Source of the DNA: Bacilli bacterium | GTDB taxonomy: Bacteria > Bacillota_I > Bacilli_A > RFN20 > CAG-826 | Direction: 5' to 3' | Length of the DNA: 43,541 nt | Assembly (NCBI GenBank): GCA_017534425.1 | Contig: JAFXWB010000011.1 | Location: 1 to 43,541 of the forward strand | In this document: positions 1 through 43,541 of the stretch, in pieces | How positions within the stretch are numbered: the stretch's first letter is position 1 | Layout of the letters: every line of letters begins with the position of its first letter | Position numbers and translations under genes: made by a program | The notes under the pieces: generated by a model | The model's database searches: none | Told to the model about the DNA's origin: nothing | What the model saw: the letters and a program-made list of their open reading frames with translations, nothing else

Positions 1-629
1 AGTCTTAAACTTTCTTTTCTTCTATATCTCTCAATAGCAGTGTGGTTTCCAGTATATAAGATATCTGGAACTTTCTTACCTTCAAAGTCTTTTGGCTCTG
101 TATATTGAGGATATTCAAGAAGATTATCGTTAAACGATTCTTCATCTAATGAGACATCAGTGATTGCTCCATCAAGAAGTCTAATTACAGCATCAGCAAT
201 TGCCATTGCTCCAATTTCTCCTCCAGTAAGAACATAATCACCAATAGAAACTAACTCATCAATATAGTCATTAACTCTTTCATCAATACCCTCGTAATGA
301 CCACAAAGTAGGATTAAATCTTTATCTTTTGATAAAGAAATCGCCATTTGTTGGTTAAATTGTTTGCCACGAGGACTTAACATTATCTTTTTAGAATCGC
401 TTGTAGAAACATCTTTTAAGGCATCAACAATTGGCTGGCACTTCATAACTAAACCAGCCCCTCCTCCAATAGGTGGAGTATCAACGCGACCATACTTATC
501 TTTAGTGTAATCGCGAATATTTACTACTTTAATATCTACAACTTTCTTTCCAATTGCACGCTTAATAATTGAGTTCGTAACAAACCCTTCAAACATTTCT
601 GGAAACAAAGTCAAAATTGTTATTTTCAT
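1..629 (-). CDS. trmD: tRNA (guanine37-N1)-methyltransferase TrmD, 3' end cut by window edge
   Basis: This is the SPOUT-family methyltransferase that makes m1G37 in tRNAs reading CNN codons, using S-adenosylmethionine, and so prevents +1 frameshifting. Reading the minus strand from the ATG at 629 gives a protein opening MKITILTLFPEMFEGF, followed by GGGAGLVMK near residue 58, the LLCGHYEGID stretch, and the trefoil-knot motif IGDYVLTGGEIGA. The frame stays open to base 1 after about 209 residues, so only the C-terminal 20-40 residues of a typical 230-245 residue protein are missing. The start overlaps the rimM stop as ATGA, which indicates translational coupling. It is the last visible gene of rpsP-khpA-rimM-trmD. 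In Bacillus the next gene is rplS in the same direction; here rplS is on the other strand. Confidence 0.95.
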   Translation of the reverse strand, partial: MKITILTLFPEMFEGFVTNSIIKRAIGKKVVDIKVVNIRDYTKDKYGRVDTPPIGGGAGLVMKCQPIVDALKDVSTSDSKKIMLSPRGKQFNQQMAISLSKDKDLILLCGHYEGIDERVNDYIDELVSIGDYVLTGGEIGAMAIADAVIRLLDGAITDVSLDEESFNDNLLEYPQYTEPKDFEGKKVPDILYTGNHTAIERYRRKESLR

Positions 630-1132
630 AGTAAGCCGTCGATGTAATTAATGATGATTTTTTTGTCTTCAAGTGAGACAGATTTAATGAATGCTTTTAC
701 GAAAGGAATAAGCACATCTTTACCATTAGTTTTGACACGTAAAGTTTGGTAAGAAGTGAACTCTTCAACTGCCTTCACGGCACCTATTTCTTTACCATTG
801 TCAAAATCAACTTTCATACCAACGAGATCAGAGAAGAAATACTCATTTTTCCCGAGAATTTCCGTGTTTTTTTCGACAAAAAGGTATTTTTTGTTGATTT
901 TTTCAGCCTCTTCAATCGAGGTGATTTCTTCAAAAATTAGGTTGTCGCAATCGCCGTTCGTACGATGCAATTTGATAGTGAGTTTTCTTTCGATTTCACC
1001 ATTATCATTTAAAAGAAAAACGTGACACCCTTTTTTGAATCTGGTGTCACGAAAATGAGTAGAGGGATATACTTTTACTTCGCCTTTAAGTCCAATAGTT
1101 CTAACTACTTGACCGACAGTAAAGAATTCCAT
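626..1132 (-). CDS. rimM: 16S rRNA processing protein RimM
   Basis: RimM binds ribosomal protein S19 and helps mature the 3' domain of the 30S subunit. The 168-residue product has the RimM N-terminal beta-barrel opening (FFTVGQVVRTIGLKGEVKV), where GLKGEVKV is the family signature, and a C-terminal PRC-barrel half starting near EYFFSDLVGMKV and ending with PFVKAFIKSVSLE. Length is normal for the family. The stop codon TGA overlaps the trmD ATG, and the gene begins 2 bases after the khpA stop, so the four genes form one transcription unit from the promoter before rpsP. Confidence 0.95.
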   Translation of the reverse strand: MEFFTVGQVVRTIGLKGEVKVYPSTHFRDTRFKKGCHVFLLNDNGEIERKLTIKLHRTNGDCDNLIFEEITSIEEAEKINKKYLFVEKNTEILGKNEYFFSDLVGMKVDFDNGKEIGAVKAVEEFTSYQTLRVKTNGKDVLIPFVKAFIKSVSLEDKKIIINYIDGLL

Positions 1133-1134
1133 GC

Positions 1135-1395
1135 TTATTTTATTTCTTCTTCGAATGATTCGAACTTTAAGTGAATGTGTTTTCCTTCGTTCTTACCGGA
1201 GATAGCAACTACTTCTCTAAGAGCATTAGCAACGCTACCCTTTTTACCGATAAGTCTTGCTGTGTCTTCTGCTTCTGCACAAATGAGAAGGATTACGTCC
1301 TTTTCGTTGTCTGATGGCATGACACGAACCATTAAAGCATCTGGATTAATTAAGAAAGGATCAACAATAGTGTGAATGATCTTCTCGTAGTCCAT
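1135..1395 (-). CDS. khpA: KH-domain RNA-binding protein KhpA (YlqC)
   Basis: This is a small single-KH-domain RNA-binding protein. In streptococci and lactobacilli the KhpA family pairs with KhpB (EloR/Jag) and influences cell elongation; that role is family knowledge and is not visible here. The 86-residue product contains the KH loop GKKGSVANALREVV with the GxxG element (GKKG) that contacts RNA, preceded by the typical DTARLI helix. The length fits. Its ATG shares one base with the rpsP stop (TAATG), so translation is probably coupled. The position between rpsP and rimM is the standard Firmicutes order, with ylqD absent. Confidence 0.92.
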   Translation of the reverse strand: MDYEKIIHTIVDPFLINPDALMVRVMPSDNEKDVILLICAEAEDTARLIGKKGSVANALREVVAISGKNEGKHIHLKFESFEEEIK

Positions 1396-1670
1396 TATTT
1401 AGCTTCCTTTTTTGATTTTGCGTATTGTTCCATGATACCTTTCTTGGTGAATAAGGTACGGATAGATTCGGATGGTTGAGCACCTTTGTTTAACCATTTG
1501 AGTGCTAATTCGACATTAATATCGGCTGCTTCAACTGGTTTGGCTGGATCAAAGTATCCGATTTGTTCAATGATGCGACCGTCTCTTGCGCTTCTGGAAT
1601 CAGAAACAACAACACGGTAGATGGCGTCTTTATGACGACCAATTCTTGTAAGTCTAATTTTAACTGACAT
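1395..1670 (-). CDS. rpsP: 30S ribosomal protein S16
   Basis: S16 is an assembly protein of the 30S subunit body. The 91-residue product begins MSVKIRLTRIGRHKDAIYRV and carries the family motifs VVSDSRSARDGR and IEQIGYFDP, followed by ALKWLNKGAQPS. A clear ribosome-binding site (AAAAAGGAG on the minus strand, 1679-1687) precedes the ATG at 1670. It is the first gene of the minus-strand operon, driven by the TTGACA/TATAAT promoter just upstream. ffh, which precedes rpsP in Bacillus, is not here; a divergent lipoprotein gene sits there instead. Confidence 0.97.
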   Translation of the reverse strand: MSVKIRLTRIGRHKDAIYRVVVSDSRSARDGRIIEQIGYFDPAKPVEAADINVELALKWLNKGAQPSESIRTLFTKKGIMEQYAKSKKEAK

Positions 1671-1698
1671 TTTAGTAATCTCCTTTTTACCGACATCT

Positions 1699-1726
1699 AT
1701 TATATATAGATAAATATAGGTGTCAA
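1699..1726 (-). promoter_or_regulatory. Promoter of the rpsP-khpA-rimM-trmD operon
   Basis: On the minus strand a perfect -35 TTGACA (1721-1726) is followed after 16 bases by a perfect -10 TATAAT (1699-1704). The start site should lie near 1692, about 20 bases before the rpsP ATG and just upstream of its ribosome-binding site. This is a strong vegetative sigma-A-type promoter. Confidence 0.85.
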
Positions 1727-1752
1727 GTATTTTTACTTAACAGGAAAATACA

Positions 1753-1781
1753 TTGTTGAAAAGTGATACTTATGGTAATAA
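1753..1781 (+). promoter_or_regulatory. Probable promoter of the SGNH lipoprotein gene
   Basis: TTGTTG (1753-1758), a 17-base spacer and TAATAA (1776-1781) lie so that transcription would begin about 1788, four bases before the ATG at 1792. This argues that the in-frame TTG at 1753 is part of the -35 box and is not a start codon. No Shine-Dalgarno sequence precedes the ATG. Confidence 0.5.
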
Positions 1782-1791
1782 AGTTTTTGGT

Positions 1792-2460
1792 ATGAAAAAG
1801 ATTAAGATTTCTTTAGCAGTTATTAGTCTTGTTTTATGTGGTTGTCAGAAAAAATATAATTACAACAAAGAATGCTATATAAAAACAAACTATCACTATG
1901 TCGAACGATGCGAACAATTTATAGATCATGTTCAAAGTGATAAAGGGTGCGACATTGTCTTTCTTGGAGATTCAATTACTGAAGGTTATCCGCTTCATAT
2001 CTTTTTTAATGAATATAAAGTTGCAAACCGTGGGATTAATGGTGACACAACAGGCGGTGTTATTGATAGACTCGAGTTTAGTGTATATGACTTAAATCCA
2101 AAAGTTATTTATTTGATGATTGGAACAAACAACTTGCAAACATGTTTAGAAAATTACGAAACCATTTTAAAGGGCATAAAAAATTATTGTCCTAGATCAA
2201 AAGTAATGCTTATGTCTATCACTCCAAGGTGGGGTGAAGACCTTATGGCAAAGATTCGTGAGATTAATGTAGAAATTCAAAAATATGCGGAAAATTACGG
2301 GTATTTTTATGCAAATGTGTTTACTCCGCTTACGGTAAATAGTGAAAATTTGGTTGTAAATGATGAGCTTTTTGCAGATGGTTTACACCCTTTAACTGAA
2401 GGATATCGCATCATTACAAATGTGATAAAACCAACCATTATTGAATGGTTAAAAAAATAA
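1792..2460 (+). CDS. SGNH/GDSL-family hydrolase lipoprotein
   Basis: This is a secreted lipid-anchored esterase/lipase-type hydrolase, probably acting on acyl or acetyl esters outside the cell; the substrate is not evident. The 222-residue product starts MKKIKISLAVISLVLCGCQKK, a signal peptide ending in a lipobox (LCGC), so the second Cys should be diacylglycerol-modified. SGNH blocks are visible: GDSIT with the catalytic Ser, a Gly at block II (NRGINGDT), GTNN in place of GxND at block III, and DGLHP with the catalytic Asp and His near the C terminus. The start at 1792 was chosen because the frame upstream overlaps a promoter and would bury the signal peptide. It is divergent from rpsP and interrupts what is normally a continuous rpsP-rplS block. 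Confidence 0.85.
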   Translation: MKKIKISLAVISLVLCGCQKKYNYNKECYIKTNYHYVERCEQFIDHVQSDKGCDIVFLGDSITEGYPLHIFFNEYKVANRGINGDTTGGVIDRLEFSVYDLNPKVIYLMIGTNNLQTCLENYETILKGIKNYCPRSKVMLMSITPRWGEDLMAKIREINVEIQKYAENYGYFYANVFTPLTVNSENLVVNDELFADGLHPLTEGYRIITNVIKPTIIEWLKK

Positions 2461-2470
2461 AGACTTTAAT

Positions 2471-2580
2471 ATTTACTTGCTAAGTAAATCTGAATTTGGT
2501 AGTATCTTCCTTGCGAGTTTCAAATCTCGCTGAGGGCGTCCCGCTTTCATAAATTGATATGAACGCACCAAAATATTACT
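2471..2580 (+). ncRNA. Structured 5' leader of rplS, probably an L19-type ribosomal protein leader
   Basis: Between the lipoprotein stop and the rplS ribosome-binding site are three consecutive hairpins. The first is an 8-bp stem ATTTACTT/AAGTAAAT (2471-2478 with 2482-2489). The second is GCGAG/CTCGC (2513-2517 with 2526-2530). The third is a two-part stem GCGT..ACGC enclosing TTCATA/TATGAA (2536-2566). Firmicutes rplS genes often carry an autoregulatory L19 leader at this position. Assignment to that family is inferred from place and structure and was not tested with a covariance model. Confidence 0.55.
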
Positions 2581-2600
2581 AGTTAGAAAGGAGTTAAGAC

Positions 2601-2948
2601 ATGAACACAAACATTGTTAAAGAGATTACTGCTCGTCAACTTAAGAAAGATGTTCCAGCATTCAAATCCGGTGATACTGTCTCAGTTTCAGTCAGAATTA
2701 CCGAAGGTAACAAAACACGTATCCAAGTCTTCCAAGGCGTCGTTATTAAACGCTGCGGCTCCGGTGTCAGCGAAACCTTCACTGTTAGAAAAATTTCTTC
2801 AGGCGTTGGTGTAGAAAGAACTTTCCCAATTCATTCCCCAGCAGTTGCTGCTATCAAACTTGAAAAACGCGGTAAAGTTCGCAGAAGTAGAATCTTCTAT
2901 CTTCGTAATCGTTCTGGCAAGGCCGCTCGTATTAAAGAAATTCTTTAA
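2601..2948 (+). CDS. rplS: 50S ribosomal protein L19
   Basis: L19 sits at the 30S-50S interface. The 115-residue product matches the family throughout, including [27 protein letters not shown], the [17 protein letters not shown] motif and the basic C-terminal [21 protein letters not shown] strong ribosome-binding site (GAAAGGAG, 2586-2593) precedes the ATG. Unlike the usual order, trmD is not upstream on the same strand; rplS here has its own structured leader and a Rho-independent terminator directly after it, so it is probably a monocistronic unit. Confidence 0.97.
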
Positions 2949-2963
2949 TAAAAGGCTTAGAAT

Positions 2964-2990
2964 TAAACCCGAGAAATCGGGTTTTTTCTT
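2964..2990 (+). terminator. Rho-independent terminator of rplS
   Basis: The stem AACCCGA/TCGGGTT with a GAAA loop is followed by six T residues (about 2981-2986). It ends the rplS transcript just before the lepB promoter. Confidence 0.88.
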
Positions 2991-3026
2991 TGCTTTTTTA
3001 TTTAGCAAAATGAAAACTTTGTTTTG

Positions 3027-3055
3027 TTGATAGCTAAACTTCGAGAGCGTATAAT
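3027..3055 (+). promoter_or_regulatory. lepB promoter; transcript predicted leaderless
   Basis: TTGATA (3027-3032), a 17-base spacer and perfect TATAAT (3050-3055) place the transcription start at about 3062, which is the A of the lepB ATG. There is no room for a Shine-Dalgarno site. Confidence 0.75.
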
Positions 3056-3061
3056 GTAGGC

Positions 3062-3772
3062 ATGGACAAAAGCGAAGAGAATAAGAAACCGATTAAAAAT
3101 CGCAAAAGATTCATCAAGATTTTAAACATTGCCATTATTGTTGTGGCAGTGCTTGTTTTAGCGTTAGAAGGTGTTCTTTATTATCAACGTTCATATTTAA
3201 CACCTTTCTGGGTTAATGGACAGTCCATGTATCCAACTCTTAACTATAATGCTACAGATGCAAATGGTAATAAACTTGATGAAACAAGCGGAAATGCCGG
3301 TGTTGATTATACTGTTGATTATGGTGTTATGGACACTCACAAAAAGGCAATTAATAAAATTAAACGCTTTGATATTATTGTCACAAAGTATGCTTCAACC
3401 GATACAAAAAATAAGATTAAACGTGTTTTAGGTTTACCAGGCGAAACAGTTGAATTTGTAGTAACTGGTAATGGTAACGAGAATAACGGAAATCTTTTAA
3501 TTAATGGTGAATTAGTTGACCAACCAATTTCAAGTGAATTCATTACACATGCAAATTATCCAACTACAAAATGGGAACTAGGTGCTGATGAATACTTTGT
3601 TTGTGGTGATAATAGAGCTCATTCATCTGACTCAAGAAACGAAGGACCAGTTAAAAAAGAATTAATTACAGGTAAAGTTGTCGCAATATGTGGAACTGCA
3701 AAAGTTTATTATGACGGACAACATTTTGATATTAAAAACATTCATTATACTTGGCCAAAGAAAGTAAAATGA
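3062..3772 (+). CDS. lepB: Type I signal peptidase
   Basis: LepB cleaves signal peptides from exported proteins at the outer membrane face. The 236-residue protein has a basic N terminus, one transmembrane helix (about residues 19-41) and an external catalytic domain. The catalytic Ser lies in NGQSMYPT (about residue 55), the general-base Lys in KIKRVLGLPGE, and the family box GDNRAHSSDSR follows near residue 183. Between Ser and Lys is an insertion rich in Asp, Asn and Gly that is longer than in the simplest Bacillus enzymes. The gene starts directly at its predicted transcription start and its TGA overlaps the rbgA ATG. The order lepB-rbgA-rnhB after rplS is typical for Firmicutes. Confidence 0.95.
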   Translation: MDKSEENKKPIKNRKRFIKILNIAIIVVAVLVLALEGVLYYQRSYLTPFWVNGQSMYPTLNYNATDANGNKLDETSGNAGVDYTVDYGVMDTHKKAINKIKRFDIIVTKYASTDTKNKIKRVLGLPGETVEFVVTGNGNENNGNLLINGELVDQPISSEFITHANYPTTKWELGADEYFVCGDNRAHSSDSRNEGPVKKELITGKVVAICGTAKVYYDGQHFDIKNIHYTWPKKVK

Positions 3773-4611
3773 AACAAATCCATTGGTATCCGGGCCACAT
3801 GAAAAAAGCCCAAATAGAAGTTCAAGAAAGGCTAAAACTTGTTGATGTTATAGTCGAACTTTTGGATGCTAGAATTCCAGTTTCATCAAGGAATGAAATC
3901 TTGTATAAAATTACTAAAGATAAACTACGTCTTGTGGTTTTAACTAAAACTGATCTCGCTGATCAAAAAGAGACACAAAAATGGATAAATTCCTTTAAAA
4001 ACCAGGGATTTTCCGCAATTTTTGCCGATTTAAATAATCCTAACGATGTTAAAAATATAATCAAAGAAGTTGAAAAACTTGGCGAAAATAAAAATCAAAA
4101 ATACATTGCTAAAGGTATGAAACCACAACCAGTTAGAGCAATGATTATTGGCATTCCAAATGTTGGCAAATCTACACTCATAAATAAAATCTCAGGAAGA
4201 CATGCGGCTTCCGTTCAAAATAAACCAGGACATACCAAAGCACAACAATGGATTAAAGTATCAAATAAGTTTGAACTTTTAGATACTCCAGGTATTCTTC
4301 CTCCTTCATATGATGAGCCTAAAAAAGCAGTCAATCTTGCTTTGGTGGGTTCAGTGAATGCTGAAATTCTTCCAAATGAGGAACTCGCAAAACAAGCTTT
4401 TGACTATGTCAAAGAGAATTATCCAGATTATCTCAAAACTCGTTTTGAGTATCTTGATTTAAATAAGGATGATGATGCATGCTTTGAAGAAATCGCTTAC
4501 AAACGTGGGTATTTCTCTAAGGGTGGTCAAGATATCGAAAAGGCATATAAAGTCTTCTTAAACGAAGTAAAAAACGGATTATTAGGCAAAATAACCTTTG
4601 AAAGAATCTAG
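3769..4611 (+). CDS. rbgA: Ribosome biogenesis GTPase RbgA (YlqF)
   Basis: RbgA is a circularly permuted GTPase needed for late maturation of the 50S subunit. The 280-residue protein starts MKQIHWYPGHMKKA, the family signature, then shows the permuted order of G motifs: G4 as TKTDL near residue 59, G1 as GIPNVGKST near residue 127 and G3 as DTPG near residue 170, with the C-terminal RNA-binding domain after that. The ATG at 3769 was chosen because it overlaps the lepB stop (ATGA) and gives the conserved N terminus; a longer version from a TTG at 3751 lies inside lepB and adds nonconserved residues. Confidence 0.95.
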   Translation: MKQIHWYPGHMKKAQIEVQERLKLVDVIVELLDARIPVSSRNEILYKITKDKLRLVVLTKTDLADQKETQKWINSFKNQGFSAIFADLNNPNDVKNIIKEVEKLGENKNQKYIAKGMKPQPVRAMIIGIPNVGKSTLINKISGRHAASVQNKPGHTKAQQWIKVSNKFELLDTPGILPPSYDEPKKAVNLALVGSVNAEILPNEELAKQAFDYVKENYPDYLKTRFEYLDLNKDDDACFEEIAYKRGYFSKGGQDIEKAYKVFLNEVKNGLLGKITFERI

Positions 4612-4612
4612 T

Positions 4613-5242
4613 ATGGCATTAGATTTTCAAGATCAATTTTATTCAAATAAGGTAAAAGTTATTGTCGGAGTTGATGAAGCTGGCCGTGGTCCTTTAGCAG
4701 GTCCGGTCGTCGCTGCAGCATGTATTCTCTCGCGCACGTATATAAATAAAGAAATAAATGACTCAAAACAGCTTACGGAGAAGAAAAGAGAAGAATTATT
4801 CGAAGTTATTAAGAAAGATGCTGTTGCCTATGGAGTTGGAATTGTCTCTGCAGAAGAAATAGATACATTAAATATTTATGAAGCCACAAAAAAGGCAATG
4901 AAAGAAGCAATCAATAATCTCAAAGTTAAATTTGATCTTATATTAACTGATGCAATGCCATTAAAAGGTTTTGATGTTGAAGTTGTTCCAATTATTAAAG
5001 GAGATGCAAAAGCTATGCCAATTGCGGCAGCAAGCATAATTGCAAAAGTAACACGTGATCATATGATGGAAGAACTTGGAAAGAAATATCCTGAATATGG
5101 ATTTGAGGTTCATAAAGGATACGGAACCGCTAAACATATGGAAGCTCTTAAAAAGTATGGCCCTATTAAAGGTATACATAGATTTTCATATAAACCAGTT
5201 GCTAAAGTAGCGCTTGGAGAAATGAGTCTTTTTGACCTCTAA
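4613..5242 (+). CDS. rnhB: Ribonuclease HII
   Basis: RNase HII cuts the RNA strand of RNA-DNA hybrids and starts removal of single misincorporated ribonucleotides. The 209-residue product shows the catalytic acidic residues in VGVDEAGRGPLAGPV (Asp and Glu), LTDAMPLK, and AKVTRDHMM, followed by HKGYGTAKHMEAL. It begins one base after the rbgA stop, so the ATG at 4613 is preferred over an in-frame TTG 15 bases upstream inside rbgA. A terminator follows. In Bacillus sucC and sucD come next; they are absent and dprA follows directly. Confidence 0.96.
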   Translation: MALDFQDQFYSNKVKVIVGVDEAGRGPLAGPVVAAACILSRTYINKEINDSKQLTEKKREELFEVIKKDAVAYGVGIVSAEEIDTLNIYEATKKAMKEAINNLKVKFDLILTDAMPLKGFDVEVVPIIKGDAKAMPIAAASIIAKVTRDHMMEELGKKYPEYGFEVHKGYGTAKHMEALKKYGPIKGIHRFSYKPVAKVALGEMSLFDL

Positions 5243-5278
5243 AAATATTAAAAAATTTTATTTATAAAATATTTTAAA

Positions 5279-5309
5279 AAAGATTGTTTCGCACAATCTT
5301 TATTTTTTC
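5279..5309 (+). terminator. Terminator of lepB-rbgA-rnhB
   Basis: A 9-bp stem AAAGATTGT/ACAATCTTT (5279-5287 with 5293-5301) with loop TTCGC is followed by a T-rich tract. A second AT-only inverted repeat lies just upstream (about 5241-5277). Confidence 0.85.
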
Positions 5310-5335
5310 GTGGATTAAGTAATAAGGAGGCAATT

Positions 5336-6133
5336 ATGGATTCACGAGAAAATTTACTTTATTTAGCCCTTAAATATAAAGGGGATTGGAACCCTATTTA
5401 TGAGGATATTTCAAATCACGCTGAAATTGATGAAGATGAAGCAAAGAAGTTAATTGAGTCAGTTAACTCAAATTACATCACAATTCTTGATGAAGAATAT
5501 CCAGAGTCTTTAAAGAACGCTTATAAACCACCTTTTGTTCTTTTCTATCATGGAGATATATCTCTTTTAAATGATAAGAACAATAAGATAGCAGTGGTGG
5601 GATCTAGAAAACATAGTAAGTATGGAAAAGAAATGACTCAAACTTTAGTTAAAGGAATTGCTAAAGATTTTGTAATCATTTCAGGTATGGCACTTGGTAT
5701 AGATGCAATAGCGCATAGAGCCGCAATAGAAAATGGTGGTAAAACCGTTGGAGTATTAGGCAATGGTATTAATTTTCATTATTTAGAAGAAAATAAGGAT
5801 ATATATGAAGAATGTAAGAAAAAGCACTTAGTTATTTCAGAATATCCTGATATGACTCCACCTAATCCAGCATGTTTTCCAATAAGAAATAGAATTATCG
5901 CTGGATTATGCAACAACTTGTTAGTTACAGAAGGAAAAGTTAAATCTGGAACACAAATCACCGCACTTCTTATGGTACAAAAATCAGGTAATGTTTGTTG
6001 CGTACCTACACGTGCTGGCGAAGACTCTATTTGTAATCACTTAATTAAGGAGGGCGCATATCTTGTTGAGACTGTTGAGGATATTTATCTATACACTGGA
6101 GTAAGCCCTCAAAAACCGATTTTTGAAAAGTAA
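5336..6133 (+). CDS. dprA: DNA-processing protein DprA (Smf)
   Basis: DprA loads RecA on incoming single-stranded DNA during transformation and is widely conserved even outside competent species. The 265-residue protein contains the Rossmann-like core: VVGSRKHSKYG near residue 90, SGMALGIDAIAHRAA near residue 118, and FPIRNRIIAGL near residue 183, ending with the TEGKVKSGTQITA region. It is shorter than most DprA proteins; the C-terminal winged-helix (DprA-WH) domain is not evident. A strong ribosome-binding site (AAGGAGG, 5323-5329) sets the ATG. It lies between rnhB and topA as in Bacilli. Confidence 0.93.
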   Translation: MDSRENLLYLALKYKGDWNPIYEDISNHAEIDEDEAKKLIESVNSNYITILDEEYPESLKNAYKPPFVLFYHGDISLLNDKNNKIAVVGSRKHSKYGKEMTQTLVKGIAKDFVIISGMALGIDAIAHRAAIENGGKTVGVLGNGINFHYLEENKDIYEECKKKHLVISEYPDMTPPNPACFPIRNRIIAGLCNNLLVTEGKVKSGTQITALLMVQKSGNVCCVPTRAGEDSICNHLIKEGAYLVETVEDIYLYTGVSPQKPIFEK

Positions 6134-6175
6134 AAAATCTTAAAGAATAATTATTTCTTTAATATAAATAGGGCT

Positions 6176-6204
6176 TTGACATTGCTATTTTTAACGACTA
6201 TAGT
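6176..6204 (+). promoter_or_regulatory. topA promoter; transcript predicted near-leaderless
   Basis: Perfect TTGACA (6176-6181), a 17-base spacer and TATAGT (6199-6204) predict a start near 6211, only about four bases before the topA ATG at 6215. No ribosome-binding site fits in between. Confidence 0.82.
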
Positions 6205-6214
6205 ATTGGGCGCT

Positions 6215-8278
6215 ATGAAGTTGGTTATTGTTGAGTCTCCAAACAAATGTCATACCATCTCCCGTTACTTGGGCGAAGGTTACGAGGTGCTTGCAACTGT
6301 CGGACACCTTAGAGATCTTTCCACTAGTGGAAAGGGTGGCTTTGGAGTGGACATTGAAAACGGATTTAAACCAACTTACGTGGTTTCTCCTGGAAAGCGT
6401 GGAACAGTCGCTGAACTTAAGGAAGCAGCCCGCAAGGCAGATATTATCTACCTTGCAACCGACCCTGATCGCGAGGGAGAAGCAATCGCATGGCACTTAA
6501 CTCAAATCTTAGGTCTTAATCCAAAAACAACTAAACGTCTTGAGTTCCATGAAATTACACGTGTATCTATTAGTGAAGCTATTCAAAATCCACGTGTTCT
6601 CGATATGAATCTTGTTGAGTCACAAGAAACACGTCGTATCATGGATAGAATTATTGGATTTAGACTTTCAAATATTATTCAAAAAAAGATTAAATCTCCG
6701 TCTGCTGGTAGAGTTCAATCTGCAACACTTGAATTAATTTGTGATCATGATAAAGAAATAGCCAATTTCGTACCAGAACCATATTGGTCATTATCATTAG
6801 AATTAAAGAAGAATAATGCGAAAATTACGGCGAATTTCCATAGTTTTTTAGATTTTAAGAAGATTGAAAACGAGGAAATTAACGCAGAAATCCTTAAAAA
6901 ATTAGAGATTGGTAAGGCAAAGATTGTTAGTATCAAAAAGTCTGTTAGGACTGTTGAATCAAAACCTGCTTTTACAACATCAACACTTCAACAAGAAGCA
7001 TTCAATACTTATAAGTTCTCTACTAAAAAGACATCCAGTTTAGCTCAACAACTTTATGAAGGTGTCCAAATTAAAGGAGAGCATACTGGTTTAATTACAT
7101 ACATACGTACAGATAGCACGTATCTTTCTGATACATTCGTAGGTCGCGCAGAAGAATTTATCGAAAAGACATTCGGTAAAGAATATTGTGGTAAACGTAA
7201 AGTAGTTTCTGTAGCTGGCGCGCAAAATGCACACGAAGCTATTAGACCTACTGCAAATCACACTACTCCAGCATCAATAAAACAATATTTAACATCAGAC
7301 CAATACAAATTATATAAGTTGATTTATGAAAGAGCACTTGGTTCATTGATGGCCCCTAAAAAAGAAGCCGTTACTCAAGTTACTTATGATGTAGATGGTG
7401 TTACATTTAGAACCGAAGGATCAACTGTTGTTTTCGATGGTTATACTCGTTTAACACATGAGCAAAATGAATCATTCAATTTACCACAATTAAGTGAGGG
7501 CGAAGAACTTATTATTAATAAAATTAATAATGAACAAAAGTTTACCGAAGCTCCAACACCATATACTGAAGCAAAAATTGTTAAATTAATGGAAGACAAA
7601 AAGATAGGTCGTCCATCCACATACGCATCAACAATTGCAACACTTCTGAAACGTGAATATGTTGTTTCGAAATCAGGTTATATTATTTCAACTGAACAAG
7701 GACAAAAAACTGCGCACGTTTTAAGAAAATATTTTCCAAGTTTTGTTGATGTAAAGTATACCGCTGAAATGGAAGAAAAACTCGACCATATTCAAGAAGG
7801 CGAAATCACAAGAACAGAAACACTAACAGATTTCTATTATCCATTTATTAAACTTTGTGATTCTGCTACCAAGAAAATGTATAAAGATATGGATGAACCA
7901 ACTGGTGAATTCTGTCCAAAATGCGGTGCTCCACTTGTATATAAGAAATCAAAATATGGTAATTTCATTGGATGTTCAAACTTCCCATCTTGTGATTATC
8001 GCGAAAAAGAACTTGAAGAGTTAGAACAAACTGGTGAAACTTGTCCAATTTGCGGTAAACCTTTGGTTTATAGAGTTGGTAAGAAGGGCAAAAAGTTCGT
8101 TGCATGTTCTGGATATCCAGAATGTAATTATATTAAAAAGGAAGAAACTCCTATTGAAGTGGTTAAAAAATGTCCAGAATGCGGCGGAGATCTTATTGTA
8201 AGAGGAAGAGGTAAAAAGAAGTTCCTTGGTTGTAGCAATTATCCAAACTGCCATCACATTGAAAAACTAGACAAATGA
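6215..8278 (+). CDS. topA: DNA topoisomerase I
   Basis: Type IA topoisomerase that relaxes negative supercoils. The 687-residue protein opens MKLVIVESPNKCHTISRYLG (Toprim domain), has the acidic Toprim motif TDPDREGEAIAWH near residue 82, SAGRVQSATLEL near residue 160, and the active-site Tyr in GLITYIRTDS near residue 290. The C terminus carries three four-Cys zinc ribbons, each CPxC...C(x)4-8C, as commonly seen in Firmicutes. The start at 6215 is chosen because the in-frame TTG at 6176 is the -35 box of the promoter. It is followed at once by a small terminator. Confidence 0.96.
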   Translation: MKLVIVESPNKCHTISRYLGEGYEVLATVGHLRDLSTSGKGGFGVDIENGFKPTYVVSPGKRGTVAELKEAARKADIIYLATDPDREGEAIAWHLTQILGLNPKTTKRLEFHEITRVSISEAIQNPRVLDMNLVESQETRRIMDRIIGFRLSNIIQKKIKSPSAGRVQSATLELICDHDKEIANFVPEPYWSLSLELKKNNAKITANFHSFLDFKKIENEEINAEILKKLEIGKAKIVSIKKSVRTVESKPAFTTSTLQQEAFNTYKFSTKKTSSLAQQLYEGVQIKGEHTGLITYIRTDSTYLSDTFVGRAEEFIEKTFGKEYCGKRKVVSVAGAQNAHEAIRPTANHTTPASIKQYLTSDQYKLYKLIYERALGSLMAPKKEAVTQVTYDVDGVTFRTEGSTVVFDGYTRLTHEQNESFNLPQLSEGEELIINKINNEQKFTEAPTPYTEAKIVKLMEDKKIGRPSTYASTIATLLKREYVVSKSGYIISTEQGQKTAHVLRKYFPSFVDVKYTAEMEEKLDHIQEGEITRTETLTDFYYPFIKLCDSATKKMYKDMDEPTGEFCPKCGAPLVYKKSKYGNFIGCSNFPSCDYREKELEELEQTGETCPICGKPLVYRVGKKGKKFVACSGYPECNYIKKEETPIEVVKKCPECGGDLIVRGRGKKKFLGCSNYPNCHHIEKLDK

Positions 8279-8301
8279 GTAAGCTAAGTGCTTACTTTTT
8301 T
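8279..8301 (+). terminator. topA terminator abutting the trmFO promoter
   Basis: A 6-bp stem GTAAGC/GCTTAC (8279-8284 with 8290-8295) with a 5-base loop is followed by six T residues (8296-8301). It begins one base after the topA stop and its T-run runs into the trmFO -10 region. Confidence 0.72.
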
Positions 8302-8309
8302 GTTATAAT
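8301..8309 (+). promoter_or_regulatory. Extended -10 promoter of trmFO
   Basis: TGTTATAAT fits the extended -10 consensus (TGn followed by TATAAT at 8304-8309). No good -35 is seen because the topA terminator occupies that space. The predicted start is at or next to the ATG at 8317, so the mRNA would be leaderless. Confidence 0.65.
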
Positions 8310-8316
8310 GGAAAAC

Positions 8317-9600
8317 ATGAAAAGAATAAACGTTATAGGTGGTGGATTAGCAGGCGTTGAAGCTTGTTATTTTTTCCTAAAAAGAGATTACGAAGTTCAC
8401 CTATATGAGAAAAGACCAAATAAGATGACACCAGCCCATACATCAGGTAATTTTGGTGAACTTGTTTGCTCAAATTCTCTTAAGTCAAACCGTCTTGATA
8501 ACGCATGCGGATTACTTAAGGAAGAGATGAGACACATGGATTCTCTAACTATGAAAGTGGCAGCTGAAACATGTGTTCCAAGTGGCAATGCTTTAAGTGT
8601 TGACAGAGATGCTTTTTCTACAAAAATCACGGGAATTCTTAAGGATTTTCCTAATTTAATCGTTCATAATGCAGAAATTGATGATTTTTTAGAAGGGCCT
8701 ACAATTATCGCTACAGGCCCACTTACAGGCGATAAATTAGCAAAGAAATTAGCAGACACAATTGGCCAAGAATCATTATTCTTTTTTGACGCAAGTGCAC
8801 CAATAGTTTTAAAAGATTCTATTGATATGAATATTGCCTATAAAAAGTCTCGTTATGAGCAAGGCGATGACTCGTATATTAACTGTCCATTTTCAGAAGA
8901 ACAGTATGATAAGTTTTATAACGAATTAGTTAATGCACAAGTCGCTATGATACATGATTTTGACAAGAATTATTTTGAAGGTTGTATGCCAATTGAAGTC
9001 ATGGCAAAGCGTGGAAAAGATACCCTTAGATTTGGCCCAATGAAGCCAAAAGGATTACAGGTCGAAGGAAGAGAAAAATTCCATGCTGTTATCCAATTAA
9101 GACAAGATAATTTGAATGGTGATTTATATAACATTGTAGGTTTCCAAACCAACCTTACTTATGGTGAACAAAAACGTGTTTTTAGGATGATACCTGGACT
9201 CGAAAATGCTGAATTTGTGCGCTATGGATTGATGCATAGAAATACCTATATTTGTTCTCCGATTGCTCTTAATAAGGACTTTAGTTTGAAGGTTAGAAAT
9301 GATACATTTTTAGCAGGTCAAATGATAGGTGTTGAGGGTTATGTTGAATCTGCCGCTATGGGTATTTTAGCAGCAACTTTTGCGTATGAAAAATTAGAAG
9401 GAAAAGAACTTATAAAACCTTCACTTGAGACTATGTTAGGCTCCTTATACAACTATGTTGTAAATGGTAATCCAACTTCATTTCAACCTATGAATGCCAA
9501 CTTTGGAATTTTATATAATGCGAACAAACATAATCGTGAGAAAGACATTGAAAAAGCATTACGATTAACAGATGAATTTTGGACAAAAGTTAATGGATAA
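8317..9600 (+). CDS. trmFO: Folate-dependent tRNA (uracil-54-C5)-methyltransferase TrmFO
   Basis: TrmFO makes ribothymidine at position 54 of tRNAs using methylenetetrahydrofolate and FAD. The 427-residue protein opens with the FAD-binding motif INVIGGGLAGVEA and has the conserved YEKRP, the NFGELVCSNSLKS motif with one redox Cys near residue 48, and FEGCMPIEVMAKRG with the second Cys near residue 220. The C terminus has GQMIGVEGYVESAAMG. A longer version from the ATG at 8275 would overlap the topA stop, but it contains the terminator and promoter, so 8317 is preferred. The gene overlaps xerC by 8 bases. Confidence 0.95.
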   Translation: MKRINVIGGGLAGVEACYFFLKRDYEVHLYEKRPNKMTPAHTSGNFGELVCSNSLKSNRLDNACGLLKEEMRHMDSLTMKVAAETCVPSGNALSVDRDAFSTKITGILKDFPNLIVHNAEIDDFLEGPTIIATGPLTGDKLAKKLADTIGQESLFFFDASAPIVLKDSIDMNIAYKKSRYEQGDDSYINCPFSEEQYDKFYNELVNAQVAMIHDFDKNYFEGCMPIEVMAKRGKDTLRFGPMKPKGLQVEGREKFHAVIQLRQDNLNGDLYNIVGFQTNLTYGEQKRVFRMIPGLENAEFVRYGLMHRNTYICSPIALNKDFSLKVRNDTFLAGQMIGVEGYVESAAMGILAATFAYEKLEGKELIKPSLETMLGSLYNYVVNGNPTSFQPMNANFGILYNANKHNREKDIEKALRLTDEFWTKVNG

Positions 9601-10483
9601 AATTAAGAAATTTTTAGAGCATCTAGGACTCGACTTAAATTACTCCGATAAAACTATAAAATCGTATCAACAAGATATCGAAAGTTTTAAGAAATATCTC
9701 AATTCAAAAGGAGCCGATTTTGAGACTGCAAATCCACAGCTTATTCGTATGTATCTTTCAAATGAAATGGAAGAAGGCAAAACGAAAGTGACTTGCTGTA
9801 GGAGAATAGCCGGTTTGCGTCATTTCTATGAGTACTTGGTGAGAAGTAATTTTATTAAAGAAAATCCATTTTTGTTTGTCGGTGCTCCAAAGAAAGAAAT
9901 ACGTTATCCTGAAGCTTTATATTTGGAGCAAATTGAGAATTTATTTGCCAAAAACAGAGAACGTACAGATGACTTAAAATATCGTGATCAAGCAATAATT
10001 GAGTTACTTTATGCTTCAGGAGTTCGTGTAAGTGAGCTCGTAAGTATAAAAATGAATACAATTGACTTTAAAAACAGAACAATTCGTGTGTTTGGCAAAG
10101 GTAGAAAGGAAAGGATGGTAATCTTTTCAAAATCATGCCAGAAAACTTTAGTGGACTATTTAAAAAATAGCCAATTAAGACACTCAAGCGATTATTTGTT
10201 CACAAATGCAAGAGGTGAACAACTAACTCCTAGAGGGGTTGAGTACATTCTTAATCAAATACAAGACAAGTGTGGAGTTCAATTAGGGCTTCATCCTCAT
10301 ATGCTAAGACATACATTTGCAACCCATCTTTTAGAAGGCGGTGCTGATTTAAGAGTTATTCAAGAATTGCTTGGACATGAGTCGATAAATACAACTCAAA
10401 TCTATACACATATAACTGAAGAAGCGATGAGACAACAATTTAACATGTCACATCCAAGAGCGAAAAAACACGGGAATTCCTGA
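9593..10483 (+). CDS. xerC: Tyrosine recombinase XerC
   Basis: Site-specific recombinase that resolves chromosome dimers at dif. The 296-residue product has the N-terminal SAM-like core-binding domain (about residues 1-85) and the C-terminal catalytic domain with the full R-K-H-R-H-Y set: ASGVRVSEL, KGRKERM, HPHMLRHTFATH, LLGHESI and the nucleophile Tyr in TQIYTHI. The chromosomal context after trmFO is the standard Bacilli place for xerC (codV); hslV, hslU and codY, which usually follow, are missing. The start at 9593 overlaps the trmFO stop. It is therefore a housekeeping recombinase and not evidence for a prophage. Confidence 0.93.
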   Translation: MDKIKKFLEHLGLDLNYSDKTIKSYQQDIESFKKYLNSKGADFETANPQLIRMYLSNEMEEGKTKVTCCRRIAGLRHFYEYLVRSNFIKENPFLFVGAPKKEIRYPEALYLEQIENLFAKNRERTDDLKYRDQAIIELLYASGVRVSELVSIKMNTIDFKNRTIRVFGKGRKERMVIFSKSCQKTLVDYLKNSQLRHSSDYLFTNARGEQLTPRGVEYILNQIQDKCGVQLGLHPHMLRHTFATHLLEGGADLRVIQELLGHESINTTQIYTHITEEAMRQQFNMSHPRAKKHGNS

Positions 10484-10509
10484 GATTTTTCAATAAGTTT
10501 TAAAAACTA

Positions 10510-10541
10510 TTGAGTTATAAAGTTGGGAGTGATAATATAAT
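10510..10541 (+). promoter_or_regulatory. Probable promoter of rpsB-tsf-pyrH-frr
   Basis: A perfect TATAAT lies at 10536-10541, with TTGAGT at 10510-10515 as a possible -35; the 20-base spacing is long, and an overlapping GATAAT (10531-10536) gives 15. One of these should drive the operon. Confidence 0.5.
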
Positions 10542-10543
10542 AG

Positions 10544-10650
10544 CACTCGTTTTCTAAAAGAAAATGAGAATACACACACTATGAATTCAATTTCCGAGTC
10601 CCGTGACCACGGGGTCGAAAACGGGGGAGATTGTTAGAAGTAGTGGAGGC
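10544..10650 (+). ncRNA. Structured 5' leader of rpsB
   Basis: The roughly 130-base leader holds a hairpin CTCGTTTTCT/AGAAAATGAG (about 10545-10567) and a GC-rich stem CCCGT/ACGGG with loop GACC (about 10600-10613) nested in CGA/TCG. GC-rich pairing is conspicuous against the AT-rich background. Leaders of rpsB are sites of autoregulation by S2 in several bacteria; whether this one belongs to a known family cannot be told without a covariance search. Confidence 0.45.
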
Positions 10651-10671
10651 ATAAACGAATGGAGGCCAAAA

Positions 10672-11775
10672 ATGGCAGAAGAAAAGAAAGTTGAAGCAGT
10701 TGCTGAAGAAAAAGTTGAACAAGCACCTGCACAAGAAAACGTCATGGAAATGGTAATGCATGACGAAAACGCACCAATCATTACCGTTAGAAAACTTCTT
10801 GAAGGTGGAGTTCACTTCGGACACCACACAAGAAAATGGAATCCAAAAATGGGCAAATACATCTATGGTGCCCGTAACGGAATCTATCTTATTGACTTAG
10901 TCAAATCCGCAGAATGCATTAAAGAAGCATATACTGCACTCAAAGCAATTGTTGATGAAAACGGTAAAGTCTTATTTGTCGGTGTTAAACCACAAGCTAA
11001 GGCCCTCGTTGAAGCAGAAGCACAACGTTGTGGTTCATTCTACATTACAAACAGATGGTTAGGCGGTACCTTAACCAACTTCAAGACAATTCAATCAAGA
11101 ATTCGTCGCTTAAAAGAACTCGAAACAATGGAAATCGATGGTACATATGACCGTCTTCCAAAGAAAGAAGTTGCTCTTTTAAAGAAAGAACAAGAAAAGC
11201 TCGCAAAGAACCTTTCTGGTATTAAAGAAATGAGAAAGATTCCAAACGCAGTCTTTGTTTGTGATCCAATGAGCGAACACAATGCAGTCGCAGAAGCTCG
11301 TAAATTACACATTCCAGTCTTCGGTATCTGTGATACAAATACTGATCCAGATATGGTTGACTATGTCATCCCAGGAAACGATGATGCACTTCGTTCATTA
11401 ACAGTCTTAGTCAAATTAATGGCAGACGCAGTTGTTGAATCAAAAGGTGGTATCACTGAAATCGCATACGTTAAGGATGAACTCGAAGAAGCAACAATGA
11501 AAGATGCTGTTAGATTAGCAGATAAAGAAAACGCTGAAAGATTAGCAGCAATCCGTAAAGCGCGTGCTGAAAAACAAGAAAGATTTGAAAAGATGCAAGC
11601 TCTTCGTAAACAAAGAGAAGAATCTAGAAAATCTGAAAAAGCAGAAGCTAAAGCTGAAGAAGCCCCAAAAGCTGAAGAAGCTCCAAAGGCTGAAGAAGTA
11701 AAAGCAGAAGAACCAAAACCAGAAAAGAAGGCTCCAGCAAAGAAAGCTCCAGCCAAGAAAGCCGAGGAAAAATAA
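10672..11775 (+). CDS. rpsB: 30S ribosomal protein S2 with charged N- and C-terminal extensions
   Basis: S2 is a late-assembling protein of the 30S head. The core, from about residue 30, has ITVRKLLEGGVHFGHHTRKWNPKM, YLIDLVKS, TNRWLGGTLTNF and the SEHNAVAEARKLHIPVFGICDTNTDP stretch, all conserved. The 367-residue length is far above the usual 230-260. There is an acidic N-terminal extension of about 28 residues and a C-terminal tail of about 110 residues that becomes a low-complexity Ala/Glu/Lys/Pro segment with repeated EEAPKA units and an APAKKAPAKK end. The ATG at 10672 follows GGAGG (10661-10665) by six bases; a longer in-frame extension upstream would run through the leader. tsf begins one base after the stop. 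Confidence 0.93.
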   Translation: MAEEKKVEAVAEEKVEQAPAQENVMEMVMHDENAPIITVRKLLEGGVHFGHHTRKWNPKMGKYIYGARNGIYLIDLVKSAECIKEAYTALKAIVDENGKVLFVGVKPQAKALVEAEAQRCGSFYITNRWLGGTLTNFKTIQSRIRRLKELETMEIDGTYDRLPKKEVALLKKEQEKLAKNLSGIKEMRKIPNAVFVCDPMSEHNAVAEARKLHIPVFGICDTNTDPDMVDYVIPGNDDALRSLTVLVKLMADAVVESKGGITEIAYVKDELEEATMKDAVRLADKENAERLAAIRKARAEKQERFEKMQALRKQREESRKSEKAEAKAEEAPKAEEAPKAEEVKAEEPKPEKKAPAKKAPAKKAEEK

Positions 11776-11776
11776 T

Positions 11777-12643
11777 ATGCCAAGCATGATTGAACTCATT
11801 AAAGAATTACGTGATCGTACTGGCGCGGGCATGATGGACTGCAAAAAAGCTCTTGAAGCAACAGGTTCAGATGTCGAAAAAGCAATTGACTGGTTAAGAG
11901 AAAAAGGAATTGCTAAAGCACAAGCCAAATCATCAAGAATCGCTGCTGAAGGTTTAGCAAGTGTTCTTGTTGAAGGAAATAAAGCTGTTATTCTTGAAGT
12001 TAACTGTGAAACAGACTTCGTTGCAAAAGGCGAAAGATTCCACAAGTTAGTTGAAGATACTGCTAAAGAAACATTAGCTAAAGGCTATGCTTCAATTGAA
12101 GAAGCAAAAACAGGTGTTGCTCAATTATTCACCGATGCAACAGTTGCTATGGGCGAAAAGCTCGACTACAGACGTTTCGAATTAGTTGAAAAGTCAGCAG
12201 GACAAGGCTTTGGTTCCTACATCCATATGGGTGGAAAGATTGCAACCTTAGTTGTACTTGAAAAAGAAGATGCAGAACTCGCAAGAGGTCTTGCAATGCA
12301 TATTGCAGCTAATGCTCCAAAATATGTCAAAGCTGAGGATATTCCAGCAGACGTTATCGCTCATGAAAGAGCAATCGCATTAGAAAATATGAAAAATGAT
12401 CCTAAGATGGCTGGCAAACCAGAAGCCATGCTTAATGGTATTGCTGATGGCAAAGTTAAGAAATTACTTGCTGAATCAGTCTTAGGTGCACAAGTCTATT
12501 TATTAGACGGTGAAAAAGCTGTTGCACAAGTTCTAAAAGAACTTGGTAACAACGTCGTTAAATTCATTCGTTTCGCTGTCGGCGAAGGTATCGAAAAACG
12601 TAAAGATGACTTTGCTGCTGAAGTAATGTCACAAATTAACTAA
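11777..12643 (+). CDS. tsf: Elongation factor Ts
   Basis: EF-Ts is the guanine-nucleotide exchange factor for EF-Tu. The 288-residue protein has the N-terminal UBA-like region with IKELRDRTGAGMMDCKKAL, the TDFVAKGERF motif that contacts EF-Tu near residue 80, and the two dimerisation-type subdomains, one starting FGSYIHMGGKIATLVVLE. The length is normal for Firmicutes. It is translationally adjacent to rpsB (1 base) and precedes pyrH and frr in the standard translation-nucleotide operon. Confidence 0.96.
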   Translation: MPSMIELIKELRDRTGAGMMDCKKALEATGSDVEKAIDWLREKGIAKAQAKSSRIAAEGLASVLVEGNKAVILEVNCETDFVAKGERFHKLVEDTAKETLAKGYASIEEAKTGVAQLFTDATVAMGEKLDYRRFELVEKSAGQGFGSYIHMGGKIATLVVLEKEDAELARGLAMHIAANAPKYVKAEDIPADVIAHERAIALENMKNDPKMAGKPEAMLNGIADGKVKKLLAESVLGAQVYLLDGEKAVAQVLKELGNNVVKFIRFAVGEGIEKRKDDFAAEVMSQIN

Positions 12644-12659
12644 TTTTGAAAGGGGCCTT

Positions 12660-13370
12660 ATGTACTCAAGAATCTTACTTAAACTTTCTGGAGAAGCACT
12701 CTCTGGTGGTCACAAAGATGGAATCCTTGATAGTGAGGCCCTTTTAAAAACGGCGGAAGCTATTAAAGCTATCGTCGAAGCTGGTTCAGAAGTATCGGTT
12801 GTTATCGGAGCTGGAAATATTGCTCGTGGTTCACTTGTTGAAAAAACAGGCATTGATCGAGTTTCTGGTGACTACATGGGAATGCTTGGTACAGTAATAA
12901 ACTGTATTGCATTAAAAGAAACCCTTGTAACAATCGGACAAAAAGCTGTTGTTTTATCAGCGGTTGATGTCACATTTGTTGAAACTTATACCCCTGAACT
13001 TGCTGAGAAATATTTAAAAGAAAAATATGTTGTCTTGTTTGGTGCAGGAACTGGAAAACCATTCTTCACTACAGACACATGCGCCTCACTAAGAGCTATT
13101 GAAATTAATGCAGATGCTATTTTAATAGCAAAAAACGGTGTTGACGGAATTTATTCTGATAATCCACTTACTAATAAAGATGCATACATGTTTAAGGAAA
13201 TTAAATGCTCCGAGATGATTGAAAGAAATCTTAAAGTAATGGATTTAAGCGCTGTTGAGTTACTTAAAGACAAAGATATCGATGTTCGTGTTTTTAACGC
13301 AAATAACACCGAAAACTATGCAAAAGTAGCAAGAGGCGAAGATATTGGAACAACCATAAAGAAAGGATAA
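12660..13370 (+). CDS. pyrH: UMP kinase
   Basis: PyrH phosphorylates UMP to UDP. The 236-residue protein is of the amino-acid-kinase family: LKLSGEAL at the N terminus for ATP, GAGNIARG for UMP binding, DYMGMLGTVINC, and the later ILIAKNGVDGIYSDNP. The length is normal. A ribosome-binding site (GAAAGGGG) precedes the ATG, and frr follows 5 bases after the stop. Confidence 0.96.
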   Translation: MYSRILLKLSGEALSGGHKDGILDSEALLKTAEAIKAIVEAGSEVSVVIGAGNIARGSLVEKTGIDRVSGDYMGMLGTVINCIALKETLVTIGQKAVVLSAVDVTFVETYTPELAEKYLKEKYVVLFGAGTGKPFFTTDTCASLRAIEINADAILIAKNGVDGIYSDNPLTNKDAYMFKEIKCSEMIERNLKVMDLSAVELLKDKDIDVRVFNANNTENYAKVARGEDIGTTIKKG

Positions 13371-13375
13371 AAATT

Positions 13376-13921
13376 ATGGACGCAATTGCATTAGAAGCGA
13401 AAGAAAACATGGGAAAAACCATAAAAAATTTCGAATTTGAACTTTTAAAGCTTAGAACAGGAAGAGCATCTCCAGCCATGCTTACAGGTATTCAATGTGA
13501 GTATTATGGAGACAAGATTGATATCGCTTCAATCTCATCAGTTTCTTGCCCAGAGCCACGTCAATTACTCATTAAGCCTTATGACAAAGGTGATGTTAAA
13601 GCTATTGTTACTGCTATCCACGCAGCCAACATCGGTGTTAACCCAATTAATGAAGGTGATCAAATTAGAATCACAATTGCTCCATTAACTGAAGAAACTC
13701 GTCGCGAACTAGTTAAAAGAGGAAAAGCGATTGCAGAAGAAAGTAAAATTGCAATTCGCAATATCCGTCGTGAATTTGTTGACTTAGTCAAAGAGTCAGA
13801 TGAGTATACAGAAGATCTTGAACATCAAATCTTGGACGAAATCCAAGATGTCACCGATGAAGCAGTTAAGCAAATCGATGAACTCTTCAAGAAAAAAGAG
13901 TCCGAAATTATGACAGTATAA
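13376..13921 (+). CDS. frr: Ribosome recycling factor
   Basis: RRF splits post-termination ribosomes together with EF-G. The 181-residue protein shows LRTGRASPAML near residue 28, the PEPRQLLIKPYDKG region, and the C-terminal helix of domain I with REFVDLVKESDEYTEDLE. The length is normal. It closes the rpsB-tsf-pyrH-frr operon; a terminator overlaps its stop codon. Confidence 0.96.
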   Translation: MDAIALEAKENMGKTIKNFEFELLKLRTGRASPAMLTGIQCEYYGDKIDIASISSVSCPEPRQLLIKPYDKGDVKAIVTAIHAANIGVNPINEGDQIRITIAPLTEETRRELVKRGKAIAEESKIAIRNIRREFVDLVKESDEYTEDLEHQILDEIQDVTDEAVKQIDELFKKKESEIMTV

Positions 13922-13950
13922 GAGAGGCTAATGCTTCTCTTTTCTTTTTA
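13921..13950 (+). terminator. Terminator after frr
   Basis: An 8-bp stem AGAGAGGC/GCTTCTCT with loop TAAT (one G-T pair) is followed by TTTTCTTTTT. It separates the translation operon from the uppS operon. Confidence 0.82.
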
Positions 13951-13980
13951 AGAACTCATCGCATTAATTTTGTTATATGC

Positions 13981-14010
13981 TTGCGATATTTTCGCACGTA
14001 AATATATAAT
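13981..14010 (+). promoter_or_regulatory. uppS operon promoter; very short 5' UTR
   Basis: TTGCGA (13981-13986), an 18-base spacer and TATAAT (14005-14010) predict a start near 14017, about five bases before the uppS ATG at 14022. No ribosome-binding site is present. Confidence 0.65.
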
Positions 14011-14021
14011 ATATTACACAC

Positions 14022-14762
14022 ATGAGAGAGATTACTTTAAATAAGCCAATTAAACACTTGGCAGTCATTATGGATGGGAATGGTCGTTGGGCTAAAAAAC
14101 GTGGTCTTCCGCGTACCAAAGGCCACGAAGAAGCTTTCAATCGAATCATTGAAATTTTCGATTATTGCAAAGACTATGATATCAAAGTAGTTTCCCTTTA
14201 TGCTTTCTCAACTGAAAACTGGAAAAGACCGAAAGCCGAAATAGCGTTCTTGTTCAAGTATCTTGAGATTTTCTTCAAACGAGAAATCGATAGAATCATG
14301 AAAGATCAAACTAAAATTATTGTTTCTGGCGATATTTCAAAATTACCTGAAAAAACAAGAAAAACTACGGAAAAAGCCATAGAAATGACAAAAAACAATA
14401 AAGGGATGGTCTTAAATATTTGTCTTAATTATGGTGGTAAAGAAGAACTTACTAGAGCCGCTAGACTAATTGCAAAAGAAGTGAAAGAAGGAAAACTTGA
14501 ACTTGAAGACATTAATGAACAAGTAATGGAAAATCATCTCTACACAGCAGGTTTACCAAATGTTGATTTAATGATTAGAACTAGTGGAGAAGTAAGAACA
14601 TCAAACTTCTTACCATGGCAAATTGCATATGCTGAATATGTATTTACTCCAGTTTGTTTCCCAGATTTCAAAAGAAAAGAATTTGTCGATTGTTTGATCG
14701 AATTTAATAAACGTAATAGAAGATACGGAGGGCTAGATAGTGAAAAAGAAGATAACCAATGA
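14022..14762 (+). CDS. uppS: Isoprenyl (undecaprenyl) diphosphate synthase
   Basis: UppS is the cis-prenyltransferase that makes the C55 lipid carrier of cell-wall synthesis. The 246-residue protein contains the family signature VIMDGNGRWAKKRGLPR with the catalytic Asp, GHEEAF, SLYAFSTENWKRP, and the C-terminal RTSGEVRTSNFLPWQIAYAE. The length is normal. It heads uppS-cdsA-dxr-rseP-polC, in which every junction from uppS to rseP overlaps, and its mRNA probably starts within a few bases of the ATG. Confidence 0.95.
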   Translation: MREITLNKPIKHLAVIMDGNGRWAKKRGLPRTKGHEEAFNRIIEIFDYCKDYDIKVVSLYAFSTENWKRPKAEIAFLFKYLEIFFKREIDRIMKDQTKIIVSGDISKLPEKTRKTTEKAIEMTKNNKGMVLNICLNYGGKEELTRAARLIAKEVKEGKLELEDINEQVMENHLYTAGLPNVDLMIRTSGEVRTSNFLPWQIAYAEYVFTPVCFPDFKRKEFVDCLIEFNKRNRRYGGLDSEKEDNQ

Positions 14763-15798
14763 GCTTTCTTCCTCAACCAAGAAATCATTAGTTACTAGAA
14801 TTATTACAGCATTCTTTTTAGTTGTTGTTTTTGTCCCTGCCATTATCTTTGGTGGTTGGTTCTTCTTTTTCTTTGCTTTAGTTCTAGCATTGCTAGGATC
14901 AATCGAAATTGTTAAGGCATCTAACCTAAAAGGCTTACTTCGTGTTCTTATTTACTTTGTAACAATTGTATTTACTTTAGGAATTATTTATTACTCGATG
15001 TTCCAGTCTAATATGGCCGCTATTAAGGCACAGGGTAGTGATGCATTTAAAGAACCAAATTTCCTGCCAGAGGCATTCCATGATATTAAGTTATCAATTA
15101 TGCTCATAACATTAATGTTATGTGTTTACTTCTTAATCTCATTTGCAACTGAACCATTCCATATCGCATACGTTTTCTACTTTGCGACTATGATTTTAGT
15201 TTTAGCAATTGGTATTCAGTCATTCTTATTCCTTCGTTATAGTCCGTTCTATTATTTTGAAGAGGCTTTAACTAAGGACGGACAATATGCTAAATCGTTG
15301 ATTTATAGTAATAACTTTAAGTATGTACAATCTACATTCTTGTTCCTTTATGTTATTCTAGGTGTCATTTTTAATGACATGGGTGCATATTTTATTGGCT
15401 TACTCTTTGGTAAACATAAGATGAATGAAAGAATTTCACCAAAGAAGACATGGGAAGGATTTATTGGCGGTGTTGTTTTCTCAATTATAGTTTCTACAAC
15501 ATTTGCACTTGTTTGTGCTTTAACAGACCACGCAATCCTACCAATCTTTGATGTTCAACATTTGTACTATGTTATTGTAATTTCAATTCTTATCCCACTT
15601 ATATCTGACGTTGGCGACTTCGTTTTCTCTAGCGTTAAGAGGACATTTGGTGTTAAAGACTTCTCTAACTTGCTTCCAGGACATGGTGGAGTACTAGATC
15701 GTATCGATTCATTGATCTTTGCTTCTGCCTTGGTGTCTTGTTTAATTATCTTCATTAATTTAATGCTTGGAATTGGCGCAAATGGAATCCCTTCATAA
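14740..15798 (+). CDS. cdsA: Phosphatidate cytidylyltransferase
   Basis: CdsA makes CDP-diacylglycerol from phosphatidic acid and CTP in the membrane. The protein is very hydrophobic with about eight transmembrane helices; the signature region SDVGDFVFSSVKR followed by GVKD and PGHGGVLDRIDS is intact near the C terminus. The 352 residues exceed the usual 260-280; the surplus lies around residues 75-175. The GTG start at 14740 is supported by GGAGGG seven bases upstream (14727-14732) and overlaps the uppS end by 23 bases. The dxr start lies inside its 3' end. Confidence 0.93.
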   Translation: MKKKITNELSSSTKKSLVTRIITAFFLVVVFVPAIIFGGWFFFFFALVLALLGSIEIVKASNLKGLLRVLIYFVTIVFTLGIIYYSMFQSNMAAIKAQGSDAFKEPNFLPEAFHDIKLSIMLITLMLCVYFLISFATEPFHIAYVFYFATMILVLAIGIQSFLFLRYSPFYYFEEALTKDGQYAKSLIYSNNFKYVQSTFLFLYVILGVIFNDMGAYFIGLLFGKHKMNERISPKKTWEGFIGGVVFSIIVSTTFALVCALTDHAILPIFDVQHLYYVIVISILIPLISDVGDFVFSSVKRTFGVKDFSNLLPGHGGVLDRIDSLIFASALVSCLIIFINLMLGIGANGIPS

Positions 15799-16939
15799 AG
15801 TACTATTATTAGGTGCTTCGGGTTCTATCGGTAGCCAAACCATCGATATTATCAATGAAGCAAAAGATAAGTTCACTCTTACAGCATTTTCAGTAGGCAA
15901 AAACTACGAAAAAGCACTGGAAATCCTTAGAAATTTCCCTTCTGTTAAGCATGTTTACGTAATTGATAAAGAAAAAGCGAACGAGCTTAAAAAAGAGTTT
16001 CCAAACGTAAAAGTATTCTTTGGAGAGAAAGGCTTAGCAAAACTTACAAAAGCAGCCGATTATACGATGTGCGTTGATGCATTAGTAGGATTTGCAGGTA
16101 TGGAGCCAGCAATAATTGCTTTAAAGAAAGATAAGATTCTTTGCTTAGCAAATAAGGAAGCTTTAGTTGCTGGTGGCCAAGTCATTAATATGATTCTTGG
16201 AAGCGGAAAAGGAAAACTTTATCCAATAGATTCAGAACACGTTGCTTTAGCAAAATGTCTAGCTGCATGTAAACCAGATGATGTAAAACGTTTAATTATT
16301 ACTGCAAGCGGCGGTGCTTTAAGAAATGTTCCACTTAACGAACTTGAGAATGTAAAAGCAGAGCAAGCTTTACAGCACCCAACTTGGAAGATGGGTAATA
16401 AAATCACCATTGATTGTGCAACAATGATGAACAAGGGTTTTGAAATTATTGAAGCAGCATATCTATATGGTTATTCTTTGGATAAGATTACAGTTATGAT
16501 GCACGATGAATCACTTGTACATTCAGCAGTTGAACTTAATGATGGTTCATTTATTATCGATTTTGGTAAACCAGATATGCATAAACCAATCAAATGGGCA
16601 ATGTATGAAGGGCAAGTTGAAAACGATGTTAAAAAGATTATGTCGTTCAGTGAGTTAAAAGATTGTCATTTCCATGAATATGATGCGAATAGATATCCAT
16701 GCACTGAGCTTGCAAAGAAAGCCTTGTTAGAAGGCCCGTCTAAAATGATTGCGCTTAATGCTGCAAACGAAGTTTTGGTAAATAAATATTTAAAAGATGA
16801 GATTAAATTTACTGACATAGCCAAAGGAGTGCGATTAATGGTGGATTCTGTTCCTGCCGTTAAATATGCCGCATTACCTTTGATTAAGTTTATTGATAGA
16901 TTTGTTAGAAAGGAGACCGAAAGATGCTTGATACAATAG
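15782..16939 (+). CDS. dxr: 1-deoxy-D-xylulose 5-phosphate reductoisomerase
   Basis: DXR converts DXP to methylerythritol 4-phosphate in the MEP isoprenoid pathway, supplying precursors for UppS. The 385-residue protein has the NADPH motif LLGASGSIGSQT, LCLANKEALVAGG, the metal and substrate residues in PIDSEHVAL, ALQHPTWKMG, and CATMMNKGFEIIEA. The usual HPQS before the C-terminal domain reads HDES here (MMHDESLVHS), an atypical substitution. The ATG at 15782, inside the cdsA 3' end, gives the expected N terminus. It overlaps rseP by 16 bases. Confidence 0.94.
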   Translation: MESLHKVLLLGASGSIGSQTIDIINEAKDKFTLTAFSVGKNYEKALEILRNFPSVKHVYVIDKEKANELKKEFPNVKVFFGEKGLAKLTKAADYTMCVDALVGFAGMEPAIIALKKDKILCLANKEALVAGGQVINMILGSGKGKLYPIDSEHVALAKCLAACKPDDVKRLIITASGGALRNVPLNELENVKAEQALQHPTWKMGNKITIDCATMMNKGFEIIEAAYLYGYSLDKITVMMHDESLVHSAVELNDGSFIIDFGKPDMHKPIKWAMYEGQVENDVKKIMSFSELKDCHFHEYDANRYPCTELAKKALLEGPSKMIALNAANEVLVNKYLKDEIKFTDIAKGVRLMVDSVPAVKYAALPLIKFIDRFVRKETERCLIQ

Positions 16940-18288
16940 TTTCAATTATTCTTTTTATCGTCGCATTCGGAATCTTAATTTGCATCCACGAAGCCGGTCA
17001 CCTTTCAATGGCTAAACTTTTTAAAGTTTACTGTAAAGAATATTCAATTGGATTTGGTCCTGCTATCTTCTCAAAAAGAAGAAAGGGACATGAAACTAAG
17101 TTCTCTATTCGTGCCATTCCATTTGGCGGTTATGTCTCAATGTATGGAGAAGGAATGGAAGGAGATCCAGAACTTGAAGGTGTACCACCAGAGAGATCAC
17201 TTGAAGGAATCAAAAAATGGAAGAAAGCCATTATTCTTTCTGCTGGTGTCATCCTTAATGCATTTTTAGCATTCATTCTTATTTTCATTTCAAATGTTGC
17301 CTTCCCACTAAAGACCCCAACTAGAAGAACTATTGTTAATGAATCATCTGCAATTGCAACAGAATATGGTGTTGGAAATGATGATGAACTTCAATTTATT
17401 ATTCCAAATACACCTGAATATGTAACTAAAGATGGCGGAAATTATGCTTTCCAATATGAGTTTACTGATGAAACTAAGTTAATTCATTCAAATGTCTTCT
17501 TCATTATAGATGATAATGTTTGGGCTGATGGTGAACGTCTAGTTCTTGTTTATTACCCAGCCGGAAACAAAAAGAACCCTGTCTTTACTGAAGGTTTAAG
17601 TTTCTATAAAGGTATTACAAAAGAACAACTCACTGATTTGAAATACGACACTCAATTGAAACAAGATTTCATTGCTTGGAGTAATAGCGAAAATGCTCCA
17701 GAATACTATCCAAACTTCGAAGGAGGCTTGTATTTATTTAGTGAAAACCAAACAGTTTTCGCTGATGTTACTTTCAAGAATGCAGGCACAAAAAATATCA
17801 AATTTACCGTAAATTCCTCGAAAAAAGCACAAAAAATCATTAATACTTTTGAAGATATTGGTCTTTCATTTAAGATGAGAAAAGTCTGGTTGCCATTTGG
17901 TCAAAGACTAAGATATACATTTGAAGATTTCGGCAGTGCAGCAGGCGCAGTATTCAAAGGTCTTAAGATCTTATTCACTGGTGGAATTAAGAATATGTCT
18001 GGTGTTGTCGGCATATTCGATGCATCAGCATCTTTATATAGTCAATACACGTTCTCAACATACCTGTATTTCTGGGGTTTAATTTCGATTAACTTAGCAA
18101 TATTTAACTTGCTTCCATTCCCAGGGTTAGATGGTTGGCAGTTACTAGTAACTGCAGTTGAAGGTATTACTAGAAAGAAAATACCTCAAAAAGTAAAAAC
18201 AATTGTGTCTTTAATTGGTATTGGATTATTGTTTGCCTTAATGGCTGTAATTATTGTCTTAGACATTCTGAGGATGGTTGGTGTTTAG
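16924..18288 (+). CDS. rseP: Site-2 membrane metalloprotease (RseP/RasP type)
   Basis: Intramembrane zinc protease that cleaves anti-sigma factors and leftover signal peptides in its family. The 454-residue protein has HEAGH (zinc ligands and catalytic Glu) in the first transmembrane segment near residue 22, GFGP and IPFGGYV after it, and the third ligand in FPGLDGWQL in the penultimate segment near residue 400. Between them is an extracellular domain of about 200 residues (roughly 130-330) in which no PDZ signature such as GLxxGD can be seen, whereas RseP relatives carry one or two PDZ domains there. The position between dxr and polC is canonical; proS, usually next, is missing. Confidence 0.9.
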   Translation: MLDTIVSIILFIVAFGILICIHEAGHLSMAKLFKVYCKEYSIGFGPAIFSKRRKGHETKFSIRAIPFGGYVSMYGEGMEGDPELEGVPPERSLEGIKKWKKAIILSAGVILNAFLAFILIFISNVAFPLKTPTRRTIVNESSAIATEYGVGNDDELQFIIPNTPEYVTKDGGNYAFQYEFTDETKLIHSNVFFIIDDNVWADGERLVLVYYPAGNKKNPVFTEGLSFYKGITKEQLTDLKYDTQLKQDFIAWSNSENAPEYYPNFEGGLYLFSENQTVFADVTFKNAGTKNIKFTVNSSKKAQKIINTFEDIGLSFKMRKVWLPFGQRLRYTFEDFGSAAGAVFKGLKILFTGGIKNMSGVVGIFDASASLYSQYTFSTYLYFWGLISINLAIFNLLPFPGLDGWQLLVTAVEGITRKKIPQKVKTIVSLIGIGLLFALMAVIIVLDILRMVGV

Positions 18289-18290
18289 TT

Positions 18291-21200
18291 ATGAATGATA
18301 AGATGCGAAGATTCTTAACTTCAATTGGTATCGAAAATTTAGAACGTTTCGATATGGATTTTGATATTGTCACTCGTAACACCTTTAATCGTGAACAAAT
18401 TGACATGTTCATTATCAAAGAAACTCCTTGGAAGTATGAACTTCTTGAAGAATTTTTAACTCATCTTGAATCGGTTAAATATCCATATCAAATGAAGTTT
18501 TCTTATATTAAGAAACCGATGGCAAGTGATGCCACAAAATTATTCCAAGAATGGCATTATTCACATTGTAGATATAACTCAAATCTAAAGGTTTTTGGAA
18601 TTGGAAACACAATTACAATTTTCTATGATTCAGAAGAAGAAAAAGCTAAGAATGAGCAAATCATAAAAGACTATGTTCAATTCCTTGATTTCATTGGTTA
18701 TAACTTTAAGATTGATCACAAAATCACCACAAATTCTGAGGAAAAACAGGTAATTTCGGATTCTCAGAAAGTAAATAAAGAAATGAACCAAGATGAAGAA
18801 AGAACTCTTCAAGCTTTCCAAACTACTGTTACAGAAATGAGACATCAAATGGAAAGCAATACAAAGATCAGCCAATCTTGGAAAGAAAAAATCCCATATA
18901 AGAAAGTTGATGACATTTCGAAGTTAAACGAAGATTCAACTAATGTTATTGTTGAAGGTCAATTATATGGTATTGATAAACCAAAAATCATAAGAAATGG
19001 TAAAACTATGCTTACTTGTGGTCTTGGTAAAGGCGATTCAGGTATTTCCTTAAAGATTATGGAGAACGAAGACATTACTCCAGAATTTATGGAAACAGAA
19101 TTAAAGAACGAAAAATGGGCTAGAGTTCGTGGTTATGTTTCTCGTGACTATAGAAAGAATCTCTCTATCGATGTTCGTTATATCGAACTAATGGATGGAC
19201 CAGAGCTTAGAACAGATAATGAACCTGAAAAACGTGTTGAATTACACTTACATACAAAAATGTCTGCTATGGATGGTGTTACCTCAACAAGTGATTACTT
19301 TAAACTTGCTCAAAACATGGGTCATAGAGCACTCGCTATAACAGACCACGGAGTTGTCCAATCATTCCCTGACGCTCAAGCCGCTCAAAAGAAGACAGGT
19401 GTTAAGGCACTTTATGGTGTTGAGTTCTACATGGTTAATGATGAACTTCCATTTGTCTTAAATCCTGTTGATATTCCACTTAATAAAGCAACATTTGTTG
19501 TGTTCGACTTAGAAACAACAGGTTTGTCTACTAGATACGATAAGATTACCGAATTTGGTGGTATTCGTTTTGAAAATGGTCAAATAGTTAAAACATTACA
19601 AATGTTTATTAACCCAGAAAGACCAGTTCCACCGGCAATCGTTAAGAAAACAAAGATTACAGATGAAATGCTTAGAGATAAACCAACTATTGAACAATCA
19701 ATCGATAAGATTTTAGAGTTCATGGATGGTGCAATCCTAGTTTCACATAACATTACATTCGACTACGGATTTATTGCAGAAACATTACGCAAAATGGGCA
19801 GAGAGCCTTTTGTAAAGCCTGCTATTGATACACTTTCATTATCTCGTTATTTATTCCCAGATGCTTCTGGACATAAATTAGGTAACCTTTCCAGAAACCT
19901 TGGAATGGATATTTATGATGACGATGATGCTCACCGAGCGGATTACGATGCTAGAGTTTTAAATGAAGTTTGGTTAGCAATGCTACATAGATTAACTAAG
20001 GATAATAGAAACTTATTACATAGTGATTTAGCAAAGCTAAAAACAACTGCTCCAATGCTTAAGCATATGATGCCAGCACACGTTGTTGCACTTGCTAAAA
20101 ATGAACAAGGTATTAAGGCATTATTTGAACTTGTTTCACTTTCACATGTTGATTATTTTGCAAACGTTCCAAAAATTCCAAAACGTGAAATAGCAAGATT
20201 AAGAGAAAATCTTTTACTTGGCTCAGCATGTCAAAATGGTGAAATCTTTGAGATTGAAAGAACTAGATCAAAACAAGATTTGTTAGATGCAATGCAATTT
20301 TATGATTACATTGAAGTTCAACCTCCTGGAAACTTTGTGAATTTAATTAATAAAGGATTCTACGATAATCAAACAATTATCAATGCATTCTTAATGGATA
20401 TTGTTGAATGTGCTGATTCAATAGGAAAAATGGTGGTGGCGACAGGTGATGTTCACTATGCTAACCCAGAAGATAAGATTTCACGCGATATTTATATCGC
20501 GGCAAAAGCTGTTGGTGGAAAGTTCCACCCACTTCGTTTAAGTGATCCAACTCTTCCAAATCCAGATCAACATTTCAGAACAACTCGTGAAATGTTAGAT
20601 GCTTTCTCATTCTTAGGTGAAGAAAAAGCAAAAGAAATTGTTATAACAAACACAAATAAGATTGCGGATATGTGTGAAACAATGGAACCAATTCACACAA
20701 GTCTAGAAAAACCAGAAATTCCTAATTCAGATAAGATGCTCACTGAAGCATGTTTTGCTAAGGCACATGAATTATTTGGAGATGAAATACCTCAAGATAT
20801 CGTTGATAGGCTTAACAAAGAACTTGAAGGTATTAATGGTAATGGTTATTCAGTTACTTACTATATTGCTCGTGAGATTATTTCTCGCGCCAATAAAGAA
20901 GGATACATGGTTGGTTCACGTGGATCTGTTGGTTCTTCTTTAGCTGCTTTCCTTTATGGAATTACCGAAGTTAACCCACTTGCACCTCATTATAGATGTC
21001 CAAAATGTAGACATTTCGAATACTCTGATGATCCAAATTGTTATTCGGGTTCTGATTTACCAGAAAAGAAGTGCCCAGTTTGTGGTGCAAAGATGATTCA
21101 TGATGGACAAGAAATTCCATTTGAAACCTTTTTAGGTTTCCACGCTGAAAAAGTTCCAGATATTGATCTTAACTTCCCAAGCGATTATCAGGCAAAGGCA

Positions 21201-22625
21201 CATAACTCCACTAAAGATATTTTTGGTGAAGCTAATGTCTATCGTGCTGGAACAATTTCAACAGTTGCTGATAAAACTGCATTTGGTTATGTCCGTAACT
21301 ATTTTGAGTATAAAGGTATTGATCCAAGCACAATTCCTGGTGAAAGAATTGCGTATATGGCTTCTCACTGTACTGATGTTAAACGTACAACGGGACAGCA
21401 CCCTGGTGGAATTGTTGTTCTTCCAAAAGGAAGATCAATTTATGAATTTACCCCTATTCAATATCCTGCAGATGATAAGGATGCAGATTGGTTGACTACT
21501 CACCTTGATTATCACGCGGCCTTGGATGCTCAACTTCTTAAACTTGACCTTTTAGGTCACGTTGACCCATTAGCATTACGTTTAATGTCTTTAATGACTG
21601 GTGTTGATGTAAAAACAATTCCATTAAATGACAAGAAGGTTATTTCACTTTTTACTTCCACAAAAGCACTCAATTTAAGTGAAAACTTCCTTAAGACAAA
21701 GATTGGTTCTTCTGGATTACCAGAATACGGAACTGAAACATGTCGTGATATTTTGCTTAAAGCTAAACCAAAAACATTTGCAGAAGTTGTCGCTGTTGCA
21801 GGTCTTGCCCATGGTACTAACGTCTGGCAGCATAACCAAGAAGATTTGATTAGAAACGGAACAATGGATTTACATAATTGCGTCGCTGCTCGTGATGATA
21901 TTATGAAGTATTTAATTGCTCACAAAGTTGCATCAGATGTTGCTTTCGAAACAATGGAAAAAGTACGTAAAGGTAAGAAAATTCCTGAGAAATACATACC
22001 AATTTTAAGAGAACACGGCGTTCCAGAGTTCTACATAAATGCTTGTAATAAGATTAAATATCTCTATCCAAAAGCCCACGCTGTTGCATACGCTACAATG
22101 GCTGTTCGTGTTGGATATTTCAAAGTATATTATCCGCTTGAGTTCTATGCTGTTTGGTTCTCAGTTCGTTGTGATGCATATGATATTTACACAATGCTAG
22201 CCGGTTTTGAAAAAACAAAAGAAAGATACGAACAATTAACTAGACTCATTAACGATAGAACCCAAAAAGTTGTTAAGAAAGATGAAGACCTTCATGATAT
22301 GTTTGAGGTTTGCATTGAAATGTTTGAACGTGGATTTAAATTTGGAAACATTGACTTATATAAGTCAGATGCTACAAAATTTATATGCGATCACGAGAAT
22401 GGTTTACTAATTCCTCCATTTATCGTTATCGATGGTCTTGGCGAGGCAGCTGCTGATTCAGTTATTGAAGCTAGAAAAGCAGGAAACTTCAAATCTAAAG
22501 AAGATTTACTTAGAAGGACCAAATTAAATGGCACTAACGTTGAAGATTTAGATAGACTTGGTGTTTTAAAAGGATTAGGTGATTCAGATCAAATGTCATT
22601 ATTTGAATTTGGATTAGGCGAATAA
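18291..22625 (+). CDS. polC: DNA polymerase III alpha subunit, PolC type
   Basis: PolC is the replicative polymerase of Firmicutes with built-in proofreading. The 1444-residue protein has, in order, an N-terminal PolC region, an OB fold (about 220-310), the first PHP part (VELHLHTKMSAMDG near 320), an inserted DEDDh exonuclease (FVVFDLETTGLS near 404, SHNITFDYGF near 485), the rest of PHP, the polymerase with GSRGSVGSSL, a Cys4 zinc module (CPKC...CPVC near 905) and the catalytic PDIDLNFPSDYQ near 955, then thumb and C-terminal HhH region. The last bases abut tRNA-Pro, which starts two bases after the stop. Confidence 0.97.
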   Translation: MNDKMRRFLTSIGIENLERFDMDFDIVTRNTFNREQIDMFIIKETPWKYELLEEFLTHLESVKYPYQMKFSYIKKPMASDATKLFQEWHYSHCRYNSNLKVFGIGNTITIFYDSEEEKAKNEQIIKDYVQFLDFIGYNFKIDHKITTNSEEKQVISDSQKVNKEMNQDEERTLQAFQTTVTEMRHQMESNTKISQSWKEKIPYKKVDDISKLNEDSTNVIVEGQLYGIDKPKIIRNGKTMLTCGLGKGDSGISLKIMENEDITPEFMETELKNEKWARVRGYVSRDYRKNLSIDVRYIELMDGPELRTDNEPEKRVELHLHTKMSAMDGVTSTSDYFKLAQNMGHRALAITDHGVVQSFPDAQAAQKKTGVKALYGVEFYMVNDELPFVLNPVDIPLNKATFVVFDLETTGLSTRYDKITEFGGIRFENGQIVKTLQMFINPERPVPPAIVKKTKITDEMLRDKPTIEQSIDKILEFMDGAILVSHNITFDYGFIAETLRKMGREPFVKPAIDTLSLSRYLFPDASGHKLGNLSRNLGMDIYDDDDAHRADYDARVLNEVWLAMLHRLTKDNRNLLHSDLAKLKTTAPMLKHMMPAHVVALAKNEQGIKALFELVSLSHVDYFANVPKIPKREIARLRENLLLGSACQNGEIFEIERTRSKQDLLDAMQFYDYIEVQPPGNFVNLINKGFYDNQTIINAFLMDIVECADSIGKMVVATGDVHYANPEDKISRDIYIAAKAVGGKFHPLRLSDPTLPNPDQHFRTTREMLDAFSFLGEEKAKEIVITNTNKIADMCETMEPIHTSLEKPEIPNSDKMLTEACFAKAHELFGDEIPQDIVDRLNKELEGINGNGYSVTYYIAREIISRANKEGYMVGSRGSVGSSLAAFLYGITEVNPLAPHYRCPKCRHFEYSDDPNCYSGSDLPEKKCPVCGAKMIHDGQEIPFETFLGFHAEKVPDIDLNFPSDYQAKAHNSTKDIFGEANVYRAGTISTVADKTAFGYVRNYFEYKGIDPSTIPGERIAYMASHCTDVKRTTGQHPGGIVVLPKGRSIYEFTPIQYPADDKDADWLTTHLDYHAALDAQLLKLDLLGHVDPLALRLMSLMTGVDVKTIPLNDKKVISLFTSTKALNLSENFLKTKIGSSGLPEYGTETCRDILLKAKPKTFAEVVAVAGLAHGTNVWQHNQEDLIRNGTMDLHNCVAARDDIMKYLIAHKVASDVAFETMEKVRKGKKIPEKYIPILREHGVPEFYINACNKIKYLYPKAHAVAYATMAVRVGYFKVYYPLEFYAVWFSVRCDAYDIYTMLAGFEKTKERYEQLTRLINDRTQKVVKKDEDLHDMFEVCIEMFERGFKFGNIDLYKSDATKFICDHENGLLIPPFIVIDGLGEAAADSVIEARKAGNFKSKEDLLRRTKLNGTNVEDLDRLGVLKGLGDSDQMSLFEFGLGE

Positions 22626-22627
22626 GT

Positions 22628-22703
22628 CGAGGCATAGCGCAGTTGGTAGCGCATTACTTTCGGGAAGTAAGGGTCATGAGTTCGAATCTCATTGCCTCGA
22701 CCA
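22628..22703 (+). tRNA. tRNA-Pro (anticodon CGG)
   Basis: A 76-base cloverleaf: acceptor CGAGGCA/TGCCTCG, D-stem GCGC/GCGC, anticodon stem TTACT/AGTAA with loop TTCGGGA (anticodon CGG, codon CCG), T-stem ATGAG/CTCAT with TTCGAAT, discriminator A and encoded CCA. It begins two bases after the polC stop codon, so it must be processed from a polC transcript or be driven from inside polC. Confidence 0.93.
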
Positions 22704-22723
22704 TCTGAAAACTGAACTTAGGA

Positions 22724-22755
22724 TTGAAAAATAGAATTCTATAGTTTACTATAAT
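22724..22755 (+). promoter_or_regulatory. Possible promoter of the antitoxin RNA upstream of toxN
   Basis: TTGAAA (22724-22729) and TATAAT (22750-22755) lie 20 bases apart; an overlapping TACTAT (22747-22752) gives the normal 17. The promoter would sit between tRNA-Pro and the candidate antitoxin RNA. Confidence 0.4.
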
Positions 22756-22832
22756 AATAGGCCTCCATTAGCCATAGGGAAACCTAAAAGAGATGAACTT
22801 TATAGAAAGGAGATTTTTTCTCCTTTTTTTTT
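22756..22832 (+). ncRNA. Candidate type III antitoxin RNA (ToxI-like) with terminator
   Basis: Between the possible promoter and the toxN start is a stretch of about 75 bases with a GNRA hairpin TAGG-GAAA-CCTA (22776-22787) and a 7-bp terminator AAAGGAG/CTCCTTT (22806-22812 with 22820-22826) followed by a run of Ts (22824-22832). In ToxIN-family systems the antitoxin RNA precedes the toxin and is separated from it by just such a terminator. Clear tandem repeats, normal for ToxI, are not visible; only a weak similarity between TGAACTTAGG (22713) and TGAACTTTAT (22794) exists. The call therefore rests on position. Confidence 0.45.
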
Positions 22833-22847
22833 GTTTATTTAGTGATT

Positions 22848-23423
22848 ATGAAATTAAAAGATAACAAAATTATTTTAGTTAATATTAACCAAAATTATTT
22901 AAAATTTTTGAGTGGCTATGATAATGAAGTATATTTTAAAGAAACTAATTATGAAAATAAACCGTATTTAGGTGTCTTAGTAACCTTTAATAATGATGAA
23001 TATGCTATACCATTTTCTTCTGCAAAACAAAAATATAAATATTTTTCAGATTTTTGCGATGGGAAAATGCTAATATATGAAAATGCCGCTCCTTCTCGTA
23101 TGTCAAAAAAAGATGTTTGGATTTTGCAATCAGATGGAAAAGCGAAACATATTTTAGCGATTTTAAATATAGGCAAAATGATTCCTTTAAAAAATGGATG
23201 TTGCACAATCGTTAATATTAATCATTCTTCAATTGATTCAGTTAGAGAAAGAAAATATAAAGATTTATTAAATAAAGAGTTCCAGTTTTGCGTTCGTCAC
23301 AAGGAAGAAATATTAAATAGAAGCGAAGAAATTTACATTGAACAATTAAAAACGAAAGTAGTTAAATTCAGTTATTGTGATTTTAAAAAACTTGAGATGG
23401 CAAGAGATTCATATAAAATATGA
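22848..23423 (+). CDS. ToxN/AbiQ-family type III toxin endoribonuclease
   Basis: ToxN-family proteins are MazF-like-fold endoribonucleases held inactive by a cognate RNA; several act in abortive infection against phages. The 191-residue product matches the family from its opening through YLKFL, then PYLGVLVTFNNDEYAIPFSS with K downstream (family pattern: GVxxxxNxxxYxxPLxSxK), LAILNIGKMIPL (family NLxxMIPV) and a C-terminal YKDLLNKEFQFCVRHKEEI helix followed by KFSYCDFKKLE. The nearest start codons are GTG 22842 and ATG 22848; ATG is used, with no Shine-Dalgarno site, only the T-run of the upstream terminator. The AT content is higher than in the housekeeping genes. It lies between tRNA-Pro and tRNA-Arg. 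Confidence 0.8.
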   Translation: MKLKDNKIILVNINQNYLKFLSGYDNEVYFKETNYENKPYLGVLVTFNNDEYAIPFSSAKQKYKYFSDFCDGKMLIYENAAPSRMSKKDVWILQSDGKAKHILAILNIGKMIPLKNGCCTIVNINHSSIDSVRERKYKDLLNKEFQFCVRHKEEILNRSEEIYIEQLKTKVVKFSYCDFKKLEMARDSYKI

Positions 23424-23474
23424 TGTTGTGAATAATGAAATATACTCCTTGTTTGCAAATTAATCTAAAGAAAT

Positions 23475-23551
23475 GCGCCAGTAGCTCAATTGGATAGAGC
23501 GTCTCCCTCCTAAGGAGAAGGCTGAACGTTCAAGTCGTTTCTGGCGCGCCA
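23475..23551 (+). tRNA. tRNA-Arg (anticodon CCT)
   Basis: A 77-base cloverleaf with acceptor GCGCCAG/CTGGCGC, D-stem GCTC/GAGC, anticodon stem TCTCC/GGAGA with loop CTCCTAA (anticodon CCT, codon AGG), T-loop TTCAAGT, discriminator G and encoded CCA. It stands alone between toxN and a kinase gene. Confidence 0.94.
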
Positions 23552-23599
23552 TAATCGTATACATACTTTGATACAAAGTTGAATATGCGAAAAACCGCA

Positions 23600-23627
23600 A
23601 AAATGCTCAGAAATGGGCATTTTTTCT
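23600..23627 (+). terminator. Terminator downstream of tRNA-Arg
   Basis: Stem ATGCTC/GGGCAT (23603-23608 with 23615-23620, one G-T pair) with a 6-base loop and six T residues. Confidence 0.7.
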
Positions 23628-23708
23628 TATATTTCTAATAAAAATAGTAATAATTTGTCAGATCTGTTGTGTTAAAATTGTCTGATAAATAAGAATTTGT
23701 AGGTGCGA

Positions 23709-24206
23709 ATGATGAAAACTTTATATATGATTGGTGGCACTATGGGGGTTGGAAAAACAACTGTGTGCCAACAGCTCAAACAGGATTTACCGAATAGCGT
23801 ATTTCTTGACGGAGATTGGTGTTGGGATGCAAGTCCGTTTCAAGTAACCGATGAAACAAAAGCAATGGTTACGAATAATATTTGCTACATGCTCAACAAT
23901 TTTCTGAAATGCTCTGCATACGATAGTATTATTTTTTGTTGGGTGATGCATGAACAGAGTATTATCGATTCCATACTTGAGAAGCTGGATACACATAACT
24001 GTGAGGTGAAATGCGTCTCTCTGATAGCCGATGAAAATACTCTGCGTGAAAGATTGTCCGCAGATGTAGAAAAAGGTATTCGTTCTGAAGATGTAATTGA
24101 GAGAAGCATAGCAAGAATACCTATGTATCAAGCATTGGGCACTATTAAAATTGATACCAAAGGAAAAGCCGTGGCTGTGATCGCCAATGAGATAAAGAGG
24201 TTGTAA
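23709..24206 (+). CDS. P-loop kinase of the AAA_33/nucleotide-kinase-like group, probably acquired
   Basis: A small P-loop NTPase that probably phosphorylates a small molecule; the substrate is unknown. The 165-residue protein opens MKTLYMIGGTMGVGKTTVC, with Walker A GTMGVGKTT, then FLDGDWCW, where the DGD acid pair is at the place of the substrate-binding Asp in related kinases, and a lid-like LRERLSADVEKGIRS with Arg residues. Codon use differs from the neighbours: CTG, CTC, GCC and ATA are frequent and GC is visibly higher, which suggests transfer from another Firmicute. The start may be ATG 23709 or 23712; GTG 23703 is also in frame. It lies between tRNA-Arg and the first copy of a repeated element. 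Confidence 0.75.
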   Translation: MMKTLYMIGGTMGVGKTTVCQQLKQDLPNSVFLDGDWCWDASPFQVTDETKAMVTNNICYMLNNFLKCSAYDSIIFCWVMHEQSIIDSILEKLDTHNCEVKCVSLIADENTLRERLSADVEKGIRSEDVIERSIARIPMYQALGTIKIDTKGKAVAVIANEIKRL

Positions 24207-24239
24207 TACTGATAAATTCCTATTTATCGTTCCGAAATA

Positions 24240-24297
24240 GGGGTATGCAAAATATAGGCTAGGGTATGCACTGTATCAAAATGAGTAAACGGAGACA
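24240..24297 (+). repeat. Repeat block, copy A (two 21-bp-spaced GGGTATGCA units)
   Basis: Two GGGTATGCA units 21 bases apart (24241 and 24262) are followed by a block ending TGTATCAAAATGAGTAAACGG. The same block occurs at 26231-26308 with one more unit. The end of the block begins a coding-like start (M-S-K-R-R-Q). The 21-base phase equals two DNA turns, as for protein-binding iterons. Together with copy B it flanks the surface-protein gene in direct orientation. Confidence 0.8.
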
Positions 24298-24304
24298 ATT
24301 GATT

Positions 24305-24332
24305 ATAACCACTAATAGTGGTTATTTTTTTT
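24305..24332 (+). terminator. Terminator immediately after repeat copy A
   Basis: A perfect 9-bp stem ATAACCACT/AGTGGTTAT (24305-24313 with 24317-24325) with loop AAT and a long T-run. It starts eight bases after the repeat block. Confidence 0.85.
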
Positions 24333-24439
24333 ATTGTTTATAAGTGAACAATAAAATTTATCAGATAACCTTTGAAGCGGATATGTGCGCGTTATACAAT
24401 AGACACAAGTAAAAATATTGAATTTATGAGGTATTTCTT

Positions 24440-26116
24440 ATGAAGAAACTATTTAGATTTGGAGTTGTTTCGCTGGCGTTAGCGATGTGTTTTGGTGCCG
24501 GTGCTTTGGCTTTGAAAAACATGAAAATGCCACAAAAAGTCGATGCATCAGGGGAAGCTTGGGTTGGATTGGACGGAACTGGCATTGTTGGCACCTATTT
24601 CAACACAGCAAATGAAGCACTTCATGCACAGGCAAGTTCAATGACTTCACGAGGCATCAAACTTTTAAGAGACACAACAGAAAGTGGCAACATATGGTTA
24701 AATACGACAAATGTTATTGTTGATTTAAATGGTCACACATTAACCATTGGTGCCAGCGGTAGCGAAGTCAATCGTTTTATCGGCATTAGAGATTATACTG
24801 CTCGTGGCAACATTGAAACCAATGTAACTTTGACTATTATGAGTTCTGTTTCTGGTGGAAAAATAAATGGTTATTGTGCTGATTCCATTTTTTACATCGA
24901 TCCTTCTAACGCTACAGACGAAGACGGCAAACAAAATAGTCATACTGCAACTGTTAATATAAATCCTGGTGTTCAAGTTAAAAACTTTGGCACAGGCAGG
25001 ACAATCCTTCTTCATAAATCGTCTACTTTGAATGTTCGAGATGGTGCATCAGTTATAACAACGTGGGCTGCCCAACCAGGAGTAATTAATTATGGCGGTA
25101 GCATTACAAACTGTGGAACTATTCAAGGTGTTAATAACGCAGTTATTCTTCAACCAGAAGAAGTCAATGGCGTCCAAACCACACCTAGTATCTCTTTATC
25201 CGGAGCAAACGCTCTAGCGACCCCACGCATTTTATCCAAAAGAAGTGGAGGTGTTAATCTTAGTAATTATAGTTTCTCTGAAAATAATACTTCTGTTAAT
25301 CCGGTCAATGTTGTTTTTGATAGCAATGTTACATTAAGTGATAATCTCAATATTTTTAGCAATATACATTGGAAATATAAAAATACTTTTAATAATTATA
25401 TTTCGGTAAGTGCGAATGGCAGTACTCATCACACTTTAACATGGGCTCAACAAAAAGCTAATGAAACCGGATATTTAAGATGGGTTAGAAACACATATAC
25501 TGTTTCATATAATATCAATGGTGGCAAATCTGGGACGACATCTAGCCAAAACGCTTCTGCAGAATCAAGCGTCACATTAAAAAATAATTATTTTACGGCC
25601 CAAGACTATCACTCATTTAAAGAATGGAATACACAACCAGATGGAAATGGAGCTTCTTATCAACCTGGTGTGTCGTATCAAGTTAACGGCAACATAACTT
25701 TTTATGCTATTTGGTATCAAACCGATACAAATGTTTATGATGAATTTAGAATTGAATATCTTCATATAAATGATTACACCGAAGAAAAAGGTTGGTGTAT
25801 GAATAGTGATGAACATCATTATTATTCAACCGCGAAAGACTATTTTGAAAATAGTATGACTAAGAATCAAAGAGTGTATTTTGCTGGTCATTACTCTGAT
25901 GAATGGGATAGATTCAGAGCCTGGGCGGCTGCGAACGGAGAAACAATCATCCTTGAATCTGGTGATTATGTTATTCAATCTTCCAATGCTGGAGTCAGTT
26001 TTATCCCCGTCGAAACAAATAACGCTGCAATTTTAGTTGTGGCGATTTCTGCAATGACAACTTCAATTGGTTTTGCAGTTCTTATCTTATTGAAAAAGAG
26101 ACATTCGCATAAATAA
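24440..26116 (+). CDS. Cell-surface protein with Listeria-Bacteroides (InlB B-type) repeat
   Basis: The 558-residue protein is probably exported and membrane-anchored. It has an N-terminal signal peptide (about 1-36, FGVVSLALAMCFGAGALAL), a long beta-rich, Asn/Thr/Gly-rich region (about 40-350) with pectate-lyase-like short strands such as VIVDLNGHTLTI, one Listeria-Bacteroides repeat (about 354-425, from YTVSYNINGG to ITFYAIW with FKEWNTQPDGNG inside), and a C-terminal hydrophobic helix (about 525-550) ended by KKRHSHK. There is no LPXTG, so anchoring is by the C-terminal membrane segment. The domain before the anchor (DEFRIEYLHINDYTEEKGW to FRAWAAANGE) is of unknown function. Adhesion is the usual guess for such proteins. 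It has no operon partner and is flanked by repeat copies A and B. Confidence 0.7.
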   Translation: MKKLFRFGVVSLALAMCFGAGALALKNMKMPQKVDASGEAWVGLDGTGIVGTYFNTANEALHAQASSMTSRGIKLLRDTTESGNIWLNTTNVIVDLNGHTLTIGASGSEVNRFIGIRDYTARGNIETNVTLTIMSSVSGGKINGYCADSIFYIDPSNATDEDGKQNSHTATVNINPGVQVKNFGTGRTILLHKSSTLNVRDGASVITTWAAQPGVINYGGSITNCGTIQGVNNAVILQPEEVNGVQTTPSISLSGANALATPRILSKRSGGVNLSNYSFSENNTSVNPVNVVFDSNVTLSDNLNIFSNIHWKYKNTFNNYISVSANGSTHHTLTWAQQKANETGYLRWVRNTYTVSYNINGGKSGTTSSQNASAESSVTLKNNYFTAQDYHSFKEWNTQPDGNGASYQPGVSYQVNGNITFYAIWYQTDTNVYDEFRIEYLHINDYTEEKGWCMNSDEHHYYSTAKDYFENSMTKNQRVYFAGHYSDEWDRFRAWAAANGETIILESGDYVIQSSNAGVSFIPVETNNAAILVVAISAMTTSIGFAVLILLKKRHSHK

Positions 26117-26218
26117 ATCAATAAACATTACCAAATCCTCAAGGTTGCTAAAAGCAAAAAGAGCACCGAGAACTTCGAGAGGTACTATAAAAACTTCAAT
26201 AATCACCTAATTAAATAG
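26117..26218 (+). other. In-frame Lys/Asn-rich open extension after the surface-protein stop
   Basis: The frame of the surface gene continues for 33 sense codons after its TAA, up to a TAG at 26216. The peptide is basic (ILKVAKSKKSTENFERYY within it) and uses GAG, AAC, TTC and ACC codons, unlike random AT-rich spacer. It could be a former cytoplasmic tail or the end of an eroded gene. This stretch plus repeat copy B makes up the 291 bases between the two genes. Confidence 0.2.
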
Positions 26219-26230
26219 CCTCTAAACCAT

Positions 26231-26308
26231 AAGGGTATGCAAAAAACACCTAGGGTATGCAAAAACTAGGCTAGGGTATGCAGTGTATCAAAATGGGTAA
26301 ACGGAGGC
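26231..26308 (+). repeat. Repeat block, copy B (three 20-21-bp-spaced GGGTATGCA units)
   Basis: AGGGTATGCA recurs at 26231, 26252 and 26273, and the last unit continues as TGTATCAAAATGGGTAAACGG, nearly identical to copy A. The changes inside the short coding-like start (ATG-GGT-AAA-CGG-AGG against ATG-AGT-AAA-CGG-AGA) are mostly silent or conservative, and a TAG stop follows soon. Copy B is a direct repeat of copy A, about 2 kb away. Confidence 0.82.
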
Positions 26309-26320
26309 ACTACGTAAATT

Positions 26321-26345
26321 AGACCGATTTAATCGGTCTTTTTTA
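26321..26345 (+). terminator. Terminator immediately after repeat copy B
   Basis: Stem AGACCGA/TCGGTCT (26321-26327 with 26333-26339) with six T residues. As at copy A, a strong hairpin of unrelated sequence closes the repeat element. Confidence 0.85.
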
Positions 26346-26358
26346 ATTAATTTTCATT

Positions 26359-26395
26359 TTGATTCGTGTTTAATATAATTATATAATCACGAATC
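26359..26395 (+). promoter_or_regulatory. Promoter with overlapping palindromic operator
   Basis: TTGATT (26359-26364), a 17-base spacer and TATAAT (26382-26387) form a good promoter; a second TATAAT lies at 26374-26379. A perfect 8-bp inverted repeat, GATTCGTG (26361-26368) and CACGAATC (26388-26395), separated by 19 bases, brackets the -10 region. A bound repressor would cover both promoter boxes. A ribosome-binding site GAGGA follows at 26396-26400. Confidence 0.65.
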
Positions 26396-26407
26396 GAGGA
26401 CACAATT

Positions 26408-28093
26408 ATGGAAAAGAAGAAGCTTTTTATTAATCATCGGTATTTTTACTTTATAACCGAACTATTTGTTGGTATTGCCCTAATGGGCATTGAAATGTCT
26501 GCGTCGCGATTAATCTCTGTGTATTTTTCTTCTTCTCAAATTATCTGGACCATTATTATCGGCGTGATTATGATTGCGATGGCTGCTGGAAACTATATCG
26601 GTGGACGTCAGGCAGATAAAAAACCTTCATATTTAAGGTTATATATTGAATTACTCTTTGCAGGTACTTGGATTGTGCTTGTTCCGTTTCTCGGTAGATT
26701 CATTATTGCAGGTGTTACAGTTCTATTTGCTTTGTTTATAACAAAGGGATTAGTTATTTGGTCTGCCCTTTTCTCTTGTATCATTCTTTTTGTACCGCCT
26801 TTACTCTTCCTTGGAAAAGTAACTCCTTCCCTTATTAAGTATTCACTTGGAGAGAAAGTTTCAGGTAAAGTTATTGGACTTCTTGAGGCACTTAATACTA
26901 TTGGCTCAATTGTCGGCACATTCCTTCCAACGTTCTTAACCATTCCATTTATCGGAACTTCTAACTCATTTGTCTTATTTGGCTCAATGATCGCAGGACT
27001 AGGCTTAGTGTATGTTACAACACATTTCATTGATAAGTTCAGAAACAGACCAAAAGAGACAGCAAAAACTGAAGAAGTGGAAGAGATTAAGGAAAATAAG
27101 AAAAAAGAGCTTAAAGCCTGTATTTTATCGGGAATTTACGCATGTTTTTGGATTTTGGGTCTTGTAATTTCCTCAAATACTTCACTTATTTTCTGGAAAG
27201 AACAAACAATGATATCTGAATCAGAATCTATGTATAACTATTTAAAAGTTGATAAGGTTGGTAAAACAACTTACTTCTCGACAAATGTTCTTTTTGGTGT
27301 TCAATCTGCAATAAACGATGACTATTCATTAACTGGTATGTACTACGATAACCTTTTAGTGAGTCGTTATCTAGTAAAAGAAAATCCAGATGTATTGGTG
27401 CTAGGAAACGGAACCGGGTCATATGCAACAATGATGAAAGATTACTTGCATTGTGATTGCAATATAACTGCTATTGAAATTGATCAAGGCATTATTGACT
27501 TATCATACAAGTACTTCAAGATGAACGAAGATGTGAACGTTATTTGTGATGATGGAAGAAACTATATTGCAAGAGATAAAAACACATATGACATCATTTT
27601 AGTAGATGCTTATTCATCAATTTCTGCTCCATTTCATATGACAACAGTCGAATTTTTTACTTTAGTAAAAGATCACTTGAATGATGATGGAATTATGATG
27701 ATGAATGTGAATATGTATTCTGATAAGAAAGGTTCATTCTCTTCTTCACTTTGCGATACAGCTTATAGTGTTTTTGATAACCTTTATGCTTATAGAGTTG
27801 ATGGTGGAAGTGGAATGGAAGTTTTCGCTTCAAAGAACAAAGAAATGCCACTTATTGATAATGTTAAAGCAGTTACAGTTTCTGATTATGCACTTCAAAA
27901 AGTTTTTACTAGACTTGGAAATAATTTAAAACCATATGAAGATACTGGTATTAGACTCTATGATGATACCTGTGATGTTGAAATGAGAAGCATGCATACG
28001 CTTGATGATGTTATTCAACTTGAACTTCAATATTATAGAGACATTTACAAAGAACGTGGCATTAAAGGATTATTTGAAGAATTACTTGGTTAA
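26408..28093 (+). CDS. Membrane-fused spermidine-synthase-like protein
   Basis: The 561-residue protein joins an N-terminal membrane domain (about residues 12-215, six to seven helices with charged loops such as GGRQADKK) to a soluble Rossmann domain resembling spermidine synthase (about 265-510). The latter has a synthase-type start (SMYNYLKVDKVGKTTYFSTN), the nucleotide-binding loop VLVLGNGTGSYA, an acidic residue after beta-2 in TAIEIDQGII, DDGRNY, and YDIILVDAYSS at the active-site position. Fused synthases of this sort are common in bacteria, but the polyamine reaction is inferred. No other polyamine genes are nearby. The promoter carries a palindromic operator. Confidence 0.8.
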   Translation: MEKKKLFINHRYFYFITELFVGIALMGIEMSASRLISVYFSSSQIIWTIIIGVIMIAMAAGNYIGGRQADKKPSYLRLYIELLFAGTWIVLVPFLGRFIIAGVTVLFALFITKGLVIWSALFSCIILFVPPLLFLGKVTPSLIKYSLGEKVSGKVIGLLEALNTIGSIVGTFLPTFLTIPFIGTSNSFVLFGSMIAGLGLVYVTTHFIDKFRNRPKETAKTEEVEEIKENKKKELKACILSGIYACFWILGLVISSNTSLIFWKEQTMISESESMYNYLKVDKVGKTTYFSTNVLFGVQSAINDDYSLTGMYYDNLLVSRYLVKENPDVLVLGNGTGSYATMMKDYLHCDCNITAIEIDQGIIDLSYKYFKMNEDVNVICDDGRNYIARDKNTYDIILVDAYSSISAPFHMTTVEFFTLVKDHLNDDGIMMMNVNMYSDKKGSFSSSLCDTAYSVFDNLYAYRVDGGSGMEVFASKNKEMPLIDNVKAVTVSDYALQKVFTRLGNNLKPYEDTGIRLYDDTCDVEMRSMHTLDDVIQLELQYYRDIYKERGIKGLFEELLG

Positions 28094-28151
28094 TTTATTA
28101 AATTATTATTGCTATTTAACTCTTATTTGATTAAGATTAAATACGCTAACA

Positions 28152-28227
28152 GGGTCTGTAGCTCACCTGGGAGAGCGCCTCCATGGCATGGAGGAGGTAG
28201 CGAGTTCGATCCTCGTCAGATCCACCA
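28152..28227 (+). tRNA. tRNA-Ala (anticodon GGC)
   Basis: A 76-base cloverleaf with acceptor GGGTCTG/CAGATCC (one G-T pair), D-stem GCTC/GAGC, anticodon stem CCTCC/GGAGG with loop ATGGCAT (anticodon GGC), T-loop TTCGATC, discriminator A and encoded CCA. It is a lone tRNA followed by a structured RNA. Confidence 0.94.
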
Positions 28228-28231
28228 TTTG

Positions 28232-28347
28232 AATCTATGAGATTCCCAATTATCTCTTATAGATAGCAGCCACTCAATCAAAGCAAACTGCTTTACTAGA
28301 TGGGACTAGTGAGTGGTTGCATTTAACTCCTTAAAGGAGTTTTTTTA
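28232..28347 (+). ncRNA. Structured RNA of unknown family after tRNA-Ala, with terminator
   Basis: Three structures follow in order. The first is an 11-bp hairpin (28233-28243 with 28252-28264, one TT bulge). The second is an 11-bp stem, 28266-28276 (GCAGCCACTCA) with 28310-28320 (TGAGTGGTTGC), closing a three-way junction with inner hairpins AAAGCA/TGCTTT (28280-28285 with 28289-28294) and CTAG/CTAG (28296-28299 with 28306-28309). The third is a Rho-independent terminator AACTCC/GGAGTT with a T-run (28325-28346). No plus-strand gene follows; galM converges from the right. No separate promoter is clear, so it may be processed from the tRNA transcript. I do not recognise it. Confidence 0.55.
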
Positions 28348-29313
28348 TTATTTTGTGTGAAATTTGTAATTAATAAAATGTTTAAATTCTTTACTTGGTT
28401 GTAAAAGTCTGTTGTTTAAAGGATTAAGCTGTGGTTCAATAGCGACGCCTCTGCGAAGTTTATCTTGTGAATTATTTGCTTCAAAACCAGCATCGTAATT
28501 ATCGGTATAAAAAACTATAGCGTCTAAATCGGTGGAGATGTTTAATTTGTATTTTGTGCTTTCTAAGGTCACTGAACCATTGTTATCTAAAAGTAGAACA
28601 TGATCATAACCACAAAGCTTACCTTCATTTATTTCTTTTACGTTAATATCTTCAATTAACGATTTTGAATTTCTAAAATCAAGATATGAAGGAACTGGTG
28701 CAGCTTCTTTTAATGTTAAGTCATTATTGTTCATCAAAATATATTTTGATGCATCTATTTTAAGCTTTAGATTATTGATATTTTTATCTCCTAAACAGAA
28801 ATAGGAATGGTTTGTTAAAGAAATTGGGCATTTCTCACTAACTTTGCAATTAAATTCAACTAATAAAGAAGATTCATCATTAGGAATTAAATAATGTACT
28901 TCTACATATGCATCTCCTGGGAAACCAGATTCGCCACTCTTCGAAAGATATGAATAAATCACATGTGTTCCCTTACAATCAGAGTTAATTTTAGAGTTAA
29001 AGACTTTTTCAGAAAATGCTCCATTTCCTCCGTGAAGAACATTGCCGTTTTCATTTGCGTCAAGAGTATAAGTCTTCCCATCTATTACAATTTTATTTCC
29101 TGTAATTCTGCCAGCGACACGACCAATAGTTTTCCCATGATAAACGTTTTTTCTAAGGAGTTCCTGGGAATTTTTAGGATTATAAGTCATAAAATCCCCG
29201 GAAAAAGCAATAGAAAAGATTGCTGCACCAAGGGAGCAGAAAGTAACATCTAAACCTGCATTATTTGTAACTTGAACAAACTCAAGTCCGTTTTCTTTAT
29301 ATTCTTTAATCAT
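28348..29313 (-). CDS. galM: Aldose 1-epimerase (galactose mutarotase)
   Basis: GalM interconverts alpha and beta anomers of aldoses such as galactose. The 321-residue protein has the family motifs GRVAGRITGNKI, NVLHGG (first catalytic His region), LTNHSYFCLG (second His, near residue 167), CGYDHVLLLD and the catalytic Glu in GVAIEPQ near residue 296. The length is typical. It starts immediately after the stop codon of the upstream kinase gene, so both form an operon whose joint task is probably uptake-linked processing of galactose or hexosamine. Confidence 0.9.
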   Translation of the reverse strand: MIKEYKENGLEFVQVTNNAGLDVTFCSLGAAIFSIAFSGDFMTYNPKNSQELLRKNVYHGKTIGRVAGRITGNKIVIDGKTYTLDANENGNVLHGGNGAFSEKVFNSKINSDCKGTHVIYSYLSKSGESGFPGDAYVEVHYLIPNDESSLLVEFNCKVSEKCPISLTNHSYFCLGDKNINNLKLKIDASKYILMNNNDLTLKEAAPVPSYLDFRNSKSLIEDINVKEINEGKLCGYDHVLLLDNNGSVTLESTKYKLNISTDLDAIVFYTDNYDAGFEANNSQDKLRRGVAIEPQLNPLNNRLLQPSKEFKHFINYKFHTK

Positions 29314-30390
29314 TTAACCTTTATAGTCTTCGGTTATTTGTTGTAAAGTTTTTAAATTCTTCAAAATATCTTTAGCTAAAGCAATTTGAGTTCTTGCTCT
29401 AACTAAATTATGTTCTTCATAATCAACGTGGAAATAAACGTTTCCTCTTAAATAGTCTTCAAGGAAACGAATTCCGCATTCAATAGTTAATAAGTATGCT
29501 GAGAATGGAATAAGTTTCTTTTCTGTCTCAGTTAAATCATTTTGCATTTTGCTTAAATATGCATAAGTGAATGCTTTGAAAATATCCAAGTTTACTTTTA
29601 GTAAAGAAGTGTCTTTATTGTCTTCATTTTCACCAGTGAATAAACCTCTAAAAGCATCGCCAATATCATAGAGAATACTTCCAGGCATAATGGTGTCTAA
29701 ATCAATGATTAAACGATATTTGCCTGTGTCTTTATCAAAAAGAATATTGTTAATCTTTGTATCATTATGGGTAACTCTTGTTTTGATGTTACCTTTTTCA
29801 ATTTCATTAAGAACAAGAGAATAATCTTTCTCGTGTTCTCTAATGAATGCGATTTCTTCTTTTGCTATTTCAATCTTATCTTTTGGAGCATTTTCTAATG
29901 CATTAACAAAGTTAAGATATCTTTGTCTTGTGTTATGGAAGTTAGGAATTACTTCTTTAATTCCTTTAGCAGGTAAATCACTTAAAAGTAAATGTAGTTC
30001 TCCAAATGCTTCACCTTGAGATGCAACTAAATCTAAACTAACAGGTTTTTGATAAGTGATGGTGTTTTCTGCATATTCCATCATTCTGTAGAAACTATCT
30101 TCAGTTTTAAAATATGATTTACCTTTTTTAGTAGGAATAAGTTTGATTGTTTCTTTTCCCTTAGATGAAATAAAAGAAGTAACTTTTTCAATATTGCTCA
30201 TTAAATCTTCAATATTTGGGAAAACAACATTATTAACTCTTTGCAAAATATATTTATTGCAGCAAGTTTCCACTAAAAAAGTCTTATTAATATGTCCTTC
30301 ACCATAAGGTGCAGCAGATTTAAAATGACCCTCAATTCTGAATTGATTCACTAAATCTTCAATGTTATTTAAACTCATGTGCTTGAGCAT
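29314..30390 (-). CDS. Aminoglycoside-phosphotransferase-fold sugar kinase, N-acetylhexosamine 1-kinase-like
   Basis: The 358-residue protein has the choline/aminoglycoside kinase fold. It shows a glycine-rich start (APYGEGHINKTFLV), the ATP-lysine region KYILQRVN, the catalytic loop THNDTKINNILFD with the catalytic Asp near residue 213, and the metal-binding LIIDLDTIMPGSILYDIGD. These sequences and the length agree with NahK of bifidobacteria, which phosphorylates GlcNAc/GalNAc at C1 in the lacto-N-biose pathway; the exact sugar is not certain. Coupling to galM supports a hexose or hexosamine substrate. A second ATG 12 bases downstream (30378) could also be the start. Confidence 0.75.
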   Translation of the reverse strand: MLKHMSLNNIEDLVNQFRIEGHFKSAAPYGEGHINKTFLVETCCNKYILQRVNNVVFPNIEDLMSNIEKVTSFISSKGKETIKLIPTKKGKSYFKTEDSFYRMMEYAENTITYQKPVSLDLVASQGEAFGELHLLLSDLPAKGIKEVIPNFHNTRQRYLNFVNALENAPKDKIEIAKEEIAFIREHEKDYSLVLNEIEKGNIKTRVTHNDTKINNILFDKDTGKYRLIIDLDTIMPGSILYDIGDAFRGLFTGENEDNKDTSLLKVNLDIFKAFTYAYLSKMQNDLTETEKKLIPFSAYLLTIECGIRFLEDYLRGNVYFHVDYEEHNLVRARTQIALAKDILKNLKTLQQITEDYKG

Positions 30391-30444
30391 AATGTCAATA
30401 TTCTACACTATATTAATTCAAAGAATAAATATAATTTATTTTAA

Positions 30445-30473
30445 TAAATAAAAAGAAGAGTTTTACTCTTCTT
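30445..30473 (-). terminator. Terminator of the feo operon
   Basis: On the minus strand, AAGAAGAG/CTCTTCTT (30466-30473 with 30453-30460) with a 5-base loop is followed by TTTTATT. The stem overlaps the stop codon of the last gene. Confidence 0.85.
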
Positions 30474-30681
30474 TACAACAGCAACAATCGCTGTGATATT
30501 TTTTATTATAGCTTTTAACAAGCTTGTTACCCTTTTTGGTGGATGCACAGCAAGCACACTCACCTGTAGGCAGTCCTTTTTTCTTTCGATAGATATATCT
30601 AATAATTAGGAAAGCGAGGAAAGCTACGACTAAAACAATTACAAGGATTTCTATCCATAAAGTGGATGGGTTTTGAAACAT
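30463..30681 (-). CDS. FeoB-associated Cys-rich membrane protein
   Basis: A 72-residue protein with one transmembrane helix (about residues 8-29) and a Cys-rich C-terminal tail (GECACCASTKKG, then CCCCKEE at the end). Proteins of this kind follow feoB in many Firmicutes, and a role in iron handling by FeoB is supposed. The gene lies 26 bases after feoB and ends in the operon terminator. Confidence 0.85.
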   Translation of the reverse strand: MFQNPSTLWIEILVIVLVVAFLAFLIIRYIYRKKKGLPTGECACCASTKKGNKLVKSYNKKYHSDCCCCKEE

Positions 30682-30707
30682 AGTCTTTCCTCCTTTCCTT
30701 AATTAAC

Positions 30708-32993
30708 TTATTTTGCGGCTTTAAGTTTTTCGTTTCTACGAATTAAGTAAACCGCTAAGACAGCAAGCAAGAGTATGCTAACTGATACTGGAATTGCCCA
30801 CTTAAGTGATCCTTCTGAGAAGCAAGATAAGAATGAATAGATAATTGCGCTTCCGATGAATGATGCGACAATCCAGAAGAGTAAAGTCCATTTAAATGTA
30901 CCTTTACGTAATTCACCTTTTGCAGTAGCACATGCAGCAAAGCAAGGAATAGTTAGCATATTAAATGCTATAAATGAAATTGCGCCTTGCCATGTAATGC
31001 CAGTTGCTTGAATCATTTGAACTGCTTCTTCAACGCCATCTTCAGTTCCTTCAAATCCTGCAACAATAACCGCTGTTAAGACTGAGAATGTGGCAATAAC
31101 GTTTTCTTTTGCAATTAAACCTGTAATTGCGGCAACTGCGAAGACCCAACCGAATGCTGATAATTGTGAACCAAATCCAAGCGGTGTAAATAATGGTTGA
31201 ATGAGTTGACCTAAACTTGTAAGAATTGAATCTTCCATCTCAACCATATGCCAATTCCAACCAAAGTTAGATAAGAACCAAATAACGATGGTGGAGGCTA
31301 AAATGATGGTGAAAGCCTTCTTAACGAAGTGTTTTGTCTTATCCCATAAGTGAATCATCAAAGCCTTAAATTGTGGCCAGTGATAAGTTGGAAGTTCCAT
31401 AATAAATGGAGCTGCTTCTCCACGTTGGGTTGTATGTCTCATAATTAAGACTGCGCAAATAGCGGTAACAATACCAACTACATACATTGAGTAAGTAATT
31501 AAATCGACACTCTTAAATCCAAAGACTTCACAAATACCGCCAGCAATAGCGACTAAAATTGGAAGTTTTGCACCACAAGAGAAGAATGGAATAACTCTAA
31601 TGGTGGCAATTTTTTCGTGTTCATCTGCTAAAGTTCTGGTGTTAATCATTGCTGGAACTGAACATCCAAATCCCATAATCATTGGGATAAATGCTCTACC
31701 AGAAAGACCAAATCTACGGAAAATCCTATCTAAAATGAATGCAACACGGGCCATATATCCTGTATCTTCCATAATTGAGAAGAATAAGAATAAGACAAGA
31801 ATTTGTGGCAAGAATCCAATGATTGCAAATAATCCTGATAAAACACCATCACAAACAAAGCCTGTTAACCAGTGACCTTCACCAAGTCCAGCTTCCATTG
31901 CGCCACTAACGGCATCTATGATGCCTGCGAATGACATGTCAAAAAAGTTAAATAGAATTACACCCGGTGAGTTAATACCTGCATCCGTCCAGAACAAACC
32001 TTCATACATACTTCCTTCAAAACATGGCGCAACTTCGTTATTTTCGAAAATCTTGCCAAGGAAGAATAAGTTTTCAGAGAATGTTAAGTGGAATACTAAG
32101 AATAAAATTGCAGCAAAGATTAATAAACCAAACACTTTATGTGTTAAAACCTTATCAATACGGTCAGATTTGGTTTCTTTAACCTTCTTTTCGCTGCCAT
32201 CTTCATTAACTTCAACGTGTTTTTTATAAACTTTTGAGATGTGACCAGCGATGTAGTTATATCGATCATCGGCAATGATAGCTTCAATATCATCACCAAA
32301 TGTCGAATCTTTCATTGTTTTCTTGAATTCATCTACCATTGGAAGTAATTCTTCATGATGCTTAACTTCAAGTTCATCGTTTTCACATAATTTGACTGCG
32401 TGGAATAAAGGATGGAGAACCTTCTTTCCTTTAAATGCAATCTTTACATCTCCAATAAGGTGGAGAAGATCTTTTTTTGAAAGGATAGATGTTCCTTCTC
32501 TTGGCTTTTCACTTGCCTTATAGGCAACTTCCATGAGTTCTTTTAAATTTGTTTCTTCAAGTGCGGAAACTTTGACTACAGGAACGCCTAGAATTTTTTC
32601 TAATTCTTTTTCATCAACTGTGTCACCTTGCTTATCGACAAGGTCCATCATATTTAATGCGACAACTACTGGAACATCGATTTCAAGAAGTTGAGTTGTT
32701 AAATAAAGGTTTCTTTCTAAGTTGGTGGCATCAACAATGTTGATAACGCAATCTGGATTTTCATCCAAAATGTAGTTACGGGATATAACTTCTTCATCAG
32801 TATATGGTGATAATGAATAAATACCCGGTAAGTCAATAATTGAAACTGGTTCTTTTAGTTTCTTATATGTACCGTCTTTCTTTTCAACGGTAACACCTGG
32901 CCAGTTACCTACGTGTGCGGTGGAACCCGTTAAATTATTAAAAAGGGTGGTTTTACCACAGTTTGGGTTACCAGCTAATGCAAATCTTTTCAT
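30708..32993 (-). CDS. feoB: Ferrous iron transporter FeoB
   Basis: FeoB imports Fe(II) in a G-protein-controlled way. The 761-residue protein starts with a GTPase domain (GNPNCGKTTLFN for G1, DLPGIYSLSPY for G3, NMMDLVD for G4, SALEE for G5), a helical GDI domain (about 160-260), then a membrane part with two Gate domains (FGCSVPAMINTRTL, SCGAKLPILV) and further helices to the C terminus. The long polar segment around residues 240-285 (VNEDGSEKKVKETKSDR) links them. Its ATG overlaps the feoA stop by one base. Confidence 0.96.
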   Translation of the reverse strand: MKRFALAGNPNCGKTTLFNNLTGSTAHVGNWPGVTVEKKDGTYKKLKEPVSIIDLPGIYSLSPYTDEEVISRNYILDENPDCVINIVDATNLERNLYLTTQLLEIDVPVVVALNMMDLVDKQGDTVDEKELEKILGVPVVKVSALEETNLKELMEVAYKASEKPREGTSILSKKDLLHLIGDVKIAFKGKKVLHPLFHAVKLCENDELEVKHHEELLPMVDEFKKTMKDSTFGDDIEAIIADDRYNYIAGHISKVYKKHVEVNEDGSEKKVKETKSDRIDKVLTHKVFGLLIFAAILFLVFHLTFSENLFFLGKIFENNEVAPCFEGSMYEGLFWTDAGINSPGVILFNFFDMSFAGIIDAVSGAMEAGLGEGHWLTGFVCDGVLSGLFAIIGFLPQILVLFLFFSIMEDTGYMARVAFILDRIFRRFGLSGRAFIPMIMGFGCSVPAMINTRTLADEHEKIATIRVIPFFSCGAKLPILVAIAGGICEVFGFKSVDLITYSMYVVGIVTAICAVLIMRHTTQRGEAAPFIMELPTYHWPQFKALMIHLWDKTKHFVKKAFTIILASTIVIWFLSNFGWNWHMVEMEDSILTSLGQLIQPLFTPLGFGSQLSAFGWVFAVAAITGLIAKENVIATFSVLTAVIVAGFEGTEDGVEEAVQMIQATGITWQGAISFIAFNMLTIPCFAACATAKGELRKGTFKWTLLFWIVASFIGSAIIYSFLSCFSEGSLKWAIPVSVSILLLAVLAVYLIRRNEKLKAAK

Positions 32994-33232
32994 TATTTGG
33001 TTTCCTCCAATTCTAATAAAACTAACTCAGCTTCACTTTTGCGTAGAGTCAATTCGTAACCGCGAATAGTTACTTCAAGTGGATCACCTAATGGTGCTTT
33101 CTTTCTTAAATAAATGGTTGCACCTGGTGTGACTCCCATGTCGAATAGTCTGCGACGTAAACGTCCTTCGCCCGTTACTTTTTCGACTCGGCCAGTCTCG
33201 CCGATTTTAAATTGATCTAGTGTTTTTAGCAT
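32993..33232 (-). CDS. feoA: FeoA-domain protein (second copy, adjacent to feoB)
   Basis: FeoA is a small SH3-like cytoplasmic partner of FeoB. The 79-residue product has GETGRVEKVTGEG, RRRLFDMGVTPGATIYLRKKAPLGDPLEVTIRGYELTLR as its recognisable pattern: R-LxxMGxxPG, then APLGDP, then GYELxLR. It is the more typical of the two FeoA copies. Its stop overlaps the feoB start. Confidence 0.94.
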   Translation of the reverse strand: MLKTLDQFKIGETGRVEKVTGEGRLRRRLFDMGVTPGATIYLRKKAPLGDPLEVTIRGYELTLRKSEAELVLLELEETK

Positions 33233-33246
33233 ACATTCCTACCTTT

Positions 33247-33459
33247 CTATGCGACTAGAATCTTCGAGGCAATTGAGTGGTCTAAAGCTAGTCTGCCATT
33301 ATTAATGGCAACTACAACCCCTCCGTTGACTGAAGATAATACTTGAATGGTGGCATTTATGTTAATTCCAAGGTCTTCTAAATGCTTTTTAGTTTTATCG
33401 TCAGTTAAAATCCTCACGATACGAATATCAGTGTTTAAAGGCGCTAATGTAATTGGCAT
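33247..33459 (-). CDS. FeoA-domain protein (first copy, divergent)
   Basis: A 70-residue SH3-like FeoA protein that opens the operon. Recognisable parts are HLEDLGININATIQVLSS (equivalent of LxxMGxxPGxxIxV) and VVVAINNGRLALDHSIASKI (equivalent of the last strands). It lacks the APLGDP segment, and its Met-Gly motif reads DLG. A ribosome-binding site GGAGG precedes the ATG. Tandem feoA copies are known from other Firmicutes, where the roles of the two copies are not settled. Confidence 0.88.
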   Translation of the reverse strand: MPITLAPLNTDIRIVRILTDDKTKKHLEDLGININATIQVLSSVNGGVVVAINNGRLALDHSIASKILVA

Positions 33460-33482
33460 AAAATACCTCCTTTCAGTAATTA

Positions 33483-33498
33483 GTTAGTCATAACTAAC
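33483..33498. promoter_or_regulatory. feo operator 1 (palindrome downstream of the -10)
   Basis: A perfect inverted repeat GTTAGT-CATA-ACTAAC covers the expected transcription start of feo. It resembles the half-sites of DtxR-family iron boxes (TTAGGTTAG...). The adjacent DtxR-type gene is the natural candidate regulator. Confidence 0.7.
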
Positions 33499-33505
33499 CG
33501 ATTAC

Positions 33506-33533
33506 ATTATAGAACTGTATTTTTAGAAAGCAA
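33506..33533 (-). promoter_or_regulatory. feo operon promoter
   Basis: On the minus strand, TTGCTT (33528-33533), a 16-base spacer and TATAAT (33506-33511) lead toward the feoA copies. The start would be near 33499, inside operator 1. Confidence 0.72.
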
Positions 33534-33540
33534 GAAAAAA

Positions 33541-33560
33541 GTTAGTCATTTCTAACTAAC
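33541..33560. promoter_or_regulatory. feo operator 2 (palindrome upstream of the -35)
   Basis: The half-sites GTTAGT and ACTAAC recur here with an 8-base gap, 43 bases from operator 1 and on the other side of the promoter. The two sites bracket the -35/-10 region. Confidence 0.65.
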
Positions 33561-33582
33561 TATCTTTTTCTTTATTTAAATT

Positions 33583-33945
33583 TTATCTTTTTACGTGTTT
33601 CTTAATTGCTTCCCAAGTCTCGTCTGATAAGTCATGTTCAACTCGACAAGCATCTTCATAAGCTGTTGATTCACTAACACCAAGATTGATGAACATTTGA
33701 GCGAGAAGTTCGTGTTTTTCTAGGGTTTTCTCGGCAATTTCTTGTCCAGTAGGTGTTAAATGGATATGACCTTCCTTATCAATTTCAATAAGTTTTTCGT
33801 CTTTCAACTTACTCATTGCGACAGAAACAGAAGGTTTAGAAAAATTCATTGCTCGGGCAATATCAATAGAATGAACTCCATCTTTCTCTTTCGAAAGCTG
33901 AAGGATCTTTTCTAAGTAATCTTCTTTTGACTCAAATCTTTTCAT
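33583..33945 (-). CDS. DtxR/MntR-family metal-dependent regulator
   Basis: This family binds Fe(II) or Mn(II) and then DNA. The 120-residue protein consists of a winged-helix domain (about 1-62, with SIDIARAMNFSKPSVSVAMSKLKD as recognition region and GHIHLTPTGQEIAE as wing and following helix) and a dimerisation/metal domain (KHELLAQMFINLGV, EDACRVEHDLSDET with His and Glu/Cys ligand positions). It lacks the C-terminal SH3-like domain, so it is MntR-like in build. It is separated from the feo operon by that operon's promoter and operators, reads in the same direction, and most probably controls it. Confidence 0.88.
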   Translation of the reverse strand: MKRFESKEDYLEKILQLSKEKDGVHSIDIARAMNFSKPSVSVAMSKLKDEKLIEIDKEGHIHLTPTGQEIAEKTLEKHELLAQMFINLGVSESTAYEDACRVEHDLSDETWEAIKKHVKR

Positions 33946-33993
33946 TGGTGAAATAATACAACAAATACTTTAATAAAATCAATAATGGTGGTG

Positions 33994-34788
33994 CTACTCA
34001 AGGTACATTTCTCTAAGTTTAGTGATATCAACTTTAAGAATGTTTTCTAAATAAGATATAACTCCGCCATATTTGGAATTAATGATTTTGATAGTTTCTT
34101 CTAAATATTCAATTTTGGCAGAAAATACTTCTAATAGGTCTTGTTTATATTGTTCATTATAAAATGGACGGTCTTTTACAGCTTCAATTAATCTATCTCT
34201 TCTTTTTTCCATTGCGACATTAGACAAAAGATAATCTTCTATTTTAGTGTCTTCATCAACTCCAAGAGCGGATTCAATAAGATATGCCGCTACTCCAACG
34301 CGGTCTTTTCCTTGTGAACAATGGAAATAAATAACACGTTTATTATCAGACATAATAATCTTAAAAAGATTAGAGAATGCTTGTTGCCCTTCTTCGTTAT
34401 CGACAAGTTCCTTATAAGTTCTTACTAAATGTTTAAAACCTGTGTCACCTTGATTCATAAACCATAAAAGGTTTCCATCATCATGTGCGATATCTTCTTT
34501 TTTATGTTCGTGTTCAAAAGTAGTGAAATTATGATACTTGACACCCTCTAAACGATAATCAGGGCGATAAGTAAACTCATCTTTACTTCTAAAGTCAACA
34601 ATATCAGTTAAATGTAAAGATTCTAAAATAGGTACATCTTCTTCTGATACTTTATTTAAAGAGCCTCCGCGGAAAAGACGACCAAATTTAATGGTCTTTC
34701 CATTAGCTCCTTTTAAGCCACCTAGGTCACGTATATTCTTTTGTTTAGATAGTTCGTATACTCTCATTTTAGAAGTTAACATCGTCAT
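33994..34788 (-). CDS. Tyrosine-protein phosphatase (PTP-type, HCxxGKDR)
   Basis: A phosphatase of the bacterial MptpB/Tyr_phosphatase-3 kind. The 264-residue protein shows NIRDLGGLKG near residue 18 (the NxRDxGG signature), DIVDFRSKDEF, the P-loop FHCSQGKDRVGVAA with the catalytic Cys near residue 157, and a helical C-terminal part. Substrates may be phosphotyrosine or phosphoinositides; not determinable here. The start could be 34788, 34782 or 34767: the last begins two bases past the TAA of the upstream gene and is equally plausible. It is coupled to the STAS-kinase gene. Confidence 0.82.
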   Translation of the reverse strand: MTMLTSKMRVYELSKQKNIRDLGGLKGANGKTIKFGRLFRGGSLNKVSEEDVPILESLHLTDIVDFRSKDEFTYRPDYRLEGVKYHNFTTFEHEHKKEDIAHDDGNLLWFMNQGDTGFKHLVRTYKELVDNEEGQQAFSNLFKIIMSDNKRVIYFHCSQGKDRVGVAAYLIESALGVDEDTKIEDYLLSNVAMEKRRDRLIEAVKDRPFYNEQYKQDLLEVFSAKIEYLEETIKIINSKYGGVISYLENILKVDITKLREMYLE

Positions 34789-35917
34789 ATTTATCTAATA
34801 AAGATAAAAGACGACTTCGACAGCCTTCAAGTCTTACATTATTATTTGGTTCATTAACTCTATTCCACCAAACCATATGGAGGTAGGCAATAAGTTTAAT
34901 CTTGCCAATAATATCTTGATCTTCTTTACCTAAGTACATTTTGAGTAAGGCATAGTAAAGTCTTTGAGCATCTTTACCTTCAATCCCAAAGAATCTCTTA
35001 CAGTTGCCTGGATCATCTTCATCAAATGCGACATATGGAGCATATAGTTGAGCAAGCTCAAAGATTGGATGTCCCACAGATAAAGTGTCCATATCTATAA
35101 GAAGTAATTCTCCATTTTGAACCATGATATTTTTGAAGTGACAATCACCATGAATAAATGTTTGACGTTCTTCTATGTTATCAACAATCTTCTTAAGTTT
35201 TTCGTAATGCTTTTCATCAAGATAAGGCTTAATTAATTCAACTTTTTCTTGATAAATTTTCTTCATATTTGGAATGTCTGGAGAAGTACAAACGGTGGTG
35301 TTAATTTTCTTTAATAATTGGTGGTATTTTTCCAAATATTCCGGCATTTTCTCAGGATTTTTCGATAAAAGACCCTTCAAAGATGAACAGTCTAACATCT
35401 CAAAACAAACACCTAATTTATCTCCTGCTTTAACAATATCAAATGAAATTGCAGTAGGGATTCCAAGGATGAATGCTTGTTTAGCAAGTTTGAGTTCTCT
35501 TTCGATTTGATGTGGATCACTAGTGCGGTTAAATACCTTAACAATAGTGTCTTTATCAATTCTATAAACGGTGGAGAAAAAACCATCTCCAACGACTTCA
35601 GCATTAGAAATATCAACCTTTCTAAGTGCCTTTCTAATATCAATTAATTCAGTAAAGCCAGTCATGGCAAAAGTGTCAAATACTTCCAAAGAAGTCTCTA
35701 TTACGGAAAAGTCTTCGTAATTCTGTTTTAATTTTAAAACTACTCTTAAACCTGCTGAAGAGATATAGCTAACATTTGAGAAGTCTAAGATTAGTTTTTT
35801 AAACTCTTGTTTTTGAGCAATCTCAAAAATTTCATTCTCTACTTGTGGGGCGGTTGATGAATCAATTCTTCCTTCTGGAAAAATAATTAAAGTTTGTCTA
35901 CTTTTTTCAAATTTCAT
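34769..35917 (-). CDS. STAS domain fused to an aminoglycoside-phosphotransferase-like kinase
   Basis: A 382-residue two-domain protein. Residues 1-100 form a STAS domain of the anti-sigma-factor-antagonist type, with LDFSNVSYISSAGLRVVLKL including the conserved Ser that is phosphorylated in SpoIIAA-like proteins. Residues 105-380 form a kinase of the APH/choline-kinase fold: VGDGFFSTVYRIDKDTIVKVF (nucleotide-binding loop and Lys), FIHGDCHFKNIM (catalytic loop), and LLIDMDTLSVGHPIFELAQ (metal site). STAS-APH fusions of this type occur in gut and rumen bacteria; their substrate is unknown to me. The adjoining tyrosine phosphatase suggests an antagonistic pair. A terminator of the upstream gene precedes it. 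Confidence 0.8.
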   Translation of the reverse strand: MKFEKSRQTLIIFPEGRIDSSTAPQVENEIFEIAQKQEFKKLILDFSNVSYISSAGLRVVLKLKQNYEDFSVIETSLEVFDTFAMTGFTELIDIRKALRKVDISNAEVVGDGFFSTVYRIDKDTIVKVFNRTSDPHQIERELKLAKQAFILGIPTAISFDIVKAGDKLGVCFEMLDCSSLKGLLSKNPEKMPEYLEKYHQLLKKINTTVCTSPDIPNMKKIYQEKVELIKPYLDEKHYEKLKKIVDNIEERQTFIHGDCHFKNIMVQNGELLLIDMDTLSVGHPIFELAQLYAPYVAFDEDDPGNCKRFFGIEGKDAQRLYYALLKMYLGKEDQDIIGKIKLIAYLHMVWWNRVNEPNNNVRLEGCRSRLLSLLDKYDDVNF

Positions 35918-35929
35918 AAATTACTTGTA

Positions 35930-35954
35930 AAATAAAAAACCGACAATGTCGGTT
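35930..35954 (-). terminator. Terminator downstream of the 87-residue gene
   Basis: On the minus strand, AACCGAC/GTCGGTT (35948-35954 with 35938-35944) is followed by TTTTTTATTTT. It ends transcription from the right before the STAS-kinase gene. Confidence 0.8.
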
Positions 35955-35960
35955 AATTAA

Positions 35961-36224
35961 TTAAATCTTTCTTCCTTTTTCTTTTTCAACAAGTTCACGT
36001 GATCCGTCAACTTTCTTATAAATTTCATAATAAGGTTTTTGTAAACGACGTGGTTCAAGTGAGCCATCATCTTTACCTTGGTGGAATGCTTCGGTTGCGG
36101 CAATTTGATTTAACATGCTTTTACCATATTCTCTAGCTTGATCTAAAGAATAAAATGACTCTTCAATAATTTCAATGTGTCCGTCTGGATAAGAAACTAA
36201 AACTTCAAATACTTCCCCTGCCAT
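35961..36224 (-). CDS. Conserved small hypothetical protein
   Basis: An 87-residue soluble, charged protein. It begins MAGEVFEVLVSYPDGHIEIIEESF and has a predicted alpha-beta character, with a helix SLDQAREYGKSMLNQI and a C-terminal strand ending in Lys/Arg-rich residues. A ribosome-binding site (AAAGGAG) precedes the ATG, and a terminator follows, so it appears to be a genuine monocistronic gene. I do not recognise the family. Confidence 0.65.
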   Translation of the reverse strand: MAGEVFEVLVSYPDGHIEIIEESFYSLDQAREYGKSMLNQIAATEAFHQGKDDGSLEPRRLQKPYYEIYKKVDGSRELVEKEKGRKI

Positions 36225-36279
36225 AAGTTATCTCCTTTGACTGTCTTTATTTTAATAAACATACGCTTTTTCTTCAAGG

Positions 36280-37389
36280 TTAATCCGAGAAATCGGTATC
36301 TTGAACAATATAGAACGTATATTCTGGATATTTCTCCTTTAATAAGTTGATAATATCAGCCATCTTCTTTTGAGGATTTTCGTATTTAAAATCAAAAATT
36401 AAATCAAATGTAATAAGTTTCTTTTCTTCGTCTAAATAGAAACCATGTATTTGGCTAATTCCTTGCTCGTTTTCAACAAGTTTATAAATATAATCTTTGA
36501 TTTCTTTTACTTCTTGGTTTGTCTCGTTGGTGGCATAAATGCCAACAGTTAAAATTGTTCCAGTTTCAGCATAAACTTTAGAAGCAATTTGTCTAGACAA
36601 ATGGTGGATCTCAACTGCAGTTAAAGAATCATCAATTTCGATATGAACTGACGCTATTGCTTTTCCTTCACCATAATTATTAATAATTAAATCGTATGCA
36701 CCTTTAACTTCTGGGAAGGAACAGACTAGATGTTTGATTTTATCAATTTCTTCTTGGCTAGCTCTTTGACCAATAATTAAAGAAACACCTTCATGAAGCA
36801 CTTCGATAGCAGTTCTAATAATAAATAGACCAATAACAATACCGATATAACCTTCAATGTTGATTTTTCCGCCTGATGCTAGTGAAGTAATAATGCCTGC
36901 TACTGTAGCAAGAGATAACAAAACATCAAACAAAGCATCTTTACCACTTGCTTTAAGGGGTTCTGAGTTAACTTGTTTTGCTACCTTAAGGTAGTATAGA
37001 CCAATAAATACTTTAACTAAGACCGCTAATGCGATGACAACAAGTGAAACAATAGAGTAATCAACAGTTGGTTTTTCAATTAAGGCTTTGATTGATTCAT
37101 AAATAGCTAATACACCAGCGGCTAAAATGATTAAACCGATAATAAGAGAAACAAGATATTCAACTCTACCATGTCCATATGGGTGTTTCTTGTCTGGTTT
37201 TTTACCTGCAAGTTTTGTCCCGATAATTGTAATTATGGAAGATAATGAATCTGATAAGTTATTAATTGCATCAGAAATTAATGCGACAGAATGTGCAAGT
37301 AAACCAATCACTGCTTTTGCAGCTACTAAGAAAAGATTGGCAATAATACCAATAAAACTAGTCTGAATAATCTTCTTTTCCCTATTCAT
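36280..37389 (-). CDS. Cation diffusion facilitator transporter
   Basis: CDF proteins export divalent metals in exchange for protons. The 369-residue protein has six transmembrane helices and a C-terminal cytoplasmic domain, with an additional second cytoplasmic ACT-like stretch (about 285-369). The TM2 site reads SDAINNLSDS and the TM5 site GKDALFDVL. The DxxND...DxxxD pattern, lacking the His found in zinc exporters, resembles the Mn(II)-exporting MntE/MneP kind. KKPDKKHPYGHGR after TM2 is the conserved loop. Mn(II) (or Fe(II)) export would fit with the iron genes nearby but is inferred. Confidence 0.85.
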   Translation of the reverse strand: MNREKKIIQTSFIGIIANLFLVAAKAVIGLLAHSVALISDAINNLSDSLSSIITIIGTKLAGKKPDKKHPYGHGRVEYLVSLIIGLIILAAGVLAIYESIKALIEKPTVDYSIVSLVVIALAVLVKVFIGLYYLKVAKQVNSEPLKASGKDALFDVLLSLATVAGIITSLASGGKINIEGYIGIVIGLFIIRTAIEVLHEGVSLIIGQRASQEEIDKIKHLVCSFPEVKGAYDLIINNYGEGKAIASVHIEIDDSLTAVEIHHLSRQIASKVYAETGTILTVGIYATNETNQEVKEIKDYIYKLVENEQGISQIHGFYLDEEKKLITFDLIFDFKYENPQKKMADIINLLKEKYPEYTFYIVQDTDFSD

Positions 37390-37416
37390 AACGACAAAAT
37401 TATAGGATTTTCGAAT

Positions 37417-37896
37417 TTATTTTGCTAATTCTTCTTTAATCTTATCTTCAAATGATTTAGGTTTTGCGGTTGGCTCAAAACGTCCAGCAAATTCGCCGTT
37501 ACGACCAATTAGGAATTTAGTGAAATTCCATTTGACTTTTTTAAGTTTGTCACTTTCATTTTGCGAACAAAGCCATTTAAATAATGGATCAGCATTTTCA
37601 CCATTAACTTCAAGTTTGGCAAATCTTGGGAACTTAGTTCCGAATCTAAGTTGGCAGAATGAATTAATTTCTTCTGCTGTACCTGGAGCCTGTTTAAAGA
37701 ACTGATTGCAAGGGAAATCTAAAATTTCAAATCCTTGATCATGATACTTTTCGTAAAGTTCTTCTAATTCATCATATTGAGGAGTGAAACCACATTTGGT
37801 GGCTGTATTTACTATAAGTAATACCTTTCCTTTGTATTCTGAGAGAGAAAAGTCTTCACCTTTTTGATTTTTAACTGAAAACTCATAAACTGACAT
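37417..37896 (-). CDS. Glutathione peroxidase family thiol peroxidase
   Basis: A thioredoxin-fold peroxidase that reduces H2O2 or lipid peroxides. The 159-residue protein has NTATKCGFTPQY (peroxidatic Cys in place of selenocysteine, near residue 36), DFPCNQFFKQAPG with the second Cys near residue 64, and WNFTKFLIGRNG near the C terminus. In bacteria without glutathione such proteins use thioredoxin. It probably protects against peroxides formed from iron. A ribosome-binding site (GGAGGAAAT) precedes its start. Confidence 0.92.
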   Translation of the reverse strand: MSVYEFSVKNQKGEDFSLSEYKGKVLLIVNTATKCGFTPQYDELEELYEKYHDQGFEILDFPCNQFFKQAPGTAEEINSFCQLRFGTKFPRFAKLEVNGENADPLFKWLCSQNESDKLKKVKWNFTKFLIGRNGEFAGRFEPTAKPKSFEDKIKEELAK

Positions 37897-37996
37897 AATA
37901 ATTTCCTCCTATTTGTAATTAAATGATTAACTAATCACGCCTAAATAACAAGTGAAATGCTTTAAATAATTTTTATGAAATATTAATTTCATCCTG

Positions 37997-38002
37997 TATA
38001 AT
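37997..38002 (+). promoter_or_regulatory. -10 element of the HAD phosphatase gene
   Basis: A perfect TATAAT preceded by TG (37995-37996) lies 11 bases before the ATG; the -35 is weak. The predicted 5' UTR is only about four bases long and no ribosome-binding site is seen. Confidence 0.5.
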
Positions 38003-38013
38003 AATCACAGCGC

Positions 38014-38814
38014 ATGAAAAAGAATTCTGAAATTAAAATCATATTTACCGACATAGATTGGACTATTCTTAATCACGGACACGGCAAACATGTCTATGAC
38101 ATGAAAAGCATTAAAGCTTTAAAGAAGGCCCAAAAGAATGGTGTAAAGGTTTTTATTTCAACTGCTAGACCACATGAAAGCCTTAAGTTAACAGGATTCT
38201 TTGATATCTTTAAACCTGACGGAATGGTTTTATCAAATGGTGGAGTCATCTTCATTGGAGATGAAATTATTTACCACGATTTTATGGAACCAGAGTTAGT
38301 TAAACGTATTTGTGAAGTCGCCAAAAAACGTGATATTGTCATTCAATTTGTTGATGAATATGATCGTTGGATAAGCGCTCCTATAAATGAAACTGCACAA
38401 CATTATTTTGATGTTTATTTCGAAAAATTACCGGAAATTCGTGGATATAATGGGGAAAATGTTTCTGGAGTTTTACTATTCTGTGAGGCTGATCAGGATG
38501 AAGAAATCATTAAAGAAATCAATCATCCTGAACTTGATGTTTTTAGACTTTTCCCATATGCAATTGATATTCGTCATCACCTAATTAGAAAGAATGATGG
38601 AGTACAAAGAGTACTAGATTATTATGGCTATACAGGTGATGAAGCATTAGCAATTGGTGATGACGTACCTGATGTACATATGTTTTTACTATGTAAAAAC
38701 TCAGTTGCACTTGGTAATGCTCACCCAGATGCAAAAAAGGCTGCCACATATGTAACTTCTCATATTGATAAGCACGGTGTAGCAAAAGCCTTAAAACACT
38801 TTAATATTATTTAA
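38014..38814 (+). CDS. Cof-type HAD phosphatase
   Basis: Members of this subfamily dephosphorylate sugar phosphates and similar metabolites. The 266-residue protein shows HAD motif I as IIFTDIDWTILN (DxD, with Trp-Thr in place of Gly-Thr), motif II as VFISTARP, the Cof cap domain in the middle, motif III Lys in IRKNDGVQRVL, and motif IV as AIGDDVPDVHM. Cof proteins usually have GDxxND; here it is GDDVPD. The length is normal. It is convergent with the tyrosine phosphatase gene, the stops lying two bases apart. Confidence 0.88.
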   Translation: MKKNSEIKIIFTDIDWTILNHGHGKHVYDMKSIKALKKAQKNGVKVFISTARPHESLKLTGFFDIFKPDGMVLSNGGVIFIGDEIIYHDFMEPELVKRICEVAKKRDIVIQFVDEYDRWISAPINETAQHYFDVYFEKLPEIRGYNGENVSGVLLFCEADQDEEIIKEINHPELDVFRLFPYAIDIRHHLIRKNDGVQRVLDYYGYTGDEALAIGDDVPDVHMFLLCKNSVALGNAHPDAKKAATYVTSHIDKHGVAKALKHFNII

Positions 38815-38815
38815 T

Positions 38816-39277
38816 TTATCTTCTTTCTTTTATTAATAATTTAGTGATGATGTTTTCGCAACACTGAGTTATTTGTTCAACGACTTCATCAAATTGACCT
38901 GTATACCAAGGATCATCAATAAACGACATGTTTTCTGAATATTTTGTAATCATTTGACATTTTTCTGGCAAATTTCCAAATAATCTTTCCATATATCTTT
39001 TATTTAAATCATCTATGTAAAAGACATAATCAGCATTATTTAGTTCATCTATTGTGATTCTTTTAGCGTGGTGCTCAAAAAATGGTATTTCCTTATTATA
39101 AAGTGCACGTTTCATAGGCGGATAAATATCATTGCCTATTTCTTCTAATGAGGTAGCTCGGGAAAGAACAAAAAAATCTTCTTCAAGAGAATACCTCTGA
39201 AGAAGATGTTTCATAATCCATTCTGCCGCTGGAGATCTGCAAATGTTCCCGTGGCAGACAAAGATAATGGTTTTCAT
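38816..39277 (-). CDS. Low-molecular-weight protein tyrosine phosphatase
   Basis: The 153-residue protein has the LMW-PTP P-loop VCHGNICRSPAAEW with nucleophilic Cys near residue 8, followed by the typical RATSLEEIGNDIYPPMKRAL region, and the acid-loop IDDPWYTGQFD with general-acid Asp near residue 122. In other Gram-positives such enzymes act with tyrosine kinases of polysaccharide synthesis; no such kinase is here. It follows the small membrane-protein gene by three bases, so they are co-transcribed. Confidence 0.9.
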   Translation of the reverse strand: MKTIIFVCHGNICRSPAAEWIMKHLLQRYSLEEDFFVLSRATSLEEIGNDIYPPMKRALYNKEIPFFEHHAKRITIDELNNADYVFYIDDLNKRYMERLFGNLPEKCQMITKYSENMSFIDDPWYTGQFDEVVEQITQCCENIITKLLIKERR

Positions 39278-39280
39278 TAA

Positions 39281-39616
39281 TTAGATGAAAAGGAAGGCAA
39301 TAAATAAACCGTATCCAACCAATTCAAGTAAAAGTAAGATACGTCCAAGGAAATTACCAAAGTAATTTGCAAAGTATCTTTTAATTCTTACATATTTTGT
39401 CATAGAAGCAATCCAGTTAAAGAACCAAACTGCTGAAGCTGCTGCAAAGAAAATTGCAGGTTTCAAATTCTCTTTTACCTTATGTAAGATGGAGCCATCA
39501 GTTGCTCTGAACGCATAATAGAACTTAACGTAGAAAAATGCGACGACGCAGAGTAAGATGGCTTGTAAGATGAATTGGACCGCGGCCCTTGTTTTGCATG
39601 ATTCAAATGTTCTCAT
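39281..39616 (-). CDS. Small integral membrane protein of unknown function
   Basis: A 111-residue protein with about three transmembrane segments (roughly 14-34, 53-70, 90-110) and positively charged loops between them (KTRAA at the N terminus, KYVRIKRYF in the middle). No family is recognised. Its gene precedes the LMW-PTP gene by three bases and runs divergently from the NUDIX gene. Confidence 0.6.
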   Translation of the reverse strand: MRTFESCKTRAAVQFILQAILLCVVAFFYVKFYYAFRATDGSILHKVKENLKPAIFFAAASAVWFFNWIASMTKYVRIKRYFANYFGNFLGRILLLLELVGYGLFIAFLFI

Positions 39617-39667
39617 ATTACTTAAATTTTATTTACTTCTTTGATTAAAATCAATAATATATTTTTT

Positions 39668-40072
39668 ATGGAAAGCAAAAAGAGAGAATTATTCGTTGTA
39701 GCAGGCGCCATTATAAAAGATGGAAAAGTATTTTCAGCGCAACGAGGCAATTCTGGAAAAACTGCTTTTAAATGGGAATTTCCTGGTGGAAAAATAAATC
39801 CAGGAGAAACTCCAGAGCAAGCTTTAGCAAGAGAACTACAAGAAGAACTTTCTATTAACGTAAAAGTGCATGATCTTGTTTATCAAGTTGTTGATGAATA
39901 TGAAGACGTAATTCTTCACATTGATACATATAGATGTTCATTAATTTCAGGCACTCCAACTTTATCAGAACATATCAATATGGCGTGGTCCAATAAAGAA
40001 GAACTCGATAAGCTTGAATTCTCTCCTGCTGATGATCCGGTCCTGGCCAAAATTAAATCACTGTATCTGTAA
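39668..40072 (+). CDS. NUDIX hydrolase, MutT-like (8-oxo-dGTPase type)
   Basis: The 134-residue protein has the NUDIX box (GKINPGETPEQALARELQEEL) with G(x)5E(x)7REuxEE; the final Gly of the motif is replaced (EELSI). The early GNSGKTAFKWEFPGGK and late WSNKEELDKLEFSPADDPV agree with the MutT/CTP-pyrophosphohydrolase group that cleans the nucleotide pool. The start at 39668 was chosen; an in-frame TTG at 39641 precedes it in a spacer with a probable -10 (TAATAT, 39655-39660). No ribosome-binding site is visible. Confidence 0.85.
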   Translation: MESKKRELFVVAGAIIKDGKVFSAQRGNSGKTAFKWEFPGGKINPGETPEQALARELQEELSINVKVHDLVYQVVDEYEDVILHIDTYRCSLISGTPTLSEHINMAWSNKEELDKLEFSPADDPVLAKIKSLYL

Positions 40073-40081
40073 AAATTTTTT

Positions 40082-40164
40082 GCAGCGGTGGCGAAATTGG
40101 TAAACGCGTAGGCCTCAGAAACCTATCCTTAGGGTTGAGAGTTCGAGTCTCTCCCGCTGCACCA
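40082..40164 (+). tRNA. tRNA-Leu (anticodon CAG)
   Basis: A type II tRNA of 83 bases: acceptor GCAGCGG/CCGCTGC, anticodon arm TAGGC/ACCTA with loop CTCAGAA (anticodon CAG, codon CTG; one C-A mismatch at 31-39), a short variable arm (CCTTAGG), T-stem GAGAG/CTCTC, discriminator A and encoded CCA. It begins nine bases after the NUDIX gene stop. Confidence 0.92.
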
Positions 40165-40225
40165 AATGTTAATAAATTAGTTCTGAAATTAACCTAAGTT
40201 TGTTTTACAAAAAGTACATTTATTG

Positions 40226-40254
40226 TTGAATATTGAGCATTTAAATGTTATATT
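40226..40254 (+). promoter_or_regulatory. Promoter of the tandem-repeat RNA
   Basis: TTGAAT (40226-40231), a 17-base spacer and TATATT (40249-40254) with an upstream TG at 40246-40247 (extended -10). The start would be about 40261. It is a strong promoter for a gene-free 100-base interval, which supports an independent RNA gene. Confidence 0.72.
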
Positions 40255-40260
40255 AATTTT

Positions 40261-40360
40261 GTCAAGAGGGATGGGAGACATAAAAAGACCACCCAATTCG
40301 TCGGGCCAGAGACCTTAAACCTGTCCAATTCGTGGTGGCGCACCTTAAAACGCTTTTTTT
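40261..40360 (+). ncRNA. Tandem-repeat RNA upstream of a toxin-like gene (candidate type III antitoxin)
   Basis: The transcript would hold about 2.6 imperfect units. Unit 1 spans 40273-40301, unit 2 40303-40333, unit 3 (partial) 40335-40353. CCAATTCGT occurs at 40293 and 40325 (32 apart), ACCTTAAA at 40312 and 40342 (30 apart); the first unit has GGGAGACATAAAAAG in the matching place. The last unit runs into a T-run (40354-40360), with GCG/CGC as a weak terminator stem. GGTG/CACC forms an alternative hairpin. A promoter, 30-32-nt repeats, and a terminator before a small gene is the layout of type III antitoxins such as antQ. It matches no other RNA family that I know. Confidence 0.6.
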
Positions 40361-40369
40361 ATTATTTAT

Positions 40370-40885
40370 ATGAAACAATCTTTTAAAAAAACAATCAGAA
40401 ACAAACTAATTCAATCGGCGCAAAAATATTCAAAGTTATTAAACAAAGAAATAAGAATTGAGTCGTCTTCTTTCGAAAACACAAATTTATATATAATTCG
40501 TTTTTTTAAAACAAACTTTTTGCATTTAACTGGAGTATCGACAAAACTTACTCCTGAACAATTTTTTAATAGATGTTTGCACGGTTTATTAACTGAAAAT
40601 GATTTTGAGTTTAGTGGTGGAAAAGAACAAAAAGGATTAGTTAGACTTAAAATGAAACATTTACCACATATTGACTCTTTCTTTGATAGCGATTTATTAG
40701 TACAGGAGAATTTTGAAAAAGGATCTGTTAAATGTTTAATTGCAACTAGTGATGGCAGGTGTACTATTGGTTTTGTTGATGCAAAGTATCATGTTAGACC
40801 AAAAACAATATTGGACAAGAACCACTTAAAAAAAGACAAAAAAATTATTTTAGTAACTCCTTTAATTAGTATATTAAAATTGTAA
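40370..40885 (+). CDS. PBECR/BECR-fold RNase-like protein, candidate toxin
   Basis: A 171-residue basic protein. The N-terminal half has a helix (SFKKTIRNKLIQSAQKYSKLL) followed by strands leading to FFKTNFLHLTGVS and a helix EQFFNRCLHGLL; this HL(T/L)G pattern after a basic strand resembles the PBECR4 domain, a predicted RNase of the Barnase-EndoU-ColicinE5/D-RelE fold. The second half has KGSVKCLIATSDGRCTIGFVD and VRPKTILDKN, with strands ending in ILVTPLIS. The assignment is by eye. The ATG follows a T-run by ten bases with no ribosome-binding site, as in the ToxN locus. It follows the repeat RNA and precedes a TfoX-like gene. Confidence 0.5.
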   Translation: MKQSFKKTIRNKLIQSAQKYSKLLNKEIRIESSSFENTNLYIIRFFKTNFLHLTGVSTKLTPEQFFNRCLHGLLTENDFEFSGGKEQKGLVRLKMKHLPHIDSFFDSDLLVQENFEKGSVKCLIATSDGRCTIGFVDAKYHVRPKTILDKNHLKKDKKIILVTPLISILKL

Positions 40886-40917
40886 AAATGTTATTTGTAA
40901 TAACAATAACTTAGAAA

Positions 40918-41205
40918 ATGGCAACTTCAAAAGAATACTTTACATATGTTCTTGATTTACTTAGAGAAGTTAAGGGCATTTCTTTTAAGAAAATGATGGG
41001 TGAATATCTCCTCTATAAAGGTGATACATTATTTGGTGGAGTCTATGATGATAGATTCCTCATTATAATCACAAAATCCTCAAAATTGTACGGTTTTTCT
41101 GAACAAATTCCCTATCTAGGCGGAAAACCAATGCTTTTGGTGGATATAGAAAACAGCGAAGAAATTAAAGAAATTGTTGATAAAGTATGCGCTGATTTAG
41201 ATTAA
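40918..41205 (+). CDS. TfoX N-terminal-domain protein
   Basis: A 95-residue protein of the TfoX_N family: FKKMMGEYLLYKGDTLFGGVYDDRFLI corresponds to the family pattern (KMMGEYLLYY...KxFGGIYDDR), followed by LGGKPMLLVDIEN and the last helix. Stand-alone TfoX_N proteins are frequent in Firmicutes and of unclear role; full-length TfoX/Sxy is a competence regulator in Proteobacteria, but no such role follows here. It is separated from the toxin-like gene by 32 bases. Confidence 0.82.
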   Translation: MATSKEYFTYVLDLLREVKGISFKKMMGEYLLYKGDTLFGGVYDDRFLIIITKSSKLYGFSEQIPYLGGKPMLLVDIENSEEIKEIVDKVCADLD

Positions 41206-41212
41206 GTTTACG

Positions 41213-41242
41213 TTGTAATTCCGAATGGATTTTGAGTATAAT
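41213..41242 (+). promoter_or_regulatory. Promoter of tRNA-Leu (CAA)
   Basis: TTGTAA (41213-41218), an 18-base spacer and TATAAT (41237-41242) lie just before the tRNA, giving a start near 41249 and a 5' leader of a few bases. Confidence 0.65.
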
Positions 41243-41252
41243 TAATCGCACA

Positions 41253-41338
41253 GCCCAAGTGGTGAAATTGGTAGACGCAATGGACTCAAAATCCATCGGA
41301 GATGATCCGTGTCGGTTCGAGTCCGACCTTGGGCACCA
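41253..41338 (+). tRNA. tRNA-Leu (anticodon CAA)
   Basis: A type II tRNA of 86 bases with acceptor GCCCAAG/CTTGGGC, anticodon stem ATGGA/TCCAT with loop CTCAAAA (anticodon CAA, codon TTG), a variable arm (CGGAGATGATCCG), T-loop TTCGAGT, discriminator A and encoded CCA. It has its own promoter and terminator. Confidence 0.95.
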
Positions 41339-41348
41339 TTAACTAAAA

Positions 41349-41374
41349 GGCTCTGAATTTCAGAGTTTTTTTAT
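41349..41374 (+). terminator. Terminator of tRNA-Leu (CAA)
   Basis: CTCTGA/TCAGAG (41351-41356 with 41360-41365) with a 3-base loop and a run of T. Confidence 0.85.
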
Positions 41375-41484
41375 TTTTTAGCACTTTAGCGCTTGTTAAT
41401 CTTTGGCCTTCTTTATATAATAAAAAAAAGTAATTTTAAGTGTTCAAATCTATTTGTTTCACGTTAGTTACAGAAAGGAATAAT

Positions 41485-43365
41485 ATGAAAAAGAAAATCT
41501 TATTATTAACTGGTCTTTCCACTTTGGTTGTAGCTACAGTTGGTGCTGTTTTAGCAAGCAAAAGTGCGAAAAGATCCATGCCCCTTGTTGGTGTTGATGA
41601 TTATTACACATTAACTATTAACGGTGGAGATTTTACAAAAGAAGGGGATTTTGAGAATGCTCATGGTAGTGTTGATTTAGCTACTGATAGTACTAAAGAG
41701 GCTGCTCCAGCAAATCAAAACAAAGTTACATTTGATTTTGAATATGCTCCATATGGCAATAGCGACGGTAAAGATTATACGTATTTAACTCAAAATTCTG
41801 GTAAGATTTGGAACTCTAAATCCAGTCCAATCCGTTCAATGTCACAAGTTGAGATTATTGGTTATGGAAACGTTATCGTTTCATGGGGTTGGTTAGATGA
41901 AACAAATGAGATTCATTATTACAACTCACAAGTTCTAAATATTGGTGGAGGCGGTGAAACTTCTTCTTTTGCTGGCTATACTCCTAATTATCTTAAAATT
42001 TCTGCTCCAAGTTATTCTGCACCAGGTATCGAAAAAATTATTATTTCTTATGACAAGAGTTGTACTTTATCAGAAAATCCATTTTTCGTTGATAATGGAT
42101 TGAAATTTGTGAAATATGGTGATAACGGAGCTCAAGTTCTTGGTTTTAGTGGTGAGTTAATTAATCCATTAGTTATACCAAGCGAAGTTAATGGTTTAAC
42201 TGTTACAAGCATTGATCAAGGAGCCTTCCAAGATACATATAATTTAACAAGCGTTACAATTCCTAACACAATTACAGACATTGGTTCTTATGCATTCTAT
42301 AGTTGTGATGATTTAGCTACTGTCATTTTCCAATCTGGTGGGACAGAAGACCTATATTTTGGCGATAACGTATTTGGCGGAGTCTCATCATTAACTGGAA
42401 CATTTACTATTCCGAAGAGAGCTGCTAACTGTTTATCTCAATATGCATTACAAGATATGAAAACCACATCAGCATTTGCGTTTGAAGATAATTACGCAGA
42501 TGGTGAATATTATTGTGTAGATGGTGTCGTTTATCGCACAAATCATTATGGAACATATTTGCACACATACCCAATGGCTAAGACAGATACAACATTTACT
42601 GTTCCTGCAAGCGTTACGGGTTTCAACTCATATGTTGGTTTATCAAATAATGAATATTTAGAAACAGTTATTTTTGCAAATACTGGTGCACTTACTCTTA
42701 ATGAGTACTGTGTCTCAAATTGTCAAAATTTAACAAGTGTTCAATTCAACGGTAGTGGTGCTGTTACATTAGAATGGTATCCATTCTCTGGTTGTTCTTC
42801 ACTTGCTGAACTCGTTTTACCTGCAAATACTATTTTAGAAAGCAGAGCATTGGGTGGTTTAGGAAATGAGGAAGAACATCCAATCAGTGTCTTCTTTGAT
42901 GGAAATGATACTTCAAGCTGGCACACAGATAATTATGGTAATGGTCCATGGTACGAAATGATGGGTTCATACTGCAACGTGTATTTAAAATCTGATGCTG
43001 AAATTGCAGCAGGTGATTTACCAGAACACGTTGCTGGAAGTTGGCATTATGTCGCCGATGAACCAACTCCATTTGCTATTAACATTTTATTTACTTGTTA
43101 TAGAACTGATATTGGTAGTGGTTATGCCTTCTATTTATTAGGTGCTGATAGTTGGACTGCTAGCGAAGCTAATAGAGGAACTTATAATAATTCTAAGTCT
43201 CGCTGGGAAGTTGTTCTTAAATTAGTGCCAGGCACAACATATGAATTTAAAGGTGCTATTTCTACCTGGGATAATCCTGAAAGTATTACTTACGAAGAGG
43301 GAAGCAATAGAAGCTGGGCTCCAGATCGTTTATCCAATAACTATACTGTTGATTGGCATTATTAA
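41485..43365 (+). CDS. Secreted BspA-type leucine-rich repeat protein with a CBM20-like end
   Basis: The 626-residue product has a signal peptide (MKKKILLLTGLSTLVVATVGAVLASK), an N-terminal beta domain (about 30-190, unknown), a BspA/LRR_5 region (about 210-500) with units such as NLTSVTIPNTITDIGSYAF and SLAELVLPANT, and a C-terminal domain of about 95 residues. The latter, from INILFTCYRTDIGSGYAFYLLG through WEVVLKLVPGTTYEFKG to SNRSWAPDRL, resembles CBM20 starch-binding domains (VYVVG... W...L..G..yEyKf...WExGxNR). There is no visible sortase signal. It may bind starch or host glycans at the surface. GAAAGGAA (41473-41480) supports the ATG at 41485; a longer frame from 41440 would hide the signal peptide. 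Confidence 0.78.
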   Translation: MKKKILLLTGLSTLVVATVGAVLASKSAKRSMPLVGVDDYYTLTINGGDFTKEGDFENAHGSVDLATDSTKEAAPANQNKVTFDFEYAPYGNSDGKDYTYLTQNSGKIWNSKSSPIRSMSQVEIIGYGNVIVSWGWLDETNEIHYYNSQVLNIGGGGETSSFAGYTPNYLKISAPSYSAPGIEKIIISYDKSCTLSENPFFVDNGLKFVKYGDNGAQVLGFSGELINPLVIPSEVNGLTVTSIDQGAFQDTYNLTSVTIPNTITDIGSYAFYSCDDLATVIFQSGGTEDLYFGDNVFGGVSSLTGTFTIPKRAANCLSQYALQDMKTTSAFAFEDNYADGEYYCVDGVVYRTNHYGTYLHTYPMAKTDTTFTVPASVTGFNSYVGLSNNEYLETVIFANTGALTLNEYCVSNCQNLTSVQFNGSGAVTLEWYPFSGCSSLAELVLPANTILESRALGGLGNEEEHPISVFFDGNDTSSWHTDNYGNGPWYEMMGSYCNVYLKSDAEIAAGDLPEHVAGSWHYVADEPTPFAINILFTCYRTDIGSGYAFYLLGADSWTASEANRGTYNNSKSRWEVVLKLVPGTTYEFKGAISTWDNPESITYEEGSNRSWAPDRLSNNYTVDWHY

Positions 43366-43394
43366 TATAACTTTATAAGTTAAAAGAAATAATT

Positions 43395-43424
43395 AGAGCA
43401 CTTGCATGTCAGGTGCTCTTTTCT
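43395..43424 (+). terminator. Terminator after the LRR protein gene
   Basis: AGAGCAC(T)T/AGGTGCTCT (43395-43403 with 43411-43419; one G-T pair) with a 7-base loop, followed by TTTTCT. Confidence 0.78.
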
Positions 43425-43458
43425 ATCTAAAAAGAAAGCATTGAAAACAAAAACATAT

Positions 43459-43541
43459 TTAATCATAATTAAAATAATCATAGGCACGGTCGTGCACCTT
43501 AAGAATAATCGTTCTTCCCACATTAAATGTGATAGTCAAAA
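43459..43541 (-). CDS. Possible 3' end of a minus-strand gene entering from the right edge
   Basis: On the minus strand the frame is open from the right edge for 26 codons to a TAA at 43459-43461. The peptide has codons such as GTG, GGA, CGT and GCC and reads GRTIILKVHDRAYDYFNYD at the end. This could be the C terminus of a gene converging on the LRR gene. The open length is too short to be sure, and I do not recognise it. The palindrome GCACG-GT-CGTGC (43485-43496 region) lies within. Confidence 0.3.
   Translation of the reverse strand, partial: LTITFNVGRTIILKVHDRAYDYFNYD

Follow-up and report, generated by a model that had tools for sequence, protein, structure and literature searches.

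A ToxN/AbiQ-type toxin locus with a single candidate antitoxin unit, located between two tRNA genes of a small-genome Bacilli bacterium

The window, by which we mean the whole analyzed stretch of 43,541 nucleotides, carries a locus that is probably a type III ToxIN-like system working with a single antitoxin unit. This reading is based on the family of the toxin, its intact active-site residues, one conserved structured RNA unit, a terminator, the lack of any other copy of the unit, and the insertion of the locus between two tRNA genes; we further infer promoter activity, a pseudoknot, processing, neutralization, and phage defense. The RNA antitoxin of type III systems usually consists of two to five repeats in a row. 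On our best reading, what is new is a one-unit antitoxin in an otherwise known ToxN/AbiQ-type system of a small-genome bacterium. The features of the locus are as follows.

22628 to 22703, forward strand: tRNA-Pro (CGG), found with ARAGORN and Rfam, the left neighbor of the cassette.
22724 to 22752, forward strand: possible promoter, TTGAAA-17-TACTAT, from a consensus scan (9/12 positions).
22755 to 22805, forward strand: single ToxI-type antitoxin unit of ∼51 bases, from the match to covariance model R2 and alignment A3.
22760 to 22773, forward strand: stem 1 of the unit, GGC/GCC around the 8-base loop CTCCATTA, from the fold and pair counts (GGT/ACC in relatives).
22766 to 22795, forward strand: proposed pseudoknot stem 2, CATT (22766 to 22769) with GATG (22792 to 22795).
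22775 to 22786, forward strand: extra hairpin inside the unit, TAGG-GAAA-CCTA (GNRA), present in the minimum-energy fold and kept in relatives.
22804 to 22832, forward strand: intrinsic terminator between the antitoxin and toxN, a stem-loop (22804 to 22828) followed by a T run.
22848 to 23423, forward strand: toxN, encoding a ToxN/AbiQ endoribonuclease toxin, identified with PF13958, PADLOC, and phmmer.
23475 to 23551, forward strand: tRNA-Arg (CCT), the right neighbor of the cassette.

The product of toxN matches PF13958 with an E value of 3.4e-36 and 125.2 bits (cutoff, 25) across residues 10 to 189 of 191, far from the background score that an earlier note on this DNA had named as an argument against its assignment of the protein, over its length, to the ToxN/AbiQ family. 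It also matches the PADLOC AbiQ profile (E value, 2.5e-20) and, by phmmer, the solved ToxN structures 4ato, 7d8o, and 2xd0. The catalytic residues of ToxN are K33, T52, S53, and K55 in Pectobacterium and E. coli numbering (PMC8860590). Residues K38, S57, S58, and K60 of the window protein align with them, so that all four positions are kept, with a conservative replacement of T52 by S57. The frame encodes 191 amino acids counted from the ATG, and an alternative GTG start at 22842 is possible. The whole assembly, representing a genome that is 98% complete, contains one toxN and one antitoxin unit. A missing Shine-Dalgarno sequence ahead of toxN was considered as an offset for the low antitoxin dose and was dropped, as such a site precedes only 10 of the 33 larger frames in the window and several single-unit loci have one.

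The antitoxin unit was located with covariance model R2, which comprises nine units and leaves out that of the window to avoid circularity. R2 matched the window at 56.4 bits (E value, 1.7e-15), with the next match in the window at 11.7 bits; when 22500 to 23550 was scanned with the filters off, the same single match was obtained and the next scored 6.5 bits. When the spacer was searched directly for another copy, the scores stayed within those of shuffles, and an R2 scan of the whole assembly found no second unit elsewhere. The earlier note had likewise seen no clear tandem repeat and only one structured unit of about 50 bases. The window unit keeps all positions that are invariant among the aligned units. 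Rfam, at gathering and relaxed thresholds, reported no antitoxin family for the spacer; it also reported none for the arrays of three relatives and is therefore uninformative here. Published accounts regard repeats as central to type III systems or as part of their definition (PMC5086642, PMC12373285), and repeats served as a search criterion for the family (PMC5086642). The window has only one unit, one that is homologous to the units of repeat-bearing ToxIN loci, and under a strict repeat-based definition the locus is therefore a variant rather than a plain member.

The closest toxin relatives found are L004, from the same family of bacteria, and L013, a human fecal contig filed as phage. 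Both carry two tandem units with the layout GGT-CTCCATTA-ACC, hairpin, AAAGAGATGAAC, compared with one unit with GGC/GCC in the window. The CTCCATTA loop and AAGAGATGAAC are identical in all three loci and the hairpin is in the same place, although the toxins, the nearest by sequence, share only 39% (L004) and 43% (L013) identity with that of the window. This comparison bears on the three possibilities left by the earlier note, namely, a single-unit antitoxin, a diverged antitoxin, and a toxin that had lost its partner. The last is rejected because a homologous antitoxin unit is present in the spacer. Between the other two, the homologous spacers decide for a single-unit antitoxin, since L004 and L013 carry two copies of the window-type unit and R2 recognizes a single copy in the window. 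The spacer unit is thus conserved among relatives, the opposite of what the earlier note had said would speak against its reading.

Several observations support the interpretation of the unit as a folded RNA. Across ten aligned units, compensatory changes are present at 2 of the 4 pairs of stem 1 (UA to CG in the window and AU to GC in L018 and L172); the window stem lacks the fourth, outer pair. The covariation score of stems 1 and 2 together was reached by 0/500 shuffles and by no slid version. Stem 2 can pair in 10/10 units, yet it is invariant and therefore lacks covariation, and CTC/GAG is an equally possible alternative pairing; the proposed pseudoknot would place stem 2 where other ToxI units appear to use it. 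The GNRA hairpin, which the earlier note had picked out by eye, is part of the minimum-energy fold, and only 0.02% of shuffles fold as well. In eight units, the summed energy of the inner hairpin is −26.9, versus −4.1 ± 2.6 in mononucleotide shuffles (0/2,000 reach it), and its pairing is kept among relatives despite changes in sequence and length, being weak in L172.

The unit is preceded by a candidate promoter and followed by a terminator. Promoter matches of this type numbered 9 in the AT-rich window versus 5.7 ± 2.5 expected, so the pair reported in the earlier note is present and plausibly placed, but its 9/12 match is not clearly above chance. It is the position of the pair that makes it a plausible promoter: a TATAAT at 22750 to 22755 overlaps it, the predicted start (∼22759) is the first base of the antitoxin stem, and L004 and L013 likewise have TATAAT immediately ahead of their first unit. 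The terminator, proposed earlier from its AAAGGAG/CTCCTTT stem, is borne out by a fold z score of −3.15; 2 intrinsic terminators were found in the stretch versus 0.4 ± 0.7 expected, and this one lies in the canonical place for the ToxIN family, between antitoxin and toxin.

In type III systems, read-through of this terminator sets the excess of antitoxin, and the toxin is freed once the labile RNA is lost. At the window locus, the candidate promoter just after tRNA-Pro would give an RNA of ∼75 bases, consisting of one ToxI pseudoknot unit and the terminator. Most transcripts would end at the terminator, yielding an excess of antitoxin, while a minority would read through to produce ToxN, which would bind the unit, trim any end needing trimming, and stay inactive. 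If transcription stopped, for example, during phage infection, the labile RNA would be lost and ToxN would cut RNA of both the cell and the phage. With a single unit per transcript, each RNA would neutralize one toxin rather than two to five.

The locus shares most features with the ToxIN systems of Pectobacterium atrosepticum and Bacillus thuringiensis and with AbiQ/antiQ, including a PF13958 toxin with the same active-site positions, a structured RNA unit whose first stem is short and closes an 8-base loop, and the intervening terminator. It differs in repeat number (one unit versus 2.8 to 5.5) and in unit length (∼51 bases versus 34 to 36), the latter owing to the additional hairpin that separates the first stem from the 3′ part. 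CptIN of Eubacterium rectale is also type III and has a longer unit, of 45 bases, which assembles into a 2:2 complex, but it belongs to another toxin subfamily with another RNA and has 2.1 repeats. AbiF/RCd22 of Clostridioides difficile similarly has a structured RNA antitoxin that shows little repetition, lies upstream of the toxin, and is not cut between its motifs (PMC12373285), although both toxin family and RNA are unrelated to those of the window and RCd22 contains two motifs. Laboratory work reportedly put the requirement at about 2.5 repeats for ToxI of Pectobacterium and 1.8 for antiQ (PMC5086642), which counts against a one-unit antitoxin and, with a possible assembly collapse, is the chief doubt about it. 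On the other side, a single ToxI repeat appears to be protective when overexpressed in E. coli, as judged from mutant tests (PMC3475682), and a CptI construct with only one repeat has been prepared for an antitoxin assay of the same overexpression type (PMC4627078).

The genomic setting points to acquisition of the locus. tRNA-Pro, noted earlier as the neighbor of the toxin locus and situated immediately upstream of it, follows the gene for DNA polymerase III alpha, an arrangement conserved in the genus. In the nearest same-genus genomes without the cassette (L038, L039, and L040; polymerase III fragment 77 to 90% identical), tRNA-Pro and tRNA-Arg are 3 to 5 bases apart, and they are nearly as close in many other members of the genus; in some relatives, other sequence follows tRNA-Pro. 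The window has a cassette of ∼770 bases between the two genes. Because these almost adjoin in sister genomes, the toxN cassette is most simply read as an acquired insertion. Farther to the right, at 23540 to 23700, ∼70 to 100 bases after tRNA-Arg are nearly identical to their counterpart in L044 (genome G037), beyond which the sequence differs, and a frame of 558 amino acids at 24440 to 26116, which combines a Listeria-Bacteroides repeat domain (PF09479) with a membrane-like segment at the C terminus, likely encodes a surface protein.

To place the window among other ToxN loci, the upstream regions of ∼44 loci from its family, its class, and a few sources elsewhere were surveyed by eye and by self-comparison, giving approximate counts. 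About 26 of the ∼44 loci have three or four units, mostly three; five have two units, one of them beside a broken toxin; and six to seven have one (the window, L027/L010, L029, L015, L099, L116, and, tentatively, L120). No unit was recognizable by these means at seven loci (L028, L033, L035, L104, L108, L110, and L121), and a few loci were broken or masked. The toxin tree places L116 as sister to L117, a three-unit locus, and nests L099 within a clade of three-unit loci; L010, L029, and L120 share a clade with L028, L033, and L035, where no unit is recognizable. Given these positions, single-unit ToxN loci most likely arose several times. Some of the surveyed loci have further peculiarities. 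L027 and L029, from the genus of the window, combine a diverged ToxN with a different and apparently single unit and share the leader TATAGGTGCTTAGARATAAGC. The three intact ToxN genes L028, L033, and L035, upstream of which no antitoxin repeat is recognizable, reside in one genome (G061). At L116 (G580), two ToxN loci are in tandem: the first has one antitoxin unit, and the several units of the second are of another type.

Window-type units were also found in phages. An exact pattern of the two conserved parts of the unit matched three IMG/VR contigs, and a scan with the 14-mer GGTCTCCATTAACC added two phage records, L167 and L172, which score 53.4 and 49.6 bits with model R1; neither is part of R1, though both were picked by the 14-mer. 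The loose pattern TCTCCATTA...GAGATGAAC matched 35 phage stretches, none of which, beyond the three already known, keeps the stem, and scans with GGCCTCCATTAGCC, TAAAGAGATGAACTTTA, and GGTGTCCCACTACC yielded no further convincing phage units. The five records (217, 150, 139, 147, and 29 kb), which may be fragments, have exactly one window-type unit each, as follows.

L017, 2275 to 2328: window-type unit, alone, without ToxN.
L018 (150-kb phage record), 10832 to 10920 including a second unit: window-type unit between head-gene frames, without ToxN.
L019, 8381 to 8434: window-type unit flanked by a tRNA cluster and an endolysin gene, without ToxN.
L167, 981 to 1036, minus strand: window-type unit, alone, without ToxN.
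L172, 7936 to 7987, minus strand: window-type unit, alone, without ToxN.

A profile search found no ToxN match in these five records; it gave no match in its built-in control genomes either, but the same profile does find toxN in the bacteria. A protein search of viral contigs also found no relative of the toxin. The second unit of L018, directly after the first, is of another ToxI type and matches the L111/L113 antitoxin (score, 46; shuffle maximum, 30), and the pair is likely a mixed array of antitoxin mimics. Judging from sequence, the solitary phage units are likely antitoxin mimics that would disarm the toxin. The pseudo-ToxI of phage PhiTE is a known precedent for a ToxI-like unit in a phage, comparable to the phage copies rather than to the window itself; in PhiTE, escape came only after the 1.5 repeats had expanded (PMC3475682).

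The solitary unit in the window could be explained in other ways. The natural locus might have two or three units that collapsed to one in the draft assembly, which comprises 72 contigs with 6% contamination; tandem 51-base copies can be miscounted by short-read assemblers, and the nearest relatives, L004 and L013, have two units. We regard such a collapse as unlikely, as many other surveyed drafts retain three near-identical units, the copies within the L004 and L013 arrays differ from each other (L004a versus L004b and L013a versus L013b), and assemblies from other clades (L015, L099, and L116) also show single units. A decaying system, having lost its repeats and with a toxin or antitoxin that no longer works, appears quite improbable: the toxN frame is full length with the four catalytic positions kept, the unit retains all of its invariant positions together with a compensatory change that restores pairing, and the terminator is intact, although this family and class do contain decayed ToxN genes (L008, L034, and L114) and repeat loss can accompany decay.

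The location of the unit directly upstream of the terminator would also suit a cis-acting leader that controls transcription or translation of toxN rather than a trans-acting antitoxin. This is hardly credible for a unit that is tandemly repeated, as an antitoxin would be, in L004 and L013 and that exists alone, without toxN, in five phage records. A type III system with a single-unit antitoxin remains our preferred reading of the locus.

More broadly, we tentatively suggest, as a possibility on the doubtful side, that type III systems have a recurrent single-unit mode of operation, where a monomeric RNA with its own promoter and terminator would undergo little or no inter-unit processing and control ToxN one to one, and the same units would circulate as solitary, sometimes mixed, mimics in large phages infecting these hosts. 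Single-unit ToxN loci appear as a recurrent variant in several clades and would escape searches that rely on repeats. With a natural one-unit system, a long-standing question can be addressed directly, namely, whether cutting and ring assembly require repeats or whether repeats serve dosage only, and the solitary phage units provide a natural set of candidate RNA counter-defenses against such a system.
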